Origin: Sandaracinobacter neustonicus
GTDB lineage: Bacteria > Pseudomonadota > Alphaproteobacteria > Sphingomonadales > Sphingomonadaceae
Assembly: GCF_006385875.1 (NCBI RefSeq)
Contig: NZ_VFSU01000028.1
Span: 1 to 64,000, forward strand
DNA length: 64,000 bases
Direction: 5' to 3'
Numbering within the stretch: the stretch's first letter is position 1; every line of letters begins with the position of its first letter. Positions 1-64,000 of this stretch are shown here, one piece after another. A program made the position numbers and the translations under genes. The notes under the pieces are model-generated. The model saw only the letters and a program-made list of their open reading frames with translations, was not told the origin of the DNA and ran no database searches.

Positions 1-40
1 CCACCCACAAACCCACCGCCGCCCCAACCCACTCTCCAAC

Positions 41-317
41 CCGCTCAGGCTGAGCTTGTCGAAGCCCCCGAAGCAAAAGCGCAACGGCTAAGCTCGCAGT
101 CATGCCACATGGGGCTTCGACAAGCTCAGCCTGAGCGGGGGGAGGGGTAATGGGAGACTGCCCCAAAGCGCCGCAGGCAATAACTTCCAACCTAGCGCCA
201 AGCGGATAGCCCCCACCCCAACCCCTCCCCTACAGGGGAGGGGCTCAGAAAAAGTTCGGGGGTGCAGGGGCGTCACGCCCCTGCCGGGTGGTGGGCAGAG
301 CCCGCCCCGCCGGAGGC
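41..317 (+). repeat. Composite intergenic repeat, copy 1 (left part replaced)
   Basis: This 0.3-kb gene-free stretch holds repeat modules only. A 26-bp inverted pair lies at 41-66 and 113-138, with arms beginning CCGCTCAGGCTGAGC and a 46-nt spacer. It is followed by a segment with CGCCGCAGGCAATAA near 170, a GC-rich palindrome at about 200-242 (CCCCTCCCC/GGGGAGGGG), a hairpin at 265-283 with stem GGGGCG/CGCCCC, and the terminal CCGCCGGAGGC ending at 317. The same modules recur in the same order in seven other intergenic regions of this window. The adjacent amidohydrolase gene ends at 344. Confidence 0.8.
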
Positions 318-343
318 CTCAACTTCTCAGCTCAACCCACAGC

Positions 344-2014
344 TCACACACATTTCCCAAACCCCGGGCCCTTCACGAACCGCCCCGGCTTGGCACCGGT
401 ATGTTCGCCGTCTTTCAGCACCTGCACGCCGTTCACCCACACATGGTTCACGCCGGTGGAATATTGCTTCGGCTTCTGGAAGGTGGCGTGGTCTTGGATG
501 GTGGCCGGGTCGAACACCACCACGTCGGCGAACATGCCGGGTTTCAGCGTGCCGCGATCACTGATTTTCAGTTGCTTGGCGGGCAGGCCGGACAGGCGGT
601 GGATGGCGCTTTCCAGCGTGTCGACCTTTCGGTCGCGCACATAATAGCCAAGGAACCGCGCGACATTGCCATAGGCGCGCGGGTGGTCCGAATTTTCAAG
701 GAACACACCTTCGATGGCGGGCGCGCCCGCGTCTGAGCCGATGGTGACCCATGGCAGCCCGGCGAAGCGTTCCACATTTTTCGGGGAGATCATGAAATAG
801 GCGGTGCCGACCCGGCTTTCATCCTCGATCACAAGGTCGATGATGGTGTCTTCCGGGCTGGTGCCGCGCATCGCGGCCACTTCAGCCAGCGTCTTGCCCA
901 CAAGGTGGCGCAGCTTCGGGTTGCGGAAATCCACCAGCAGCAGCTTGGAGGCGTCTCCGGCCTGTTGATAGAGGCTTTCCCAGCCCACGGCGGGCGCGCG
1001 CATTTCGGCGAGCACGCGCTTGCGGATTTCCGGGTCTTTCAGCCGCTTCACCCAGGCTTCGTCGCCGCCCGCCTGCACCCATGTGGGCATGGAGGCGTCG
1101 AGGCCGGTGGCTCCCGCTTCGTAGAGATACATGTCGGCGCGGATATCCAGCCCCTGCGCCTTCGCGTCGGCGATCTGCTTCAGGATGGCGTCAGCCTTGC
1201 CCCAATTGTCTTTGCCGGAGATTTTCAGGTGATAGATTTCGGCGGGAGCGCCGCTTTCGCGGGCGATGGTGATCAGCTCGTCGATGGCGGCTTCGATCCC
1301 CGGCCCTTCGGAGCGCATATGGCTAATATAGCTGCCGCCGCACTTGCCGGCCGCCTTCATCAGCGCGATCAGTTCGGGGGTTTCGGCATAGCTGGCGGGC
1401 GCATAGATCAGGCTGGAGCCGACCCCCATCGCCCCTTCGTTCATCGCTTGCGTTACCAGCTTCTGCATCCGCACCAGCTGCTCGGGCGTCGGGTCCACAT
1501 CATCCGCGCCCAGTTCGTGGATGCGCACCGTGGTCGCGCCCACATAGCTGGCGACGTTGGGGGACACGCCTTTGGTTTCCAGATGTGTCAGATACTCGCC
1601 CAGCGTTGTCCACGGCACATCGAACTTCAGGGTGGATTGACTGCGGATCATCTCGTCGCGCATGGCCGGGGTCAGCGGGCCCATGGTCCAGCCTTCGCCC
1701 ATCACTTCCAGCGTGACACCCTGCTTCAGGTCAGACATGCCGCGCCCGTCCACCAGCAGGCTCTGTGTCGCCCAGCTCAGCATGTTCACAAAGCCCGGCG
1801 CGATGGCCTGCCCCTTCGCATCCACCGTGCGCTTGGCGGCGGGGGCCTTGCCCTTGCCGGTGGCGGCGATCCTGTCGCCGTCGATCGCCACCCAGCCCTT
1901 GAAGCCCGGCGCGCCGGTGCCATCGAACACCATGCCGTTCTGGATCACCAGATCATGGGCGGCCATCGCCGGGGTTGCAGCCAGAACCGTCGCCAGAAGG
2001 AAGATCGCGCGCAT
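344..2014 (-). CDS. Secreted amidohydrolase, D-aminoacylase-like
   Basis: The product has 556 residues and resembles N-acyl-D-amino-acid deacylases and related metal-dependent amidohydrolases. The chosen start gives a clear signal peptide (residues 1-18, MRAIFLLATVL..AMA) and has AAGGGG just upstream; a start 15 codons earlier would bury the signal. After the N-terminal beta domain, where the family normally has PGF-D-x-H-x-H, this protein reads PGFVNMLSW (73-81), so the usual His-x-His metal ligands are missing. Later His and Asp candidates remain in YISHMRSEG, EIYHLKISGK and TIGSDAGAP. It probably acts in the periplasm on acylated amino acids or peptides, but the substrate is unknown. It may belong to a distinct subfamily with an altered metal centre. 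Confidence 0.8.
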   Translation of the reverse strand: MRAIFLLATVLAATPAMAAHDLVIQNGMVFDGTGAPGFKGWVAIDGDRIAATGKGKAPAAKRTVDAKGQAIAPGFVNMLSWATQSLLVDGRGMSDLKQGVTLEVMGEGWTMGPLTPAMRDEMIRSQSTLKFDVPWTTLGEYLTHLETKGVSPNVASYVGATTVRIHELGADDVDPTPEQLVRMQKLVTQAMNEGAMGVGSSLIYAPASYAETPELIALMKAAGKCGGSYISHMRSEGPGIEAAIDELITIARESGAPAEIYHLKISGKDNWGKADAILKQIADAKAQGLDIRADMYLYEAGATGLDASMPTWVQAGGDEAWVKRLKDPEIRKRVLAEMRAPAVGWESLYQQAGDASKLLLVDFRNPKLRHLVGKTLAEVAAMRGTSPEDTIIDLVIEDESRVGTAYFMISPKNVERFAGLPWVTIGSDAGAPAIEGVFLENSDHPRAYGNVARFLGYYVRDRKVDTLESAIHRLSGLPAKQLKISDRGTLKPGMFADVVVFDPATIQDHATFQKPKQYSTGVNHVWVNGVQVLKDGEHTGAKPGRFVKGPGFGKCV

Positions 2015-2086
2015 CGTCACCCCTTTTTGCCAATTTTCAGATTGGGCAAATCGTGGCACGATCAGGATCGTTGCACAAGCGGCAGT

Positions 2087-2899
2087 TCAATCCCACAGTC
2101 GCAGGATCAGGCTCTGGCTCGCGGTGGCGATCAGTTCGCCAGTCTGCGCGAAGATATGCATGCGGCCATGCGCGAAACCGTTCGCCACGCCGTGAATCTG
2201 CACGTCGCACAGCAGCCAGTCGGTTTCCACCATGCGGTGAAAGCGGATGGAATTGTCGAGGCTGTTGCCGCCCGCGTCGCGGCCTAAAGACGGCCCCACG
2301 CCGGATGGCACATAATCCGCCACCATGCACACGAACGCGGTATCGATGGGTTGCCCGGCGGGAAAAAGGGCGGGGTTGGGGCGCGCCCACAGGATCGTGT
2401 GGCCATCCGGCGCGAGGCCGCCGCCGCTTCGGGGGCCGTGCATCGCGCCATGGGCGATGCGGAAATCGAGGCGGCCGTGGATATCGTCCGGGTGGCGGCC
2501 ACTCCACAGCTGGCGCGGCGGGCAGTCCTCCGGCGGGGCCACGCGCGGGGCCAGAGTCCATTGCCCGCGCTCGGGCAGGTCGCGGCGGCCCAGCGCCGAA
2601 ATCACCGTCAGCACCTCGCGCCCGCCGGTCGTCGCGGTCACCCGCGCTTGGCTCACCTGATTGCCGCGCACCCGCTCGTCCACGCGGAAGGTCACCGTTT
2701 CGCCGGGGCGGGCATAGCTTTCATATTGCGCGGTTGCCCAGACGGCCGGGCGGCCCGTCACCTGCTCCAGCGCCGTCAGCCCGGCACCCAGCCCCACGCC
2801 GCCGAACATGAACAGCCGATCCGCCGGGCCGACGGAAATGGGCGGGGTCACCTCCAGTTCGAAGGCGGTGTCGGAAACGGGCTTCAGATCAATCCACAT
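2087..2899 (-). CDS. Acyl-CoA thioesterase-like double hotdog protein
   Basis: The product has 270 residues. The layout matches TesB-type thioesterases: an N-terminal hotdog half (GGVGLGAGLTALEQVTGRP, then QYESYARPGE) and a C-terminal half with SLDNSIRFHRM followed by DWLLCDVQIHGVANGFAHGR, close to the SLDHSIWFH and WLLY-GFARG patterns of TesB-like enzymes. It would hydrolyse acyl-CoA esters in the cytoplasm. The substrate cannot be read from the sequence. It lies between the amidohydrolase and the RNA methyltransferase on the same strand, with gaps of 72 and 44 bp, so they may be co-transcribed. No signal peptide or membrane segment is visible. Confidence 0.75.
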   Translation of the reverse strand: MWIDLKPVSDTAFELEVTPPISVGPADRLFMFGGVGLGAGLTALEQVTGRPAVWATAQYESYARPGETVTFRVDERVRGNQVSQARVTATTGGREVLTVISALGRRDLPERGQWTLAPRVAPPEDCPPRQLWSGRHPDDIHGRLDFRIAHGAMHGPRSGGGLAPDGHTILWARPNPALFPAGQPIDTAFVCMVADYVPSGVGPSLGRDAGGNSLDNSIRFHRMVETDWLLCDVQIHGVANGFAHGRMHIFAQTGELIATASQSLILRLWD

Positions 2900-2943
2900 A
2901 AGGCTGGATTAGCGCGCGACGGCCGCCCGCGCACCCCGGCGCT

Positions 2944-3744
2944 TCAGCCAGCCTCCTGCGCGTAAAGCGCTTCATATAACAACAGTGTGCCCGCCATCGC
3001 CACGTTCAAACTGTCCGCCTTGCCGCGCATCGGCATGATCACCAGCTGATCGCATTCGGCCATCAGCGCCTCTGGCAGGCCCTGCGCCTCGTTGCCCACC
3101 AGCAGCAGGGCGGGCGGCGCATAGCTGGCGGCGCGGTAATCCATCGCGCGCGGGTCCAGCGCTGCCCCCGTCAGCACCGCGCCATGCTTCGCCTTCCACG
3201 CCAGCAGTTCGGCGGTGGAGGCGGTCACGCAGGGCACGGTGAAAAAGGCTCCCATGCTGGCGCGCACGGCCTCCACGCTGGTCGGGTCGGCGCTGTCGTC
3301 CAGCAGGATCAGCGCGCCCGCGCCGGTGGCATCGCAGGCGCGCAGCAAGGTGCCCAGGTTGCCGGGATCGCGCAGCCGTTCCGCCACCAGCGTCCGTGGC
3401 CCCGGCACCAGATCGGCCAGCGCCAGCGTGCGCGGTTCATAAGCAGCGGCCACCGCCTGCGGATTGTCTTTGCCGGTAACACCAGAGAGCAGATCGGGCG
3501 TGGTTTCGATCACCTGCCCGCCACTGGATAAGGTGGCCTGCACCAGCCGCCGCACCAGCGGATGATCGCCCTTGCCCTCGGCAAAAACCAGCACCTTCGG
3601 GGTCCAGCCCGCATCCAGCGCCTCGGTGCAGATGCGCAGGCCCTCGGCCAGAAACAGCCCTTCGACGCGGCGGTATTTCTTCTCGCGCAGGCTGCGCAGC
3701 CGCTTCAGCGTGGCGTTGGAGGCAGAAGTGACGGTGGTGATCAT
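2944..3744 (-). CDS. TrmH/SpoU-family RNA 2'-O-methyltransferase
   Basis: The product has 266 residues. The N-terminal 100 or so (TSASNATLKRLRSLREKKYRR..LFLAEGLR) form the substrate-binding domain of the TrmH/RlmB type. The C-terminal SPOUT domain shows the three family motifs: RDPGNLGTLLRACDATG (motif 1), LVGNEAQGLP (motif 2) and IMPMRGKADSLNVAMA (motif 3). These form the knotted AdoMet site. It should methylate a ribose in rRNA or tRNA, but the exact nucleotide is not predictable. It runs on the same strand as, and 9 bp downstream of, the alkyladenine glycosylase gene, so the two are likely one transcript. Confidence 0.9.
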   Translation of the reverse strand: MITTVTSASNATLKRLRSLREKKYRRVEGLFLAEGLRICTEALDAGWTPKVLVFAEGKGDHPLVRRLVQATLSSGGQVIETTPDLLSGVTGKDNPQAVAAAYEPRTLALADLVPGPRTLVAERLRDPGNLGTLLRACDATGAGALILLDDSADPTSVEAVRASMGAFFTVPCVTASTAELLAWKAKHGAVLTGAALDPRAMDYRAASYAPPALLLVGNEAQGLPEALMAECDQLVIMPMRGKADSLNVAMAGTLLLYEALYAQEAG

Positions 3745-3753
3745 GCGCCGTGC

Positions 3754-4371
3754 TTAAAGCGGCGGCGCGTTATAGCAATGCCACAGGAACAGCGCCGCCG
3801 TGCCGCGATGCGGCCGCCAGCCCTCCGCCAGCGTGCGCAGCGCCTTTTCCGATGGCCGCTCGCCCGCCAGAAACAGCCGCCCGGCCTGCACCTGCACCGC
3901 CAGATCCCCGGCCGGAAACACGTCTCCGCGCCCCTCCGCGAACAGCAGGTAAATCTCCGCAGACCAGCGCCCCAGCCCCTTCACGGAGGAGAGCAGCCGG
4001 ATCGCCTCCTCGTCATCTTGCGGCAGCGCACCCAGCGGCAGGGAACCATCCAGCACATGCCCGGCAAGGCTGTGCACATAGCTGGCCTTCATCCGCGACA
4101 AGCCCGCCGCGCGAAGCTCCTCCGGGCTGGCCAGCAGCATCCGCGCGGGATCGTGCAGATCGCCCACCTGCGCTTCCAGCTTGCGCCAGATGCTGGCGGC
4201 GGCAGCGGTGGAGACCTGCTGGCTGACGATGGCGCGCAGCAGCGTTTCATAGCCCGGTTCACGGATTCGCGGCTCCGGCAGGCCGTGGCGCGATGCCGCA
4301 TCGGCAAAGCGCGAATCCTGCTTGCCCAGCGCGCTAACCGCCTCGGCGATCCTGTCTGCCGTCAATCCCAC
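3754..4371 (-). CDS. DNA-3-methyladenine glycosylase II (AlkA-like, HhH-GPD)
   Basis: The product has 205 residues and is a base-excision repair glycosylase of the HhH-GPD superfamily. LLRAIVSQQVSTAAAASI marks the first helices. The helix-hairpin-helix is VKGLGRWSAEIYLL, and the catalytic Asp follows in PAGDLAVQ. It lacks the N-terminal TBP-like domain of E. coli AlkA, as in many short bacterial homologues. Its role would be removal of alkylated purines from DNA in the cytoplasm. It lies just upstream of the TrmH-type gene on the same strand. No SOS or Ada-type operator is obvious upstream (4372-4466 is shared with the divergent ferredoxin gene). Confidence 0.88.
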   Translation of the reverse strand: MGLTADRIAEAVSALGKQDSRFADAASRHGLPEPRIREPGYETLLRAIVSQQVSTAAAASIWRKLEAQVGDLHDPARMLLASPEELRAAGLSRMKASYVHSLAGHVLDGSLPLGALPQDDEEAIRLLSSVKGLGRWSAEIYLLFAEGRGDVFPAGDLAVQVQAGRLFLAGERPSEKALRTLAEGWRPHRGTAALFLWHCYNAPPL

Positions 4372-4466
4372 AAAAGCCTCCCTGTTTCACATGTCTTGCG
4401 CATGCCGCCTCCCGCGCTAATAGGCACGCAGACCGTGGGGGTCACGGTCAAAACCGGAGCATCGGA

Positions 4467-4784
4467 ATGCCAACGCTGATTGTCGTGGACCGCAAGGGCA
4501 ATGAAAAGGCCGTCACCGGCGAGGCCGGACTGTCGGTGATGGAAGTCATCCGCGACAATGGCTTCGATGAACTGCTCGCGCTGTGCGGCGGCTCCTGCTC
4601 CTGCGCCACCTGCCATGTCTATGTCGACGCAGACTGGACCGCCAAAGTGGGCGGCCCGCACGAAGACGAGGCAGACCTGCTGGACAGCTCCGACCACCGC
4701 AACGACAGCTCGCGCCTGTCCTGCCAGATTCAGTTCAGCGACGAACTGGACGGCTTGAAGGTGGTGATCGCCCCCGAGGATTGA
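4467..4784 (+). CDS. 2Fe-2S ferredoxin
   Basis: The product has 105 residues and fits the adrenodoxin/putidaredoxin-type ferredoxins. The four cluster ligands are C40, C46 and C49 (CGGSCSCATC, pattern C-x5-C-x2-C) and C86 (RLSCQ). The acidic stretch HEDEADLLDSSDH between them is typical of this group and would contact a reductase or P450 partner. No P450 or ferredoxin reductase gene is nearby, so the partner is unknown. It is transcribed divergently from the glycosylase gene. Downstream is a composite intergenic repeat, with no gene until 5409. Confidence 0.93.
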   Translation: MPTLIVVDRKGNEKAVTGEAGLSVMEVIRDNGFDELLALCGGSCSCATCHVYVDADWTAKVGGPHEDEADLLDSSDHRNDSSRLSCQIQFSDELDGLKVVIAPED

Positions 4785-4856
4785 GGCTGGCGTCAGCGGG
4801 TTTCTCCTGATCGGTTCTGGTGGGTCGGAAAGCATGCCTCCGGCGGCGATTTTTTT

Positions 4857-5367
4857 GCCTCCGGCGGGCAGGGAAATGATTTCCCTGCACCCTCAAAATT
4901 TGTGTTGCGGTCCAACTCCAGCATCGTGGACGTGATCAGCTTCGATTGCCTGCGGCGCTACGCAAACTCTCTCTCCCCTCAAGGGGAGAGAGTTGGAGAG
5001 AGGGGAGCAACGCCGGGTCAAACACACCACCCTACTCACCCGCTCAGCCTGAGCTTGTCGAAGGCCTCCGAGCAAATCCACCGACCTCCCCACAACCAGA
5101 TGGTCACCCCGGACTTGATCCGGGGTCCAGCTGTTCTTCTGCGACGTTGGAGAAGAAAGCGAGGCCCCGGATCAAGTCCGGGGCGGCGCTTTGGAGAGCG
5201 CAGGACGCTCTCCAAAGCGCCGCAGGCAATAAACCCCCAGCCTCGCGCCCGGCGGATGGCCCCCACCCCAACCCCTCCCCTGCAGGGGAGGGGCTAAGAA
5301 AAGGTCCGGGGGTGCAGGGGCGTCACGCCCCTGCCGGGTGCCGGGCAGAGCCCGGCCCGCCGGAGGC
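4857..5367 (+). repeat. Composite intergenic repeat, copy 2 (full, 511 bp)
   Basis: The unit begins with GCCTCCGGCGGGC (4857-4869) and ends with its exact reverse complement (5355-5367). Inside, in order, are a hairpin around 4870-4888 (stem GGGAAA/TTTCCC), a TTCGATTGCCTGCGGCGC segment near 4940, a CTCTCCCC/GGGGAGAG palindrome near 4970-4990, CCGCTCAGCCTGAGC at 5040, a CCCCGGACTTGATCCGGGG palindrome at about 5107 with its inverse at about 5164, CGCCGCAGGCAATAA near 5218, the GC-rich palindrome at about 5264-5294, and a hairpin with stem GGGGCG/CGCCCC at about 5315-5333. No coding potential is apparent. It lies between convergent genes. Confidence 0.88.
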
Positions 5368-5408
5368 AACTCCAGCCCACGGGAAGCTAACCCCGCCATC
5401 CGCACCCA

Positions 5409-5777
5409 TCACCCCATCACAAACGCGTTCAGCTTGTTCCCATCCGGATCGCGGAAATACCCGGCGTAAAAGCTATCGCCGCGCGGCCCCGGGGGGCCTT
5501 CGCAGCTGCCGCCGTTCGCGAGCGCGATTTCGTGCAGTCGGTGCACCTGATCCTTGTCTTTCGCTTCTAGCGCCACCATCACGCCATTGCCCACGGTGGC
5601 GGCGTTGCCGTCGAAGGGTTTTGTCAGCCCGATTCCCGCGCCGCCGGCGGGTTTGCCCCATGCGATGAACCCATCATAATCCATCATGCGCGGCACGCCC
5701 ATTTCGGCGGCGATCGCGTCATAGAAAACCGCCGCCCGCTGAAGGTCGTTGGTGCCTAGCGTCACATATCCGATCAT
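5409..5777 (-). CDS. VOC-family (glyoxalase/bleomycin-resistance fold) protein
   Basis: The product has 122 residues and forms a single VOC module pair. MIGYVTLGTNDLQRAAVFYDAI is the first beta-alpha unit, and YFRDPDGNKLNAFV is the typical C-terminal strand with its metal-ligand-like region. The start at 5777 is preferred because GGGGAGA lies just upstream on this strand; earlier in-frame codons lack homology to the family. The function (lyase, dioxygenase or binding protein) cannot be assigned. A GTTC-N7-GTTC SOS-like box lies 26-40 bp upstream of the start codon. It is 55 bp downstream of mmcB on the same strand. Confidence 0.82.
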   Translation of the reverse strand: MIGYVTLGTNDLQRAAVFYDAIAAEMGVPRMMDYDGFIAWGKPAGGAGIGLTKPFDGNAATVGNGVMVALEAKDKDQVHRLHEIALANGGSCEGPPGPRGDSFYAGYFRDPDGNKLNAFVMG

Positions 5778-5802
5778 ACCGATTCTCCCCTGAAACTGAA
5801 TG

Positions 5803-5817
5803 GAACATAATGGGAAC
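5803..5817 (-). promoter_or_regulatory. Putative LexA (SOS) box upstream of the VOC gene
   Basis: On the minus strand the site reads GTTC, seven bases, GTTC, which is the LexA box known from alphaproteobacteria. It ends 26 bp before the VOC start codon at 5777, a position where a repressor would block transcription. Eight fixed bases occur by chance about twice per 64 kb on both strands, so the match alone is weak. Its intergenic position next to the DNA-repair gene mmcB adds some weight. Confidence 0.45.
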
Positions 5818-5832
5818 AATTCCGACTGTCCA

Positions 5833-6294
5833 TCAGCGTTTCCAGAACCCCTCAAACCCCGGATCCAGCCCTTTCAGCGCCCGCTCGGCTCCGGCGCGGG
5901 CAAAGGCCAACGTCACCGCCTTGCGCCGAGCGGGGGCCAGCTTCGCCTCGCAGGCCTCGCGCACCCACAGCGCCTCGTGCCGGTCCGCCACCAGCAGGCC
6001 GCAGGCGTCTGGCGCGAAGCGTTCATCTTCCAGATGCCCGGCAAGGTCGGCGGGCACCGCCCAGGCGAAGCGGTCGCAATAGTCCCGGTAATGGTGCCAT
6101 TTGCGGTCCCCCTTCAGGTCCGCGGCTGAGACTTTGATCTCCACGATCAGGATATCCCCCGTGCGGGAGATCGCCATGATGTCGGCGCGGTGCCCGTCCG
6201 CCAACGTCACCTCCGGCAGCGGAGACCAGCCTTGCAGCCACAGCAGCCGCGACGTACCGCGAACCACGTCCACGCTTGTGATCGGAGAGATCAA
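5833..6294 (-). CDS. mmcB: MmcB-family DNA repair protein
   Basis: The product has 153 residues and resembles the MmcB/COG5321 family, linked in Caulobacter to mitomycin C resistance. The nuclease-like core is visible: ADIMAISRTGDILIVEIKVSAADLKGDRKWHHYRDYCDRF, with D-x7-E-x-K spacing like PD-(D/E)xK folds. FAWAVPADL and DACGLLVAD follow. The start is a TTG at 6294 whose first base position coincides with the ATG of the divergent DJ-1 gene. GTG codons at 6273 and 6267 are alternatives but lack ribosome-binding sites. It would act on damaged DNA in the cytoplasm. There is no room for a separate promoter before the gene. Confidence 0.82.
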   Translation of the reverse strand: MISPITSVDVVRGTSRLLWLQGWSPLPEVTLADGHRADIMAISRTGDILIVEIKVSAADLKGDRKWHHYRDYCDRFAWAVPADLAGHLEDERFAPDACGLLVADRHEALWVREACEAKLAPARRKAVTLAFARAGAERALKGLDPGFEGFWKR

Positions 6295-6971
6295 TGCCGC
6301 AACCCTATCGCATCGGCTTCCTGCTGTGGCCCGGCCTTACACAGCTGGATATGACCGGCCCGGCGCAAGTGCTGTCGCGCATGCCCGGCGCGGAGTTGCA
6401 CTTCGCGTGGAAAACGCTTCAGCCCGTCCCCAGCGATTGCGGCCTGCCGCTTGTGCCCACGGTCACACTCGAAGATTGCCCTCCGCTGGATATGCTGTGC
6501 GTGCCCGGCGGCACCCCCTTCGTGCCGGTGATGCAGGACGCAGAGGTAATGGGCTGGCTGCGGAAGCAGGCGGCGACGGCAGACCTTGTCACCAGCGTCT
6601 GCACCGGATCGCTGATTCTTGCCGCCGCCGGGCTGCTGAAGGGCTATCGCGCGGGCTGCCATTGGGCCGCCGGGCACCAGCTGCCGCTGTTCGGCGCAGC
6701 GTTTGTGGCGGAGCGCGTAGTGGAAGATCGCAACCGCATCACCGCAGGCGGCGTCACCAGTGGCATCGATTTCGCCTTCCGCATCATCGAACGCAAGTTC
6801 GGCCGGGACATGGCAGAGGCGATCCAGCTGGCGCTGGAATATGATCCGCAGCCCATCGCCGCCGGAACGCCCGCGAAGGCCCGGCCGGAGATTCTGGCGC
6901 AGGTGAAGGCGCAGATGGCCGCCCGCAACGCGCAACGCGAAGCCGAGATCGAGAGGCTGGCACAAATTTGA
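6294..6971 (+). CDS. DJ-1/PfpI-family protein (isonitrile hydratase-like)
   Basis: The product has 225 residues. The nucleophile elbow is TSVCTGS with C103, the sequence style of isonitrile hydratases and the GATase1 half of GlxA-type regulators. LTQLDMTGPAQVL (15-27) supplies the conserved acidic residue. No helix-turn-helix domain follows, only a charged helical tail (KARPEILAQVKAQMAAR), so it is an enzyme or small-molecule hydrolase-like protein rather than an AraC-type regulator. GGAGA lies five bases before the ATG. It runs head to head with mmcB with a one-base overlap. Confidence 0.85.
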   Translation: MPQPYRIGFLLWPGLTQLDMTGPAQVLSRMPGAELHFAWKTLQPVPSDCGLPLVPTVTLEDCPPLDMLCVPGGTPFVPVMQDAEVMGWLRKQAATADLVTSVCTGSLILAAAGLLKGYRAGCHWAAGHQLPLFGAAFVAERVVEDRNRITAGGVTSGIDFAFRIIERKFGRDMAEAIQLALEYDPQPIAAGTPAKARPEILAQVKAQMAARNAQREAEIERLAQI

Positions 6972-6991
6972 ACCGCGAATCTTGCGCATGT

Positions 6992-7006
6992 GTTCATCTT
7001 ATGTTC
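6992..7006 (+). promoter_or_regulatory. GTTC-N7-GTTC SOS-like box upstream of ftsH
   Basis: GTTC, seven bases, GTTC matches the alphaproteobacterial LexA consensus. It lies 21 bp after the DJ-1 stop codon and 107 bp before the ftsH start at 7113, in the only gap that can hold the ftsH promoter. ftsH is usually a heat-shock gene, so SOS control would be unexpected and a chance match is possible. Confidence 0.35.
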
Positions 7007-7112
7007 CAATCGCGCCAAGGTCCATAGACGGAGCCAATGTGATCAATCGATTCATCCGAATTGCGCAGCCGCGCGGCGCACCCTACATTGCAGGCTCCAG
7101 GAAAGGGTCTTG

Positions 7113-9062
<1,950 letters not shown>

Positions 9063-9069
9063 TCGGATT

Positions 9070-9094
9070 GAGGGGGCCTTGCGGCCCCCTCTTT
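9070..9094 (+). terminator. Rho-independent terminator after ftsH
   Basis: A perfect 9-bp stem GAGGGGGCC / GGCCCCCTC with the 4-nt loop TTGC is followed by TTT. It begins 8 bases after the ftsH stop codon. Because the next gene (9106-9978) is convergent, the same hairpin may also stop transcription from that side. Confidence 0.85.
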
Positions 9095-9105
9095 CCCGTC
9101 TGGGG

Positions 9106-9978
9106 TTATTTCGTCTTCAGTGCGGTGGCGATGCTCTGAGCAATCGGCACCGTGGCGCGGCCGATCAGCTTCGACAGCGCATGGCCGTCATCGAACAGCG
9201 CGCCGTTCGCGGCACCGGCATCCGAATCCGCCAGCAACTCAGCCAGCGGCACGGGCAGGCCCGCCCCGATCAGCGCGCCCTGATAATCGGCTTGCGGCAG
9301 GTTGACATACGGAATGTCGCGCCCCGTCTGGCTGGACAGTTCGGCCGCGAATTCGCCCAGCGTATAGGCGCTGTCCCCGGCCAGTTCATGCACCGTCAGC
9401 GCGCTTTCGTCGCCCGCCAGTGCCACGGCGGCGGCTTCGGCATAATCAGCGCGCGGGGCGCTGGCGATCCGGCCTTCGCCCGCCGCGCCATAGAGCGTGC
9501 CATTGGCCAGCGCAGCCGGGATACCAGCGGTGTAATTCTCGCTATACCAGCCGTTGCGCAACAGGCTGACATTCAGGCCGCTGGCAGCCAGCAGCGCTTC
9601 TGTCTGTCGATGCTCCTCGGCCAGCTCCAGCGCAGACCTGTCGGCGTTCAGCACGCTGGTATAGGCGATGTGCGCAACGCCCGCCGCCTTCGCCGCCTCG
9701 ATCACATTGCGGTGCTGCGCCACCCGGCTGCCCAGCGCGTTCGAGGAGATCAGCAGCAGCCGCTCCACCCCGGCCAGCGTGGCGGGCAGCGTTTCGGGCT
9801 TCTCATAATCGCCGCTGCGGACGGCAACGCCCGCCGGAAACAGCCCGGTGGCCCTCGCCGGATCGCGCACGATGGCCACCACATTGGCCGCGCCCACGCG
9901 GGCCGCCAGCGCGGGAACGATCAACCGGCCCAGCTCGCCGCTGGCACCGGTTACGGCATATTTGGGGGAAGATGTCAT
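9106..9978 (-). CDS. NAD(P)H-binding quinone oxidoreductase-like SDR (QorB/NmrA type)
   Basis: The product has 290 residues. YAVTGASGELGRLIVPAL near the N-terminus is the glycine-rich NAD(P) site of the atypical SDRs related to E. coli QorB. The start at 9978 has GGAG upstream on this strand; an extended frame to 10059 lacks similarity. QorB-type enzymes reduce quinones with NADPH. The gene is divergent from an HxlR-type regulator across a 104-bp gap, the same arrangement as qorB (ytfG) and ytfH in E. coli. That supports a redox or quinone-stress role and control by the neighbour. Confidence 0.85.
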   Translation of the reverse strand: MTSSPKYAVTGASGELGRLIVPALAARVGAANVVAIVRDPARATGLFPAGVAVRSGDYEKPETLPATLAGVERLLLISSNALGSRVAQHRNVIEAAKAAGVAHIAYTSVLNADRSALELAEEHRQTEALLAASGLNVSLLRNGWYSENYTAGIPAALANGTLYGAAGEGRIASAPRADYAEAAAVALAGDESALTVHELAGDSAYTLGEFAAELSSQTGRDIPYVNLPQADYQGALIGAGLPVPLAELLADSDAGAANGALFDDGHALSKLIGRATVPIAQSIATALKTK

Positions 9979-10004
9979 CTCGGTCTCCAGTCTCTGTTGT
10001 TTAC

Positions 10005-10024
10005 TAGGTCTCAAATAGAGACTA
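10005..10024. promoter_or_regulatory. Candidate operator between the SDR and HxlR genes
   Basis: TAGGTCTC and GAGACTA form an imperfect inverted repeat around a 5-base spacer in the middle of the 104-bp divergent gap. A dyad here is a natural binding site for the dimeric HxlR-type regulator encoded next door and could control both genes. The assignment is positional only. Confidence 0.4.
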
Positions 10025-10082
10025 AAGAAGATCAAGAAAAGACGGCACCTCGCTGTCACCAGGTTACCACGGAGTGCCCATC

Positions 10083-10556
10083 ATGAGCGCGCATCGAATA
10101 TTGGGGGATCGTTTCGCAGGCTGGCAAAAGCTAGCGTTGGATTCCAGCCAATGCCCCGTTCGCAACCTGCTGGACCGGATCGGCGATCGCTGGTCTCTGC
10201 TGATCCTCTGCGCTCTGGCGGCGGAGCCGCGCCGCTTCAGCGCGCTGGCGCGGGACGTGCCAGACATTTCGAAGCGGATGCTCACGCAAACGCTGCGCAC
10301 GCTGGAAACAGACGGGCTGGTTCATCGCGAGGTGGAGCCGAGCATCCCGCCCAAGGTCACCTATTCGCTCACACCGCTGGGCCAGAGCTTCGCCGGGCCC
10401 ATGCTGGGCCTGATCGATTGGGCGGAAGCGAATTTCGCGCAAGTGCAGGCAGCACGCCTGCGCTTCGCCGAAGCGGCCCGAACCTACTCCGCCAGCCTCT
10501 CCGCAATCGCCTCGCCCGCCGCAAAGCCGCTCGCCCACGCCCATTGGAAATTGTAG
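10083..10556 (+). CDS. HxlR-family transcriptional regulator
   Basis: The product has 157 residues. The winged-helix core is CPVRNLLDRIGDRWSLLILCAL..RRFSALARDVPDISKRMLTQTLRTLETDGLVHREV, the standard HxlR/DUF24 signature. C24, just before the first helix, is at the position of the redox-sensing cysteine of YodB/QorR-type members. The ATG at 10083 is chosen because GGAG lies 8 bases upstream; a GTG at 10074 is possible but would overlap that site. It probably represses the divergent quinone oxidoreductase-like gene in response to thiol-reactive electrophiles. Its last 73 bases overlap the convergent flavoprotein gene. Confidence 0.9.
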   Translation: MSAHRILGDRFAGWQKLALDSSQCPVRNLLDRIGDRWSLLILCALAAEPRRFSALARDVPDISKRMLTQTLRTLETDGLVHREVEPSIPPKVTYSLTPLGQSFAGPMLGLIDWAEANFAQVQAARLRFAEAARTYSASLSAIASPAAKPLAHAHWKL

Positions 10557-11680
10557 CCGCCCAGCCAGCCCGTCACATCCACCGCCTCGCCGATGCAATA
10601 GAGCCCCGGCACCCGCTTCGCCTCCATCGTGCGCTGCGAAAGCCCGTCCGTCGCGATTCCGCCCACCGTCACTTCCGCCTTGGCGAACCCCTCTGTCCCG
10701 TTCGGCCGGAACGCCCAGTCGCCCAGCCGCCGCTCCGCCGCCTGCAACGCCGCATCCTTCGCCCCGTGCAACTCGCCGATCCCCAGCCGCTCTGCCAGCA
10801 CATCCGCCAGCCGTTGCGGCAGCATCTCCGCCAGCGCCGAGCGCAACGCCGCCCTCGGCCGCTCCCGCTTCGCCGCCAGTAACCAGCCCGGCGCGGCATC
10901 CGGCAGGAAATCCACCGCAATCGCCTCGCCGGGCTGCCAGTAAGAGGAAATCTGCAAAATCGCCGGGCCAGATAGCCCGCGATGCGTGAACAAGGCCGCC
11001 TCGCGAAAAGCCGCGCCACCAGCCCGCGCCACCACGTCAGCCGCCACGCCGGACAATTCGCGGAATAGCGCCTCCTCCCCCGGCAGCGTCAGCGGCACAA
11101 GCGCCGGACGCGGCTGCACGATCTTCAGCCCGAACTGCCGCGCCACCCCATAGGCGAAATCCGTCGCCCCCAGCTTGGGAATGGAAGGCCCGCCCGTCGC
11201 CAGCACCAGCGCCGGAGCCGCAAACGCGCGCCCGCCCACATCCACCCGGAACCGCCCGTCCGCATGCGCCACGGCCTCTACCGCCTGCCCCAGCGCATAG
11301 CTCACGCCCCCAGCCGCGCACTCCTCCAGCAGCATCGCCACGATCTGCCGCGCAGAGCCGTCGCAGAACAGCTGCCCCAGCGTCTTTTCATGCCAGCCAA
11401 TGCCGTAACGATCGACCAACTCGATAAAATCCGCCGGACGATACCGCCCCAAGGCACTCTTCGCGAAATGCGGATTGGCCGACAAATAGCGCTCTGCCGC
11501 CGCCCCAACATTGGTGAAATTGCAGCGCCCGCCCCCCGAAATCAAAATCTTCCGCCCCACCTCCGGCGCATGATCCACCAGCAACACCCGGGCCCCGCGC
11601 TGCCCGGCCACCGCGGCACACATCAGCCCCGCCGCACCGCCGCCCAATATGATCGCGTCGTAAGTCTGAGGTTGGTTCAT
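10484..11680 (-). CDS. BaiN/HI0933-family NAD(P)/FAD-dependent oxidoreductase
   Basis: The product has 398 residues. The N-terminal AIILGGGAAGLMCA is the FAD Rossmann motif. KILISGGGRCNFTN is the hallmark of the HI0933/YhiN/BaiN flavoproteins, and GLYCIGEAVDVTGWLGGYNFQWAWASG closes the FAD site at the C-terminus. The physiological substrate is unknown for most members. The gene is convergent with the HxlR regulator, and their 3' coding ends overlap by 73 bp. Upstream is a 0.6-kb gap filled by a composite repeat, which separates it from the divergent thiolase-like gene. Confidence 0.92.
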   Translation of the reverse strand: MNQPQTYDAIILGGGAAGLMCAAVAGQRGARVLLVDHAPEVGRKILISGGGRCNFTNVGAAAERYLSANPHFAKSALGRYRPADFIELVDRYGIGWHEKTLGQLFCDGSARQIVAMLLEECAAGGVSYALGQAVEAVAHADGRFRVDVGGRAFAAPALVLATGGPSIPKLGATDFAYGVARQFGLKIVQPRPALVPLTLPGEEALFRELSGVAADVVARAGGAAFREAALFTHRGLSGPAILQISSYWQPGEAIAVDFLPDAAPGWLLAAKRERPRAALRSALAEMLPQRLADVLAERLGIGELHGAKDAALQAAERRLGDWAFRPNGTEGFAKAEVTVGGIATDGLSQRTMEAKRVPGLYCIGEAVDVTGWLGGYNFQWAWASGFAAGEAIAERLAE

Positions 11681-11702
11681 GCGTTGCCCCTAGCCGCAAT
11701 TT

Positions 11703-12173
11703 GCCTCCGGCGGGCAGGGAAATGATTTCCCTGCACCCTCGAACTTTGCGTTGCGCCCCAACTTCCACGTCGTGCGGGTGATCAGATTCGATTGCCTGCG
11801 GCGCTACGTAGGCTCTCTCTCCCCGTTGGGGAGAGAGATGGAGAGAGATGGAGAGAGGGGGCAACGTGGGGGTCCGATCCACAAGCCTCCCCACCCGCTC
11901 AGCCTGAGCTTGTCGAAGGCCCCAGAGCAAGCCCGCCAACGTCATCACACCCACAACCGTCACCCCGGACCTGATCCGGGGTGACGTCATGGTGCTGGAG
12001 AGGCGGGGGGGACATGCTCCAAAGCGCCGCAGGCAATAACTCCCAGCCTCGCGCCCGACGGATGGCCCCCACCCCAACCCCTCCCCTGCAGGGGAGGGGC
12101 TAAGAGAAACTCCGGGGGTGCAGGGGCGTCACGCCCCTGCCGGGTCCCGGGCAGCGCCCGGGCCGCCGGAGGC
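11703..12173 (+). repeat. Composite intergenic repeat, copy 3 (471 bp)
   Basis: It starts with GCCTCCGGCGGGC at 11703 and ends with a 12/13 match to its reverse complement at 12173. The internal modules follow the usual order: GGGAAA/TTTCCC hairpin, TTCGATTGCCTGCGGCGC, CTCTCCCC palindrome with a small GGAGAGAGAT duplication, CCGCTCAGCCTGAGC at 11895, a single CCCCGGACCTGATCCGGGG palindrome, CGCCGCAGGCAATAA, the GC-rich palindrome near 12071-12101, and a GGGGCG/CGCCCC hairpin. This is the only copy between divergent genes, so it lies in a promoter region. Confidence 0.88.
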
Positions 12174-12269
12174 CTCCCCCGCCTCCAACATCCCCATCAC
12201 CCCCCGAAAAAACCGCTAGCTGCCCACGCCCTCCGGCTTCCCCTAACCCTCCGCTCAAGGAGACCCACA

Positions 12270-13781
12270 TTGAGCATCGATCCACGCACCCCCGTTCTTG
12301 TCGGCATCGCGCAGAGTGTCGATCGCACCTCGGAACCGGGGCAGGGGCTGTCCCCGCAGGAGATGATGGCGGCGGTGTCGCGCGCGGCGATTGCGGATGC
12401 GGGCGGGCAGGGGATTGCGGGCGCGATCGATTGCGTCACCGTGGTGCGGCTGTTTCAGGATTCGGGGTTCGGCGCGCCGTTCGGCAAGCAGAACAACCTG
12501 CCATGGGCGGTGGCCAGCCGCATCGGCGCCACGCCGAAGCGCAGCCTTTACGGCCCGGTTGGCGGCAACTCGCCGCAGATGCTGGTGAACCATTTCGCGG
12601 AACTGATCACGCAGGGCGACCATGATGTCGTGCTGCTGACAGGGTGTGAGCCGCTGCGCTCGCAGGCCCGCGCACAGAAGGCCGGGCTGAAGCTGGATTG
12701 GGCGGAGGAAAGCCCGGAGCCGGCCGAGCAATGGCCGGAAAAGACGACTTACGCCACACCGCATGAAATCCAGCACGGCATCGCCCTGCCAGTGAACATC
12801 TACCCGCTGTTCGAAAATGCGCTGGGCGTGCATTACGGCCGCGATCCGCTCGGCCACCGCAGGGCCATCGGCGAACTGATGGCGCGCTTCACGCAGGTGG
12901 CGGCGAAGAACCCCTATGCCCAGCTGCCCATCGCCCGCACCGCGGAGGAGATTATCGCGCCAGAGGGGGACAACCGTTATATCGGCTATCCCTACACCAA
13001 ATATCTGAACGCAAACATGTTCGTGGATCAGGCGGCAGCCCTGCTGCTGATGAGCACGGAAGCGGCGGACCGGCTGGGGGTGCCACAGGACAAGCGCGTT
13101 TACCTGCACGGCAACGCCGACACGCATGAGAAGATTCTCGTCACGGAGCGGGTGGATTATCACTCCTCCCCGGCGGTGCGCATCGGTGCGGCCCATGCGC
13201 TGAAGCAGGCGGGCATCACGCCCGCCGATCTGGCGCATATGGATATCTACAGCTGCTTCTCCAGCGCGGTGGAGGTGGCGGCGGATGAAATCGGCATCGC
13301 GCAGGACGATCCTCGCGGCCTCACGCTGACGGGCGGGCTGCCCTATTTCGGTGGCCCCGGAAACAATTATTCCATGCACGGCATCGCCGAAGTGGCCGCC
13401 CGCTGCCGCGCCAACCCCGGTGCCTATGGGCTGGTGTTCGCCAACGGCGGCTTCCTCACGAAACACAGCTTCGGCGTGTGGAGCACCACCCCCAAAGCCT
13501 TCAGCCGCACCGATCCGGCCAGCTATCAGCGCGAGATCGACGCCATGCCCAGCCCGGCCCTCATCGAAAAGCCGGAGGGGGAGGGCGTGATCGAGACCTT
13601 CACCGTCGTCCACCACAAGGGCGAACCCGCCTTCGCCCTGCTGATCGGCCGACTGGCAGACGGCAGCCGCTTCCTCGCGCAAATCCACGACAACCCCGGC
13701 AGCCTGATCGACGTCCCCGTGATTGGCCGTAAGGTGCGGGTAAAGCCGACGGATACGGTGAACATCGCCACCATGGCCTGA
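12270..13781 (+). CDS. Thiolase-superfamily acetyl-CoA acetyltransferase-like protein
   Basis: The product has 503 residues. Thiolase-fold features include VLVGIAQSVDR, a mid region ending DMDIYSCFSSAVEVAADEIG-like (HMDIYSCFSS), and FANGGFLTKHSFGVW near the C-terminus. An extra C-terminal domain (from about 420) is the accessory domain seen in long acetyl-CoA acetyltransferase-like proteins. The classical nucleophilic Cys near residue 90 is not evident; C378-type positions are also unclear, so catalysis may differ from that of biosynthetic thiolases. The start is TTG at 12270, seven bases after AAGGAG. The gene stands alone between two repeat-bearing gaps. The substrate is unknown. Confidence 0.8.
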   Translation: MSIDPRTPVLVGIAQSVDRTSEPGQGLSPQEMMAAVSRAAIADAGGQGIAGAIDCVTVVRLFQDSGFGAPFGKQNNLPWAVASRIGATPKRSLYGPVGGNSPQMLVNHFAELITQGDHDVVLLTGCEPLRSQARAQKAGLKLDWAEESPEPAEQWPEKTTYATPHEIQHGIALPVNIYPLFENALGVHYGRDPLGHRRAIGELMARFTQVAAKNPYAQLPIARTAEEIIAPEGDNRYIGYPYTKYLNANMFVDQAAALLLMSTEAADRLGVPQDKRVYLHGNADTHEKILVTERVDYHSSPAVRIGAAHALKQAGITPADLAHMDIYSCFSSAVEVAADEIGIAQDDPRGLTLTGGLPYFGGPGNNYSMHGIAEVAARCRANPGAYGLVFANGGFLTKHSFGVWSTTPKAFSRTDPASYQREIDAMPSPALIEKPEGEGVIETFTVVHHKGEPAFALLIGRLADGSRFLAQIHDNPGSLIDVPVIGRKVRVKPTDTVNIATMA

Positions 13782-13787
13782 GGAAAA

Positions 13788-13847
13788 GCCCCTCCCGTTG
13801 ACGCTTCGCGTCAGCTTCGCTTCGAGGGGAGGGGTTGGGGTGGGGGC
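13788..13847 (-). repeat. Solitary GC-rich palindrome module
   Basis: This is the palindrome module of the composite repeats, standing alone and in the opposite orientation to all the composite copies. The CCCCTCCC/GGGAGGGG arms enclose a second hairpin with stem TGACGC/GCGTCA. It begins seven bases after the thiolase-like stop codon. The remaining 100 bases before the next gene show nothing else. Confidence 0.75.
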
Positions 13848-13950
13848 GCGCCACAGGCACGACCTTGCCGAAATAGCAGGCAGGCCCACTCGCACACCTG
13901 CAATCCATCGCCCATAGTCGGCCGCACCGCAGGAATCCGAAGGGGCCGCC

Positions 13951-15114
13951 ATGATCTTCCCGTTGCGTCGCATGGCCCTGTTGCTGGCGCTGGCGCTGGT
14001 GCAGCCCGGCGCGGGGATGGCCCGCCCGGCCTCCCACGCAACCGCCACGCAACTCGCCCCCGCCTTCGCCGAGGCGGAGCGCTGGGTCGGCAAGGCCTTC
14101 CCCGGCGCGGTGCTGGCGGTGGGGAAGGGCGGGCGCGCGCCGGAGATCAGGGCGTTCGGCCGTATCAGCAGCGCTCCGGACGCGCCGCCGATGCCGGTGG
14201 ACGCTATCTTCGATCTCGCCTCGCTCACCAAGGTCGTGGCCACCACCACGGCCGCCGCGCTGCTGGTGGATCGCGGCCGGCTCGATCTCGACACGCCCGT
14301 GGCTCGCTACCTACCAGAGTTCGGCGGCGCGCCCGGCCATGACGCCATCACCGTGCGCGATCTGCTCGCCCACAGTTCCGGCCTTGCCCCCGAAGGCGAA
14401 CATTGGCGCAAGGCGCGCTCAAAAGCGGAGATACTGGCCGCCATCAACAGCATGACCGTCGAAGCGCCACCGGGCACGAAATCCGTTTATCGCGACGAAA
14501 ATCTGATCCTGATGGCGGAGATCATCAGCCGCATCTCCGGCCAGCCATTCGACCGCTTCGTGGCGCGCAACATCTTCCGCCCGCTGGGCATGGCAGACAC
14601 CGGCTTCAATCCCGCCCCCGCCCTGCTGCCGCGCATTCCCCCCACCGAGCAGGACAACCGCCTGCGCAACCGGCTGGTGCATGGCGAAGTGCATGACGAA
14701 AACGCCTATCTGATGGGCGGAGTCGCGGGCCACGCCGGGCTGTTCTCCACCGCCGCCGATCTGTCTCGCCTCGCCCGGCTTTGGCTGAACGGCGGCTCGG
14801 CGAACGGCCGCCGCCTGATGAAGCCGCAAACCATCGCGCTGTTCATGGCCCGGCAAAACCGCCCCGAAACCAGCACCCGCGCGCTCGGCTGGGACACGCC
14901 CACCCTGCCCGGCGGCTTCGCCTCAGACCTCGCTTCGCCGCGCGCCATCCTCCACACCGGCTTCACCGGCACCTCAATCTACATAGACCCGGACCGCCGC
15001 GCCACCATCATCCTGCTCTCCAACCGGGTGAACCCCACGCGGGAGAATGTCGAAATCCGTGCCGCGCGGATCGCTATCCACAAAGCGGTGCTGGAGGCGC
15101 TGGACGGGCGGTAG
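13951..15114 (+). CDS. Secreted serine hydrolase (class C beta-lactamase fold)
   Basis: The product has 387 residues. An N-terminal signal segment (about 1-24) is followed by a beta-lactamase/transpeptidase-like domain. The nucleophile motif is SLTK (91-94, S-x-x-K). The second motif is Y180-R-D in VYRDENL, and the third is HTGFTGTS near residue 336. These fit the EstB/AmpC-like hydrolase group (S12), which includes esterases, D-Ala peptidases and true beta-lactamases. Nothing in the sequence proves antibiotic hydrolysis. It probably acts in the periplasm or at the outer membrane. No regulator of the AmpR type is adjacent. Confidence 0.87.
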   Translation: MIFPLRRMALLLALALVQPGAGMARPASHATATQLAPAFAEAERWVGKAFPGAVLAVGKGGRAPEIRAFGRISSAPDAPPMPVDAIFDLASLTKVVATTTAAALLVDRGRLDLDTPVARYLPEFGGAPGHDAITVRDLLAHSSGLAPEGEHWRKARSKAEILAAINSMTVEAPPGTKSVYRDENLILMAEIISRISGQPFDRFVARNIFRPLGMADTGFNPAPALLPRIPPTEQDNRLRNRLVHGEVHDENAYLMGGVAGHAGLFSTAADLSRLARLWLNGGSANGRRLMKPQTIALFMARQNRPETSTRALGWDTPTLPGGFASDLASPRAILHTGFTGTSIYIDPDRRATIILLSNRVNPTRENVEIRAARIAIHKAVLEALDGR

Positions 15115-15139
15115 GTTTGCGCGGCGGGGAGTGTGTTTG

Positions 15140-15634
15140 CGCGCCGCGCGGCCAAGGGCTTTGCCCTTGGAACCCAGCAGGGAAATGATTTCCCTGCACC
15201 CTCAACATTTGCGTTGCGCCTGAACTCTCACGTCGTCTGAGTGATCAGATTCAATTGCCTGCGGCGCTACGTGGCTCTCTCCCCCTGCAAGGGGGAGAGT
15301 TGGAGAGGGGGTGTCACCGGTCGGCCTGATCCGCAACATCCCCACCAACCACAACCGTCACTCCGGACTTGATCCGGGGTCCAGCTGATCTTCGGCAACG
15401 TGGGAGAAGAAAGCGGGGCCCCGGATCAAGTCCGGGGTGACGGGTGGAGAACGCAGGGCGCTCCCCGAAGCGCCGCAGGCCATAAATCCCAACCTCGCGC
15501 GCAGCGGATGGCCCCCACCCCAACCCCTCCCCTCGAAGCGAAGCTGACGCGAAGCGTCAACGGGAGGGGCTCAGAAAACTAAGGGGGTGCAGGGGCGTCA
15601 CGCCCCTGCCGGGGTGAAGGGGCAGGGCCCCTTC
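15140..15634 (+). repeat. Composite intergenic repeat, copy 4
   Basis: This copy has a different pair of end hairpins. On the left, CCAAGGGC-TTT-GCCCTTGG (about 15152-15170) replaces the GCCTCCGG end. On the right, GAAGGGGC-AGG-GCCCCTTC (15616-15634) replaces the CCGGAGGC end and overlaps the stop codon of the next gene. The internal order is kept: GGGAAA/TTTCCC hairpin, TTCAATTGCCTGCGGCGC, CTCTCCCC region, the CCCCGGACTTGATCCGGGG inverted pair (about 15361-15440), CGCCGCAGGC, the GC-rich palindrome with inner TGACGC hairpin, and a GGGGCG/CGCCCC hairpin. Confidence 0.86.
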
Positions 15635-16169
15635 ATTTCCTCGAAACAGGCACAACCTCAACAATCGGCGGCTTCTTCTCCGCCGCCTCCGCCGCTCGCA
15701 CCATCTCTACCAGCGCGGTCGCCTGCTGGTCGAACAGGCGGAAGCTGTCGGTGAAGGCGGCCACCGAAATGCCGGGCTTCATCATCGAAAGATCATAGGC
15801 GAGGATCGGGTCGCCCTCTTCATCCAGGCTCAGCGTGGCGAAGCGCTTTTCCTGATTGAAGGCGTTCACCTGTTGCAGTGTCAGCTTATGCTCGGTGCCA
15901 ATGCCCACTTGCAGCCGCACGCCGAGGCAGTCGCTGCCGTCGTCCATGCAATCGAAGAACCAGATGCGCCCGGCGTAGCCGCCGAAGCCGGTGGCGATGC
16001 TCGGGTCTCCGGCTTCGTCGGTTTCCAGCAGGCCGGGGCGGCCAAGCTGGCGCACCACTTCGGCGATTTTCGCCGGTTGCGCCGCCGTCAGCAGCGCCGT
16101 GTCGGGCACCTCTGCCGCCGCCGCTGGTGCGGCCAGCAGCGCCAGTGCGATCAGCCCCGCTTTTCCCAT
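15633..16169 (-). CDS. Secreted YbjN-domain protein
   Basis: The product has 178 residues. It has a signal peptide (about 1-19, MGKAGLIALALLAAPAAAA). The rest resembles YbjN-type domains: RIWFFDCMDDGSDCLGVRLQVGI, then LTLQQVNAFNQEKRFATLSLDEEGDPILAYDLSM. YbjN folds resemble type III secretion chaperones, and no catalytic activity is known. It starts inside the last codons of holC (19-bp overlap), so it is translated from the pepA-holC transcript. A repeat hairpin runs into its stop codon. Confidence 0.75.
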   Translation of the reverse strand: MGKAGLIALALLAAPAAAAEVPDTALLTAAQPAKIAEVVRQLGRPGLLETDEAGDPSIATGFGGYAGRIWFFDCMDDGSDCLGVRLQVGIGTEHKLTLQQVNAFNQEKRFATLSLDEEGDPILAYDLSMMKPGISVAAFTDSFRLFDQQATALVEMVRAAEAAEKKPPIVEVVPVSRK

Positions 16170-16600
16170 CCGCCCCGCTCATTCTGTTGCCAATAGCTGC
16201 GGGTCAGTTCCTCGCGGCTGCCCAGCGCCTTCCAGTCCAGCCGGGCGCGCTCATGCGCCGGGCTGCCGTCCTCGAACAGGTTCAGCACCCGATCGAAGCC
16301 GTCCATCGCGCCGGGCACGCCCGCTTCAAGGCTCAACAACAACTTCGCCCCGTTAACCGGCTCCGCTGTCTCCGACAGCAGGATCGGCTGCTCGCTGTCA
16401 TACGCGCCACCGGCCAGCGCGTGGGGCAGGAAGCTGTCCGCCACCTGCGTCCACAACGCCTTGTCCAGCGCCTCCAGCCGGGCGCGTTCGCCGACGATCA
16501 GCAGCCGCCCGCCGCTTTCCAGTGCCTTGGCACAGAGGCGGACGGCTACCTCCGCCGCAGGTGCGCGGGTGCAGTGATAGAAGCCGATGTCCAGCGCCAA
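16151..16600 (-). CDS. holC: DNA polymerase III chi subunit
   Basis: The product has 149 residues. ALDIGFYHCTRAPAAEVAVRLCAKALESGGRLLIVGERARLEALDKALWT matches the chi subunit of the clamp-loader complex, which bridges tau-psi and SSB at the fork. The start is most likely TTG at 16600, two bases after the pepA stop codon. Upstream in the frame there is no ATG that preserves the family N-terminus. The pepA-holC neighbourhood is classic in proteobacteria. It is probably translationally coupled to pepA. Confidence 0.88.
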   Translation of the reverse strand: MALDIGFYHCTRAPAAEVAVRLCAKALESGGRLLIVGERARLEALDKALWTQVADSFLPHALAGGAYDSEQPILLSETAEPVNGAKLLLSLEAGVPGAMDGFDRVLNLFEDGSPAHERARLDWKALGSREELTRSYWQQNERGGWEKRG

Positions 16601-16602
16601 GC

Positions 16603-18111
16603 TCAGCTCTCGAAGTGATCGGAGACGAACTTGTCCACCAGCCGCACGCCGAAGCCTGTCGCGCCCTTGTCGTGCAGCGCGCCCGCCTTGGGCCGCCACA
16701 CCGCACCGGCGATGTCGATATGCGCCCACTCCACGCCTTCGTTCACATAGCGTTGCAGGAACTGCGCCGCCGTGATCGAGCCGCCTTCGCGCGGGCCGAG
16801 GTTCTTCATGTCGGCGATGGGGCTGTCGATCATCTGGTCATAATGGCCGCCCGGTTCCGACAAAGGCTGGCGCCACACCAGATCGTTCACCGATTTGCCC
16901 GCGCGATCCAGATTGCCCCACAGCGTGTCGGAATTGCTGAACACGCCCGCATAATGATGCGCGAGGCTGATGATGATCGCGCCCGTCAGCGTGGCGAAAT
17001 CGAGGATGACCTTCGGCTTGTAGTTGGTCTGCGTCCAGGTCAGGCAGTCGTTCAGCACCAGCCGCCCTTCGGCGTCGGTGTTCAGCACTTCCACCGTCTG
17101 GCCGGACAGGCTCGTCACGATGTCGCCGGGGCGCTGGGCGTTGCCGTCGGGCATATTTTCCACCAGTCCGCACACGCCGACCACGCGCGCCTTCGCCTTG
17201 CGCCCGGCCAGCGCCACCATGATTCCGGCCACCGCGCCCGCGCCGCCCATGTCCCACTTCATGTCTTCCATGCCCGCGCCGGGCTTCAGGCTGATGCCGC
17301 CGGTGTCGAAGGTGACGCCCTTGCCCACCAGCGCCAGCGGGGTGGCCTTTTCATCCCCGGTGCCGTTCCACTCCATCGCCAGCAGCCGCGCGGGCCGCAC
17401 AGAGCCTTGCGCCACGCCCAGCATGGAGCCTGCGCCCAGCTTCTTCAGGTCTTTCTCGTCCAGCACCGTCACCTTGATGCCCAGCGGCTCCACCTTGGCC
17501 TTCACCCGCGCCACGAAGCTTTCGGGGTAGATGATGTTGCCCGGCTCGGTGATCAGCTCCTTGGCGAAGGCGACCCCGGTGGCGACTGCGGCCAGCCGCT
17601 TCACCAGCGGCTTTGCGCCATCGGCCACACCCACCAGCGTGACCTTGGAAAGCTTGCCCTTCTGCTCGTCTTTCAGCTTGGTGCGATAGGTGTCGAAGCG
17701 CCAGTTGCGCAGGTCCACGCCGTGCGCGAAGTGGGCTGCGGCCACATCCGTGCCCACGGCCAGATCGGCGATGCCGGAGAAATCCGCCACCAGTTCGGCT
17801 TCCAGAGTCTGCACGCGCGCGGCGATTTCGCCGCCCAGATCCTCGAACGTGCGGATGTCGGCCTTGGCGCTTTCGCCGATCCCGGCCAGCAGCACGCGGG
17901 CCGCGGAAACGCCCGCAGGCGCGAGCACTTCCAGCAGCTTGCCCTTCTTGCCGCTGAAATTCGCGGCCTTCATGGCGCGGCCCAGCTGGCCGCCGCTCGC
18001 CTTGTTCACGGCTTCCGCGCCTGCGGAAAATTGCCCGCCATCGCCCACGAACAGAACAAGGGCGGCGGTGCTTGCCGGATCATATTCGGCCACAAATTTA
18101 ACGCTGGTCAT
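16603..18111 (-). CDS. pepA: Leucyl aminopeptidase (M17)
   Basis: The product has 502 residues. The C-terminal catalytic domain carries the M17 signatures: VGKGVTFDTGGISLKPG with its metal-binding and catalytic lysine region, then NTDAEGRLVLND, with the GGAGAVAG stretch between them. The N-terminal 170 residues are the variable macrodomain-like part. It cleaves N-terminal residues from peptides in the cytoplasm using two metals. In some bacteria PepA also binds DNA, but nothing here tests that. It is followed directly by holC. Confidence 0.97.
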   Translation of the reverse strand: MTSVKFVAEYDPASTAALVLFVGDGGQFSAGAEAVNKASGGQLGRAMKAANFSGKKGKLLEVLAPAGVSAARVLLAGIGESAKADIRTFEDLGGEIAARVQTLEAELVADFSGIADLAVGTDVAAAHFAHGVDLRNWRFDTYRTKLKDEQKGKLSKVTLVGVADGAKPLVKRLAAVATGVAFAKELITEPGNIIYPESFVARVKAKVEPLGIKVTVLDEKDLKKLGAGSMLGVAQGSVRPARLLAMEWNGTGDEKATPLALVGKGVTFDTGGISLKPGAGMEDMKWDMGGAGAVAGIMVALAGRKAKARVVGVCGLVENMPDGNAQRPGDIVTSLSGQTVEVLNTDAEGRLVLNDCLTWTQTNYKPKVILDFATLTGAIIISLAHHYAGVFSNSDTLWGNLDRAGKSVNDLVWRQPLSEPGGHYDQMIDSPIADMKNLGPREGGSITAAQFLQRYVNEGVEWAHIDIAGAVWRPKAGALHDKGATGFGVRLVDKFVSDHFES

Positions 18112-18141
18112 CTCAGTCTCCCAACCTCTTATGCTCGCAAA

Positions 18142-19482
18142 TTAGCTTCTCAGAGTCTCTTCAAACCGGAACGGTTCGCCCACGGGCGCGGCCGCCAGTT
18201 CCTGTTCCCACATCACCGCCTGCCCGCGCAGCACGGTGCCCACAGGGCGGCCCGTCAACTGCATGCCGGTGAAGGGAGACCATCCGCAGCGGCTGGCGAG
18301 CCAGCTTTCGTCGATGGTCCATTTTGCCTTCAGGTCGACGATGGTGAAATCGGCGTCATAGCCGGCCACGATGCGGCCCTTGCCAATCAGCCCGAACAGC
18401 CGCTGCGGGCCGCTCGCCATCAGGTCCACCAGCCGGGCCAGCGTGAGGCGGCCCTCGGCCACATGGTTCAGCATCAGCGGCACGATGGTCTGCACGCCGG
18501 GCATGCCGGACGGGCTTTCGGGATAGGGCTTCGCCTTTTCCTCCAGCGTGTGCGGGGCGTGATCGGACCCCAGCACATCGGGCACGCCTTGCCCCAGCCA
18601 GTGCCACAGCCCGTCCACATGCCACTGGCTGCGGATCGGCGGGTTCATCTGCGCCAGCGTGCCAAGGCGGGGATAGGCCTCTTCACCGGCCAGCGTCAGA
18701 TGCTGCGGCGTCACCTCGCACGAGGCGATGTCCTTGTTCTGCGCGAGAAATTCCAGTTCCTGCGGAGTCGTCACATGCAGCACATGGATTCGCCGCTTCG
18801 CCTCCCGCGCCGCCTTCACCGCGCGTTTCGTGGCCAGCAGCGCGCTTTCATCGTCTCGCCAGACGGGGTGGCTGGCGGGATCGCCCGTCACCCGCTCGCC
18901 CATGCGATCGCGCATGCGATATTCGTCCTCGCAGTGGATCGCCACGCGGCGGGTGCCATGCTTCAGTACGTTCAGCAGGTTGGAATCGTCCGCCACCAGC
19001 AAGTCGCCGGTGGAGGCGCCCATGAAGATTTTCACACCGCAGCAGCCGGGCAGACGCTCCAGCTCGGCCATATGATCGGCGTTCTCGGCGGTCGCGCCCA
19101 TGTAGAAGGCGTGGTCTGTCCACATCCGGCCCTTCGCGCGGGCCACCTTGTCTGCCATCGCTTCGGGCGTGTCCGTCAGCGGCTTGGTGTTGGGCATTTC
19201 GAACAGGCCCGTCACCCCGCCCAGCGCGGCAGAGCGGCTGCCGGATTCCAGATCTTCCTTATATTCCAGCCCGGGCTCGCGGAAATGCACCTGCGTGTCG
19301 ATCAGGCCGGGCAGGATCATCAGCCCGGTGCAATCGCGCACCTCGCCTGCGGAGCCTGCGCCTCGTGGCAGAATCGCGGCGATCTTGCCGCCGGTCACGC
19401 CGATGTCGGCCTCCACCGGGCCGCCCGGAGTCCAGACGGTTCCGTTCGCCCACAGGCTGTCGAAGGTTGAAGCGTTTGCCAT
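18142..19482 (-). CDS. pyrC: Dihydroorotase (class I type)
   Basis: The product has 446 residues. DTQVHFREPG gives the H-x-R zinc pair of dihydroorotase/allantoinase enzymes. GCCGVKIFMGA holds the carboxylated lysine, then AIHCEDE, HVLHVTTPQ and GSDHAPHT supply further His and Asp ligands. All active-site elements are present, so it should be catalytic rather than a PyrC-like pseudo-subunit. It closes carbamoyl-aspartate to dihydroorotate in pyrimidine synthesis; a hydantoinase-like role is less likely. Only 9 bp separate its start codon from a 273-bp cruciform element that occupies the whole promoter region. Confidence 0.93.
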   Translation of the reverse strand: MANASTFDSLWANGTVWTPGGPVEADIGVTGGKIAAILPRGAGSAGEVRDCTGLMILPGLIDTQVHFREPGLEYKEDLESGSRSAALGGVTGLFEMPNTKPLTDTPEAMADKVARAKGRMWTDHAFYMGATAENADHMAELERLPGCCGVKIFMGASTGDLLVADDSNLLNVLKHGTRRVAIHCEDEYRMRDRMGERVTGDPASHPVWRDDESALLATKRAVKAAREAKRRIHVLHVTTPQELEFLAQNKDIASCEVTPQHLTLAGEEAYPRLGTLAQMNPPIRSQWHVDGLWHWLGQGVPDVLGSDHAPHTLEEKAKPYPESPSGMPGVQTIVPLMLNHVAEGRLTLARLVDLMASGPQRLFGLIGKGRIVAGYDADFTIVDLKAKWTIDESWLASRCGWSPFTGMQLTGRPVGTVLRGQAVMWEQELAAAPVGEPFRFEETLRS

Positions 19483-19491
19483 CCCCGCTAT

Positions 19492-19764
19492 CTAGGACGT
19501 GAACTTATAAATGGAAGGCGTTTTGACGTGGTTTACAGCCCCGAGACGAGTGAGGAAGCGCAGACCAGATACCTGAAGGTATCTGGCAAGCGCACCGAGC
19601 GCTGGATCGGGGCTGTAAACCACGCCTTCGGTGGGCCGGGGAAGGGAAATCAAGGTCGTCGCGCCGCTCGCCGGGGGGCAAAGCCCCGCCTTCGCGTCGC
19701 GCCAACGCCGATTTCCCTTCCCCGGCCCATCAAAACGCCTTCCATTTATAAGTTCACGTCCTAG
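19492..19764. repeat. 273-bp three-way cruciform element between pyrC and ygfZ
   Basis: The outer arms 19492-19526 and 19730-19764 are a perfect 35-bp inverted repeat. Immediately inside are two hairpin arms of exactly 98 nt each. Arm A (19527-19624) has perfect 18-bp ends plus an inner hairpin with stem CCAGATACC. Arm B (19632-19729) has perfect 20-bp ends plus an inner GGGGC/GCCCC hairpin. The ends carry CTAG on both sides, which could be a 4-bp target duplication. There is no coding capacity. It fills the gap between the divergent pyrC and ygfZ genes, so both genes are preceded by the same 35-bp outward sequence. It looks like a MITE-like insertion or a structured regulatory region. Confidence 0.85.
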
Positions 19765-19771
19765 GACTGCG

Positions 19772-20548
19772 ATGCCTGTCTGTCACATGATCAATCGCAA
19801 TATTCTCAGGCTTTCCGGCCCGGATGTTCGCGAATTTCTGCAAGGCCTGCTCACGCAGGATATCGGCGCGCTTTCGCCGGACGCCCCGCAATATGCCGGG
19901 CTGCTCAGCCCGCAGGGCAAGGCGCTGTTCCAGTTGTTCCTGTTCGCGGATGCAGACGATGTGCTGATCGACGTGGAGGCCGCGCAGGCGGACGCGCTGG
20001 CAAAGCGGCTGACGATGGTCCGGCTGCGCAAGCAGGTGGCGATCGCGCCCGAACTCGCGCTGTCCGTGTGGCAGCAGTGGGGCGAGCCGGGCAATGACCC
20101 GCGCACTCCGCTGGCGGGCAGCCGCTTCCTCGCCGCCGAAGCAACCGCAGATGCAACAATGGCGGACTGGCACGCCCACCGCCTGCCGCTTGGCCTGCCG
20201 GAAGCAGACGAAATCGGCAGCGACGAGCTGCTGTGGCTGGAAACCAACGCTCGCGAGCTGAATGGCGTCAGCTTCACCAAGGGCTGCTACACGGGGCAGG
20301 AAAACACCGCCCGCATGCACCACCGCGACAAGCTGCGGAAACGCCTGCTGCCGCTGCGACTGACGGGGCCAAGCACCCCCGACGCCGCCCTGATGGCGGG
20401 CGAACGACAGGCAGGCGAACTGCGCGGAACCCGCCACGGCGATCTGCAGATGGCGATCTTCCGCATGGACTATGCCGATCAGCCGCTCAGCGTGGACGGC
20501 GCAGCAGTGGAGTTGATCCGGCCGCAATGGCTCGCCTCCGGAGACTGA
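19772..20548 (+). CDS. ygfZ: YgfZ/GcvT-like folate-binding protein
   Basis: The product has 258 residues. The diagnostic motif KGCYTGQE is present (in FTKGCYTGQENTARMHHR), along with LRLSGPDVREFLQGLLTQD at the N-terminus. YgfZ proteins bind folate and help build or repair certain iron-sulfur enzymes such as MiaB. The ATG at 19772 has AGGA five bases upstream. A second Met at 19787 also fits the family N-terminus. Codons further upstream fall inside the cruciform element and are not coding. It complements the SUF operon at 48 kb functionally, though it is not linked to it. Confidence 0.92.
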   Translation: MPVCHMINRNILRLSGPDVREFLQGLLTQDIGALSPDAPQYAGLLSPQGKALFQLFLFADADDVLIDVEAAQADALAKRLTMVRLRKQVAIAPELALSVWQQWGEPGNDPRTPLAGSRFLAAEATADATMADWHAHRLPLGLPEADEIGSDELLWLETNARELNGVSFTKGCYTGQENTARMHHRDKLRKRLLPLRLTGPSTPDAALMAGERQAGELRGTRHGDLQMAIFRMDYADQPLSVDGAAVELIRPQWLASGD

Positions 20549-20604
20549 CGGACTGCTGCTGTTTGGACTTGCCGTGGACGAAGCGTGGGTAGAGGCTGCG
20601 GAAC

Positions 20605-21207
20605 ATGCGCAAGAACATGATCCTGTGCTGCCTGTTGTTACTGGCAAGCGTGCCCGCCTTCGGGGCAGGCGCGGGTGACGCCGCCGCGCCGGCCGTGGAT
20701 CATGCCGGGCAGTTGGCCGATCTGCGGAAGGCCGCCGAACGCGGCGATGCGCTGGCGCAGTGGCGTCTGGGGGTTGCCTTCGATACCGGCGACGGGGTGA
20801 AGGCCGATCCGGCGGAAGCGGTGAAATGGTTTCAACGTGCGGTGGCGAGCGGCAGCGCTCAGGCGCATGCAAGCATGGCCCTGATGTTTGCGACCGGCCG
20901 TGGCGTGCCGGTCGATTTTCAAGCCGCGCGGGATTTGTATCGCAAGGCCGCCGCTATGGGCGAAACACACGGCTTTTACGGTGTCGCTGTCCTTTACGCT
21001 CGAGGAGAGGGCGTGCCTCAGGATATGACCGAGGCCATGGCGTGGATGCTGGTGGCGGGCTCGCAGGGGGATGAGCAGGCAACAAAGCTGATAAATTCTG
21101 GTGCTTTCGACTCTGTGGACGCCCAAAAGGCGATTCCACGGGCGGAGGCCATCCTGAAGGAGTTCGGGCTTCCGGCCGTGGAATTTCGGTATCAGGACGT
21201 CAGGTAG
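20605..21207 (+). CDS. Secreted Sel1-repeat protein
   Basis: The product has 200 residues. It has a signal peptide (about 1-22). At least three Sel1-like repeats follow: ALAQWRLGVAFDTGDGVKADPAEAVKWFQRAV, AQAHASMALMFATGRGVPVDFQAARDLYRKAA and HGFYGVAVLYARGEGVPQDMTEAMAWMLVA. These alpha-solenoid repeats serve protein-protein contacts, often in cell-envelope or stress signalling. Base composition is somewhat lower in GC than its neighbours. The partner is unknown. It starts 56 bp after ygfZ on the same strand. Confidence 0.85.
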   Translation: MRKNMILCCLLLLASVPAFGAGAGDAAAPAVDHAGQLADLRKAAERGDALAQWRLGVAFDTGDGVKADPAEAVKWFQRAVASGSAQAHASMALMFATGRGVPVDFQAARDLYRKAAAMGETHGFYGVAVLYARGEGVPQDMTEAMAWMLVAGSQGDEQATKLINSGAFDSVDAQKAIPRAEAILKEFGLPAVEFRYQDVR

Positions 21208-21220
21208 CGGCGGCGGGCCT

Positions 21221-22099
21221 TCACTCCGTCGCGAACTCCACCGCTTTTTCCGCCAGACCGCCCAGTTCGCCGATCAGTTCGGCGATCTTCAGCGTGCGTT
21301 CGGCTTCCACCACGTGCAGCACTTCCACCATCTTGCCCTTGAAGGTGGCCACCGCCTTGCCTTCGGCCATGGCCAGCCGGTGGGCGTCGATCAGGCCGCG
21401 TGCATGCGCCACCTCGTCGGGGCTGGGAGCGAACAGGCGGTTCACGCTGTCCAACTGGGCGGGGTGGATGCAGGTCTTGCCGTCGAAGCCCAGTTCCACC
21501 GCCTGCCTTGTTTCCCGTTCCAGCCCCGCGTCATCGCCGATGGCCGTGAACACCCCGTCGAAGGCGAGGATGCCGCTGGCGCGCGCGGCCAGCACGATGC
21601 GGCTGGCGGCATAGAGCAGCGGCAGCCGATCCGCCCCCGGCCGGGCGCGCAGATCCTTCGTCAGGTCTGCAAAGCCCGCGATCAGCCCGGCGACGCCCGG
21701 CACATCGGCGATCGCATCCACCTGCTGCACGCCGCGCGGGGTTTCCACCATGGCGAGCAGCGGCTTGCCGCCCGCCAGCGCCACGGCTTTCGCGGCCTGT
21801 TCGGGGCCATCCACCTTGGGCACCACCACGAAGGCGGCTTTGGACCGGGCGGCGGCGGCGAAATCCGCTTCCACCCAATCCGTGCCGAAGCCGTTCACGC
21901 GGATGCCCACTTCGCTGCCGCCGAAATCGCCGCCCACCGCCGCCACGGCGGCTTCCCGTGCGGCGGGTTTCATCTCTGGCGCAACGGCGTCCTCAAGGTC
22001 CAGAATCACCGAGTCCGCGGGCAAAGTGCGCGCCTTTTCGATGGCGCGCGCGTTGGAGGCGGGAAGATACAAAAGCGTGCGTCTGGGCCTTAAATCCAT
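21221..22099 (-). CDS. CitE-like CoA ester lyase
   Basis: The product has 292 residues and forms the HpcH/HpaI aldolase/citrate lyase TIM barrel. RRTLLYLPASNARAIEKARTLPADSVILDLEDAVAPEMK is the family N-terminus, with the metal-binding DLEDAV. GIRVNG, LAMVETPRGV and GFDGKTCIHPAQL follow. Stand-alone CitE-like proteins cleave or form malyl-CoA, citramalyl-CoA or related thioesters. No citrate lyase alpha or gamma gene is present, so it is not part of a citrate lyase complex. The exact substrate is open. Confidence 0.9.
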   Translation of the reverse strand: MDLRPRRTLLYLPASNARAIEKARTLPADSVILDLEDAVAPEMKPAAREAAVAAVGGDFGGSEVGIRVNGFGTDWVEADFAAAARSKAAFVVVPKVDGPEQAAKAVALAGGKPLLAMVETPRGVQQVDAIADVPGVAGLIAGFADLTKDLRARPGADRLPLLYAASRIVLAARASGILAFDGVFTAIGDDAGLERETRQAVELGFDGKTCIHPAQLDSVNRLFAPSPDEVAHARGLIDAHRLAMAEGKAVATFKGKMVEVLHVVEAERTLKIAELIGELGGLAEKAVEFATE

Positions 22100-22179
22100 G
22101 AAAAATTCCCTCGTCTCTTTCCTCGCGCGGCGAATCCGAACACTATCTGCACCGATTTGTCACCGGAAAGGTCCATGCG

Positions 22180-23139
22180 TTGGGAACTTTGATTTTCGCC
22201 CTGATCCTTGTGGGGCTGGCCGTGCTCGCCCTGTTCAGCTCCGTCACCATCGTGCGGCAGGGCTATGAATATACGCTGGAACGGCTGGGCAAATACACCA
22301 CGACCCTGCAACCGGGCTTTTCCCTGATCATCCCCTTCGTGGATCGGGTGGGGCAGCGGATGAACATGATGGAGCAGGTGCTGCCCATCCCCACGCAGGA
22401 AATCATCACGCGCGACAATGCGCTGGTTTCGGTGGATGGCGTGGTGTTTTTTCAGGTGCTGGATGCGGCGAAGGCGGCCTATGAAGTCTCCAGCCTGACC
22501 ACCGCCGTGACGGCGCTGACGCAGACGAACCTGCGCACGGTGATGGGCAGCCTCGATCTGGATGAAAGCCTTTCGAAGCGCGACGAGATCAACGCCCGGC
22601 TGCTGACGGTGATCGACCATGCCACCGCCCCATGGGGCATCAAGGTGACGCGGGTGGAGGTGAAGGACATCCAGCCCCCGCGCGACATTCAGGATGCGAT
22701 GGCGCGGCAGATGAAGGCGGAGCGGGAGAAGCGCGCCGTCACGCTGGAGGCCGAAGGGCAGCGGGCGTCCGCCATCCTGCGCGCCGAAGGGGAGAAGCAG
22801 GCGCAGATTCTGGAAGCCGAAGGTCGCCGCGAAGCCGCCTTCCGAGATGCAGAAGCACGCGAACGCGCGGCGGAAGCCGAGGCGGCTGCGACCTCCATGG
22901 TGTCCGAAGCGATTGCCAAGGGCGATCTGCAGGCGGTGAATTACTTCATCGCGCAGAAATATGTCGATGCGCTGGGCCAGTTCGCCGGATCGCCCAACGC
23001 CAAGACGATCTTCATGCCGCTTGAGGCCAGCAACATCATCGGCTCCGTCGGCGGCATCGCCGAACTGATGAAGACGGTGAACGAGGAGGCGCAGGCCGCC
23101 CCCAAGCGGCGGCAAACCGCCCTTAAGGCCGGGGAGTGA
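22180..23139 (+). CDS. SPFH/Band 7 membrane protein (QmcA/stomatin type)
   Basis: The product has 319 residues. A single N-terminal membrane segment (about 3-23) is followed by the SPFH domain: VRQGYEYTLERLGKYTTTLQPGFSLIIPFVDRV and IITRDNALVSVDGVVFFQVLDAAKAAYEV. A long charged coiled coil (about 180-235, EGQRASAILRAEGEKQAQILEAEG type) mediates oligomerisation into rings that organise membrane microdomains. The start is TTG at 22180, with GGAAAGG eight bases upstream. It is coupled through a TGATG overlap to an NfeD gene, the usual partner. Confidence 0.93.
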   Translation: MGTLIFALILVGLAVLALFSSVTIVRQGYEYTLERLGKYTTTLQPGFSLIIPFVDRVGQRMNMMEQVLPIPTQEIITRDNALVSVDGVVFFQVLDAAKAAYEVSSLTTAVTALTQTNLRTVMGSLDLDESLSKRDEINARLLTVIDHATAPWGIKVTRVEVKDIQPPRDIQDAMARQMKAEREKRAVTLEAEGQRASAILRAEGEKQAQILEAEGRREAAFRDAEARERAAEAEAAATSMVSEAIAKGDLQAVNYFIAQKYVDALGQFAGSPNAKTIFMPLEASNIIGSVGGIAELMKTVNEEAQAAPKRRQTALKAGE

Positions 23140-23612
23140 TGAAGGAGGCGATCCTCGGCTTCCTGTTTTCGCCCTGGGGCTGGCTGTCGGTCGCGGCGGT
23201 CGCGGCCGGGCTGGAGATTTTGCTGCCGGGCGCTTCGATGATCTGGCTGGCAGCGGCGGCGGCCGCCACCGGCCTGACCGCGGCGATCTTCAACGTTACA
23301 CCGGAAGGGCAGTTGGCTGCCTTCGCGGTGTGGATCGTCGCGTCGCTGCTGCTTTCACGCCAGTTGAAACGGCTGCGGCCCATCGGCAGCGACGATCCGG
23401 GTCTGAACCGCCCGGCGCTGCGGCTGGCGGGGCGTAAGGCCCTCGTGACGCAGGCGATTTCCGGCGGGCGCGGGCGGGTGAGGCTGGGCGACAGCGAGTG
23501 GATCGCCGAAGGGCCGGATGCGCCGGAAGGCGCGCATGTGCGGATCGAAGGCGCGGACGGCTCAATCCTGAAGGTGCGGCTGGAGCGCGATCAGAACGAT
23601 TCGGCCGGTTGA
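23139..23612 (+). CDS. nfeD: NfeD-family protein
   Basis: The product has 157 residues. Two to three hydrophobic segments lie in the first 80 residues (FLFSPWGWLSVAAVAAGLEILLPGASMIWLAAAAAATG). A small C-terminal OB-fold-like domain follows (LAGRKALVTQAISGGRGRVRLGDSEWIAEGP), typical of short NfeD proteins. It works with the upstream stomatin-like protein in membrane quality control. Translation restarts at ATG 23139, overlapping the stop of the SPFH gene. Its last 51 bases overlap the convergent siroheme synthase gene. Confidence 0.9.
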   Translation: MKEAILGFLFSPWGWLSVAAVAAGLEILLPGASMIWLAAAAAATGLTAAIFNVTPEGQLAAFAVWIVASLLLSRQLKRLRPIGSDDPGLNRPALRLAGRKALVTQAISGGRGRVRLGDSEWIAEGPDAPEGAHVRIEGADGSILKVRLERDQNDSAG

Positions 23613-24338
23613 GCCTTCGGGCGCTTCTGTGCCCACCACCCGCGCGGCGTCGCGCCGGGCCAGCGCCAGCACCTCGGCGGGCACGCCGGGGGCCTGCACC
23701 AGCAGATCGGCCTGCGCCAGCAGCCTGAGTTCGCGCAGCGTCAGCGCGTCCGCGCCGCCTTCGTCAATCAGGATCGTGTCGATGCGGTTCTCCGCCTCGC
23801 CGCCGCCCGCCAGTGCATTGGTGATCGCCGCCAGCGGATCGCCATGCGGGGCGAACGGGTCCAGCGCTGCGCCGGGGGCCAGCACGCCCGCCCAGAAGGC
23901 GCGGCGCGCGGGCACGTCGGGCAGGGCGGCCGCCACAGTTTCGCGCGATTGCCGGATCGCCACCGCCAGCGCGCCGAGGCTGGCTGGCAACAGATGTTCC
24001 AGCCGTTCCTTCAGCGCCTTGGACAGGCTGGCCGACGCCCCGCCGGTGCCCACCGCCAGCAGCAGCGGCGTGCGATCGACGATGGCAGGCACGAAAAAAT
24101 CGCACAGATCGGGCCGGTCCGGCACGTTCACCAGCAGGCCCTTGGCCTTCAAGGCCTCCACCACCGGCTCGGGCGGGTCCAGCGCCACGAAGGCCAGCCG
24201 CACCCCCGGCCCGGCTTCCGTCACCACGGTGCCGCCTGCTTCCTCCACCAGCCGCGCCTTGGCGGCGGCGGCTTCCCCCTCGCCCAGCACCAGCACCGGC
24301 TGGCCGGAGAGGCGATGGAACAGGGGGAGCGTTTCCAT
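23562..24338 (-). CDS. Precorrin-2 dehydrogenase/sirohydrochlorin ferrochelatase domain protein
   Basis: The product has 258 residues. METLPLFHRLSGQPVLVLGEGEAAAAKARLVEEAGGTVV is the NAD-binding N-terminal part of siroheme synthase (CysG-N/Met8). TPLLLAVGTGGASASLSKALKERLEHLLP is its dimerisation segment. The C-terminal 60 residues resemble only the start of the uroporphyrinogen methyltransferase domain (IDEGGADALTLRELRLLAQADLLVQ), so the methyltransferase must be encoded elsewhere. It makes siroheme for sulfite or nitrite reduction. The start codon overlaps the galU stop as TGATG. The 3' end overlaps nfeD by 51 bp. Confidence 0.87.
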   Translation of the reverse strand: METLPLFHRLSGQPVLVLGEGEAAAAKARLVEEAGGTVVTEAGPGVRLAFVALDPPEPVVEALKAKGLLVNVPDRPDLCDFFVPAIVDRTPLLLAVGTGGASASLSKALKERLEHLLPASLGALAVAIRQSRETVAAALPDVPARRAFWAGVLAPGAALDPFAPHGDPLAAITNALAGGGEAENRIDTILIDEGGADALTLRELRLLAQADLLVQAPGVPAEVLALARRDAARVVGTEAPEGSTGRIVLIALQPHLQD

Positions 24339-25207
24339 CAGAGGTTCGCGGTCATCCACGCGCGCACGGCCGGGCCGATGTCGGGCCGTTCCAGCGCCAG
24401 CGCGATGTTCGCCGTCACATGCCCGGCCTTGTCGCCGCAATCATAGCGCGCACCGGCATAGGTGTGGGCGTGGAAGGGCTGCTTGCCGATCAGCTGCGCC
24501 AGCGCATCGGTCAGCTGGATTTCCCCGCCCGCGCCGCGCTTCCCTTCAGACAGGATGTCCATGCACTCCGGCTCGATCAGGTAACGCCCCACGGCCGCCA
24601 GCCGCGACGGCGCGGTGCCTTGCTTCGGCTTTTCCACGAAGCCCTTCACCTGTGTGAGCGAACCAGAGGACGCGCCCGGATCGACGATGCCATAGCGGTG
24701 CGTTTCGTTTTCCGGCACTTCCACCACGGCGATCACCGTGCCGCCCACTTCGTTGCGGGCGCGCACCATTTGGGCGAGGCAGGGGTCAGCCGGGTTCCAC
24801 AGCAGTTCGTCCGGCAGCAGCACCGCGAAGGGTTCATCACCCGTGATGTGCCGCGCGCACCACACCGCATGGCCCAGCCCTGCGGGTTCCTGCTGGCGCA
24901 CATAGGCGATGTTGCCCGGCGTCAGCTGCGTGCCGTCCAGCACTTGCAGCTCGGCGGTTTTCCCGCGCTCCTTCAGCGTGGCGACAAGTTCGCCCGCCAC
25001 GTCGAAATAATCCTCCAGCGCCGATTTGCCGCGCGCCGTCACGAAGATCATCTGCTCGATCCCGGCAGCCAGCGCTTCGTCCACCGCATATTGCAGCAGC
25101 GGCTTGTCCACCACGGGCAGCATTTCCTTCGGCACCGCCTTGGTGGCGGGCAGGAATCGCGTGCCCATGCCGCCGACCGGAAACACCGCCTTCTTCACTG
25201 GCTTCAT
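24338..25207 (-). CDS. galU: UTP-glucose-1-phosphate uridylyltransferase
   Basis: The product has 289 residues. KAVFPVGGMGTRFLPATK and KEMLPVVDKPLLQYAVDEA are the GalU nucleotidyltransferase signature. VEVPENETHRYGIVDPG and GFVEKPK follow in the usual order. It makes UDP-glucose for exopolysaccharide, LPS and osmoregulated glucans. Two adjacent ATG codons (25210 and 25207) follow GGGGAG; the second gives the usual N-terminus MKPVKK. It follows lysA by 26 bp and is translationally coupled to the siroheme synthase gene. Confidence 0.96.
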   Translation of the reverse strand: MKPVKKAVFPVGGMGTRFLPATKAVPKEMLPVVDKPLLQYAVDEALAAGIEQMIFVTARGKSALEDYFDVAGELVATLKERGKTAELQVLDGTQLTPGNIAYVRQQEPAGLGHAVWCARHITGDEPFAVLLPDELLWNPADPCLAQMVRARNEVGGTVIAVVEVPENETHRYGIVDPGASSGSLTQVKGFVEKPKQGTAPSRLAAVGRYLIEPECMDILSEGKRGAGGEIQLTDALAQLIGKQPFHAHTYAGARYDCGDKAGHVTANIALALERPDIGPAVRAWMTANL

Positions 25208-25233
25208 CATCACACTCCCCGTTTGCCCACCCA

Positions 25234-26493
25234 TCAGAGCCAGCCCGGCACCTGATCCAGTTCCAGAAGTTCCTCCAGCGTTTGCCTGCGCCGGATGACA
25301 GAATAATGGCCACCATCCACCAGCACCTCCGGCACCAGCGGGCGGCTGTTGTAGGTGGAAGCCATGGTGGCCCCGTAAGCGCCCGCTGTCATCAGGCAGA
25401 TCAGGTCGCCTTCCTGCACGGGGGTGATGGCGCGATCCTCTGCAAACATGTCACCGGTTTCGCACACCGGGCCCACCACCGTCGCCCGCATTTCGCCGTC
25501 GCGCGGGCGAACCGCCCGGATATCGTGATAGACGCCATAGAGCGTGGGGCGGATGAGATCGTTCATCGCCGCATCCAGCACCACGAAGCTTTTCGCCGCG
25601 CCGGTTTTCACAAGGATCACCTGCGCCAGCAGCACGCCCGCATTGCCCGCGATCAACCGGCCGGGTTCGAACATCAACTGCACGCCCCAGCCCTTGGTCA
25701 CGTGGCTAACCATCGCGCCATACTCGGCGGGCGAGGGCGGCAACGGCAGCTTCGGATCATAGGGAATGCCAAGCCCGCCCCCAAGATCGACGCGGGTCAC
25801 GCTTTGCCCCGCCGCGCGCAGCCGCCCCATCAGCGCGCCCAGCTTCTCATAGGCGGCCTGCATCGGGGCCAGATCCAGCAACTGGCTGCCGATATGCGCG
25901 GCGACGCCCACCGGCCGGATGCCGGGCAGGGCTGCGGCTTCGGCATAAAGCGCCTCGATCCGGTCCAGCGGCACGCCGAACTTGTTCTCCGCCTTGCCGG
26001 TGGAAATCTTGGCGTGCGTGCCCGCATCCACATCGGGGTTCACGCGGATGGCGATTTCCGCCGTTTTCCCCAGCGCGGTGGCAACGGCGGAGAGATGCCG
26101 AAGCTCAGGCTCGCTTTCCACGTTCAGCTGCAAAATGCCCGCTTCCAGCGCGGCCTTCATTTCATCGGCGGTTTTGCCGACGCCGGAAAAGACGATGCGG
26201 TTCGCGGGGATTCCGGCCGCCAGCGCCCGGCGCATTTCGCCCACCGAAACCACGTCCGCGCCCAGCCCTTCGCGGCCCAGCAGCTTCAGCACCGCCACAT
26301 TGGGGTTGGCCTTCACCGCGAAGGCGATCAGCGGGTTGTCGAGGCCGGACAGCGCCTGCTGAAACACCTGCGCATGGCGGCGCAGCGTGGCCGCGGAATA
26401 GACATAGCAGGGCGTGCCCACCTCGGCGGCGATCCGCTCCAGCGCAACAGCTTCGGCCTGCATCGCGCCATCGGTCAGTTGAAAATAGTCCAT
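25234..26493 (-). CDS. lysA: Diaminopimelate decarboxylase
   Basis: The product has 419 residues. The PLP lysine is K61 in FAVKANPN. HIGSQL, VDLGGGLGIPY and FEPGR form the phosphate-binding and barrel motifs. GPVCETGD provides the catalytic Cys of the C-terminal domain, and GAYGATMASTYNSRP is the family C-terminus. It catalyses the last step of lysine synthesis from meso-diaminopimelate. It overlaps the upstream lptM-like gene at the stop/start junction (ATGA), the common alphaproteobacterial order argH-lptM-lysA. Confidence 0.97.
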   Translation of the reverse strand: MDYFQLTDGAMQAEAVALERIAAEVGTPCYVYSAATLRRHAQVFQQALSGLDNPLIAFAVKANPNVAVLKLLGREGLGADVVSVGEMRRALAAGIPANRIVFSGVGKTADEMKAALEAGILQLNVESEPELRHLSAVATALGKTAEIAIRVNPDVDAGTHAKISTGKAENKFGVPLDRIEALYAEAAALPGIRPVGVAAHIGSQLLDLAPMQAAYEKLGALMGRLRAAGQSVTRVDLGGGLGIPYDPKLPLPPSPAEYGAMVSHVTKGWGVQLMFEPGRLIAGNAGVLLAQVILVKTGAAKSFVVLDAAMNDLIRPTLYGVYHDIRAVRPRDGEMRATVVGPVCETGDMFAEDRAITPVQEGDLICLMTAGAYGATMASTYNSRPLVPEVLVDGGHYSVIRRRQTLEELLELDQVPGWL

Positions 26494-26852
26494 CAGTCCT
26501 GCGGGCTCTGGGGGGTGGTTGTGGCGGCGGGCACCGGCAGCGGGCGGCTGTCCGTCACGGCTTCCTCGCCGGGGAAGGGCACCTTGCGGGTTGATTGGGT
26601 GCCTTCAGGCGGCAGGCTGAACGGGTCGTCGCGCCGCACTTCCAGCTTCACGGTCAGGTCGTCCACGCGCTGCGGCCGGGCATCTGCCGCCACCGTCAGC
26701 CCGTCTGCCACCATCCGCTTTTCGGCGGTGCGGGCTTCTTTCTGCTGTTCGCGCGAAAGCGACGGGTCCGGCGGTTCCAGCCGGGTCAGCGCACCCTTGT
26801 AGCCGCAGCCGGAGAGCAGCAGCGCGGCGATCAGAACGGTCCTTACGCCCAT
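26493..26852 (-). CDS. lptM: Small LptM-like lipoprotein
   Basis: The product has 119 residues. The N-terminus [20 protein letters not shown] has a clear lipobox (LLSGC, lipidated C16) followed by GYKG-L, the hallmark of LptM/YifL lipoproteins that help LptD oxidative maturation at the outer membrane. The remaining 95 residues are hydrophilic and proline-rich, longer than E. coli LptM. Position directly before lysA is conserved for this family. Its start lies inside the last ten bases of argH. Confidence 0.83.
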
Positions 26853-28273
26853 AACGGCACCTCCCGAATGGCGGCTTCGGCGGCGGCCTGCACCCGCGCG
26901 GGCGCGGTGCCGCCAAGGCTGGTGCGGCTGGAGACGCTGGCCTCCACGCTCAGCACGTCGAACACGCGGGCGTCGATGCGGGCATCCACCGCCACCAGTT
27001 CCTCCAGCGTGAGGCCGTCCAGCATCACGCCCTTCTCCTCGGCGGCCTTCACGGCGCGGCCGGTGATGTGATGCGCCTCGCGGAAGGGCACGCCGCCCTC
27101 GCGCACCAGCCAGTCGGCAAGGTCGGTCGCGGTGGAAAAGCCGCTGGCGGCTGCGGCGCGCATGCGCTCGGGCACGAAGCGGATCGTTTCCATCATCCCG
27201 GCCATGGCAGCGAGGCTGAGTTCGAACAGGTCATGCGCCTGAAACACCGGTTCCTTATCGTCCTGCATGTCCTTCGAATAGGCGAGCGGCAGGCCCTTCA
27301 TCGTGACCATCAGGCTGGTCATCAGGCCCAGAATGCGCCCGGCATGGCCGCGCACCAGTTCGGCGGCATCCGGGTTCTTCTTCTGCGGCATGATCGACGA
27401 TCCGGTGGACCATTGATCCGGCAGCTTCACCCAGCCGAACGGCTGGCTGGCCCACAGGATGATTTCCTCGGCGAGGCGAGAGAGGTGCAGCGCACATTGC
27501 GTGGCGCTGGTGAGATATTCTATGGCGAAATCCCGATCGGACACGCTGTCCAGCGAATTGGCGGTGGGCCGGTCGAACCCCAGCGCCTGTGCCGTGAAGG
27601 CGCGGTCCGTCGGGAAGCCGGTGCCCGCCAGTGCGGCCGCGCCCAGCGGGCTTTGGTTCAGCCGGGCGCGCGCATCGCGGAAGCGGCCGAAATCGCGCTT
27701 CAGCATCTCCACATAGGCCAGCAAATGGTGCCCCAGCGTGACGGGCTGCGCCACCTGCAAATGGGTGAAACCCGGCATCACAGTTGCATGATGCTCCAGC
27801 GCGCGGGCGGCCAGTACGCCTGCCAGCGTGCGGATCGCGGCCAGATGCCCGTCTATCGCGTCGCGCGTCCACAGTTTGAAATCGGTGGCGACCTGATCGT
27901 TGCGGCTGCGCGCGGTGTGCAGCCGCCCGGCATCCGGGCCGACGATCTCTTTCAGCCGGGTTTCCACCGTCATGTGGATATCTTCCAGCGCCAGATCGAC
28001 GGGCACGCCGCCCGCTGTATACTCCGCCTCAACCTGTTGCAGCCCGGCGGAAATCGCCTCTGCCGCGCCCGTTTCGATGATGCCCTGCCGCCCCAGCATC
28101 GCCACATGGGCGATGGAGCCGCGGATATCCTGCCGCCACAAGCGCTTGTCGAAGGGGATGGAGGCATTTATCTCGGCCATGACGGCCGAGGGTCCGCCCT
28201 CGAACCGGCCCCCCCACAGCGTGTTGGCGCCACCCCCGGTGCCTGCGCCAGAGTCGTTGCCGGAGGTTGTCAT
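26843..28273 (-). CDS. argH: Argininosuccinate lyase
   Basis: The product has 476 residues. [30 protein letters not shown] is the family N-terminus. The fumarase-superfamily signature is [12 protein letters not shown], and [13 protein letters not shown] carries further active-site residues. It produces arginine and fumarate. The ATG at 28273 gives a 15-residue Gly/Ser-rich leader before the conserved region. This start codon shares bases with the ATG of the divergent TlpA-like gene (CATG), so the argH promoter must lie within that neighbour. It leads the argH-lptM-lysA-galU run. Confidence 0.96.
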
Positions 28274-28838
28274 GAAGCCTGTCGTTTCCCTTGCCGCACT
28301 GTTGCTGCTGACGGCCTGCCAGCCGCCAAGCCCTAAGGCCGAAGAAGCGCCCCCGCAACCCGCCGCCACACCGGCCGACGCACCGCAGGGCAGCTTTGAC
28401 ACCAGCTTCGCGGGTACCCCCGCGCCGGACCTGCCGCTGGAAACCTCGCCGGATGGCAAGACGGAGACCATTGCCGACATCCTGAAGGCCAACCCCGGCC
28501 AGCCGCTGCTGGTGAACCTGTGGGCCACATGGTGCGCGCCCTGCATCAAGGAACTGCCCACGCTCGACGCGCTGGCGAAGGCAACGAAGGGCAAGCTGAC
28601 GGTGGTGCCGATCAGCCAGGATATGGAAGGCTGGCGCAAGGTGAGCAGCGCCTTCACCCCGGCGCGCTACCCGAACCTTTCCACCCGGGTGGAATCCGGC
28701 ATGCAGTTCGGTTTCCAGCTGAAGGCGCGCGGGCTGCCGCTAACGATCCTCTATGATTCAGAAGGCAAGGAAGTCTGGCGCTACGCCGGAGACCGGGACT
28801 GGATGGCCCCGGACAGCCGGGCGCGGATCGGGGTTTAG
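28272..28838 (+). CDS. TlpA-like thioredoxin-fold lipoprotein
   Basis: The product has 188 residues. A lipoprotein signal ends at LLLTAC (C16). A Pro/Ala-rich linker leads to a thioredoxin-fold domain with [18 protein letters not shown] (active site WCAPC) and the cis-Pro loop [10 protein letters not shown]. It is anchored at the periplasmic face and likely reduces disulfides in cytochrome c apoproteins or protects envelope proteins. GGAGG lies five bases before the ATG. Its start codon overlaps that of argH on the other strand. Confidence 0.9.
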
Positions 28839-28919
28839 CGTTTGGCGATTTCATCCCTTGCAAACCGGCATCGCCTGCCTGTTCTTCTGACACACCTCTC
28901 CTGACCCGCTTCTTCTGGT

Positions 28920-29018
28920 CCGCTCAGGCTGAGCTTGTCGAAGCCCCGGACGTGAAAGCGCAATGGCTGAGGCCGGGGGTGCATGCGTCATGGGCTTCGA
29001 CAAGCTCAGCCTGAGCGG
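28920..29018. repeat. Paired 26-bp inverted repeat element (99 bp)
   Basis: The arms 28920-28945 and 28993-29018 are perfect 26-bp inverted repeats starting CCGCTCAGGCTGAGC. The 47-nt spacer shares AAAGCGCAA-GGCT with the spacer of the equal pair at 41-138. Single arms of the same repeat occur in composite copies 2, 3, 6 and 8. It lies between the 3' ends of the TlpA-like gene and a hypothetical gene, so it may act as a bidirectional terminator. Nothing else is seen in this 216-bp gap. Confidence 0.85.
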
Positions 29019-29054
29019 GGGAGGGGCCGAGCCGGGGGAACCCGGGCGGCGCGC

Positions 29055-29402
29055 TCAATCATCCACGCCGATCTCGATGAATTTCCAGCCGCCGTCATCA
29101 GCGAATATGTAGATGCTGCCCTGGCAGAAGATCTGCCGGCTGCCGCCATAATCCACCAGCTCCGGCTTGCGGAAACAGGCCTGTGTAGGCGGATCGAACA
29201 GCGCGGGCACGGCGGCTTCGAAGCCACTGGCATCCAGCATCCGCCCCTGAAACAGGAAGGGCAGCCGGGTGTGCGCGCGGATCGCCTTCGCATCGCCCGC
29301 CAGCACCGCCGCGCGGAACGGGCCGAAGAAATCCTCGAACGAAGCCGCCTGCGCCTGAACCTGCGCGGGGAGCAGCATCAGCAACAGCGCCAGCCGCTTC
29401 AT
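29055..29402 (-). CDS. Small secreted hypothetical protein
   Basis: The product has 115 residues. It has a signal peptide (MKRLALLLMLLPAQVQAQA). The mature part contains SFEDFFGPFRAAVLAGDAKAIRAHTRLPFLF and two Cys (ACFRK, FCQGS) that may form a disulfide. GGWKFIEIGVDD at the end resembles the NTF2-like folds of small secreted proteins, but I cannot assign a family. It is coupled to the upstream membrane-protein gene by an ATGA overlap (29399-29402), so the two probably act together. Confidence 0.72.
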   Translation of the reverse strand: MKRLALLLMLLPAQVQAQAASFEDFFGPFRAAVLAGDAKAIRAHTRLPFLFQGRMLDASGFEAAVPALFDPPTQACFRKPELVDYGGSRQIFCQGSIYIFADDGGWKFIEIGVDD

Positions 29403-30049
29403 GTGCGGGCCGCCCGCAGCCCGGCCCATCTGGCCGCGCGCGGAAACAGAAACAGTTGCAGCGCCGCCCAGAAACCGACGAAGCCAAGCGCGGCGGCGCG
29501 TTGCGCCGGGCTGGCGACGCGCGGCGCAACGTCTGCCACATGGCTCAGCGCCGCCACCGAATCGGCGCGCGCCGCTGCCGTGCCCTTGTCCATGCCCAGC
29601 ACGATCAGCGCCCGCCCCGGCTCCGCCATCAGACGGCCCTGCATGCCGTCCAGCGTCGTCACATGGCCGTCCGGCCCCTGCGTTGAAACGCGATAATTGG
29701 CCGCCAGCGCCGCACCGAGGTCGCCCGCCCCCACGGCAGCCGCCGCCAGCGAGCCATCCGGATTCACCGCCGCAGCCGCAGCCTCCGCGCCGGGCACCAC
29801 CGCGCGCGCATCCACCACCGGCCCCGCCGCCCCCAGCAACCGGGCCGCATCGACGAACTGACCATCCGCCACCGCCCATTCCGGGCCATGGCCGGCAACC
29901 GCCGCCGGCGGCGGCCAATCCAGCGATCCAGCCTGCCGTTGAAACAGCGCCAGCAGCAACGCCGGCACGGCCAGCACGAACAGGCCCAGATAGCCAAGGA
30001 AAAAGGCGGCAATCCGCCCCCAATTGGTCGAAATCTCAGCGGACTTCAT
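29399..30049 (-). CDS. Hypothetical membrane protein with two terminal TM segments
   Basis: The product has 216 residues. TM1 lies at about 13-35 (IAAFFLGYLGLFVLAVPALLLALF) and TM2 near the C-terminus (ALGFVGFWAALQLFLFP). The 150 residues between are Ala/Gly/Asp-rich and most likely periplasmic. No family motif is recognised. It is the first gene of a two-gene unit with the small secreted protein and starts 65 bp downstream of the lipoyl-domain gene on the same strand. Composition is typical for the window, with no sign of recent transfer. Confidence 0.65.
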   Translation of the reverse strand: MKSAEISTNWGRIAAFFLGYLGLFVLAVPALLLALFQRQAGSLDWPPPAAVAGHGPEWAVADGQFVDAARLLGAAGPVVDARAVVPGAEAAAAAVNPDGSLAAAAVGAGDLGAALAANYRVSTQGPDGHVTTLDGMQGRLMAEPGRALIVLGMDKGTAAARADSVAALSHVADVAPRVASPAQRAAALGFVGFWAALQLFLFPRAARWAGLRAART

Positions 30050-30114
30050 TCAGCACCCCCGAAGGGCCGCAACATGGCCGGATCAGCGCGCCCGCGCAAT
30101 CAGGCGGCCCGCCC

Positions 30115-30351
30115 TCATTCGATCACGGCCACCAGTTCGCCCCGGTTCACCACGCTTTCCGGCTCCACGCGAATCCGCAGCGTGCCGGATGCCGGGGCCT
30201 CCAGCTCCAGAGTCACCTTTTCCACCAGAACCTCGGCGATCACGTCTCCGGCGGCCACGGCCGCGCCATCGTCCAGCACCCACAGCAGGGTCGATCCGGT
30301 CTCGCTGTCTTCTTCCCACAGATCGTCGGGAATGATCACGTCGGTTGCCAT
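30115..30351 (-). CDS. Free-standing lipoyl/biotinyl-domain protein
   Basis: The product has 78 residues, a single complete lipoyl-type domain: GSTLLWVLDDGAAVAAGDVIAEVLVEKVTLELEAPASGTLRI. K45 in VEKVTLE sits at the hairpin tip where lipoate (or biotin) is attached; VEK-T is closer to lipoyl (ETDKA) than biotinyl (MKM) sites. Dehydrogenase E2 proteins normally carry this domain fused to a catalytic core, which is absent here. GcvH is longer. No E1, E2, E3 or carboxylase gene is adjacent, so its partner enzyme is unknown. It is divergent from glpD. Confidence 0.8.
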   Translation of the reverse strand: MATDVIIPDDLWEEDSETGSTLLWVLDDGAAVAAGDVIAEVLVEKVTLELEAPASGTLRIRVEPESVVNRGELVAVIE

Positions 30352-30501
30352 CGTGCGTCAGCCTCGTTCGCAAGCTACAGGCGCTGAACCTAGCGCAGTG
30401 CGCAGCGCCCTAGCGCCTCCCGCTTGTATCAGCGACTCAAATCTCCAGCCGCGCGCAAGGCCCTTCCCGAATCCGCCGCAGGTTCGCTACGCAGATGCGG
30501 C

Positions 30502-31959
30502 ATGGCTGAAACAGACATCCTCGATCTTCTGATCATCGGCGGCGGCGTGAACGGCGCGGGCCTCGCCCGGGACGCCGCCGGGCGCGGCCTTCGCACGGCC
30601 ATGCTGGAGGCGGGCGATCTGGGCGGGGCCACCTCGTCGGCGTCGTCCAAGCTGATTCACGGGGGCTTGCGCTATCTGGAATTTTACGAGTTCGCTCTCG
30701 TCCGCAAGGCGCTGGCCGAACGCGAGGTGATCCTGCGCAACGCCCCGCACATCAGCCGCCCCATGCCCTTCCTGCTGCCGTTGGAACCGCATCTGCGCCC
30801 CGGCTGGATGATCCGCGCCGGGCTGTTCCTCTATGATCATCTCGCCCGTCGCCGCGAGGTGCCCGGCTCCTCGTCGCTGGATCTGCGCAAGGATGCCGCA
30901 GGCCCCGCCTTCGATCGCCACCTGAAACGCGCCTTCCGTTACTGGGACGGCTGGATCGACGACAGCCGACTGGTGATCCTGAACGCCCGCGACGCCGCCA
31001 ACCGGGGCGCAGGCATCTACCCGCGCGACGCCGCCGTCTCCGCCCGCCGCACCGAGTTTGGCTGGGAGGTGCAAACCGCATCCGGCCGCCGCCACGCTGC
31101 GCGGCAACTGGTGAACTGCGCCGGGCCATGGGCGGGCCGCGTCGCCACGGATCTGCTAGCCCTGCCGGACGCCCCGCGCCTCTCTCTGGTGCAGGGCAGC
31201 CACATCGTCACCCGCAAGGTGAACCGCACCGCAGACGCCTGGATGTTGCAACAGCCCGATGGCCGCATCATCTTCGTGATCCCGTGGGAAGGCGAATTCA
31301 GCCTGATCGGTACCACCGAAACACCGGTGGAAAGCCCGGACGCCCCGCACATCACCGCAGAGGAAGAAGCCTATCTGCTGGGCGCGGTGAACCGCAGCCT
31401 CGCCAAGCCGCTGGAACCGGGGGATATCCTGCACCGCTTCTCCGGCATCCGCCCGCTGGTGCTGGAAGAGGGCAAATCCGCCCGCGAAACCACACGAGAC
31501 TGGAAGCTGCTGCCGCACGAGGGCGCGGCGGCGATGACGGTGATCGGCGGCAAGATCACCACTTACCGCCTGCTCGCCGAAGCCGTGCTGAAGCAACTGG
31601 CCCCCGGAACCAGGCGCTGGACCCACAACGCCCCGCTGCCCGGCGGCGACATCCCCCGCACCGGCGGCACCGCCCGTGCCGATTTCGATCAATGGCTGGG
31701 CCGGCTGAAACAACGCCACAACCTCTACGATCCGGCCATCGTCACCCGCATGGCCCATCTGTGGGGCACAGACAGCGACGCCATGCTGGAAAACGGGCTG
31801 GGGGAAAATCTGGGCGGCCTGTTCGAAGCCGAACTGGCCCACATGCGCGACCGCGAATGGGCCACCACCGCCGAAGACGCCCTGTGGCGACGCAGCAAAA
31901 TGGGCCTGCGGATGACGCCTGAAGCGCAGGTGCGGGTGCAGGGGTTTTTCGGCGGGTAA
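30502..31959 (+). CDS. glpD: FAD-dependent glycerol-3-phosphate dehydrogenase
   Basis: The product has 485 residues. LLIIGGGVNGAGLARDAAGRGL is the FAD site and SSASSKLIHGGLRYLE the GlpD signature. IIFVIPWEGEFSLIGTTE and TVIGGKITTYRLLAE complete the family pattern. It oxidises glycerol 3-phosphate to dihydroxyacetone phosphate at the inner membrane, feeding electrons to quinones. No glpK, glpF or glpR is adjacent. The start at 30502 is set by family alignment; an in-frame extension of 26 codons has no similarity and there is no strong Shine-Dalgarno sequence. Confidence 0.95.
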   Translation: MAETDILDLLIIGGGVNGAGLARDAAGRGLRTAMLEAGDLGGATSSASSKLIHGGLRYLEFYEFALVRKALAEREVILRNAPHISRPMPFLLPLEPHLRPGWMIRAGLFLYDHLARRREVPGSSSLDLRKDAAGPAFDRHLKRAFRYWDGWIDDSRLVILNARDAANRGAGIYPRDAAVSARRTEFGWEVQTASGRRHAARQLVNCAGPWAGRVATDLLALPDAPRLSLVQGSHIVTRKVNRTADAWMLQQPDGRIIFVIPWEGEFSLIGTTETPVESPDAPHITAEEEAYLLGAVNRSLAKPLEPGDILHRFSGIRPLVLEEGKSARETTRDWKLLPHEGAAAMTVIGGKITTYRLLAEAVLKQLAPGTRRWTHNAPLPGGDIPRTGGTARADFDQWLGRLKQRHNLYDPAIVTRMAHLWGTDSDAMLENGLGENLGGLFEAELAHMRDREWATTAEDALWRRSKMGLRMTPEAQVRVQGFFGG

Positions 31960-31991
31960 GCGGTTGGGGGGCGTTTTTGCGCGCCGCGCGG

Positions 31992-32224
31992 CCAAGGGCT
32001 CTGCCCTTGGAACCCGGCAGGGAAATGATTTCCCTGCACCCTCTAAGTTGGCGGGGTGGCCCAATTTAAACGCCGTGTGAGTGATCAGATTCGATTGCCT
32101 GCGGCGCTACGCGGCTCTCTCTCCCCGCCGGGGAGAGAGATGGAGAGAGGGGAGCAACGTTGGGCCAAACCCACGACCCTCCCCACCAACCACAGCCGTC
32201 ACCCCGGATCAAGTCCGGGGTGAC
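31992..32224 (+). repeat. Composite intergenic repeat, copy 5 (right part missing)
   Basis: The left end hairpin is CCAAGGGC-TCT-GCCCTTGG (31992-32010), then AACCCGG, then the GGGAAA/TTTCCC hairpin (32018-32036). TTCGATTGCCTGCGGCGC and the CTCTCCCC palindrome follow. The unit breaks off after a CCCCGGATCAAGTCCGGGG palindrome (32201-32220, flanked by GTCA/TGAC). The GC-rich palindrome and right-end hairpins are absent. It lies between the convergent glpD and MFS genes. Confidence 0.84.
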
Positions 32225-32314
32225 GGCTGGAGATCACAAGGCTGAAAGACCAAGTCTGGGTGCCGGGGGCACGGCTGCCTGCCGACGTGAAGCGCCAGAA
32301 CCCCTTCGTTCACA

Positions 32315-33511
32315 TCAACCCCGCCGCCGGTCCGACAGCATCGCGATCCCCCACATCAGCAGCCCGCCCAGCGCCAGCCCCGCGCCTACGAAGCCGCTCG
32401 ATTCAAACCCGTAGCCAGCCGCAACCGCCATCCCCGCCAGCCACGGACCCAGCGCGTTGGCGAAGTTGAACGCGCTGTGATGCAAAGATGCCGCGAGCGT
32501 CTGCGCCTTGCCCGCAACATCCATCAGCCGCGCCTGCAAGGGCACGCCGAACGATCCGGTGATGCCCAGCAGGAACACCAGCGGGCAGAGCGTCCACAGG
32601 CTGTGCGCCGCGAAGGGGAACAGCGCCAGCACCACAGCGGCCAGCGCCAGCATGATGCCCACCGTGGGCATCAGCGCCCGGTCCGCGCCCCAGCCCGCCA
32701 CCAGCGTGCCCAGCGTCATCCCCAGCCCGAACAGCGCCAGCACCGCCGGAATCGCCGCCGCCGGGGCCATGGTGACATCCAGCAGCGTGGAGGCGAGATA
32801 GGTATACACCGCGAACAGCCCGCCAAAGCCGATCGCGCCGATGGACAGCGTCAGCCACACCTGCCCGTTGGCCAGCGCGCCCAGCTCCGTCAGCGGGCTT
32901 TGCCCCGCCTTCGCCGGCTGGCTGGGGGCGAGCCAGGCGATCAGCGCCGCCGTCGCCAGCGCGCAGGCCGTCACCAGCCCGAAGCCCCAGCGCCAGCCGA
33001 ACTGCTGGCCGATGATATTGGCCAGCGGCACGCCGATGATCGTCGCCACCGTCAAGCCCAGCATTACCCGCGCCATCGCCTGCGCCCGCTTCGCCAACGG
33101 CACCATGCTGGCCGCCATCAGCGCCGCGACCCCGAAATAGGCCCCGTGCGGGACCCCGGCCAGAAAGCGGAACGCCAGCATCTGCCCGAAATCAGACGCC
33201 ATCGCAGACAGAAGATTGCCGCCCGCGAACAACAGCATCAGCCCCACCAGCAGCCGACGCCGATCCATCCGCGCCCCCAGCACCGCCAGCAAGGGCGCGC
33301 CCACCACAACCCCCAGCGCATAAGCGCTGATGGCGTGGCTCGCCCGCGCCTCCGTCACGCCCAGATCGGGCGCAAAAAAGGGCAGCAGGCTCATCGTCGC
33401 AAACTCGGTGGTGCCAATGGCAAACCCGCCCAGCGCCAGCGCCGCCAGCACAGGTGCCACACGCGGGGTTTGCGCGTCCTCGGGCGGGGAAATCGGACGA
33501 AACTGGTTCAT
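32315..33511 (-). CDS. MFS transporter (DHA1/AraJ-like)
   Basis: The product has 398 residues with about 12 hydrophobic segments. Motif A of the major facilitator superfamily is recognisable in LLAVLGARMDRRRLLVGLML, and AVLALFGLGMTLGTLVAGWGADR marks the second half. ATTEFATM-like sequence near TM1 (GGFAIGTTEFATMSLLP) is characteristic of AraJ/CynX-type DHA1 exporters of sugars or drugs. The start at 33511 follows AGGGGGA. An in-frame extension upstream runs into repeat sequence and is not coding. The substrate is unknown. Confidence 0.88.
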   Translation of the reverse strand: MNQFRPISPPEDAQTPRVAPVLAALALGGFAIGTTEFATMSLLPFFAPDLGVTEARASHAISAYALGVVVGAPLLAVLGARMDRRRLLVGLMLLFAGGNLLSAMASDFGQMLAFRFLAGVPHGAYFGVAALMAASMVPLAKRAQAMARVMLGLTVATIIGVPLANIIGQQFGWRWGFGLVTACALATAALIAWLAPSQPAKAGQSPLTELGALANGQVWLTLSIGAIGFGGLFAVYTYLASTLLDVTMAPAAAIPAVLALFGLGMTLGTLVAGWGADRALMPTVGIMLALAAVVLALFPFAAHSLWTLCPLVFLLGITGSFGVPLQARLMDVAGKAQTLAASLHHSAFNFANALGPWLAGMAVAAGYGFESSGFVGAGLALGGLLMWGIAMLSDRRRG

Positions 33512-33605
33512 ATTCCCCCTATGCGGATTTGTGCAGCGCAGCACCAGCGGGGCAGGGCGAGCGGCTGCCATGCGGCGGGGGTGGGGTTGGGGTGGGGTGG
33601 GAGAT

Positions 33606-34166
33606 GCCTCCGGTGACCAAAGGCTCTGCCCTTGGAACCCTGCCTGCGGTTTTTTTTGCCTCCGGCGGGCAGGGAAATGATTTCCCTGCACCCTCAACAT
33701 TTGCGTTGCGCCTGAACACCAGCGCCGTGTGTGTGATCAGATTCGATTGCCTGCGGCGCAACGCGGCTCTCTCTCCCCGCTGGGGAGAGAGGTGGAGAGA
33801 GGGGAGCAACGCCGGGCCAAGCCCACCAACCTCTCCACCCGCTCAGCCTGAGCTTGTCGAAGGCCCCTGAACAAACCCACCACGCTCCCAACCAACCACA
33901 ACCGTCACCCCGGACTTGATCCGGGGTCCAGCTGTTCTTCGGCAACGCTGCGGGTGGAAAGCTTGACCCCGGATCAAGTCCGGGGTGACGGGTGTGGGTG
34001 TGGAGAGGGTGGGATATGCCCCAAAGCGCCGCAGGCAATAACCACCGACCTCGCGCCAAGCGGATGGCCCCCACCCCAACCCCTCCCCTGAAGAGGAGGG
34101 GCTTAAAAAACGTCGGGGGTGCAGGGGCGTCACGCCCCTGCCGGGGTGAAGGGGCAGAGCCCCTTC
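33606..34166 (+). repeat. Composite intergenic repeat, copy 6
   Basis: The left end is doubled. GCCTCCGG at 33606 leads into a CCAAAGGC-TCT-GCCCTTGG-like hairpin, and a second GCCTCCGGCGGGC at 33658 leads into the GGGAAA/TTTCCC hairpin. The standard order follows: TTCGATTGCCTGCGGCGC, CTCTCCCC palindrome, CCGCTCAGCCTGAGC (33839), inverted CCCCGGACTTGATCCGGGG pair (about 33907-33989), CGCCGCAGGCAATAA, GC-rich palindrome with AAGA loop, GGGGCG/CGCCCC hairpin, and the right end hairpin GAAGGGGC-AGA-GCCCCTTC (34148-34166). The rest of the 0.7-kb gap shows nothing. Confidence 0.87.
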
Positions 34167-34228
34167 AATTCTCGTTAGCCGCTCCACCACAGTAGCAGGC
34201 CGCGCCCTTCAAACGTCGCGCCCCCGCC

Positions 34229-34813
34229 TCAGGGATATAACAACCCACTCTCCCACCCGCCCGGCGTTTTCACGAACCGTGTGCGCCAATGCTGGCGGCC
34301 GGGTCGATCCTCCCAGAACTCGATGCTGTTCGGCACCAGCCGGTATCCGCCCCAATTGTTGGGCCGGGGCACCTCGCCGGGGAAGCGGGCGGCCATTGTG
34401 TCCAGCCGGGCTTCGAAGGTTTCGCGCGCGTCCAGCGGTTCGGACTGGCTGGAGGCCCATGCGGAGAGCTGGCTTTCGCGCGGGCGGGTGGCGAAATAGG
34501 CGTCGCTTTCCGCCAGCGTGGCGCGGCCGATGCTGCCACGCACGCGCACTTGCTTGCGCAGGCTTTTCCAGTGGAAATCCAGCGCCGCCATCGGGCATTG
34601 CCGGATCTGCCGACCCTTGGCGCTGTCATAGTTGGTGAACAGCAGGAAGCCGCCCGCGTCATAGCTTTTCATCAGCACGATGCGCACGTCAGGCAGGGGC
34701 AGTTCGTCGCCGCGCAATTCCACCGTGGCCAGCGCGCAGGCGTTGGCGTCATTCACTTCGGCGGCTTGCGCCTCGGCAAACCAGTCTCCAAAAAGCGCAT
34801 ATGGATCTGTCAT
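34229..34813 (-). CDS. pdxH: Pyridoxamine 5'-phosphate oxidase
   Basis: The product has 194 residues. DPYALFGDWFAEAQAAEVNDANACALATVE is the family N-terminus. VRIVLMKSYDAGGFLLFTNYDSAKGRQI binds FMN, and the C-terminal NNWGGYRLVPNSIEFWEDRPGR..R is the PNPOx dimerisation signature. It oxidises PNP and PMP to pyridoxal phosphate using FMN and oxygen. It is divergent from the DnaJ-type gene across a 136-bp gap with no obvious operator. Confidence 0.96.
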   Translation of the reverse strand: MTDPYALFGDWFAEAQAAEVNDANACALATVELRGDELPLPDVRIVLMKSYDAGGFLLFTNYDSAKGRQIRQCPMAALDFHWKSLRKQVRVRGSIGRATLAESDAYFATRPRESQLSAWASSQSEPLDARETFEARLDTMAARFPGEVPRPNNWGGYRLVPNSIEFWEDRPGRQHWRTRFVKTPGGWESGLLYP

Positions 34814-34949
34814 GCCTGTTCGCTAGGCGCGTGGAGGCCCAGCCGCAAGGCCGGGGCCGCCGCAATGGCATCTTGCCGCAGCCATGCGGGTCGCCTATAT
34901 CGAGTGTGGCTTTTATGCAACAGTTTGCGCACAGGATTTCGAACCGCTG

Positions 34950-35864
34950 ATGGCTGATCTTTATTCCGAACTTGGGGTGCCCCGCACGGCCGATGCCGCC
35001 GCGATCAAGCGCGCCTATCGCAAGCTCGCGAAGGAACTCCACCCGGATAAGAACAAGGACAATCCCAAGGCCGCCGACCGCTTCAAGACGGTGACCGCCG
35101 CTTACGACATCCTGTCCGACGCGGAGAAAAAGGGGAAATATGACCGGGGCGAGATCGACGAACAGGGCAATCCCAAGTTCGCCGGTTTCGGCGGCGCGGG
35201 GGCGGGCGGCGGCTACCGCCCCGGGCCGCGTCCCGGTGCTGGCGGGCGCAGCGCCCCGGATTTCGATTTCGACCTTGGCGGAGACCCCTCCGATCTGTTC
35301 TCCGAACTGTTCGGCCGCGCCTCGGGCGGGCGGGGCGGCTTTTCCGGCGGCGGCTTCCGCAGCGCGCCGCAAAAGGGCGCGGACCTGAACTACCGGCTGG
35401 CGGTGCCCTTCATCGACGCGGCGCTGGCCCGCACGGTGCGGCTGGCGCTGCGCAACGGCAAGACGATCGAACTGGCGATCCCGAAGGGCGTGGAGGATGG
35501 CCAGCAGCTGCGGCTGAACGGGCAGGGCGAGCAAGGCCCCGCCGGGCCGGGTGACGCCATCGTCACGCTGGCGATCCAGCCGGACCCGCGCTTCACCCGT
35601 GATGGCTTCGATCTGCGCGCGGAAACGCCGGTGCCGCTGGAAACCGCCGTGCTGGGCGGCAAGGCGCGCGTTGCCACACCGGAAGGCGAGGTGATGGCGA
35701 CGATTGCGCCCGCCACCTCATCCGGCAAGCAATTGCGCCTGAAGGGCAAGGGTTTCACCCGCAAGGATGGCAGCCGCGGCGACCTGATCGCCCGCGTGCT
35801 GGTGGAGGTGCCGGATGATCCCGAACTCGCCGATTTCCTGAAGGCGCGGGCGCAGACGGCGTGA
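34950..35864 (+). CDS. DnaJ-type co-chaperone without zinc domain (CbpA-like)
   Basis: The product has 304 residues. The J domain occupies residues 1-65 with HPD in KELHPDKNKDN. A Gly/Phe-rich linker (about 75-150) leads to the two C-terminal substrate-binding beta domains (LNYRLAVPFIDAALARTVRLALRNGKTIELAIPKG; LRLNGQGEQG; LRLKGKGF). No CxxCxGxG zinc repeats are present, so it is the CbpA/class II type. It stimulates DnaK ATPase. The start at 34950 gives the canonical MADLYSELGV. It is coupled to the YihY gene by a GTGA overlap. Confidence 0.92.
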   Translation: MADLYSELGVPRTADAAAIKRAYRKLAKELHPDKNKDNPKAADRFKTVTAAYDILSDAEKKGKYDRGEIDEQGNPKFAGFGGAGAGGGYRPGPRPGAGGRSAPDFDFDLGGDPSDLFSELFGRASGGRGGFSGGGFRSAPQKGADLNYRLAVPFIDAALARTVRLALRNGKTIELAIPKGVEDGQQLRLNGQGEQGPAGPGDAIVTLAIQPDPRFTRDGFDLRAETPVPLETAVLGGKARVATPEGEVMATIAPATSSGKQLRLKGKGFTRKDGSRGDLIARVLVEVPDDPELADFLKARAQTA

Positions 35865-36733
35865 CCATCCCGGGCCTGGCCGAGCTGGAGGGGTGGTTCG
35901 CTCGCCTCGCCGCGAAGCGCCCCCGAACCATCGGCATCGCCCGCCGGGTGATCGGCCGCACCCTGCGTGACGGCTATATCCATGCGGGCAACATCGCCTA
36001 TCTCTCGCTCGTCACCCTGCTGCCGCTGATCATCCTGATCACCGCCGTCACCGTCGCCTTCGGGGAGACCGACGCGGGCCGCTACGCCATCGAAGGGCTG
36101 TTGCGCGCGCTGCCTTACGACATCGCCCGCCTGTTCGAGCCGGTGATCGAGGAAGTGCTGCAGGCCCGCACCGGCAATCTGCTGTGGATCGGCGGCCTCG
36201 TCGCGTTGTGGACGGTGACCACCTTCATCGAAACCCTGCGCGATATCAGCCTGCGCGCCTTCGATCTCCCGCCCGATGGCGGCTTCCTGCATTACCGGCT
36301 GCAATCGCTGGCGGGGACGCTGGTGGCGGTGCTGCTGGTGGTGGTGATCTTCCTGCTGCAGGTCTCCCTCGTGGTGGCGATCCGCGCGGTGGAAAGCCTT
36401 GTGCCGCGCGGGATCGATTTGCCGGGCTGGATCGACTGGTCCCGCGTCGTCACCCCCATCGTGCTGTTTCTGGTGCTGTGGGCGCTGCTGAAGCTGCTGA
36501 CGCCGCCATCGATGCGCTACAGCCCCACATGGCCCGGCGCGCTGATCACCACCATCGCATGGTCCATCGGATCCTTGCTGCTGGGGCCGACCTTTTCCAG
36601 CTTCAGCCACATGGGCCTCACCTATGGCGCGCTGTCCGGCGTGATGCTGGCGCTCTTGTTCTTCTATGGCGTGGGCTTCGCGCTGGTGGCCGGGGTGGAG
36701 GTGAACGCCGCGCTGGCCGACAGCTATGATTGA
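35861..36733 (+). CDS. YihY/BrkB-family inner membrane protein
   Basis: The product has 290 residues with about six hydrophobic segments, starting with IAYLSLVTLLPLIILITAVTVAF. The pattern, including MRYSPTWPGALITTIAWSIGSLLLGPTFSSFSHMGLTYGALSGVMLALLFFY, is that of YihY/BrkB proteins (once mislabelled RNase BN). Their transport function is still unclear. The start is GTG at 35861, overlapping the DnaJ-type stop codon. The fabI gene follows after 50 bp, so the three genes may form one transcript. Confidence 0.9.
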   Translation: MTIPGLAELEGWFARLAAKRPRTIGIARRVIGRTLRDGYIHAGNIAYLSLVTLLPLIILITAVTVAFGETDAGRYAIEGLLRALPYDIARLFEPVIEEVLQARTGNLLWIGGLVALWTVTTFIETLRDISLRAFDLPPDGGFLHYRLQSLAGTLVAVLLVVVIFLLQVSLVVAIRAVESLVPRGIDLPGWIDWSRVVTPIVLFLVLWALLKLLTPPSMRYSPTWPGALITTIAWSIGSLLLGPTFSSFSHMGLTYGALSGVMLALLFFYGVGFALVAGVEVNAALADSYD

Positions 36734-36783
36734 ACCGGCCGAATCCGGCGGCTAATGGATCGCTTCGAACGGCGGAGAGCGAC

Positions 36784-37584
36784 ATGAGTTTGATGGCGGG
36801 CAAGCGCGGGCTGATCATGGGCGTGGCGAACGACAGGTCGCTGGCGTGGGGCATCGCGCAGGCGCTCAGCGCGCAGGGCGCGGAACTGGCCTTCAGCTAT
36901 CAGGGCGAGGCGCTGGAAAGGCGCGTGCGGCCGCTGGCAGAGTCGCTGGGCGCGGCGAAGCTGTTCGATTGCGACGTATCTTCCGACGAATCGATGGACG
37001 CGCTGTTCACGGATTTGGCCAAGGATTGGCCGACGATCGACTTCCTCGTCCACGCCATCGGCTTTTCCGACAAGAACGAGCTGCGCGGGAAATATGCCGA
37101 AACCAGCCGCGCCAATTTCCTGATGTCGATGGATATCAGCGTTTACAGCTTCACCGCCGTGGCGCGCCGGGCGGCGGCGATGATGCCGGACGGCGGCAGC
37201 ATCCTCACGCTAAGTTACTATGGTGCGGAAAAGGTGGTGCCGCATTACAATGTGATGGGCGTGGCCAAGGCCGCGCTGGAGGCGAGCGTGCGCTATCTGT
37301 CGGTGGATTATGGCCGCGACAATATCCGCGTGAACGCCATTTCCGCAGGCCCGGTGAAAACACTGGCGGCCAGCGGCATCGGCGATTTCCGCTACATCCT
37401 GAAGTGGAACGAACTGAACGCGCCGCTGAAGCGCAACACCACGCTGGACGATGTGGGCGGCGCGGGCGTCTACCTGCTGAGCGATCTGGCCTCAGGCACC
37501 ACCGGCGAAGTGCTGTATGTGGACAGCGGTTACCATGTGGTGGGCATGAAGGCGGAGGACGCGCCGGATATTGCTTTGGCGTAG
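36784..37584 (+). CDS. fabI: Enoyl-ACP reductase (NADH)
   Basis: The product has 266 residues. GKRGLIMGVANDRSLAWGIAQAL is the FabI-type nucleotide site. SYYGAEKVVPHYNVMGVAKAALE holds the Y-x6-K active-site pair, and NAISAGPVKTLAASGI follows in the substrate-binding loop. It catalyses the last reduction of each fatty-acid elongation round and is the usual triclosan target. The start at 36784 has GGAGAG six bases upstream. The gene is followed at once by the first copy of a 170-bp structured element. Confidence 0.97.
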   Translation: MSLMAGKRGLIMGVANDRSLAWGIAQALSAQGAELAFSYQGEALERRVRPLAESLGAAKLFDCDVSSDESMDALFTDLAKDWPTIDFLVHAIGFSDKNELRGKYAETSRANFLMSMDISVYSFTAVARRAAAMMPDGGSILTLSYYGAEKVVPHYNVMGVAKAALEASVRYLSVDYGRDNIRVNAISAGPVKTLAASGIGDFRYILKWNELNAPLKRNTTLDDVGGAGVYLLSDLASGTTGEVLYVDSGYHVVGMKAEDAPDIALA

Positions 37585-37754
37585 CCGGCCGCGATTAGCG
37601 CGAAGCGCTAACTCGCAGACTCGGCGCAGCCACGGACGGCGGGGCGGAGGCCTTCAAGCCGACGAACCCGTCCGACGAGTCCGGCTTTGCCGGATTTTTT
37701 CTTTCTGTTCTTTTAACTCGCCAAAGCGGACTCGGCGGCTTTGCCGCCGGCCGC
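37585..37754 (+). repeat. 3'-end structured element, copy 1 (after fabI)
   Basis: The element starts at the base after the fabI stop codon. It contains, in order, a hairpin with AGCGC-GAA-GCGCT, ACTCGCAGACTCGGCG, a GC-rich stem region, GACGAGTCCGGC-TTT-GCCGG followed by TTTTTTCTTTCTGTTCTTTT, and a final GCGGACTCGGCGGC-TTT-GCCGCC hairpin. The hairpin plus T-run resembles a terminator, but the conserved length is far greater. Three further copies lie at 41373, 42103 and 42703. The remaining bases up to 37830 show nothing else. Confidence 0.82.
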
Positions 37755-37830
37755 CACTCTGCAAGAACGGTCGGCCCACCCACCTCTCGGGTGGACGACG
37801 GGCCGACACGCGCTACTTGTTCCTGAACTC

Positions 37831-38475
37831 TCAGTTGGTCGGCTTGGCGGCTGCAGGCTGAACCGTCAGCATCGTCGCTTTGGGCGCTGTCGCCGGATCA
37901 TAAGCAATCGGCACATCCGTCTGTGCCATCAGTTCTCGCCCCTGCGGGATCAGGGCACTCTTGCCCGTCACAAAGGCGCTGAACACACCAACCAGAACCA
38001 CCGCTGCAACGGTCGCCGTGGTGTTGCCTTCGCCTTCCTGCCGATATTTGCCGGTGATCGGCACATGCTTGTCTCCTAACTCCAGATACTTCAGCTCGAT
38101 TTCCATCTTACCGGATTTGCCGAATGCCCCCTTGTTGGTGTGATAGGTCACTTCACCGACGCCGCGCGTCCCTGCCGGGATCACCACGACGCCGCTGGAA
38201 ACGACATCATTCACCACCGTCATGTTGAAGCGGTCGCCCATTTTGACCGATTTGCTGTTCAAATCCTGATCCATGCGCAGCAGCACATCAGTATTCGCCG
38301 GCAGCACCCCCGTCGGTGCGGCAACAGCGGGTGCGGCGGTCGGTGCAACCGCAGCGGGGGGCGCAGCGACAGGCGCTGGTGCGATCTCGGCAGGGGGTGA
38401 TTTCGGCGGATCGATAGCGAACGCAGGTGCTGAAACAAGGGCGATCGATGTCACCCAGACCAATTTGCTACGCAT
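37831..38475 (-). CDS. Secreted hypothetical protein with TrbI/VirB10-like beta region
   Basis: The product has 214 residues. It has a signal peptide (MRSKLVWVTSIALVSAPAFA) and a Pro/Ala-rich linker (about 20-60). The domain ANTDVLLRMDQDLNSKSVKMGDRFNMTVVNDVVSSGVVVIPAGTRGVGEVTYHTNKG recalls the beta-barrel core of VirB10/TrbI-type or LysM-associated proteins, but the match is only by eye. A hydrophobic stretch near residue 165 (ATVAAVVLVGVFSAFVTG) may be a membrane segment. GGGAGAG precedes the ATG. GC is slightly lower than in the neighbours. The function is unknown. Confidence 0.72.
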   Translation of the reverse strand: MRSKLVWVTSIALVSAPAFAIDPPKSPPAEIAPAPVAAPPAAVAPTAAPAVAAPTGVLPANTDVLLRMDQDLNSKSVKMGDRFNMTVVNDVVSSGVVVIPAGTRGVGEVTYHTNKGAFGKSGKMEIELKYLELGDKHVPITGKYRQEGEGNTTATVAAVVLVGVFSAFVTGKSALIPQGRELMAQTDVPIAYDPATAPKATMLTVQPAAAKPTN

Positions 38476-38603
38476 GAACTCTCCCTGAACAAAGGTGGGG
38501 GCAATCTGCGGGTGCAATCGACAAAGTCAAGTGACATCGTGGTTGCCGAAAACTGGCGTTCCAGAATTTGCCAAACTGCGACCATTCCGCCATCACCCCC
38601 CCC

Positions 38604-39680
38604 ATGTCGCACAACAGCTTCGGCCATCTGTTTCGTTTCACCACATGGGGGGAATCCCATGGCCCCGCGCTGGGTGCGGTGGTGGATGGGTGCCCGCCGG
38701 GGCTGGCGCTGTCCGAAGCGGATATTCAGCCCTTCCTTGATAAGCGCCGCCCCGGCCAGTCGCGCTTCACCACGCAGCGGCAGGAGCCGGATGCCGTCGA
38801 AATTCTCTCGGGCCTGTTCGAGGGCCGCACCACCGGCACCCCCATCAGCCTGCTGATCCGCAACGTCGATCAACGCTCCAAGGATTACTCCGAGGTCGCG
38901 GTGAAATACCGCCCCGGCCATGCCGATTACGCCTACGACGCCAAATATGGCTTGCGCGATCCGCGCGGCGGCGGGCGCTCCTCCGCGCGGGAAACCGCCG
39001 CCCGCGTCGCCGCCGGGGCTGTCGCGCGGCTGGTGCTGGGGCCGGATGTGCGGATCAGCGGCTACCTCGTCGAAATCGGTGGAGATGCCATCGATCGCGG
39101 CAACTTCCACGCCGCCGAAATCGACAACAACCCCTTCTTCTGCCCCGACGCCAAAGCCGCCGCGCGCTGGGAAGTCGCGCTGGACGCCGCGCGCAAATCC
39201 GGCTCCTCCCTTGGCGCCGTGGTGGAAGTGGTGGCCGAAGGCGTGCCGCCGGGCTGGGGCGCGCCGCTCTACCACAAGCTGGACAGCCAGCTCGCCGCCG
39301 CGATGATGTCCATCAACGCGGTCAAAGGCGTGGAAATCGGCGACGGCTTCCATGCCGCCCGCCTGCGGGGCGAGGACAACGCCGACGCCATGCGCCCCGG
39401 GCCAGACGGCAAGCCGCTGTTCCTCGCCAACCACGCCGGAGGTGTGGCAGGCGGCATCTCCACCGGCCAGCCCGTGGTGGTGCGCCTCGCGTTGAAACCC
39501 ACCAGTTCCATCCTGACGCCAGTGGAAACCATTACCCGCGCCGGCGAGGCCACCGAGATCACCACCAAAGGCCGCCACGACCCCTGCGTCGGCATCCGCG
39601 CCGCACCCGTCGCCGAAGCCATGATGGCGCTGGTGCTGGCCGATATGAAGCTGCAACAACGCGCGCAGACGGGGCGGTAA
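38604..39680 (+). CDS. aroC: Chorismate synthase
   Basis: The product has 358 residues. [28 protein letters not shown] is family signature 1. [15 protein letters not shown] is signature 2, and [18 protein letters not shown] is signature 3. It converts EPSP to chorismate using reduced FMN, the last common step of aromatic synthesis. The ATG at 38604 follows a C-run rather than a Shine-Dalgarno sequence, so translation may be inefficient or leaderless; the start is set by the family N-terminus MSHNSFGH. It is divergent from the secreted hypothetical gene. Confidence 0.96.
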
Positions 39681-39713
39681 GCGGGGCGGGTTTGGCGCGA
39701 GGGCTGGGGGTTT

Positions 39714-40087
39714 GCCTCTGGCGGGCAGGGCTCTGCCCTGCACCCGGCAGGGAAATGATTTCCCTGCACCCTCGACATTGGCGGAGCGGCCCAATTCCAA
39801 CGCCGTGCGTGTGATCAGATTCGCTTGCCTGCGGCGCTACGAAGCACTCTCCCCCTGCAAGGGGGAGAGTTGGAGAGGGGGTGTCACCGCCCGGCCTGAT
39901 CCACTGACATCACAACAAGCGCGACCAAGACTCTCTCTCCCCGCTGGGGAGAGAGGGGAGCAACGCCGGGCCAAACCCGCCAACCTCCCCACACCCACAA
40001 CCGTCACCCCGGACTTGATCCGGGGTCCAGCTTTCCACCCGCAACGTCGCCGAAGAACAGCTGGACCCCGGATCAAGTCCGGGGTGA
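39714..40087 (+). repeat. Composite intergenic repeat, copy 7 (right part missing)
   Basis: The left end GCCTCTGGCGGGC (39714-39726) runs into AGGGC-TCT-GCCCT, then CACCCGG, then the GGGAAA/TTTCCC hairpin. TTCGCTTGCCTGCGGCGC follows, then two CTCTCCCC palindromes instead of one. The unit ends with the inverted CCCCGGACTTGATCCGGGG pair (40007-40084). The GC-rich palindrome and right-end hairpins are absent. It lies between convergent aroC and the acidic-protein gene. Confidence 0.85.
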
Positions 40088-40166
40088 CGAATGGTGAGGG
40101 CAGCGGCCCAACATCGAGCGAGTGCGCGAAACCAGGCGATTGAAAGCGAAGGGTCCCAACCTCCCC

Positions 40167-40550
40167 CTACTCGTCCGCGCTCAGATCATCCTCGCCCCAG
40201 TCGCTGTCCAGATCGGACATCGCGCTGTCCATATCCTCGATATTGTCCAGTTCATCGTCGCCGGGGTCGGTGTCGCCCAGAATCTCCTCTTCGTCGTCGT
40301 GCATCGGCTCGCCTTCGAAGGCACCGGTGTCGATTTCGCCGGTCTCCACCATCTCGCGCATCACGTCCACAAGGTCGGCGGGCTCGTCGTCATACAGGCT
40401 GGCGGGGTCTGACGGGCCGTGGCGGCTGTCCTGCAATTCCGGGCCGGGGTTCAGCGCATCTTCGGCGACATCCTGCGCCTGCGGGCCATCGTCCTGCTCG
40501 TTGTTGTGGCTTTCGGGGGCTGCGTCGTCCAGCCGGGGTCCATTCGCCAT
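40167..40550 (-). CDS. Highly acidic hypothetical protein
   Basis: The product has 127 residues, about one third Asp or Glu, with almost no hydrophobic core: PADLVDVMREMVETGEIDTGAFEGEPMHDDEEEILGDTDPGDDELDNIED. The only ordered-looking part is DVMREMVETGEIDTGAF (about 60-77), which could be a short helix. It is probably intrinsically disordered in much of its length. It follows the DUF4870 gene by 13 bp on the same strand, so the two are likely co-expressed. I recognise no family. Confidence 0.72.
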   Translation of the reverse strand: MANGPRLDDAAPESHNNEQDDGPQAQDVAEDALNPGPELQDSRHGPSDPASLYDDEPADLVDVMREMVETGEIDTGAFEGEPMHDDEEEILGDTDPGDDELDNIEDMDSAMSDLDSDWGEDDLSADE

Positions 40551-40563
40551 GGTGGTGTCTCCC

Positions 40564-40929
40564 TCAGACGATCCAGGTTTCCACGTTCGTCAGCGGCTGC
40601 TGCTTCTGCGCGGCCATCAGGCTTTTGATGGCGCGGGCGATGAACCACACGGAAACCAGCGGGAACAGCACCCACGCCAGCATGAACAGCGTTATGATGG
40701 AGCCGATAATGGCGACGATCGTCCAGACGATGCCGATCCAGAAGGTGCGGATGTGATAGCGGAAGTGGCTGTCCTGCCAGCTGTCGTGCGGTTCCCCGTT
40801 CCACATATAGGCGAGGATCACGCCGATAATGGAGGTGATGCCTGCCAGAAAGCTGCCCACATAGAGCAGGCTGATGATCGTGGGACGGTTCATGTCGAAA
40901 TCGTTCGTGGTTGCCGGTTCGTTCGCCAA
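40564..40929 (-). CDS. DUF4870-like small membrane protein
   Basis: The product has 121 residues. There are three hydrophobic segments: IISLLYVGSFLAGITSIIGVILAYMW, TFWIGIVWTIVAIIGSIITLFML and AWVLFPLVSVWFIARAIKSL. WQDSHFRYHIRTFWIG between them is typical of DUF4870-type membrane proteins of unknown function. It is the first gene of a pair with the acidic protein and starts 63 bp from the 5' end of rnpB on the other strand, so the two promoters share that gap. Confidence 0.82.
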   Translation of the reverse strand: MANEPATTNDFDMNRPTIISLLYVGSFLAGITSIIGVILAYMWNGEPHDSWQDSHFRYHIRTFWIGIVWTIVAIIGSIITLFMLAWVLFPLVSVWFIARAIKSLMAAQKQQPLTNVETWIV

Positions 40930-40992
40930 ATCATCCTCCTGTCAACAGGCCCGCAACTTGACCTTTTCGGCCGCCCGGCACAAGTGAAAGCG

Positions 40993-41372
40993 GTGCCAGA
41001 AGTCTAGGCGGCCGCGTCCCTGTGAAGGGTCGAGGAAAGTCCGGGCTCCAAGGATTGACGGTGGCGGGTAACGCCCGCCGGGGGCGACCCCAGGGACAGT
41101 GCCACAGAAAGCAGACCGCCTTCCGGCCTTTCGGGGTGAGGGCAAGGTCGAAAGGGTGCGGCAAGAGCGCACCGCGCGGCTGGCAACAGGCGCGGCACGG
41201 CAAACCCCACCGGGAGCAAGACCGAATAGGCGCGCGGTGCTTCGCTTCGGCGGGCAGGCCTGATCCGGCTGACGCGTGCGGGTTGGTTGCTGGAGGTGCG
41301 TGGCGACGCGCATCCGAGATGAATGGTCGCCGCCCGAGAGGGAACAGAACCCGGCTTACGGGCTTCTGGCAC
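40993..41372 (+). ncRNA. rnpB: RNase P RNA (class A)
   Basis: The universal core is present: GAGGAAAGTCCGGGC at 41032-41046, the CRII/CRIII-type stretch AAAGGGTGCGGCAAGAGCGC near 41150, and the 3' partner ACAGAACCCGGCTTAC at about 41344-41359. P1 is a perfect 10-bp helix between 40993-41002 (GTGCCAGAAG) and 41363-41372 (CTTCTGGCAC), which fixes both ends to within a few bases. The length of about 380 nt is normal. RNase P RNA is the ribozyme that matures tRNA 5' ends together with RnpA. A structured 3' element starts at the next base and probably terminates it. Confidence 0.95.
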
Positions 41373-41547
41373 AGCCGCAGGCGGCTGTGATTAAGGCAAA
41401 GCCTTAACTCACAGACTCGCCGAAGGCCCGGCCGGCTGAGGCGGCGATCTCTATCGCCGACCAGTCCGACGACTCGCGGCTTCGCCGCGATCTTTCTTCC
41501 TTCCTTCTCCCTTCCAGGCGGACTCGCAGGCTTTGCCTGCGGCCGCC
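41373..41547 (+). repeat. 3'-end structured element, copy 2 (after rnpB)
   Basis: The element begins right after the rnpB P1 helix with the small hairpin AGCCGC-AG-GCGGCT. Then come TTAAGGC-AAA-GCCTTAA, CTCACAGACTCGCCGAAGGCCCGG, GGCGATCTCTATCGCC, a GCGGC-TTC-GCCGC hairpin followed by a pyrimidine tract (TCTTTCTTCCTTCCTTCTCC), and GCGGACTCGCAGGC-TTT-GCCTGC. The same plan is seen in copies 1, 3 and 4. Confidence 0.83.
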
Positions 41548-41572
41548 CCCCCCTCCAACACTTCGTGGTCCC

Positions 41573-41595
41573 CCTCCCCCGCTTTGCGGGGGAGG
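41573..41595 (+). other. Strong hairpin in the rnpB-ndk gap
   Basis: A perfect 10-bp stem CCTCCCCCGC/GCGGGGGAGG with loop TTT ends 82 bp before the ndk start codon. No T-run follows, so it is not a classical terminator. It may lie in the ndk leader or be a stray repeat module. AGGAA lies eight bases before the ndk ATG. Confidence 0.6.
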
Positions 41596-41677
41596 AACAG
41601 CCCCACCCTTGTGCGCCGCACCATGCTCCGCTAAAGGCCGCCGCCAAATTTCCCCGTAAAAGCACAGGAATTTCCCA

Positions 41678-42100
41678 ATGGCCGTGACCCGGACCTTTTC
41701 GATCATCAAGCCCGACGCCACGCGTCGCAACATCACCGGCAAGGTGACGACCATGCTGGAAGACGCCGGCCTGCGCGTGGTGGCCTGCAAGCGGCTGCAC
41801 CTGACGAAGGCGCAGGCTGAAGGCTTTTACGCCGTGCATGCCGAGCGCCCCTTCTTCGCCGATCTGGTGGCCTTCATGACCTCCGGCCCGGTGGTGGTGC
41901 AGGTGCTGGAAGGCGAAGACGCCGTGGCGCTGAACCGCAAGGTGATGGGCGCAACGAACCCCGATAATGCGGACGCTGGCACGATCCGTAAGGAACTGGC
42001 GGAGAGCATCGAGGCGAACACGGTGCATGGATCTGACAGCGAGGAGAATGCGGCGATTGAGATTGCTTATTTCTTTAAGCCTGAGGAAGTGGTTGGCTAA
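41678..42100 (+). CDS. ndk: Nucleoside diphosphate kinase
   Basis: The product has 140 residues, the normal length. [19 protein letters not shown] is the family N-terminus. [33 protein letters not shown] contains the phosphohistidine (H in NTVHGSD). It equalises nucleoside triphosphate pools by a ping-pong phosphate transfer. The gene is followed two bases after its stop codon by copy 3 of the structured 3' element. Confidence 0.98.
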
Positions 42101-42102
42101 AG

Positions 42103-42276
42103 TCGGCTGCGATTAAGGCAAAGCCTTAACTCGCAGACTCGGCGAAAGCCCGGCCGGCGGAATCGGCGATCTCTATCGCCGATATCCGGCCGACGAGTCC
42201 CGGCTTTGCCGGGACTTTTTCTTTCTATTTCCTTGAATCCCCAAAGCGGACTCGGCGGCTTCGCCGCCGGCCGCGC
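42103..42276 (+). repeat. 3'-end structured element, copy 3 (after ndk)
   Basis: The plan is GATTAAGGC-AAA-GCCTTAAC, TCGCAGACTCGGCGAAAGCCCGGCCGGC, GGCGATCTCTATCGCC, GACGAGTCCCGGC-TTT-GCCGGGAC followed by TTTTTCTTTCTATTTCCTT, and GCGGACTCGGCGGC-TTC-GCCGCCGGCCGC. The stem bases differ from copy 1 (CCCGGC/GCCGGG versus CCGGC/GCCGG; TAAGGC/GCCTTA versus AGCGC/GCGCT) while pairing is kept. Confidence 0.83.
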
Positions 42277-42288
42277 CCCCCGCACAAA

Positions 42289-42663
42289 TCACTCAGGCGC
42301 AGGCCCCAACTGCTCCCACAGTTCCACCTTCACGCCATCACAATCCAATATCCACGCAAACCGGCCATAATCCTCGTCCTGCCGCCCCAGAATCTCGATC
42401 CCCCTCGCCTCCAGCTCCTCGACGAAGCCGTCGATGTCATCCACGCGCAGGTTGATCATGAAGGGCGCGTCAGACGGTGCGAAATAATCCGTTTCCGCCT
42501 TGAACGGGGAGAGCAGGCTGAACGCCTCGGCGCTGTCTTTGCTGTAGGGGAACATCGCGCCCCATTCGCCGCCGATCCCCAGATTTTCCTGATACCAGGC
42601 GCGGGTGCGATCAACGTCTAAGACCTTGTAGAAAATGCCGCCAAGGCTGGTGATGCGTGGCAT
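42289..42663 (-). CDS. VOC-family (glyoxalase-like) protein
   Basis: The product has 124 residues. ITSLGGIFYKVLDVDRTRAWYQENLGI is the first VOC beta-alpha-beta unit. AWILDCDGVKVELWEQ is the typical C-terminal strand with its glutamate metal ligand. Substrates cannot be inferred. The start at 42663 has GGAGGAG upstream. It lies between structured elements 3 and 4 and may be transcribed alone. Confidence 0.85.
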   Translation of the reverse strand: MPRITSLGGIFYKVLDVDRTRAWYQENLGIGGEWGAMFPYSKDSAEAFSLLSPFKAETDYFAPSDAPFMINLRVDDIDGFVEELEARGIEILGRQDEDYGRFAWILDCDGVKVELWEQLGPAPE

Positions 42664-42702
42664 AGGTGCGCTCCTCCCGCTGTGGGTGGAGGGTAGCATG
42701 GG

Positions 42703-42873
42703 CGCGGCCGGCGGCGAAGCCGCCGAGTCCGCTTTTGGTGGGGTAAGAGAAGGAAGGAAGATCGCGGCAAAGCCGCGAGTCGTCGGACGGGTTCGTCGGG
42801 CTGAAGCCCTCCGCCCCGCCGGCCGAGCCTTCGGCGAGTCTGTGAGTTAAGGCTGCGCCTTAATCATAGCCGC
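42703..42873 (-). repeat. 3'-end structured element, copy 4 (after the HNH gene)
   Basis: Read on the minus strand, the element starts at the base after the HNH stop codon. It shows TTAAGGC-GCA-GCCTTAA, CTCACAGACTCGCCGAAGGC, a GC-rich stem, CGCGGC-TTT-GCCGCG followed by the pyrimidine tract ATCTTCCTTCCTTCTCTT, and GCGGACTCGGCGGC-TTC-GCCGCCGGCC. The orientation follows the gene it trails, as in the other three copies. Confidence 0.83.
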
Positions 42874-43479
42874 CTACGCCTCAAGCTCCACATCCCAATA
42901 CAAATAATCCCGCCACGTCTCATGACAATAATGCGGCGGAAACGCCCGCCCATGCTCCTGCAACTGGTGGCTCGTCGGCTGCGTCGGACGGGTGCGCGGC
43001 AGCATATGCGCCTCAGCCGGAGTCCGCCCGCCCTTGCGCAGGTTGCACGGCGCGCAGGCCGTGGTGACATTCTGCCATGTGGTGCGACCGCCATAGGCGC
43101 GCGGCACGACATGATCGAACGTCAGCTCATGGTGCGATCCGCAATATTGGCACTGGAAGCGGTCGCGCAGGAACAGGTTGAAGCGGGTGAAGGCCGGGTT
43201 CTGGCTGGGCTTCACATATTGGCGCAGCGCGACCACGCTGGGCAGCCGCATGGTGAAGCTGGGGCTGCGGATTTCGCGCTCATACTGGGCGATCACGTCC
43301 ACCCGCTCAAGAAAGGCGGCCTTGATCGCGTCCTGCCAGCTCCACAGGCTGAGCGGGTAATAGCTTAAGGGGGTGTAGTCGGCGTTCAGCACCAACGCCG
43401 GGCAGGCCTGCGGGCTTTGCCAGCGGCCGCCGTCATGCTCGGGCCGCCATCGTTCCTGGAAAAGATCGGGATGATACAT
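42874..43479 (-). CDS. HNH endonuclease
   Basis: The product has 201 residues. The C-terminal half has the HNH/zinc-finger core: CQYCGSHHELTFDHVVPRAYGGRTTWQNVTTACAPCNLRKGGRTP, with two CxxC pairs and DHVVP as the catalytic His motif. The N-terminal half (CPALVLNADYTPLSYYPLSLWSWQDAIKAAFLERVDVI) is the conserved extension of a widely distributed chromosomal HNH group, not a homing endonuclease. Its cellular role is not established. It is divergent from gluQ. Confidence 0.92.
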   Translation of the reverse strand: MYHPDLFQERWRPEHDGGRWQSPQACPALVLNADYTPLSYYPLSLWSWQDAIKAAFLERVDVIAQYEREIRSPSFTMRLPSVVALRQYVKPSQNPAFTRFNLFLRDRFQCQYCGSHHELTFDHVVPRAYGGRTTWQNVTTACAPCNLRKGGRTPAEAHMLPRTRPTQPTSHQLQEHGRAFPPHYCHETWRDYLYWDVELEA

Positions 43480-43602
43480 GGCCGCCGCTCCTCAATCTCC
43501 GGAGCAGGCCTGAAAGCCACTATCCCTATCGCACGTCGGGCAGCCGCTTTCACGCCTGCGCTTTGTCGAGCGCCCCTATACCAGAGGCTGTATGTCGCGT
43601 GT

Positions 43603-44511
43603 ATGACAGCACCAGATATTGTTGAGGTCAAGCGCCAGATGCAGCCCGCCGAAGTTGTTTCCCGTTTTGCCCCATCGCCCAGCGGCTTGTTGCACCTCGG
43701 CCACGGCTTGTCCGCCGTTCTGGGCGAGCGGCTGGCGCGCGAAACGGGCGGGCGCTGGCTGCTGCGGATCGAGGATATCGACAGCAGCCGCTGCCGGCCG
43801 GACTTCGTGCAGGCGATCCACGACGATCTCGCATGGCTGGGGCTGAAGCCCGATGCGGTGTCGGTGCAGAGCGCGCGCCGCGCCGCGCATCAGGCCGCGC
43901 TGGACCTACTCACGGCGATGGGGCTGACCTATCCCTGCTTCTGCACCCGCGCGGATATCGCGGCGGCCGTCGCCGCGCCGCATGGAAGCCAGCCGCTCTA
44001 TCCCGGCACCTGCCGGGGGCTTTCGGCGGCGGAGGCCGCGCGCCGGGCGGCAACGCGCGATCCGGCGATCCGGCTGGATGTGGCAAAGGCGGCCGCCCGT
44101 GCCGGGCCGCTCACATGGGCGGAAGCCGGGCTGGGCGAACAGCCCGCGGACCCGCTGGCGGGCGGCGATATCGTGTTGGCGCGCAAGGATATCGGCGTGG
44201 GCTATATGCTCGCCTGCGTGGTGGACGATGCGGAGGATGGCGTCACCGATATCGTGCGCGGGCGCGACCTGATCGAGTCGACGCCGGTGCAGCGGCTGTT
44301 GCAGGCGCTGCTGGGCCATCCCGCGCCGCGCTATCACCACCACCGGCTGCTGCTCGCACCGGACGGGCGGCGGCTGGCGAAGCGCGACAAGGCGGACACG
44401 CTGGCCAGCCTTCGCGAAACCGGCGTAGACGGCCCGGCGCTGGCGGCAAGGCTGGCCGCGCTGGACCCGCATGGGCCGGATATCGCGATCCTGTTCCATG
44501 AAGTGGACTGA
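43603..44511 (+). CDS. gluQ: Glutamyl-Q tRNA(Asp) synthetase
   Basis: The product has 302 residues. RFAPSPSGLLHLGHG contains the class I HIGH-type motif (HLGHG), and RRLAKRDKAD is the KMSKS counterpart. LTYPCFCTRADI and YPGTCRGL carry the zinc-site cysteines seen in GluQRS. The anticodon-binding domain of GltX is missing, as expected for this paralogue, which attaches Glu to queuosine-34 of tRNA(Asp). The presence of a queuosine-precursor transporter at 59.1 kb fits a queuosine-using cell. The ATG at 43603 is preferred over 43639, but both are possible. Confidence 0.93.
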   Translation: MTAPDIVEVKRQMQPAEVVSRFAPSPSGLLHLGHGLSAVLGERLARETGGRWLLRIEDIDSSRCRPDFVQAIHDDLAWLGLKPDAVSVQSARRAAHQAALDLLTAMGLTYPCFCTRADIAAAVAAPHGSQPLYPGTCRGLSAAEAARRAATRDPAIRLDVAKAAARAGPLTWAEAGLGEQPADPLAGGDIVLARKDIGVGYMLACVVDDAEDGVTDIVRGRDLIESTPVQRLLQALLGHPAPRYHHHRLLLAPDGRRLAKRDKADTLASLRETGVDGPALAARLAALDPHGPDIAILFHEVD

Positions 44512-44556
44512 AATGATGGGGTGCATGGCCGCCGCCACGCTGGTAGAGGGCAGCGC

Positions 44557-44769
44557 ATGAACGGCTTCATCATCGCGCTGATCATATTGGCGGCGCTTGC
44601 CACCGCCTATGTGCTGGTGCGCGGCATCATCACCATGGCGCAGGGCAAGGATCTCTCGGGCGAGCAGTCCAACAAATATATGTCGATGCGGGTCGGCTTT
44701 CAGGCGTTGACGATCCTGCTGGTGATCCTGCTGCTGGCGATCGGCGGGCGCGGCCTTTCGGGCAGTTAA
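44557..44769 (+). CDS. HIG1-domain twin-transmembrane small protein
   Basis: The product has 70 residues. There are two TM helices (GFIIALIILAALATAYVLVRGIITM; GFQALTILLVILLLAIGG) joined by AQGKDLSGEQSNKYMSMRV, the HIG1/RCF1-type loop. Related mitochondrial proteins assemble with cytochrome oxidase complexes. Placement just before a PduO-type adenosyltransferase is common in alphaproteobacteria. It starts 45 bp after gluQ. Confidence 0.88.
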   Translation: MNGFIIALIILAALATAYVLVRGIITMAQGKDLSGEQSNKYMSMRVGFQALTILLVILLLAIGGRGLSGS

Positions 44770-44773
44770 GCCC

Positions 44774-45364
44774 GTGGTGAAGCTGAACAAGATCTATACC
44801 CGAACGGGCGACGACGGCTCCACCGGGCTTGCCGATGGCAGCCGGGTGTCCAAGCACAGCGCCCGCGTCGCCGCTTATGGCAGCGTGGACGAAGCCAACA
44901 GCGCGCTGGGCCTCGCCCGGCTGCACGCGGGCGGCGACTCGCTGGCGATGATCGACCGCATCCAGAACGACCTGTTCGATGTCGGCGCGGACCTCGCCAC
45001 CCCCGGCGCGGAATGGCTGCCCGGCGCGGCGCAACCGGAATGGCCGCCGCTGCGCACGGTGCCGTCTCAAGTGGCGCGGCTGGAGGCGGAGATCGACGCG
45101 ATGAACGCCGAACTGTCCGCGTTGAACAGCTTCATCCTGCCCGGCGGCACGGCGCTGTCCGCGCATCTGCATCTGGCCCGCGCCATCACCCGCCGCGCCG
45201 AGCGCGATGCCGTCGCGGCCAGCGAAGATGCACCGCTGAACCCACACGCTATCCATTATCTGAACCGCCTGTCAGACCATCTGTTCGTGATGGCCCGCCA
45301 CGCCAATCGACCGGAGTCCGGCGGCGAGGGCGATATCCTCTGGGTGCCTGCGAAGAACCGCTAA
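44774..45364 (+). CDS. pduO: PduO-type cob(I)alamin adenosyltransferase
   Basis: The product has 196 residues. [43 protein letters not shown] is the PduO nucleotide and cobalamin site. [10 protein letters not shown] and [13 protein letters not shown] follow. It attaches the 5'-deoxyadenosyl group to cob(I)alamin. No cobalamin riboswitch is visible before the gene, and only four bases separate it from the HIG1 gene. The start is GTG (44774 or 44777). Its last four bases overlap the convergent tdk stop region. Confidence 0.93.
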
Positions 45365-45927
45365 GCTTCAAACGCGTCCATGAAATGGCGGCGGCACACC
45401 GCCACATAGCGGTCATTGCCGCCGATCTCCGTCTGCGCGCCTGCGGTCAGCGCCCGCCCCGCCTCATCCACCCGCAGGTTCATCGTCGCCTTGCGGCCGC
45501 AGTGGCACACCGCCTTCAGCTCCACGAACTTGTCGGCGATGGCCAGCAGCCGCTCCGATCCGGGAAACAGCCGCCCCTGAAAATCGGTGCGCAGGCCATA
45601 GGCCAGCACCGGCACGTTCAGCCGGTCCACCGCACGCGCCAGCTGATCCACCTGCGCGGGCGAAAGGAACTGCGCCTCATCCACCAGCACGCAATCCGGC
45701 GGCCCTTCGCTGATGGCCGCGAACAGGTCCGTTTCGGCCCCGAACATGCGCGCCTCCGCCTCCAGCCCGATGCGAGAGCCGATGCGCCCGGCCCCGGCGC
45801 GGTCGTCCACGGCGGCTGTCCACAGCATCGTCGTCATGCCGCGTTCGCGGTAATTGAAGCTCGCCTGCAGCAGGGTGGTGGATTTCCCCGCGTTCATCGC
45901 GCCATAATAGAAATAGAGTTGCGCCAT
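45361..45927 (-). CDS. tdk: Thymidine kinase
   Basis: The product has 188 residues. [27 protein letters not shown] contains the P-loop (GAMNAGKST). [10 protein letters not shown] is the Walker B/catalytic region. The lasso zinc finger is formed by CHCGRKA and a later Cys in VAVCRRHF. It phosphorylates thymidine for the salvage pathway. It is divergent from the DUF885 peptidase gene (68 bp apart) and convergent with pduO. Confidence 0.95.
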
Positions 45928-45995
45928 TGCCGTCTCTTGCAGTGCGGGGCCGGTCAGTGCAACAGCCCCGACATTCCCGAGACAAGGAGACGCCC

Positions 45996-47822
45996 ATGTT
46001 GCTGCGTGCCGCCCTCATTTCCTCCGCCCTCGCCCTTGCCGTTGCAGGCCCGGCGGTCACCGCCGCCCCGGCCGTTGCCGTGAACGGGGAACAGAATGCC
46101 GCGCTGGCGGCCTTCTTCGAGGCCTATGACCAGAAGCAGCTGGCCCTAAGCCCGGAAATGAAAACATTCCGCAGCATCCGCGACGCCGACTTTGGCAAAT
46201 GGACGGATGACAGCGATGCCGCCAATCTGGTGCGCTACAAGCTGGGGCAGGATTCACTGGCCGAAATGAAGCGCCGCTTCGATCCGGCGAAATTGTCGGG
46301 CCAGTCGAAGCTGAGCTACCGGCTGTTCGAATATCAGATGGCGCGTCAGGCGGCGGCATGGCCGCTGCGCCATTACCGCTACGCCTTCGATCAGATGAAC
46401 GGGGTGCAAAGCGGCATTCCCGCCTTCCTGATCAACATCCACCAGATCGGCAGCAAGGCCGATGCAGAGGCCTATATCAGCCGCCTGAACGGCATCGGCG
46501 CCGTGCTGGATCAGGCCATCGCCAACGCGACCGATAGCGAGAAGATCGGCGTTATCCCCCCGCGCTGGACCTTCCCCTATGTGCTGGCCGACATCGGCAA
46601 CATCACCAAGGGCGCACCCTTCGATGGCGGCGCGGATTCCGCGCTGTTCGCCGATTTCAAGGGCAAGGTGGCGAAGCTGGACCTGCCGCAGGCCGAGAAG
46701 GACGCGCTGATCGCGCAGGCCGCCACGGCGCTGACGCAGGTGGTGAAGCCCGCCTATGCCCGCACCGCCGCCTTCATCACCGCGCAACAGGCGCGCGCGC
46801 CAGAGGGAGACGGCGTGTGGCGCTTCCCCGGCGGAGACAAATATTACGCCGAACGCCTCGCCTTCTACACCACCAGCAGCATGACACCCGCGCAGGTGCA
46901 TGATCTGGGGCTGCAACAGGTGGCCCGCATCCATGGCGAGATGGACAAAATCCGCCAGCAAGTCGGCTTCAAAGGCGATCTGAAGGCCTTCTTCGAATAT
47001 ATGCGCACCCGGCCGGAGAATTATTTCCCCAACACCGCCGAGGGCCGGGCGCAATATCTGGCCGAGACGGACAAGGCCATCAAGGCGATGACGGCGAAGC
47101 TGCCAGCGTATTTCAGCCCCGCCGCCACGCCCAAAGCGCCGCTGACGGTGAAGGCGGTGGAACCCTTCCGCGAGAAATCGGCGGGCAAGGCCTTTTACAA
47201 CCGCCCGGCCCCCGATGGCTCGCGCCCCGGCATCTATTATGTGAACCTGTATGACATGGCCGACATGCCCAACACCGAGGTGGAGGCGCTGGCCTATCAT
47301 GAAGGCGTGCCTGGCCACCATCTGGACGGCTCCGTCACCAGCCAGCTGAAGGATCTGCCCGCCTTCCGCCGCTTCGGCGGCTTCACGGCATGGTCCGAAG
47401 GCTGGGGCCTCTATGCCGAAAAGCTGGGCAAGGACATGGGCTTCTACACCGACCCCTACCGCGATTTCGGTCGCCTGCAGCTGGAACTGCACCGCGCCAT
47501 CCGGCTGGTGGTGGATACCGGCCTGCACGACAAGAAGTGGAGCCGCGAACAGGCGATCCAATATGTGCTGGACAACAGCGCAGACGCGCCCGGCGGCGTG
47601 GTGAAGGCCATCGAGCGCTACGCCGTCTTGCCCGGTCAGGCGACCGCCTACATGGTGGGCCGCCTGAAGATCAGCGAATTGCGCGACAAGGCGCAGAAGG
47701 AACTGGGCGCGAAGTTCAACATGGCCGATTTCCACGATGCCGTGCTGCTCTCAGGCGCGGTGCCGATGGACGTGCTGGAAGAAAATGTGAACGCTTATAT
47801 CGCTGCGAAAAAGGCGAAATGA
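45996..47822 (+). CDS. Secreted DUF885 putative metallopeptidase
   Basis: The product has 608 residues. A signal peptide (about 1-27) is followed by the all-helical DUF885 domain. The likely zinc site is [15 protein letters not shown], with the glutamate of [13 protein letters not shown] as third ligand, a layout related to M32/M2-like peptidases. AAGGAGACGCCC precedes the ATG. The natural substrate is unknown; DUF885 proteins are often found as envelope or periplasmic peptidases in Sphingomonads. It has no clear operon partner. Confidence 0.88.
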
Positions 47823-47841
47823 GGGACGGAGCCGCGCCATC

Positions 47842-47925
47842 TTGATTGCGCAGTCCCTGATTGCGCAATCTTGATTGCGTGGGGCCCCCGACCCATTTAA
47901 ATCGGACAAATCCGGTCTTAAATCG
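47842..47925 (+). promoter_or_regulatory. Repeat-rich control region of the SUF operon
   Basis: Three near-identical 9-nt direct repeats (TTGATTGCG at 47842 and 47871, CTGATTGCG at 47857) are spaced 14-15 bp. They are followed by an inverted repeat CGGA-CAAA-TCCG (47903-47914) flanked by two copies of TTAAATCG (47897 and 47918). All lie within 95 bp of the Rrf2-type regulator start. The dyad is a good candidate for the Fe-S-responsive regulator's own binding site; the spaced repeats suggest a second protein. Confidence 0.5.
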
Positions 47926-47935
47926 AATCGAGCTG

Positions 47936-48360
47936 ATGCTGCGCCTGTCCAACCTTGCTGATTATGGAGTCGTCGTGATGACGGCGGCCGCACGCGCGGC
48001 TGCGGAGGGTCGGCTGTCGTCTGCCGCGCAGGTGGCGCAGCTGACGGGTATTCCCGCCCCCACCGTCGCCAAGCTGATGGGCCAGCTGGGCCGGGCCGGG
48101 CTGCTCACCTCGCAACGCGGGGTGGCGGGCGGGTTCGCGCTGGCGCGCGAAGCTTCGGCGATCAGCCTTGCCGATATCGTGGAGGCAATCGACGGCCCCA
48201 TCGCGCTGACGCATTGCGGCCAGCCGGGCGCGGATTGCTGCAACCTCTCCACCTCGTGCCAGGTGAAGCCGCACTGGGCGCCGGTGAACCGCGCCGTGCA
48301 TGCAGCGCTGGCGGGCGTCAGCCTTGCTGAACTGGCCCCCGAACGTATGCAGGTGCCGGC

Positions 48361-48364
<4 letters not shown>
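47936..48364 (+). CDS. Rrf2-family SUF operon regulator
   Basis: The product has 142 residues. The winged helix is [65 protein letters not shown]. Four cysteines in [19 protein letters not shown] are spaced like the [2Fe-2S] site of IscR-type regulators. It should sense cluster status and control sufBCDS, which start with sufB at an ATGA overlap. A dyad in its upstream region is a likely auto-operator. It corresponds to the SUF system Fe-S assembly regulator group. Confidence 0.92.
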
Positions 48365-49824
<1,460 letters not shown>

Positions 49825-49845
<21 letters not shown>

Positions 49846-50356
49846 GCCTGACCCCAACAGACACCGCAAAACGAACGCAAACCCCTCCCCTTCAGGGGAG
49901 GGGCAAGGGGTGGGGGCTATCCGCAGACACAAGCTCGGTTCTGCAATCCCGGGCGCGCGACATGCGCAACAATCCGACCGAACCGGAAAAGCGCTTGTGG
50001 CGGAACCTCTCGAACGGCCAGCTTGCGGGTCACAAATTCCGTCGGCAGGCGGTGATCGGCCCCTACATCGCGGATTTCGTTTGCCCGTCGAAGCGGTTGA
50101 TCGTTGAAGTCGATGGCCACACGCACGCTGCGGGGCGGGACGCCGTGCGGGATTCGGCACTTGCGGCACAGGGTTATCGCGTTCTGCGCGTGAACAATGA
50201 CGATGTGATGCGGAACATGGAGGGGGTTCTGCGGGTGATTTCCGATGCGCTGGATGAGCAGGCGGTTGCGCGTGCGGATGGCCCCCACCCCAACCCCTCC
50301 CCTGAAGGGGAGGGGCTTTCTCGTGCGCACCTGGAAGGGAGCGTCGGATGAGCCTG
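49825..50356 (+). mobile_element. DUF559 cassette inserted in the suf operon, bounded by inverted and direct repeats
   Basis: Outer boundaries: 26-bp imperfect direct repeats at 49825-49850 and 50331-50356 (CTGGAAGG, a variable centre, GGATGAGCCTG). Each contains an ATGA stop/start junction and codes for LEGSVG. Inner boundaries: the GC-rich palindrome of the composite repeats, inverted at 49881-49924 and direct at 50274-50317, nearly identical over 44 bp. Between them is a DUF559 reading frame. The layout is that of a small mobile unit that landed at the sufB 3' junction without breaking translational coupling. Confidence 0.65.
49842..50351 (+). CDS. DUF559 nuclease-like protein with repeat-encoded ends
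   Basis: The product has 169 residues. The DUF559 core runs from residue 41: [75 protein letters not shown] and VEVDG are the acidic positions of a PD-(D/E)xK-like (Vsr-related) fold. The first 40 and last 25 residues are translations of the GC-rich palindromes ([24 protein letters not shown]) and are probably not functional domains. The ATGA overlaps at both ends keep the operon coupled. Either the ATG at 49842 or the one at 49962 could be used. Activity is unproven. Confidence 0.82.
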
Positions 50357-50695
50357 TTCGCCCTGTTCCTGCTCGCGCAGGCCGCCACCACGCCGCCGCC
50401 TGAAGCTGCGCCGGATGACGGCGACGAGATCGTCATCCTCGCCCGCAAGCTGAAGCTGGTGCAGGTGCATTTGCTGCGCACCGGCCATGGTCAGCCGGGC
50501 ATCTGCACCATCCAGAAATCCAGCGGAGACGCAGAGGTGGACAAGCTGACGTGCGAAGCCGCCGTCGCCTGCACGCTGAAGCTGCCGTCCCGCTCCACCC
50601 CGCCTGCCGAGATGACCGCCTGCACCCGCGAGGAGCAGGCCCGCCGTGTCGAGGAACTGGCGGACAAGCGCATGCAGGAAGACAAGAACAACTGA
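50348..50695 (+). CDS. Small exported hypothetical protein in the suf operon
   Basis: The product has 115 residues. A short hydrophobic N-terminus ([13 protein letters not shown]) may be a signal peptide. The rest is charged, with three cysteines (GICTIQ, LTCEAAVACTLK) and TACTREEQARRVEELADKRMQEDKNN at the end. No family is recognised. It is embedded between the DUF559 gene and sufC with TGATG coupling to sufC, so it is co-expressed with the SUF system. Its likely periplasmic location does not fit a direct cluster-assembly role. Confidence 0.7.
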   Translation: MSLFALFLLAQAATTPPPEAAPDDGDEIVILARKLKLVQVHLLRTGHGQPGICTIQKSSGDAEVDKLTCEAAVACTLKLPSRSTPPAEMTACTREEQARRVEELADKRMQEDKNN

Positions 50696-51435
50696 TGCTG
50701 GAAATCACCAATCTTCACGCCAAGGTCGGCGACCGCGAAATCCTGAAGGGCCTCACGCTTTCCGTGAAGGCGGGCGAAGTCGCGGCCATCATGGGGCCGA
50801 ACGGCGCGGGCAAGTCCACGCTGGCGCATGTGCTGGCGGGCCGCGAGGGCTATGAAGTGACCGCAGGCAGCGCCACCTTCGAGGGGGCAGATCTGCTCGC
50901 GCTGGAGCCGAACGCGCGCGCCGCCGCCGGGCTGTTCCTTGGCTTTCAATATCCGGTGGAAATCCCCGGCGTTTCCAATCTGTTGTTCCTGCGCACCGCG
51001 CTGAACGCCCAGCGCAAGCTGCGCGGCGAAGCCGAAATCTCCGGCGCGGAATTCCTGAAGCGCGTGCGCGAGGAATCCGCCGTGCTGGGGCTGGATATGG
51101 AGATGCTGAAGCGCGGCGTGAACGTCGGCTTTTCCGGCGGCGAGAAGAAGCGCAACGAGGCGTTCCAGCTGGGCATATTGCAGCCGAAATTCGCCCTGCT
51201 GGATGAAACCGATTCCGGGCTGGATATCGACGCACTGCGCATCGTTTCCGAAGGCATCAACCGCTTCCGTTCGCCCGAACGCGCCGTGCTGCTGATCACC
51301 CATTATCAGCGGCTGCTCGATCATGTGAAACCCGATGTGGTGCATGTGCTGGCGGGCGGCCGCATCGTCGAAACCGGCGGGCCTGATCTCGCGCTCCGGC
51401 TGGAAGCGCAGGGCTATGAAGGCATCGCTGCATGA
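50695..51435 (+). CDS. sufC: Fe-S assembly ATPase SufC
   Basis: The product has 246 residues. The ABC ATPase motifs are Walker A GPNGAGKST (about 36-44), signature VGFSGGEKKRNE, Walker B ALLDETDSGLD, and LLITHYQRLL as the H-loop region. GYEVTAGSATFEG is typical of SufC. It drives conformational changes in SufBC2D during cluster formation in the cytoplasm. The start codon overlaps the upstream stop as TGATG and it overlaps sufD by ATGA. Confidence 0.97.
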   Translation: MLEITNLHAKVGDREILKGLTLSVKAGEVAAIMGPNGAGKSTLAHVLAGREGYEVTAGSATFEGADLLALEPNARAAAGLFLGFQYPVEIPGVSNLLFLRTALNAQRKLRGEAEISGAEFLKRVREESAVLGLDMEMLKRGVNVGFSGGEKKRNEAFQLGILQPKFALLDETDSGLDIDALRIVSEGINRFRSPERAVLLITHYQRLLDHVKPDVVHVLAGGRIVETGGPDLALRLEAQGYEGIAA

Positions 51436-52157
51436 CAGCCCTTCCCACCCGGAAGAGCGAGGAATGGCGCTATGCCGACCTGAAGGCGGTGGAGGCGCTG
51501 TGGCCACCACCACCCGCCCGCCTGATCAGCATTCCAGCCGGGCAGGTGCGCGAGGAAGTCGTGCGCGTAACAGATGGCGGCATCCATGATCTGCGCGTCG
51601 AACTGGCGCCCGGCGCGCGGCTGGCGCTGGTGATCCTCGTGCAATCCGGCAGCTACGCCCGCGTGGCCGTGCAGGCGCGTCTGAAGGCGGGCGCGCATCT
51701 GGATCTCGGCGGCATCCTGCTGGGCGCTGGCGATGCGACGCAGGAAATCGTCACCGATGTCCGCCATGACGAGCCCGGCGCGGACAGCCGCCAGCGCATC
51801 CGGCTGGTGCTGGATGAGCGCGCGACCGGCAATTATCTCGGCCGCATCGCCGTCGCCCGCGATGCGCAGCAGACGGACGCCGAACAATCTGCCCGCGCGC
51901 TGGTGCTGAAGCGCACCGCGACTGCCAATTTGCGGCCGGAACTGGAGATTTTCGCCGACGATGTGAAATGCGCCCATGGTTGCACCGTGGGCGAGCTGGA
52001 CAAGGCGGCGCTGTTCTACCTCGAATCGCGCGGTATCCCGCGCGCCGAAGCACAGGCGCTGCTGACCCGCGCCTTCGTCGCCGATGCGCTCTCCGGCCTT
52101 GCGAACAGCGAGGCGCTGGAAGTCGAAACCGGCGCATGGCTGGGTGCGCGCGCATGA
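51432..52157 (+). CDS. sufD: Fe-S assembly protein SufD
   Basis: The product has 241 residues, shorter than E. coli SufD because the N-terminal helical part is reduced. RKSEEWRYADLKAVEALWPP is the conserved N-terminus. The beta-helix core ends with NLRPELEIFADDVKCAHGCTVGELDKAALFYLESRGIPRAEAQALLTRAFV, the SufB/SufD family signature with the proposed His ligand. It pairs with SufB in the scaffold. It is coupled to both neighbours by four-base overlaps. Confidence 0.94.
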   Translation: MTALPTRKSEEWRYADLKAVEALWPPPPARLISIPAGQVREEVVRVTDGGIHDLRVELAPGARLALVILVQSGSYARVAVQARLKAGAHLDLGGILLGAGDATQEIVTDVRHDEPGADSRQRIRLVLDERATGNYLGRIAVARDAQQTDAEQSARALVLKRTATANLRPELEIFADDVKCAHGCTVGELDKAALFYLESRGIPRAEAQALLTRAFVADALSGLANSEALEVETGAWLGARA

Positions 52158-53380
52158 TGCCGCTCGCCGCCCATTTCGCTATCGCCCCCGCCCTGCTGGA
52201 CCTGCGCGGCGAATTCCCCGCTTTGCCCGAGGGCTGGGCCTATCTGGACGCCGCCGCCACCGCGCAGAAACCCCGCGCCGTGATCGAGGCCATCGAACAG
52301 GCCTATGCCCGCGATTATGCCACCGTGCATCGCGGCGTCTACGCCCGCTCCGCCCATATGACAGAGGCCTATGAAGCCGCGCGCGAAGCCGCCGCCCGCT
52401 TCATCAATGGCCGGGCGGATGAAACTATCTTCGTGCGCGGCGCGACGGAGGCGATCAACCTCGTCGCCAACAGCTGGGGCGATGCCAACATCGGCCCCGG
52501 CGACCGCATCCTGCTGACGCAACTGGAGCATCACGCCAATATCGTCCCCTGGCGGATGCTGGCGGACCGCACCGGCGCGGAAATCGACGTCGCCCCGCTG
52601 ACGGAGGATGGCCGCATCGACGAAGCGGCGCTGATCGCGCTGATCGGCCCGGCGACGAAGCTGGTCGCGGTTGCCCATGTTTCCAACGTGCTGGGTTCCG
52701 TGGCGGATATCGCCAAGATCGCCGCGTCCGCCCATGCCATGGGCGCGAAACTGCTGGTGGATGGCTGTCAGGCCGCGCCCCGGCTGGCGGTGGACGTCGT
52801 CGCGCTGGGCGCGGATTTCTACGCCTTTTCCGCGCACAAGCTCTATGGCCCCACCGGGATCGGCGTGCTGTGGGTGCGCAAATCCATCCTCGACACCATG
52901 CCGCCATGGCAGGGCGGGGGGGCGATGATCGACGAAGTGCGGTTCGAACGCGTCACCTACGCCAGCGCCCCGCAGCGCTTCGAGGCGGGCACGCCGCACA
53001 TCGCGGGCGCGATTGGCCTGCACGCCGCAATCCGCTGGGTGGAAGGTGTCGGCATCGAGGCCATCGACGCGCACGAACGCGCGCTGCTCGGCATCGCGCG
53101 CGCCGAACTCTCCCGCCTGAACAGCGTCCGCCTGTTCGGCCCGGCGGACAGCGCCGGAATCCTCAGCTTCGCCGTGGGCGCTATCCACCCGCATGATGTC
53201 GCCACCATATTGGACGAAGGCGCGGTCGCCATCCGCGCCGGGCACCATTGCGCCCAGCCGCTGATGCGCTGGCTGGGCGTGCCCGCCACCGCGCGCGCCA
53301 GCTTCTCTGCCCACAGCACAGAGGGCGACGTGGCGAAACTGGTGGCCGGTATTGAACGCACACAAAGGATCTTCGGATGA
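52154..53380 (+). CDS. sufS: Cysteine desulfurase SufS
   Basis: The product has 408 residues. The family N-terminus is YLDAAATAQKPRAVIEAIEQAYARDYATVHRGVYARS. The PLP lysine is in FSAHKLYGPTGIGVLW, and the catalytic persulfide Cys in RAGHHCAQPLM. It moves sulfur from cysteine to the SUF scaffold, probably via SufE/SufU-type acceptors not found in this window. Two ATG codons (52154 and 52157) are possible; the first overlaps the sufD stop. Confidence 0.97.
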   Translation: MMPLAAHFAIAPALLDLRGEFPALPEGWAYLDAAATAQKPRAVIEAIEQAYARDYATVHRGVYARSAHMTEAYEAAREAAARFINGRADETIFVRGATEAINLVANSWGDANIGPGDRILLTQLEHHANIVPWRMLADRTGAEIDVAPLTEDGRIDEAALIALIGPATKLVAVAHVSNVLGSVADIAKIAASAHAMGAKLLVDGCQAAPRLAVDVVALGADFYAFSAHKLYGPTGIGVLWVRKSILDTMPPWQGGGAMIDEVRFERVTYASAPQRFEAGTPHIAGAIGLHAAIRWVEGVGIEAIDAHERALLGIARAELSRLNSVRLFGPADSAGILSFAVGAIHPHDVATILDEGAVAIRAGHHCAQPLMRWLGVPATARASFSAHSTEGDVAKLVAGIERTQRIFG

Positions 53381-53835
53381 GCGAAACCCCCGAAATCCGC
53401 CGCTTCGAGGTGGAACTGGTGGAGGAGGCCCCAACCGTGCCCAAGGCCCCGCCGCTGGCCGCCGAGCCGCGCCAGCGCGATTATTTAGACGGCTTCCTGA
53501 AGGAACGCCCGCCCATGATCGAGGCGCTGGAAGGCGAAACGCTGAAGGATCAGGTGATCACCGCCCTGCGGGACATTTTCGATCCGGAAATCCCGGTGAA
53601 CATCTATGATCTGGGCCTGATCTATGGCGTGGACGTGGATGAAGGCCATGTCACCATCACCATGACGCTGACGACGCCGCACTGCCCGGTCGCCGAATCC
53701 ATGCCGGCCGAAGTGGAACTGCGCGTCATGTCCGTCCCCGGCGTCGCCACCGCAGACGTCAACCTTGTGTGGGATCCCCCGTGGAACCCGGCGAACATGT
53801 CTGACGAGGCCCGGCTGGAGCTTGGAATGCTATGA
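53377..53835 (+). CDS. sufT: SufT-like Fe-S assembly protein (MIP18/DUF59)
   Basis: The product has 152 residues. A 50-residue variable N-terminus is followed by the MIP18 domain: LKDQVITALRDIFDPEIPVNIYDLGLIYGVDVDEGHVTITMTLTTPHCPVAESMPAEV. DPEIPVNIYDLGLIY and the TTPHCP cysteine are hallmarks. SufT helps maturation of Fe-S proteins under high demand. It starts inside the sufS stop codon (ATGA) and overlaps the A-type carrier gene in the same way. Confidence 0.94.
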   Translation: MSETPEIRRFEVELVEEAPTVPKAPPLAAEPRQRDYLDGFLKERPPMIEALEGETLKDQVITALRDIFDPEIPVNIYDLGLIYGVDVDEGHVTITMTLTTPHCPVAESMPAEVELRVMSVPGVATADVNLVWDPPWNPANMSDEARLELGML

Positions 53836-54194
53836 GCACAGACACGATCACCCGCCGCCCGCGCCCCGCGCCCATCAGCCTGACGCCCGGCGCGGAACGC
53901 CGCATCGCCGATCTGATCGCCAAGGCCCCCGGGCCGGTCGCGGGGGTGCGCCTCTCCACGCCCAAGCGCGGCTGCTCGGGCCTCGCCTATTCCATCGATT
54001 ATGTGGAAACCGCGAAGCCGGGCGACGAGGCAATCGAAACCCCCTCGGGCACGCTCTATGTCGATGGCGCGTCGCTGCTCTACCTCATCGGTTCGGTGAT
54101 GGATTGGGTGGAGGATGATTTCACCGCGGGGTTCGTGTTCAACAATCCGAACGCCAAGGGAATGTGCGGCTGCGGAGAATCCTTCACCATATGA
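53832..54194 (+). CDS. sufA: A-type Fe-S carrier (SufA/IscA/HesB family)
   Basis: The product has 120 residues. ISLTPGAERRIADLIAK opens the HesB domain. The three conserved cysteines are in KRGCSGLAYSI and in the C-terminal GMCGCGESF. It carries assembled clusters from the SUF scaffold to target proteins. It closes the run of four-base overlaps that ties the operon together. The formylglutamate amidohydrolase gene follows after 10 bp. Confidence 0.95.
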   Translation: MSTDTITRRPRPAPISLTPGAERRIADLIAKAPGPVAGVRLSTPKRGCSGLAYSIDYVETAKPGDEAIETPSGTLYVDGASLLYLIGSVMDWVEDDFTAGFVFNNPNAKGMCGCGESFTI

Positions 54195-54204
54195 AGGTGT
54201 TGGC

Positions 54205-55062
54205 GTGACGGCCCCCTATCGCCTCACCGGCGCGCTCGATGGCAGCCGCCCGATCCTGCTCGCCTCGCCGCACAGCGGCACGCATATGCCCGCCGATTTC
54301 CTCGCCGCGACCCGGCTGGATGTCCGCTCGCTCCGCCGCATCGAAGATGCCCATGTCGGCGCGCTGCTTGCGCCTGCCGCCGCCACCGGCCTGCCGCTGC
54401 TGGAGGCCGTCCACAGCCGCGCCGTGATCGATCTGAACCGCGCCGAGGACGAGCTGGACCCGTCCATGTTCGTGGGGCAAGTCACCCCCGTCGCCCGCAT
54501 CACGGATCGGGTGCGGCGCGGCTATGGCCTGTTCCCCCGCGTCGTCGCGCCGAACCAGCCCATCCACCACGCCCGCCTGCCCGCCACCACCGGCACCGAG
54601 CGCATCGCCCGCCTGCACCGCCCCTGGCACGCCGCCATAGAGGCCGCGCTGGCCCGCACGCTGGCCCGCCACGGCCATGCCGTACTGCTGGACGTGCACT
54701 CCATGCCCAGCCTTGAAACGCCCAACGCGCCCGCGCTGGTGCTGGGCGATCTGCACGGCCGCAGCGCCGCGCCCGCGCTGGTGGACTGGCTGCACAATGC
54801 CTTCACCACGCACGGGCTGAAGGTCGCGCGCAACAGCCCCTATGCCGGGGGCTACACCACGGAACGCCATGGCCGCCCGCTGGCAGGCGTGCATTGCGTG
54901 CAGCTGGAATTCGATCGCGCGCTCTATATGGACCCGGCGCTGCTGAGGCCCCACGCCGGTTTTGCCCCCCTTGCGGCGCAGATCGCAGCCGTGCTCTCCG
55001 ATCTGGAATCGGCGCTGCCGCAACTCGGCCTGAACCAGCCGCTGCCGTTCGCCGCCGAATAG
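54205..55062 (+). CDS. N-formylglutamate amidohydrolase family protein
   Basis: The product has 285 residues. PILLASPHSGTHMPADFLAA contains the PHSG zinc motif of the family. EAVHSRAVIDLNRAEDELD and LLDVHSMPS supply the other ligands, and the C-terminal YTTERHGRPLAGVHCVQLEFDRALYMD matches as well. It hydrolyses N-formyl-glutamate (histidine catabolism) or related formyl amino acids. No hut genes are nearby. The start is GTG at 54205 with AAGG upstream. It may be co-transcribed with suf but is not known to take part in cluster assembly. Confidence 0.9.
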   Translation: MTAPYRLTGALDGSRPILLASPHSGTHMPADFLAATRLDVRSLRRIEDAHVGALLAPAAATGLPLLEAVHSRAVIDLNRAEDELDPSMFVGQVTPVARITDRVRRGYGLFPRVVAPNQPIHHARLPATTGTERIARLHRPWHAAIEAALARTLARHGHAVLLDVHSMPSLETPNAPALVLGDLHGRSAAPALVDWLHNAFTTHGLKVARNSPYAGGYTTERHGRPLAGVHCVQLEFDRALYMDPALLRPHAGFAPLAAQIAAVLSDLESALPQLGLNQPLPFAAE

Positions 55063-55270
55063 CAACGGCCTGCCAGCGGCCATTCCGGCCCCCGCGCCGA
55101 ACGGCTTGTCTTTGGCACCGGTCGGCGCTGCCCCGCTGGCGCATCATGTTACAAAGGTTAACAGCAACTCATCTGATTTTGGGTTAATCAGGGTCTACCA
55201 CCTCACTCGGGCAAACCGGGGAGGCCAAGGTCAATAAAACCCGTAATCAGAACAATATGGGGTCGTCGCT

Positions 55271-55444
55271 ATGAACAAACCGATCATCGCAGCACTTGTC
55301 GCAGCCGGAGCAGCCGCCCCCGTGCTCGCCGCAACCGGTGTCGCGCCCGATCCGTCCAGCTGGATGATGCTGGCTCTGGGCGCAGTCATGGTCGGTCTGA
55401 CAGCAAGCGGCAGACACCGCAGAACCAGTCGGGTCGCGGAATAG
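55271..55444 (+). CDS. 57-residue PEP-CTERM-like peptide
   Basis: The reading frame begins MNKPIIAALVAAGAAAPVLAA, a signal peptide, and then immediately shows PDPSSWMMLALGAVMVGL followed by the basic end GRHRRTSR. That is the plan of an exosortase sorting signal (P-x-P/S-W, hydrophobic helix, Arg cluster) with almost no mature protein between. A strong terminator follows at 55486, which supports a real gene. The 208 bp upstream (55063-55270) are AT-richer than average and may hold the promoter; no SD is obvious. It may be a very small exported peptide or a degenerate member. Confidence 0.6.
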   Translation: MNKPIIAALVAAGAAAPVLAATGVAPDPSSWMMLALGAVMVGLTASGRHRRTSRVAE

Positions 55445-55485
55445 CAGTTTACTGGCAGCCTTTGGGTCGCACCACAGGGCTCGGG

Positions 55486-55520
55486 CGGGCCGCTCCTTCG
55501 CAGAAGGGGCGGCCCGTTTT
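55486..55520 (+). terminator. Rho-independent terminator after the small peptide gene
   Basis: A 14-bp stem (CGGGCCGCTCCTTC with GAAGGGGCGGCCCG, one G-T pair) with loop GCA is followed by TTTT. It lies 41 bases after the stop codon at 55442-55444, with no other plus-strand gene to serve. Confidence 0.85.
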
Positions 55521-55541
55521 ACGTTTGGGGCTGGGTTTTTC

Positions 55542-56111
55542 GCCTCCGGCGGGCAGGGCTCTGCCCTGCACCCGGCAGGGAAATGATTTCCCTGCACCCT
55601 CTACATTTGCGTTTCGCTGCAACTCCAACTTCGTGCGCGTGATCAGATTCGATTGCCTGCGGCGCTAGGAAGCCCTCTCCCCCTGCAAGGGGGAGAGATG
55701 GAGAGGGGGTGTCACCACCGGGCCTGATCCGCTGACATCCCCACCCGCTCAGCCTGAGCCCTGAGCTTGTCGAAGGGTCGAAGGCCCCACAGAAACCCAC
55801 CAACCTCCCCACACCCACAACCGTCACCCCGGACTTGATCCGGGGTCCAGCTTTCCATCCGCAACGTTGGAGAAGAAAGCGGGTCCCCGGATCAAGTCCG
55901 GGGTGACGTGTGGAGAGGAGAGCGGAACACGCCCCAAAGCGCCGCAGGCAATAAATCCCAACCTCACGCCCGGCGGATGGCCCCCACCCCAACCCCTCCC
56001 CTCGAAGCGAAGCTGACGCGAAGCGTCAACGGGAGGGGCTAAAATAATGTCGGGGGTGCAGGGGCGTCACGCCCCTGCCGGGTGGCGGGCAGAGCCCGCC
56101 CCGCCGGAGGC
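55542..56111 (+). repeat. Composite intergenic repeat, copy 8 (full, 570 bp)
   Basis: The unit starts GCCTCCGGCGGGC (55542-55554) and ends with a 12/13 reverse complement at 56111. The left end has both hairpins (AGGGC-TCT-GCCCT, then GGGAAA-TGA-TTTCCC). The standard order follows. The CCGCTCAG module (55745) carries a small internal duplication (CCTGAGCCCTGAGC), and the palindrome near 55990-56038 has the inner TGACGC hairpin. The right end carries GGGGCG/CGCCCC and GCGGGC-AGA-GCCCGC hairpins. It lies between two co-directional genes. Confidence 0.88.
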
Positions 56112-56226
56112 AAAAACCCCGCCCACCCCACCCGGTTCACGATCCGTCACACACAAACCCCCACAAACGCGCTAAACACACAGACATCGTCACGACCGCC
56201 ACCGTGGCCAGCGGTGGTTGGGCAGG

Positions 56227-56256
56227 AAGGGGCCGCTCGAAAGGGCGGCCCCTTTT
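56227..56256 (+). terminator. Orphan terminator-like hairpin
   Basis: The 10-bp stem AAGGGGCCGC/GCGGCCCCTT with an 8-nt loop runs into TTTTCTGTTGCCCTTTT. A second hairpin (CCACCG/CGGTGG) lies just upstream near 56198. No protein gene on this strand ends before it: the preceding 650 bp are repeats. It may end a small RNA starting after the composite repeat, or be a remnant. Confidence 0.6.
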
Positions 56257-56302
56257 CTGTTGCCCTTTTCCCTGCCCCCGCGAAGCCGCTAAGGTCCGGG
56301 CC

Positions 56303-56956
56303 ATGCAGTTGCTGGATCGTCCGTCTCAGGCGCTCGCCGCGAGTCTTGCGGCGCTTGCCGGTTTTACCGATGCCATGGGATTCCTCGGCATGGGCGGCTT
56401 TTTCGTTTCCTTCATGAGCGGGAACAGCACCCGTGTCGGTGTCGGCCTTGCCAGCGAAGCGGCGGCGGCGGCGGTGGCGGGATCGCTGGTGGCCGCCTTT
56501 GTCGCGGGTGTCACCGCCGGCTCGCTGGCGGCGCGCGCGGCCGGGCGGTGGCGCAAGCCGGGGGTGCTGCTGCTCGTCACGCTGGCGCTGGCGCTGGGGG
56601 CGTTGCTGCATCAGCCCGGCGCTGCTCCGGGGGCGTTCCTGTTCGTCGCCTTCGCGATGGGGGCGGAAAACATGGTGTTCCAGCGCAACGGCGAAGTCGC
56701 CTTCGGCCTCACTTACATGACGGGCACGCTGGTGAAGATCGGCAGCCGGCTGGCGGATGCCCTGACCGGCGGGCCGCGCTGGCAGTGGCTGCCCTGGCTG
56801 CTGCTGTGGGCGGGGCTGGTGGCGGGCGGCACGCTGGGGGCCTTTTCCTGGCTGCGCTTTCAGGCAGGCGCACTGTGGCTGGCGGCGGCGTTCGCGGCTG
56901 TGCTCACGCTTGCCAGCGTGGCCATCGTCCAGCACAAGTCCCGCCGAACCGCCTGA
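56303..56956 (+). CDS. YoaK/DUF1275 membrane protein
   Basis: The product has 217 residues with about six TM segments. LAALAGFTDAMGFLGMGGFFVSFMSGNSTR is the DUF1275 signature, with the SFMSGN motif. FVAFAMGAENMVFQRNGEVAFGLTYMTGTLVKIG repeats the pattern in the second half. The biochemical function is unknown; the family is widespread in proteobacteria and may move small molecules. The ATG at 56303 has AAGG eight bases upstream. The S9 peptidase gene follows 16 bp later. Confidence 0.9.
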   Translation: MQLLDRPSQALAASLAALAGFTDAMGFLGMGGFFVSFMSGNSTRVGVGLASEAAAAAVAGSLVAAFVAGVTAGSLAARAAGRWRKPGVLLLVTLALALGALLHQPGAAPGAFLFVAFAMGAENMVFQRNGEVAFGLTYMTGTLVKIGSRLADALTGGPRWQWLPWLLLWAGLVAGGTLGAFSWLRFQAGALWLAAAFAAVLTLASVAIVQHKSRRTA

Positions 56957-56972
56957 AGCGAAAGCCTTTCAC

Positions 56973-58907
56973 ATGCGCCAGATCATCCTTGCCCTGTTGC
57001 TTGCCGCCGCCGTTCCGGCCACGGCGTCTGCGGTGGAAACCCGGCAGCAGGGCAGCGCCCGGCTGGAAAATGTGCCGCCCGTGCCTGCCGAGGTAACGGC
57101 GGCGGTGCAACGCTACCAGATGAACCGCGCCGCCGAGTTCGAGGATTGGCTGGCGGATGGCTCCATCCTGATCGGCACCCGCTTCGGCGCCACCCGGCAG
57201 TTGCACCGGGTGACGCAGCCGGGCGGCGCGCGCACCCAGCTCAGCTTCGGCAGCGAGCCGGTCGCCTCCGCGCTTGCCATCCCCGGCACGGATCGCTTCG
57301 TCTACAGCCGCGACACGGGCGGCGATGAATGGTTCCAGCTGTTCCTGCGGGGGGTGAACGGCCCGGCGCGGCAAATCACCCAGCCCGGCACGCGCAATCA
57401 GGGAACCGTCGTCAGCGCCGATGGCCACCTGCTGGTGTGGGCAGAGGCGCGCAAGGGCAGCGCCGGCTATCGCATCCTCGGCCTCGATCCCGCCACGGAC
57501 GCCCCGGCGCGGGAACTCTACCGCTCGGATGGCGCCGTCACCCCGGCCGCCATCGCGCCGGATGGCGGCAGCCTGATCATCACGCGCAGCCTCTCCAACC
57601 GGGAGAATCAGCTGTTCAGTCTGAACCTCGCCACCGGGGAAGCCAGCCGCATCGCCCCGAAGGCCCCGCCCGCCCGTTATGAATCGGTGCGCTACAGCCC
57701 GAACGCGGGCAAGCTGCTCGTCATCTCCGATCGCGAGTCCGACACGCGGCAACTGGCGGAGCTGGACATGGCGACCGGCGCGCAACGGGTGATCGCCCCG
57801 CCGCCTGCGCAAGGCCGCAAATGGGATGTGGAGGAATTCGCCCTTTCGCCGGACAAGCGCACGCTCGCCTATGCGCAGAATGAGGATGGCTTCTCCCGCC
57901 TGCACCTGATCGATTTCGCCAGCGGCGCGGCGCTGCCCGCGCCCGCGCTGCCGAACGGCGTGCTGCAGGCGCTGTCCTTCTCGCCCGATGGCAAGCGCCT
58001 CGGCCTCGGCTTCACCAACGCCACCTCAGCCGGAGACGTGTGGATCTGGGACATCGCAGACGGCAAGCTGGTGCGCTGGACCACGTCCGAACTGGGCGAG
58101 CTGGACCCGGCGACGCTCGCCGAACCGCGCCTGATCCGCTTCAAATCCTTCGACGGCGAATCCATCCCCGCCTTCGTCTATCGCCCGAAGGGCGTGGCGG
58201 CGGGCGTGCGCACCCCGGTGATCATCGACATCCACGGCGGCCCGGAATCGCAGAGCCGCCCGGTGTGGAACTATGGCGCGCAATATTTCGCCGATGCGCT
58301 GGGCGCGACGGTAATCCTGCCCAATGTGCGCGGCTCAGACGGCTATGGCCGCCGCTACCTGAACCTCGACAACGCCGCCAAGCGCGAGGATTCGGTGAAA
58401 GACATCGGCGCGCTGCTGGATTGGGTGAAGGCCCAGCCCGATCTCGATCCCGCGAAAGTCGCCGTCTATGGCCAATCCTATGGCGGCTATATGTCGCTGG
58501 CCGTGATGACGCATTATTCGGATCGGCTGGCGGGCGGCGTCGCCCGCTATGGCATCAGCGATTTCGCCACCTTCCTCAACAACACGGAAAGCTACCGCCG
58601 GGACAACCGCCGCGCCGAATATGGCGACGAGCGCGATCCCGCCATGCAGAAAGTGTTCGCCCGCATCTCGCCGATGGCCAATATCGGCAAAATCACTAAG
58701 CCGATGCTGATCATGCAGGGCGCGAACGATCCGCGCGTGCCGCAATCCGAATCCGATCAGGTGGTGGCGAAGCTGCGCGCACAGGGCAATGAGACCTGGT
58801 ATGTGCTGTTCGCAGACGAAGGCCATGGCTTCCTGAAAAAGCCCAACAACGATCTGCGCCGCGAAGTGGAAACGCTGTTCCTGCAGAAATTGTTCGCTCA
58901 ACCCTGA
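56973..58907 (+). CDS. Secreted S9 (prolyl oligopeptidase-family) peptidase
   Basis: The product has 644 residues. A signal peptide (about 1-21) leads to a beta-propeller of WD/PD40-like repeats (about 60-390: LSFGSEPVASALAIPGTDRFVYSRDTGGDEW and similar). The alpha/beta hydrolase domain follows from about residue 400. The triad is S502 (GQSYGG), D586 (GANDPRVP) and H618 (DEGHGF). It is probably a periplasmic dipeptidyl- or acylaminoacyl-peptidase. The start at 56973 has AAAG but no strong SD. It may share a transcript with the YoaK gene. Confidence 0.93.
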   Translation: MRQIILALLLAAAVPATASAVETRQQGSARLENVPPVPAEVTAAVQRYQMNRAAEFEDWLADGSILIGTRFGATRQLHRVTQPGGARTQLSFGSEPVASALAIPGTDRFVYSRDTGGDEWFQLFLRGVNGPARQITQPGTRNQGTVVSADGHLLVWAEARKGSAGYRILGLDPATDAPARELYRSDGAVTPAAIAPDGGSLIITRSLSNRENQLFSLNLATGEASRIAPKAPPARYESVRYSPNAGKLLVISDRESDTRQLAELDMATGAQRVIAPPPAQGRKWDVEEFALSPDKRTLAYAQNEDGFSRLHLIDFASGAALPAPALPNGVLQALSFSPDGKRLGLGFTNATSAGDVWIWDIADGKLVRWTTSELGELDPATLAEPRLIRFKSFDGESIPAFVYRPKGVAAGVRTPVIIDIHGGPESQSRPVWNYGAQYFADALGATVILPNVRGSDGYGRRYLNLDNAAKREDSVKDIGALLDWVKAQPDLDPAKVAVYGQSYGGYMSLAVMTHYSDRLAGGVARYGISDFATFLNNTESYRRDNRRAEYGDERDPAMQKVFARISPMANIGKITKPMLIMQGANDPRVPQSESDQVVAKLRAQGNETWYVLFADEGHGFLKKPNNDLRREVETLFLQKLFAQP

Positions 58908-58926
58908 TCGGGCCTGAAGGCTAGAA

Positions 58927-58952
58927 CCCCGGGGCCGCGTCCGACCCCGGGG
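58927..58952 (+). terminator. GC-rich hairpin after the S9 peptidase gene
   Basis: CCCCGGGG at 58927-58934 and again at 58945-58952 can pair across a 10-nt loop, 20 bases after the stop codon. There is no T-run, so termination would be weak. In the rest of the 199-bp gap there is a second small hairpin (AAGGG/CCCTT near 59004-59022) followed by GTTTTT, which is a better terminator candidate. Nothing else is seen. Confidence 0.45.
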
Positions 58953-59106
58953 CCTCTTCCAACCCTAGCGGAAGAGCTCTGAACGAGGCTGACGCAGCAA
59001 GAAGGGTGCCAGTTGCCCTTGTTTTTCCCAAGCTGCTGGAATCCCCGGAAAAGGCGTTAACCATGTTTCCGAGCCGTGGGAGCGAATTGTAAACTGTCCC
59101 GACAGG

Positions 59107-59742
59107 TCAGTTGCGGTCCATCCTCCGCCCGACCGCCACCGCCAGATAGAGCAGCGGGATCGCCAGCCCCCACACCAGCGCCTTGGCCGCCAGCTGCCCG
59201 CCGATCACCGGCAGCAGCGGAAATTTGCCGTAAAAGGCGATAGTCACGAAAATCAGCGTGTCCACCGTCTGCGCTACGAAGGCCGCCACCGTCGCCCGCA
59301 CCCACAGCATATGCCCGCCCGGCTGCCCGCGCATCCATGTGAAGATCGTCACGTCGAGCGTCTGTGAAATGCCATAGGCGACGATCCCGGCCAGAATCAG
59401 CCGCATCGAACTGCCCATCACCTGCTCGGCCACCGCCTGCCCGTCCCACCCGGCGGCGGGCGGCAGCGCCAGCACCAGCTGCATCAGCCCCACGGAAACC
59501 AGAAGCGGCACAAAGCCCATCAGCACCATGCGCTGCGCCACCGGCCGCCCATGCAGTTCGGCGGTGGCGTTCGTCACCACGATTGCCAGCAAAAAGCCGA
59601 ACACCCCGCCCGGCACCGCCAGCGGCCCCAGCTTGATCAGCTTGAAGCCCAACACGCCGGCCACCACCAGCAGCCCGCCATACAGAACCGCGAACTGCTG
59701 CAGCGATTTCGCCGGCTTTGTGTCCACGCTTGCGTCGCTCAT
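59107..59742 (-). CDS. Queuosine precursor transporter (QPTR/YhhQ family)
   Basis: The product has 211 residues with about six TM segments. FLLAIVVTNATAELHGRPVAQRMVLMGFV is the VUT/YhhQ signature. QTLDVTIFTWMRGQPGGHMLWVRATVAAFVAQTVDTLIFVTIAFYG includes the conserved D and N/Q positions of the family. It imports queuine or preQ bases for tRNA modification. This agrees with GluQRS at 43.6 kb. The start codon overlaps the MATE stop (ATGA), so the two genes are coupled. Confidence 0.92.
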   Translation of the reverse strand: MSDASVDTKPAKSLQQFAVLYGGLLVVAGVLGFKLIKLGPLAVPGGVFGFLLAIVVTNATAELHGRPVAQRMVLMGFVPLLVSVGLMQLVLALPPAAGWDGQAVAEQVMGSSMRLILAGIVAYGISQTLDVTIFTWMRGQPGGHMLWVRATVAAFVAQTVDTLIFVTIAFYGKFPLLPVIGGQLAAKALVWGLAIPLLYLAVAVGRRMDRN

Positions 59743-61106
59743 CCGTCCACCTGCTTCATCCGATCCCCCAGCCAGTAGAATCGCGCCACCAGTGCCGCGC
59801 CCGATATCAGGCTCGCCACGATAACGGCCCAGATAATGCCGTCGAGCCCAAGCCCGCGCCCGATCGCCAGCCACCATGCCAGCGGGATCATGATCAGCAC
59901 ATAGCTGATGAAATGCATCCCCGTGGGCCACCAGATGTCACCCCGCGCCCGCAGCGCATAGGATCCCACCACCTGTGCCCCGTCGGCCATGAAGAACAGA
60001 CAGGCCAGCAGCAGCGCGCCGCCTGTCATCGCCAGCACGGCGGGATCGCTCGAATAGGCCTTCACCACCAGTTCCCGATCAAAAAACACCAGCAGCGTCA
60101 GGATCAGCAGCGCCGCCAGCGCCAGCTGCAGCCCCATCGCAAAGCAGCGCCGAACCAGCGCCACATCGCCAGCACCCACCGCGCGCGAGACAAGCACGCC
60201 CGTCGCCGCCGCGATCCCCAGCGGCACCATGAATACCGCCGCCGCCACGTTCAGCACCACCGCCCAGGCCGCCACCACCATCACGCCCAGCTGCGCCGCC
60301 ACGAAATTCATGCCGGAAAACGCCCCCGCCTCGATCGCGAACGACACGCCGGAGGCATAGCCGATCCGCCGCTGCTCCCGCGCCTCTGCCCGATCCGGCG
60401 GGCTGCGACGGAATACCCCCACCTGATGCGCGCGCGGCCAGCGCCACACCCACCATGCCAGCATCGTCAGCAGGCACAGCCGCGCCACCAACGTCACCCA
60501 CGCCGCCGCCACCGCGCCCTGCACCGGGAAGGGCGATGTCCCCGGCACCAGCCACAGCGCCAGAGCCAGATTGATCGCATTGGCCGCCCACATCGCCGCC
60601 ATCGGCACCTGCGGCCGCCCTTGCGCCTCCAGCCAGAACCACATCGAATCCGCCAGCAGATAGGGCGTCAGGCTTAAGGAAAACACGATCAGCGCCGCCG
60701 TCGCACCGGCGGCAAGCCCCGGTTCCAGCCCCATGTTGCGCAGCACCACCGGCCCCAGCAACACCAGCCCCGCCGTAGAGGCCAGCCCGATCAGCAGCGC
60801 ATACAGCAGCCCCCGCCGCAGCACAGCGCCGGTCTTTTCCGGCTGCCCCGCGCCGATGTGCCGCGCCGTCATCACCTGCACGCCCAGCAGCAGGCCGATC
60901 CCCGCCACCAGCACCGTCACCGTCGGCGCCCAGCCCAGCGCGTGATAGCCCAGCTCCACGGCGGAAAAATGCCCCACCACGATGGCGTCCGTCAGCCCCA
61001 TCGCCATCACGCCCAACCGCGACAGCACGTTCGGGCCAGACAGCTTCAGCAGCTCCCGGTATGTGCCCTCCGGCGCTCCCTCCCTGTTGGCGACAATCGC
61101 GTCCAT
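59739..61106 (-). CDS. MATE-family efflux transporter
   Basis: The product has 455 residues and about 12 TM segments in two homologous halves. LLKLSGPNVLSRLGVMAMGLTDAIVVGHFSAVELGYHALG is the MATE N-terminal half. SYASGVSFAIEAGAFSGMNFVAAQLG-like sequence opens the second. It couples Na+ or H+ entry to export of cationic compounds; the substrate is not predictable. It precedes the queuosine-precursor transporter on the same strand, with a four-base overlap. It is divergent from gapR. Confidence 0.92.
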   Translation of the reverse strand: MDAIVANREGAPEGTYRELLKLSGPNVLSRLGVMAMGLTDAIVVGHFSAVELGYHALGWAPTVTVLVAGIGLLLGVQVMTARHIGAGQPEKTGAVLRRGLLYALLIGLASTAGLVLLGPVVLRNMGLEPGLAAGATAALIVFSLSLTPYLLADSMWFWLEAQGRPQVPMAAMWAANAINLALALWLVPGTSPFPVQGAVAAAWVTLVARLCLLTMLAWWVWRWPRAHQVGVFRRSPPDRAEAREQRRIGYASGVSFAIEAGAFSGMNFVAAQLGVMVVAAWAVVLNVAAAVFMVPLGIAAATGVLVSRAVGAGDVALVRRCFAMGLQLALAALLILTLLVFFDRELVVKAYSSDPAVLAMTGGALLLACLFFMADGAQVVGSYALRARGDIWWPTGMHFISYVLIMIPLAWWLAIGRGLGLDGIIWAVIVASLISGAALVARFYWLGDRMKQVDG

Positions 61107-61183
61107 CGGCGGCGCATAGCGATGTTGCCCCGTTTGGCAAAGCGCCCTAGCAATCGGCCAAACATCCGAATCGAAGGAATCCC

Positions 61184-61429
61184 ATGTCGAGCGCGAACGT
61201 CTCCGCCGAGCAACTGAAGCTGTTCATCGAACGCATCGAAACCCTGGAAGAAGAAAAACGCGGCATCGCCGACGACATCAAAGACACCTACGCCGAAGCC
61301 AAAGCCAATGGCTACGACGTGAAAACCATGCGCACCATCGTCCGCCTGCGCAAAATGGACACCAACGCCCGGGCGGAAATGGAAGCCCTGCTGGATACGT
61401 ATAAGGCCGCGCTGGGTCTGGAGATCTGA
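61184..61429 (+). CDS. gapR: GapR-family DNA-binding protein (DUF2312)
   Basis: The product has 81 residues. SAEQLKLFIERIETLEEEKRGIADDIKDTYAEAKANGYDVKTMRTIVRLRKMD matches GapR/DUF2312, a small helical protein that encircles overtwisted DNA and supports chromosome replication in Caulobacter. The length is normal for the family. The base-contacting lysine and arginine helix (VKTMRTIVRLRK) is intact. No ribosome-binding site stronger than GAAGGA is seen (about 8 bases upstream). Confidence 0.94.
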   Translation: MSSANVSAEQLKLFIERIETLEEEKRGIADDIKDTYAEAKANGYDVKTMRTIVRLRKMDTNARAEMEALLDTYKAALGLEI

Positions 61430-61566
61430 GGCTTTCGGACATGCGGCGCTGTCAAGCAGCCCGGTCTGGGGCACATTAACTCTAAATTGTCTTTTGGTTC
61501 CGATGGACAATCAGACATCCAGCTTTCATGCTGACGGTCAAAATTTGTAAGGGTTGAGTGGAACAG

Positions 61567-62307
61567 ATGAACCGGGTTGTTCTTTCGTGCGCCGCTGCTT
61601 TGATGTGTGGTGCGCCGGCATATTCCGCTGTGGTGATGGATCAGTCGGCCGTTGTCGAAGCGTCGCCAAGCTTCGCCTTCGGCTGGTCCAACACATTTCT
61701 ACAGCCGAGCTTTGCAGTTGGCAGGTTGGGGCAGATGCAGTCGATTACGGCCGGAAAGAGCGGGTTGTTAACGCGGCTAGATCTGCAAATCGCAAATAGC
61801 GGACATAACCTGTCGCTCCCGTTCAGCATCAGTCTTGTGTCGGGAGAGCCCGGTGTCGCGGGTCTAATCGACGTTGTCGGTGCTCTAGATTTCCGACTGG
61901 GCGACACTCCTTTCATCACTGATGTTGAGTCTGGGAGCTTTTTCTCAGTCGATGTCAGTTCATTTGGCTATAAAGTCGTGCCCGGTCAGAAATTCAGCAT
62001 TCTGCTGATGCTGCCAAATTTTGATCTGGGGCCGACGTCTCCGACAGTAACGGGGCCCCGCTGGGCCTATGGCCTGACGCCGGAGGATGGTTCCTATTAC
62101 CCCGAAGGCTTCCTTGTATATGAAGGCGGCTTCAACACGTTGATTGATAGCAATGGCAATCGGTCGATATCTGGCTCTGATCGCGGTTTTCGAACCTATG
62201 TGGATGTCAGCGGCGTGCCGGACGTGTCTTCGTGGGCTTTGATGATTATGGGCTTCGGCCTGGTTGGATTCAACGTTCGTCGTCGAGGAGTTGCCGTCGC
62301 AGCCTGA
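61567..62307 (+). CDS. PEPxxWA-CTERM sorting-signal protein
   Basis: The product has 246 residues. It has a signal peptide (MNRVVLSCAAALMCGAPAYSA). The mature domain is beta-rich (LPFSISLVSGEPGVAGLIDVVGALDFRLGD..). The C-terminus VPDVSSWALMIMGFGLVGF followed by RRRG is the exosortase signal in its PEPxxWA form. Such proteins are processed at the membrane and exported as surface or matrix proteins. GC content is visibly lower than in neighbouring genes, suggesting transfer or rapid evolution. A GTG at 61558 is an alternative start. No exosortase gene lies in this window. Confidence 0.85.
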   Translation: MNRVVLSCAAALMCGAPAYSAVVMDQSAVVEASPSFAFGWSNTFLQPSFAVGRLGQMQSITAGKSGLLTRLDLQIANSGHNLSLPFSISLVSGEPGVAGLIDVVGALDFRLGDTPFITDVESGSFFSVDVSSFGYKVVPGQKFSILLMLPNFDLGPTSPTVTGPRWAYGLTPEDGSYYPEGFLVYEGGFNTLIDSNGNRSISGSDRGFRTYVDVSGVPDVSSWALMIMGFGLVGFNVRRRGVAVAA

Positions 62308-62322
62308 TCGATCAGCGCTCAT

Positions 62323-62820
62323 TTATCGGCTGGCTGGCCCCAACCCCCGAAACATCACCAGCGCATCCACAAACCCCAGCGCCGGATGCCGGAACGCGCC
62401 GGGCAGCCGCCCCACCACCTGAAACCCCAGCGATTGCCACAGCCGCACCGCTCGCTCGTTGGTGCTCACCACGAAGTTGAACTGCATCGCCCGGAACCCC
62501 CGCGTTGCGCCATGCGCCAGCGAATGCAGGCACATCGCCCGCGCCACCCCGCGCCCGGTCGCACTCGCCGCCGTCATGTAACCGCAGTTCGCCACATGCG
62601 CCCCGCCGCCCGCCTGATTGGCGCGAATATAATAGGTGCCCAGAATCTCGGCCCCATCTTCGGCCACGAAGGTCTCCCGGTCTGCGCCCAGCCAATAGGC
62701 CAGCGCCTCGGCCTCGCTCAGCGCCGGGTCCAGCGCATAGGTTTCGCCTGCGCGGATAGTCGGCAGGATGATGGCGGCGATGGCCCCGGAATCGGCGGGG
62801 GTTGCGGGGCGGATGTGCAT
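62323..62820 (-). CDS. GNAT-family N-acetyltransferase
   Basis: The product has 165 residues. IRPATPADSGAIAAIILPTI is the GNAT beta1-alpha1 start. YMTAASATGRGVARAMCLHSL carries the acetyl-CoA pyrophosphate loop (R/Q-x-x-G-x-G/A type, here TGRGVA). NFVVSTNERAVRLWQSLGFQVVGRLP is motif B. The substrate is unknown. The ATG at 62820 is the family start. It is convergent with the PEP-CTERM gene and divergent from yebC. Confidence 0.9.
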   Translation of the reverse strand: MHIRPATPADSGAIAAIILPTIRAGETYALDPALSEAEALAYWLGADRETFVAEDGAEILGTYYIRANQAGGGAHVANCGYMTAASATGRGVARAMCLHSLAHGATRGFRAMQFNFVVSTNERAVRLWQSLGFQVVGRLPGAFRHPALGFVDALVMFRGLGPASR

Positions 62821-62914
62821 GGCGCCGTGGTAGGGCCGCCATGGCCGCGCGGCAACGTCCGGGCCTGCCCGCACGATCTTTTCAAATCGCCGCTACTTCC
62901 CTAAAGCGCTGCCC

Positions 62915-63655
62915 ATGGCAGGTCATTCCAAGTTCAAGAACATCATGCACCGCAAGGGTGCGCAGGATGCGAAGCGCTCCAAGGTCTTCTCCAAGCTGGC
63001 GCGGGAAATCACCACTGCGGCCAAGGGCGGCAATGCCGATCCGGCGTTCAATCCCCGGCTGCGGGCCGTCATCGCGGCGGCAAAGGCCGTCTCCATGCCG
63101 AAAGACAATATCGATCGCGCGCTGAAAAAGGCCGAAGGCGGCGACGCGGAAAATTACGAGGAAATCCGCTACGAAGGCTTCGGCCCCGGCGGCGTCTCCG
63201 TGATCGTCGAGGCCCTGACGGACAACCGCAACCGCACCGCGACAGACGTGCGCACCGCCTTCTCGAAGAATGGCGGGAATGTCGGCACCTCCGGCTCCGT
63301 CTCACACGGGTTTGAACGGCTCGGCCTCATCACCTATCCTGCTTCGGCCGGAAGCGCGGACAAGCTGTTCGAAGCCGCGCTGGAAGCCGGCGCGGACGAT
63401 GTGGAATCCGGCGAAGACGAACATGAAATCTGGACCGCGGCAGACAGCCTGCACGAAGTCGCCAAGGCGCTGGAAGCCGCGCTGGGCGACAACGCCGGTG
63501 CCAAGCTCGCATGGCGGCCGAAAGAGTGGGTGGAAGTCGGCACGGAAACCGCCCAGCAGCTGCTGAAGATGATCGACACGCTGGAAGATCTGGACGACGT
63601 CCAGAATGTCTACGGCAATTACGACGTGCCGGACGAGGTGTTGAGCCAGCTGTGA
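62915..63655 (+). CDS. yebC: YebC/PmpR-family regulator
   Basis: The product has 246 residues. [39 protein letters not shown] is the unmistakable YebC N-terminus. [28 protein letters not shown] and [13 protein letters not shown] follow. The family acts as DNA-binding regulators or, as shown for some members, ribosome-associated factors for proline stretches. It is coupled to ruvC by a GTGA overlap, the classic yebC-ruvCAB order. Confidence 0.97.
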
Positions 63656-64000
63656 TCCGAATCCTCGGCCTCGACCCGAGCCTGTCCAGAACCGGCTGGG
63701 GCCTGATCGGGGCCGAGGGCAACCGGCTGGTGCACATCGCCCATGGCGCGATTCCCACCCGCGCCGCCGATCCGCTGCCCGCGCGGTTGAAAATTCTGCA
63801 CGACGGCATCGCCGCCCTCATCGCCGCTCACGCGCCGCAGGAAGCCGCCGTGGAGGAGGTGTTCGTGAACAAGAACCCGCAATCCACCCTGAAGCTGGGG
63901 CAGGCGCGCGGCGTGGTGCTGCTGGCCGTGGGGCATCTCAGCGTGTCTGAACATGCCACCCGGCTGGTGAAAAAGGCGCTGACCGGCACCGGCGCTGCCG
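63652..64000 (+). CDS. ruvC: Holliday junction resolvase RuvC (cut by the window edge)
   Basis: The first 116 codons are present, and the gene continues beyond the right edge. [18 protein letters not shown] contains the first catalytic Asp (D8), and [27 protein letters not shown] holds the catalytic Glu and the conserved QA-RG helix. RuvC cuts four-way junctions made by RuvAB. The start is GTG at 63652, overlapping the yebC stop codon. ruvA and ruvB are expected next. Confidence 0.96.

Follow-up and report, generated by a model that had tools for sequence, protein, structure and literature searches.

The window analysed here is a stretch of 64,000 nucleotides from Sandaracinobacter neustonicus (contig NZ_VFSU01000028.1, positions 1 to 64,000), and carries at 49842..50351, on the forward strand, a gene for a YcjD-like DUF559 protein of the PD-(D/E)XK type, recognised from the list of open reading frames, a PF04480 match and an alignment. 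The Pfam scan of the deduced product gave PF04480 with E 8.6e-35 and 119.3 bits, over the gathering score of 20.6, and besides it MTES_1575 alone, below threshold; the conserved domain spans 49944-50252 (+), with its E..D..E-x-D-G..H residues intact. The gene is preceded by sufB (48361..49845, +), whose 3' end overlaps the DUF559 start, and followed by a small uncharacterised gene (50348..50695, +) and then by sufC (50695..51435, +), the sufB-sufC interval being one that holds DUF559 in several related genera. In another genome of the genus (G003), a gene similar to the small one lies directly 3' of sufB.

Two copies of a GC-rich palindromic element bracket the gene, and we refer to gene and elements together as the unit. 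The left copy lies at 49881..49924 (+), and the right (50274..50317, −) is inverted relative to it. Toward the gene both have the same order of parts: the C-arm CCCCTCCCC is separated by a short loop from the G-arm GGGGAGGGG, after which a linker leads to another G-arm, GGGGTGGGGG, which faces the gene. The reverse complement of the left copy aligned with the right along some 46 bp, interrupted by a single 1-bp gap and a few mismatches, and the local inverted-repeat score of the locus was 67, as compared with a maximum of 39 among 2570 control windows, confirming the proposal of an earlier sequence-only reading that inverted palindromes bound the gene. The same reading held that the gene translates its palindromes, which is correct provided that translation begins at the ATG at 49842, both elements then lying inside the translated frame. 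The unit is also bracketed by a 26-bp direct repeat (49825..49850 and 50331..50356, both +; 21/26 identical), a possible target duplication that encodes LEGSVG-stop and closes both the SufB and the DUF559 frames. We did not find this repeat in G005, and discarded target duplication of 26 bp as a general rule, since it was present in the window genome (G000) only.

The palindrome matched the window six times with at most one mismatch (222, 5272, 12078, 34080, 49882 and 50294), with no match in 100 shuffles, and partial copies occur at 15504 and 55973. Across the 3.65-Mb genome we counted 85 copies at up to three mismatches and 46 at up to two, as compared with 1 and 0, respectively, for a reversed control. 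Apart from the two DUF559 flanks, the window holds four full copies (202..246, 5252..5296, 12058..12102 and, with one mismatch, 34060..34104, all + and found by the palindrome search), and these sit in a larger composite repeat; the surroundings of the DUF559 flanks differ from it, as do those of some copies elsewhere in the genome (L008, L010, L012 and L017). The composite repeats (4854-5370, 11700-12176, 15141-15613, 31981-32240, 33633-34178, 39711-40096 and 55539-56082) contain several palindromes each, including GTCACCCCGGACTTGATCCGGGGT and other three-arm elements, and are dispersed as larger blocks. One such further family (CTCTCTCCCC..GGGGAGAGAG..GGAGAGAG) is represented at 11811..11847 (+), and again at 32113 and 33765, and a separate family of long repeats of 82-104 bp, direct and inverted and with GATTAAGGC-like hairpins, occupies 37578-42881. 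The genome contains two additional DUF559 genes, each between inverted elements of the same plan and different sequence. Those flanking the second gene (C34:369196) we designate type B, and one type-B element occurs in the window at 41550..41595 (−).

Alignment of 20 DUF559 sequences showed E15, W19, D44, E55, D57 and G58 to be invariant and H61 nearly so, a pattern that fits a PD-(D/E)XK-type nuclease in which E15, D44, E55 and D57 would be catalytic. The DUF559 profile matched 3hrl (E 1.1e-23), PvuRts1I and, at E 1.5e-4, PDB entry 3r3p, a 'Mobile intron protein', whereas the Vsr model reached 18.5 bits on DUF559, far below its cut-off of 97.85. YcjD has been assigned to the PD-(D/E)XK superfamily (PMC1189080). 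With DUF559 as the only Pfam family above threshold, the enzyme is not a Y1 transposase, as had been read from the sequence, and its conserved acidic residues fit the PD-(D/E)xK-like assignment made there. The Caulobacter DUF559 protein VsrA was studied genetically and predicted to be a Vsr-like repair nuclease, in a paper whose accessible text does not contain the words palindrome, inverted repeat or hairpin (PMC12907096). A role as a defence system was rejected, the PADLOC matches being weak (best DpdF, E 2.1e-4, 17 bits, at L102).

To score bracketing, we compared, in inverted orientation, the 220 bp on either side of each PF04480 match in 59 genomes, those of the window and its relatives (87 matches, of which 85 measurable), and defined strong matches by E < 1e-12. 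Scores of at least 40 were obtained for 48 of the 71 strong DUF559 loci, and for none of 2570 control windows of the same shape at the same loci. Of the 14 weak matches one scored as high and, being a piece of a split DUF559 gene, it indicates that the weak class does not consist purely of other proteins. Among loci of type-B proteins, 65 of 80 reached 40, as compared with 4 of 4579 controls; these were the best 80 of at least 304 confirmed relatives, nearly all titled Sphingomonadales or Alphaproteobacteria, with Microvirga (L168) and Arthrobacter (L169) also present. All 16 loci fetched from a species-rich genus of the family had scores of 33 or more, 13 of them reaching 40, in a set that had no control windows. 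For the phylum we took the best matches, one per genome, from the 145 matching genomes in a draw of 398 Pseudomonadota: 14 of these 30 loci scored at least 40 (controls 1/176), and the other 16 showed no inverted flanks at that score.

In a plasmid collection, six of 14 loci, chosen for spread from 44 records and including four of the five Deinococcus, scored at least 40 (four Deinococcus, Pseudanabaena and a Sphingomonas plasmid), as compared with 0 of 260 controls; Picosynechococcus scored 34 and the remaining seven at most 27. Inverted flanks were thus seen in all four Deinococcus looked at and in one of three cyanobacteria and, together with Pseudomonadota, they occur in three phyla. The second arm of the Deinococcus element faces outward, indicating that polarity differs between families. 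In this set we found no inverted flanks at the Azospirillum, Shinella, Sinorhizobium, Photobacterium, Synechocystis and E. coli loci, the last of which has elements on one side, as judged by eye. The Deinococcus units (L310, L311, L319 and L320) occupy different places within hpa/paa catabolic clusters; the Sphingomonas parapaucimobilis plasmid (L318) carries suf genes with a bracketed DUF559 between sufB and sufC; and at a Neisseria gonorrhoeae locus (L309) a palindrome lies on both sides of the DUF559 gene in direct orientation, again by eye. Systematic flanking of DUF559 genes, which the sequence-only reading had suggested looking for, is therefore real in many loci (48/71, 65/80 and 14/30 in the relatives, type-B and phylum sets). 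The single palindrome that it implied is not: none is universal, and we rejected that idea in favour of DUF559 lineages that each have their own.

The similarity of the flanking elements tracked the identity of the proteins between them (Mantel r 0.506, 134 loci, 0 of 999 permutations), also when restricted to loci outside the type-B scan (r 0.449, 65 loci, 0 of 999). Related proteins from different genomes had elements with a similarity of 0.54 (n=95), while for divergent paralogues in the same genome it was 0.25 (n=20), and for unrelated pairs from different genomes 0.27 (n=1373). That the element follows the protein argues for recognition, and not for the general repeat stock of the genome.

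In the relatives set, flanks scoring at least 35 were found at 49 of 58 loci whose strict D/E/D residues are intact, as compared with 2 of 14 whose residues are not; no inverted flanks were found at the other nine of the 58 despite strictly intact residues. The two altered copies that kept their flanks are L029 and L062, the latter with E55Q, and the 12 remaining ones, each having lost at least one of the D, E and D residues, are all at the suf locus and all without elements. DUF559 genes stand between sufB and sufC in many related genera, and elements accompany those copies that retain their residues and could be scored on both sides (G000, G005, G012, G024 and G028); in G024, an intact bracketed copy is immediately followed by a degenerate, unbracketed one. 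We found no DUF559 upstream of sufC in three genomes of the same genus (G001-G003), and a fourth (G004) has a contig end there; two of the three loci were read, and contained the neighbouring genes without the unit. Sequence upstream of the suf-locus DUF559 is similar, by eye, in G000, G005 and G028, suggesting that the unit is mainly vertically inherited there. RAYT genes, too, are mainly vertically inherited. Copies that lost residues are kept between sufB and sufC in L081-L087, L099 and their relatives, and such suf-locus proteins without catalytic residues are likely domesticated.

From 84 loci we parsed type-B elements, 144 in all. Left and right inner stems differed at 58 of the 60 loci having both sides, and all 108 distinct inner stretches could form a stem of at least 3 bp, 86 of them one of at least 5 bp. 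Triloops were present in 90 inner stretches, of the GNA type in 79, with C-G closure in 78 of these 79, counts that stand without a shuffled control. GNA-type triloops form very stable DNA mini-hairpins. The next base pair beyond the type-B loop closure is not the one called for by a stable RNA loop of the opposite strand, and this, with the GNA triloops, would favour folded single-stranded DNA as the recognised form. Constraint by an RNA hairpin, with a UNCG loop on the complementary strand, was not favoured, contexts GC-GNA-GC (43) and CC-GNA-GG (33) both occurring.

Elements also occur as inverted doublets. Among the 146 type-B sites in the matches listed, after dropping 4 overlapping alternatives, 39 of the 40 pairs lying less than 100 bp apart were oriented as they are around a gene, 29 of the 39 with a spacer of 40-48 bp and 26 of the 39 from one genome, G016. 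Such doublets resemble the unit without its gene, with a short spacer instead. In G016 the type-B outer end was TCAT in 30 of 37 element ends, or in 23 of 30 if ends sharing their outer flanks are counted once (20 regions). Three near-identical doublets and one further pair of this genome share outer flanks, and are thus parts of larger duplicated blocks that give no evidence of doublet movement; we accordingly rejected the three like doublets as moved copies.

The plan of the element, a C-rich arm, a loop, a G-rich arm, a loop and a second G-rich arm, is that of the PIT or TM_ECO repeats; in many genomes the sequence pattern agrees as well, and one K-12 copy of TM_ECO is near ycjD. The name PIT (potential intrastrand triplex) reportedly stems from the first papers on such elements. 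The window element is a related variant outside the TM_ECO-type pattern, which had 0 matches in the window genome. Holder et al. (2015) found TM_ECO 23 times in E. coli K-12 and 3610 times across 262 proteobacterial genomes, noted inverted pairs in K-12, reported triplex formation in vitro and linked the repeats with local instability (PMC4666352). The accessible part of that paper reports no mobility functions near the motif, and its main text does not contain the words 'endonuclease', 'nuclease' or 'ycjD' (PMC4666352). The suggestion of an undescribed class of repeat was consequently too broad, its plan being that of the intrastrand triplex elements (PMC4666352).

We compared the distribution of a TM_ECO-type pattern, with loops somewhat wider than those of PMC4666352, with that of DUF559 in the 398 Pseudomonadota genomes. 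Of the 110 genomes with strong DUF559 (E < 1e-12), 66 contained the pattern, as did 17 of the 288 without (OR 24, p 8e-30); the two groups had 2022 and 395 sites, respectively, and the reversed pattern matched once in the 398 genomes. The association persisted with DUF559 at E <= 0.001 (70/145 versus 13/253, OR 17) and when stratified by the 16 families holding both states, which cover 199 of the 398 genomes (OR 16, p 4.5e-13). Vsr, in contrast, tracked the pattern weakly (29/100 versus 54/298, OR 1.85, p 0.02, at E <= 0.001), an association that was gone among DUF559-negative genomes (4/56 versus 13/232), and Y1_Tnp did not track it (45/212 versus 38/186, OR 1.05, at E <= 0.001). Of the 59 relatives, 37 have strong DUF559 and 22 do not; the window palindrome was found in 23 and 2 of these, respectively, and the type-B element in 15 and 0. 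There are exceptions: G001 and G002 hold 3 and 10 copies of the window palindrome without strong DUF559; G197, a genome that is 87% complete and in which no DUF559 was found, carries the pattern 130 times and, G029-type exceptions apart, is joined by 16 more among the 17 of 288 genomes that show the pattern without strong DUF559; and G016 and G017 contain 102 and 33 type-B sites, yet type-B flanks at none of their DUF559 genes. On the whole, the occurrence of the palindromes tracks that of DUF559 (66/110 versus 17/288; 23/37 versus 2/22), the opposite of homologues lacking palindromes and of DUF559-less genomes being equally rich in them, which the sequence-only reading had named as contrary to its proposal.

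The DUF559 gene of E. coli is ycjD, which we matched in 3365 of 5426 genomes of the species, and TM_ECO number 9 of K-12 lies 168 bp from it. In 60 records spread evenly over 5421, the matches listed comprised 21-37 element places (median 35) in the 37 records with ycjD and 2-37 (median 9) in the 23 without, some of which keep 20-37; because E. coli strains are clonal, this count is supportive only. It agrees with published distributions: phylogroups A, B1 and C conserve ycjD, ST69 and ST182 also have it, and others carry eefRABCD at that position (PMC12817139), while the TM_ECO count was 29 in one strain, 1 in another and nil in Salmonella (PMC4666352). Between alx and sstT, two strains, 100117 (ycjD-negative) and A25, have the K-12 doublet collapsed to a single short hairpin with the outer arms kept (L325 versus L327 and L328), a remnant and not an empty site, which is compatible with decay after gene loss. 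In some E. coli strains, such as PEC131 (L329, 447-900), other sequence, about 0.2 kb more than in K-12 and including an annotated hypothetical protein, replaces this doublet. We found no clean empty site for the suf unit, for the unit of G298 or for this one E. coli doublet (alx-sstT); the G298 unit is absent in G506, whose genes on either side are separated by about 60 bp, and the junctions are not clean.

The likeness to RAYT transposases (TnpA-REP) and their REPs and REPINs, which the sequence-only reading had pointed out, was borne out: a single gene stands between inverted palindromes that are also dispersed as single elements and inverted doublets, the repeat is matched to the protein lineage, and one unit is found at the same locus in several genera. 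The differences are that a PD-(D/E)XK-type nuclease takes the place of a Y1/HUH domain, Y1_Tnp having no match in the window genome; that the element has three arms and no GTAG or CGTC foot, neither motif being present on either strand within 49861-49945 and 50256-50340; and that several divergent nuclease genes per genome are common. Lacking the Y1 enzyme and the GTAG tag, the system is not a member of REP/RAYT. MITEs and insertion sequences also have short non-autonomous derivatives with terminal inverted repeats, but the window protein has no transposase domain and we found no regular target duplication. Vsr-fold homing endonucleases are of the EDxHD type, and with these and Vsr itself DUF559 shares distant profile similarity and an acidic/His motif; the association of Vsr genes with the repeats, unlike that of DUF559, is weak and disappears when DUF559-negative genomes are taken by themselves.

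Together, our results provide good support for a link between DUF559 nucleases and three-arm palindromic repeats, and in our judgement its probable explanation is that three-arm GC-rich palindromic repeats have DUF559/YcjD nucleases as their resident partner enzymes. The autonomous unit would be element, nuclease gene and inverted element, and the single elements and inverted doublets, in which a short spacer replaces the gene, would be its non-autonomous derivatives. We infer that each element is recognised by its own nuclease, probably when folded as single-stranded DNA at replication forks, that the enzyme may nick beside it, and that repair would then copy or keep the elements, allowing the population to persist as REPINs do with a RAYT. 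REPINs persist together with a RAYT. Because hydrolytic nucleases do not form a covalent intermediate, the joining would have to be done by host repair. Spreading or keeping of the repeats by the nuclease is the most likely mechanism, and movement by the nuclease is inferred from the sequences compared here.

A somewhat unlikely alternative is that the repeats are tolerated, being neutral or regulatory, and that DUF559 is a repair nuclease that resolves them, the two being retained together because cells rich in such structures need the nuclease. It would suit the local instability associated with the repeats (PMC4666352), the repair role predicted for VsrA (PMC12907096) and the collapsed doublet of the ycjD-negative strain 100117, but it predicts neither a lineage-matched element bracketing the gene itself nor doublets of the same geometry. 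Unlikely, too, is a homing-type drive, in which DUF559 would break or nick unoccupied targets and recombination would copy the unit in, the elements serving mainly as boundaries and binding sites. Units of Vsr-fold homing endonucleases are copied in just this way, by recombination after a cut at an unoccupied target, and the profile match to 3r3p, the suf-locus unit common to several genera and a Sphingomonas plasmid, and the Deinococcus units at different places in hpa and paa operons all point in this direction. Homing, however, concerns one allelic site only, and by itself leaves tens to hundreds of dispersed elements and the gene-less doublets unexplained. That a Y1/HUH transposase (RAYT) moves the repeats with DUF559 as a passenger is suggested by the layout, and is very improbable given that Y1_Tnp is unrelated to the pattern (OR 1.05) and was not matched in the window genome. 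Chance or base composition, with GC-rich palindromes to be expected throughout any GC-rich genome, has a negligible probability: the elements and many of the genomes are indeed GC-rich, but the same-locus controls (0/2570), the reversed pattern (1 match in 398 genomes) and the matching of element to protein speak against it, and we rejected it on the two controls.

Returning to the partner-enzyme explanation, we tentatively extend it as follows: DUF559/YcjD may be the enzyme of widespread selfish or domesticated repeats, a PD-(D/E)XK nuclease recognising its cognate three-arm element, triplex-capable and often GNA-looped, in the form of folded single-stranded DNA, and spreading it via nick-and-repair, a non-homologous counterpart of REP/RAYT that would also explain the orphan PIT/TM_ECO repeats. 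Neither the repeats as a class nor the protein family is new in itself; we found no description of their link in the searchable literature, which included few subscription papers and no preprints. As enzyme class and element differ from those of REP/RAYT, and the link was not found described, we consider the system to be of a new kind.

Triplex-type palindromes number tens to hundreds per genome in many genomes, E. coli K-12 included, and we found no partner gene for them in the searchable literature. A nuclease family of unknown function, also present in E. coli K-12, is now genetically tied to these repeats. If our explanation is true, the way of life of REP and RAYT would have arisen a second time, with a different chemistry.
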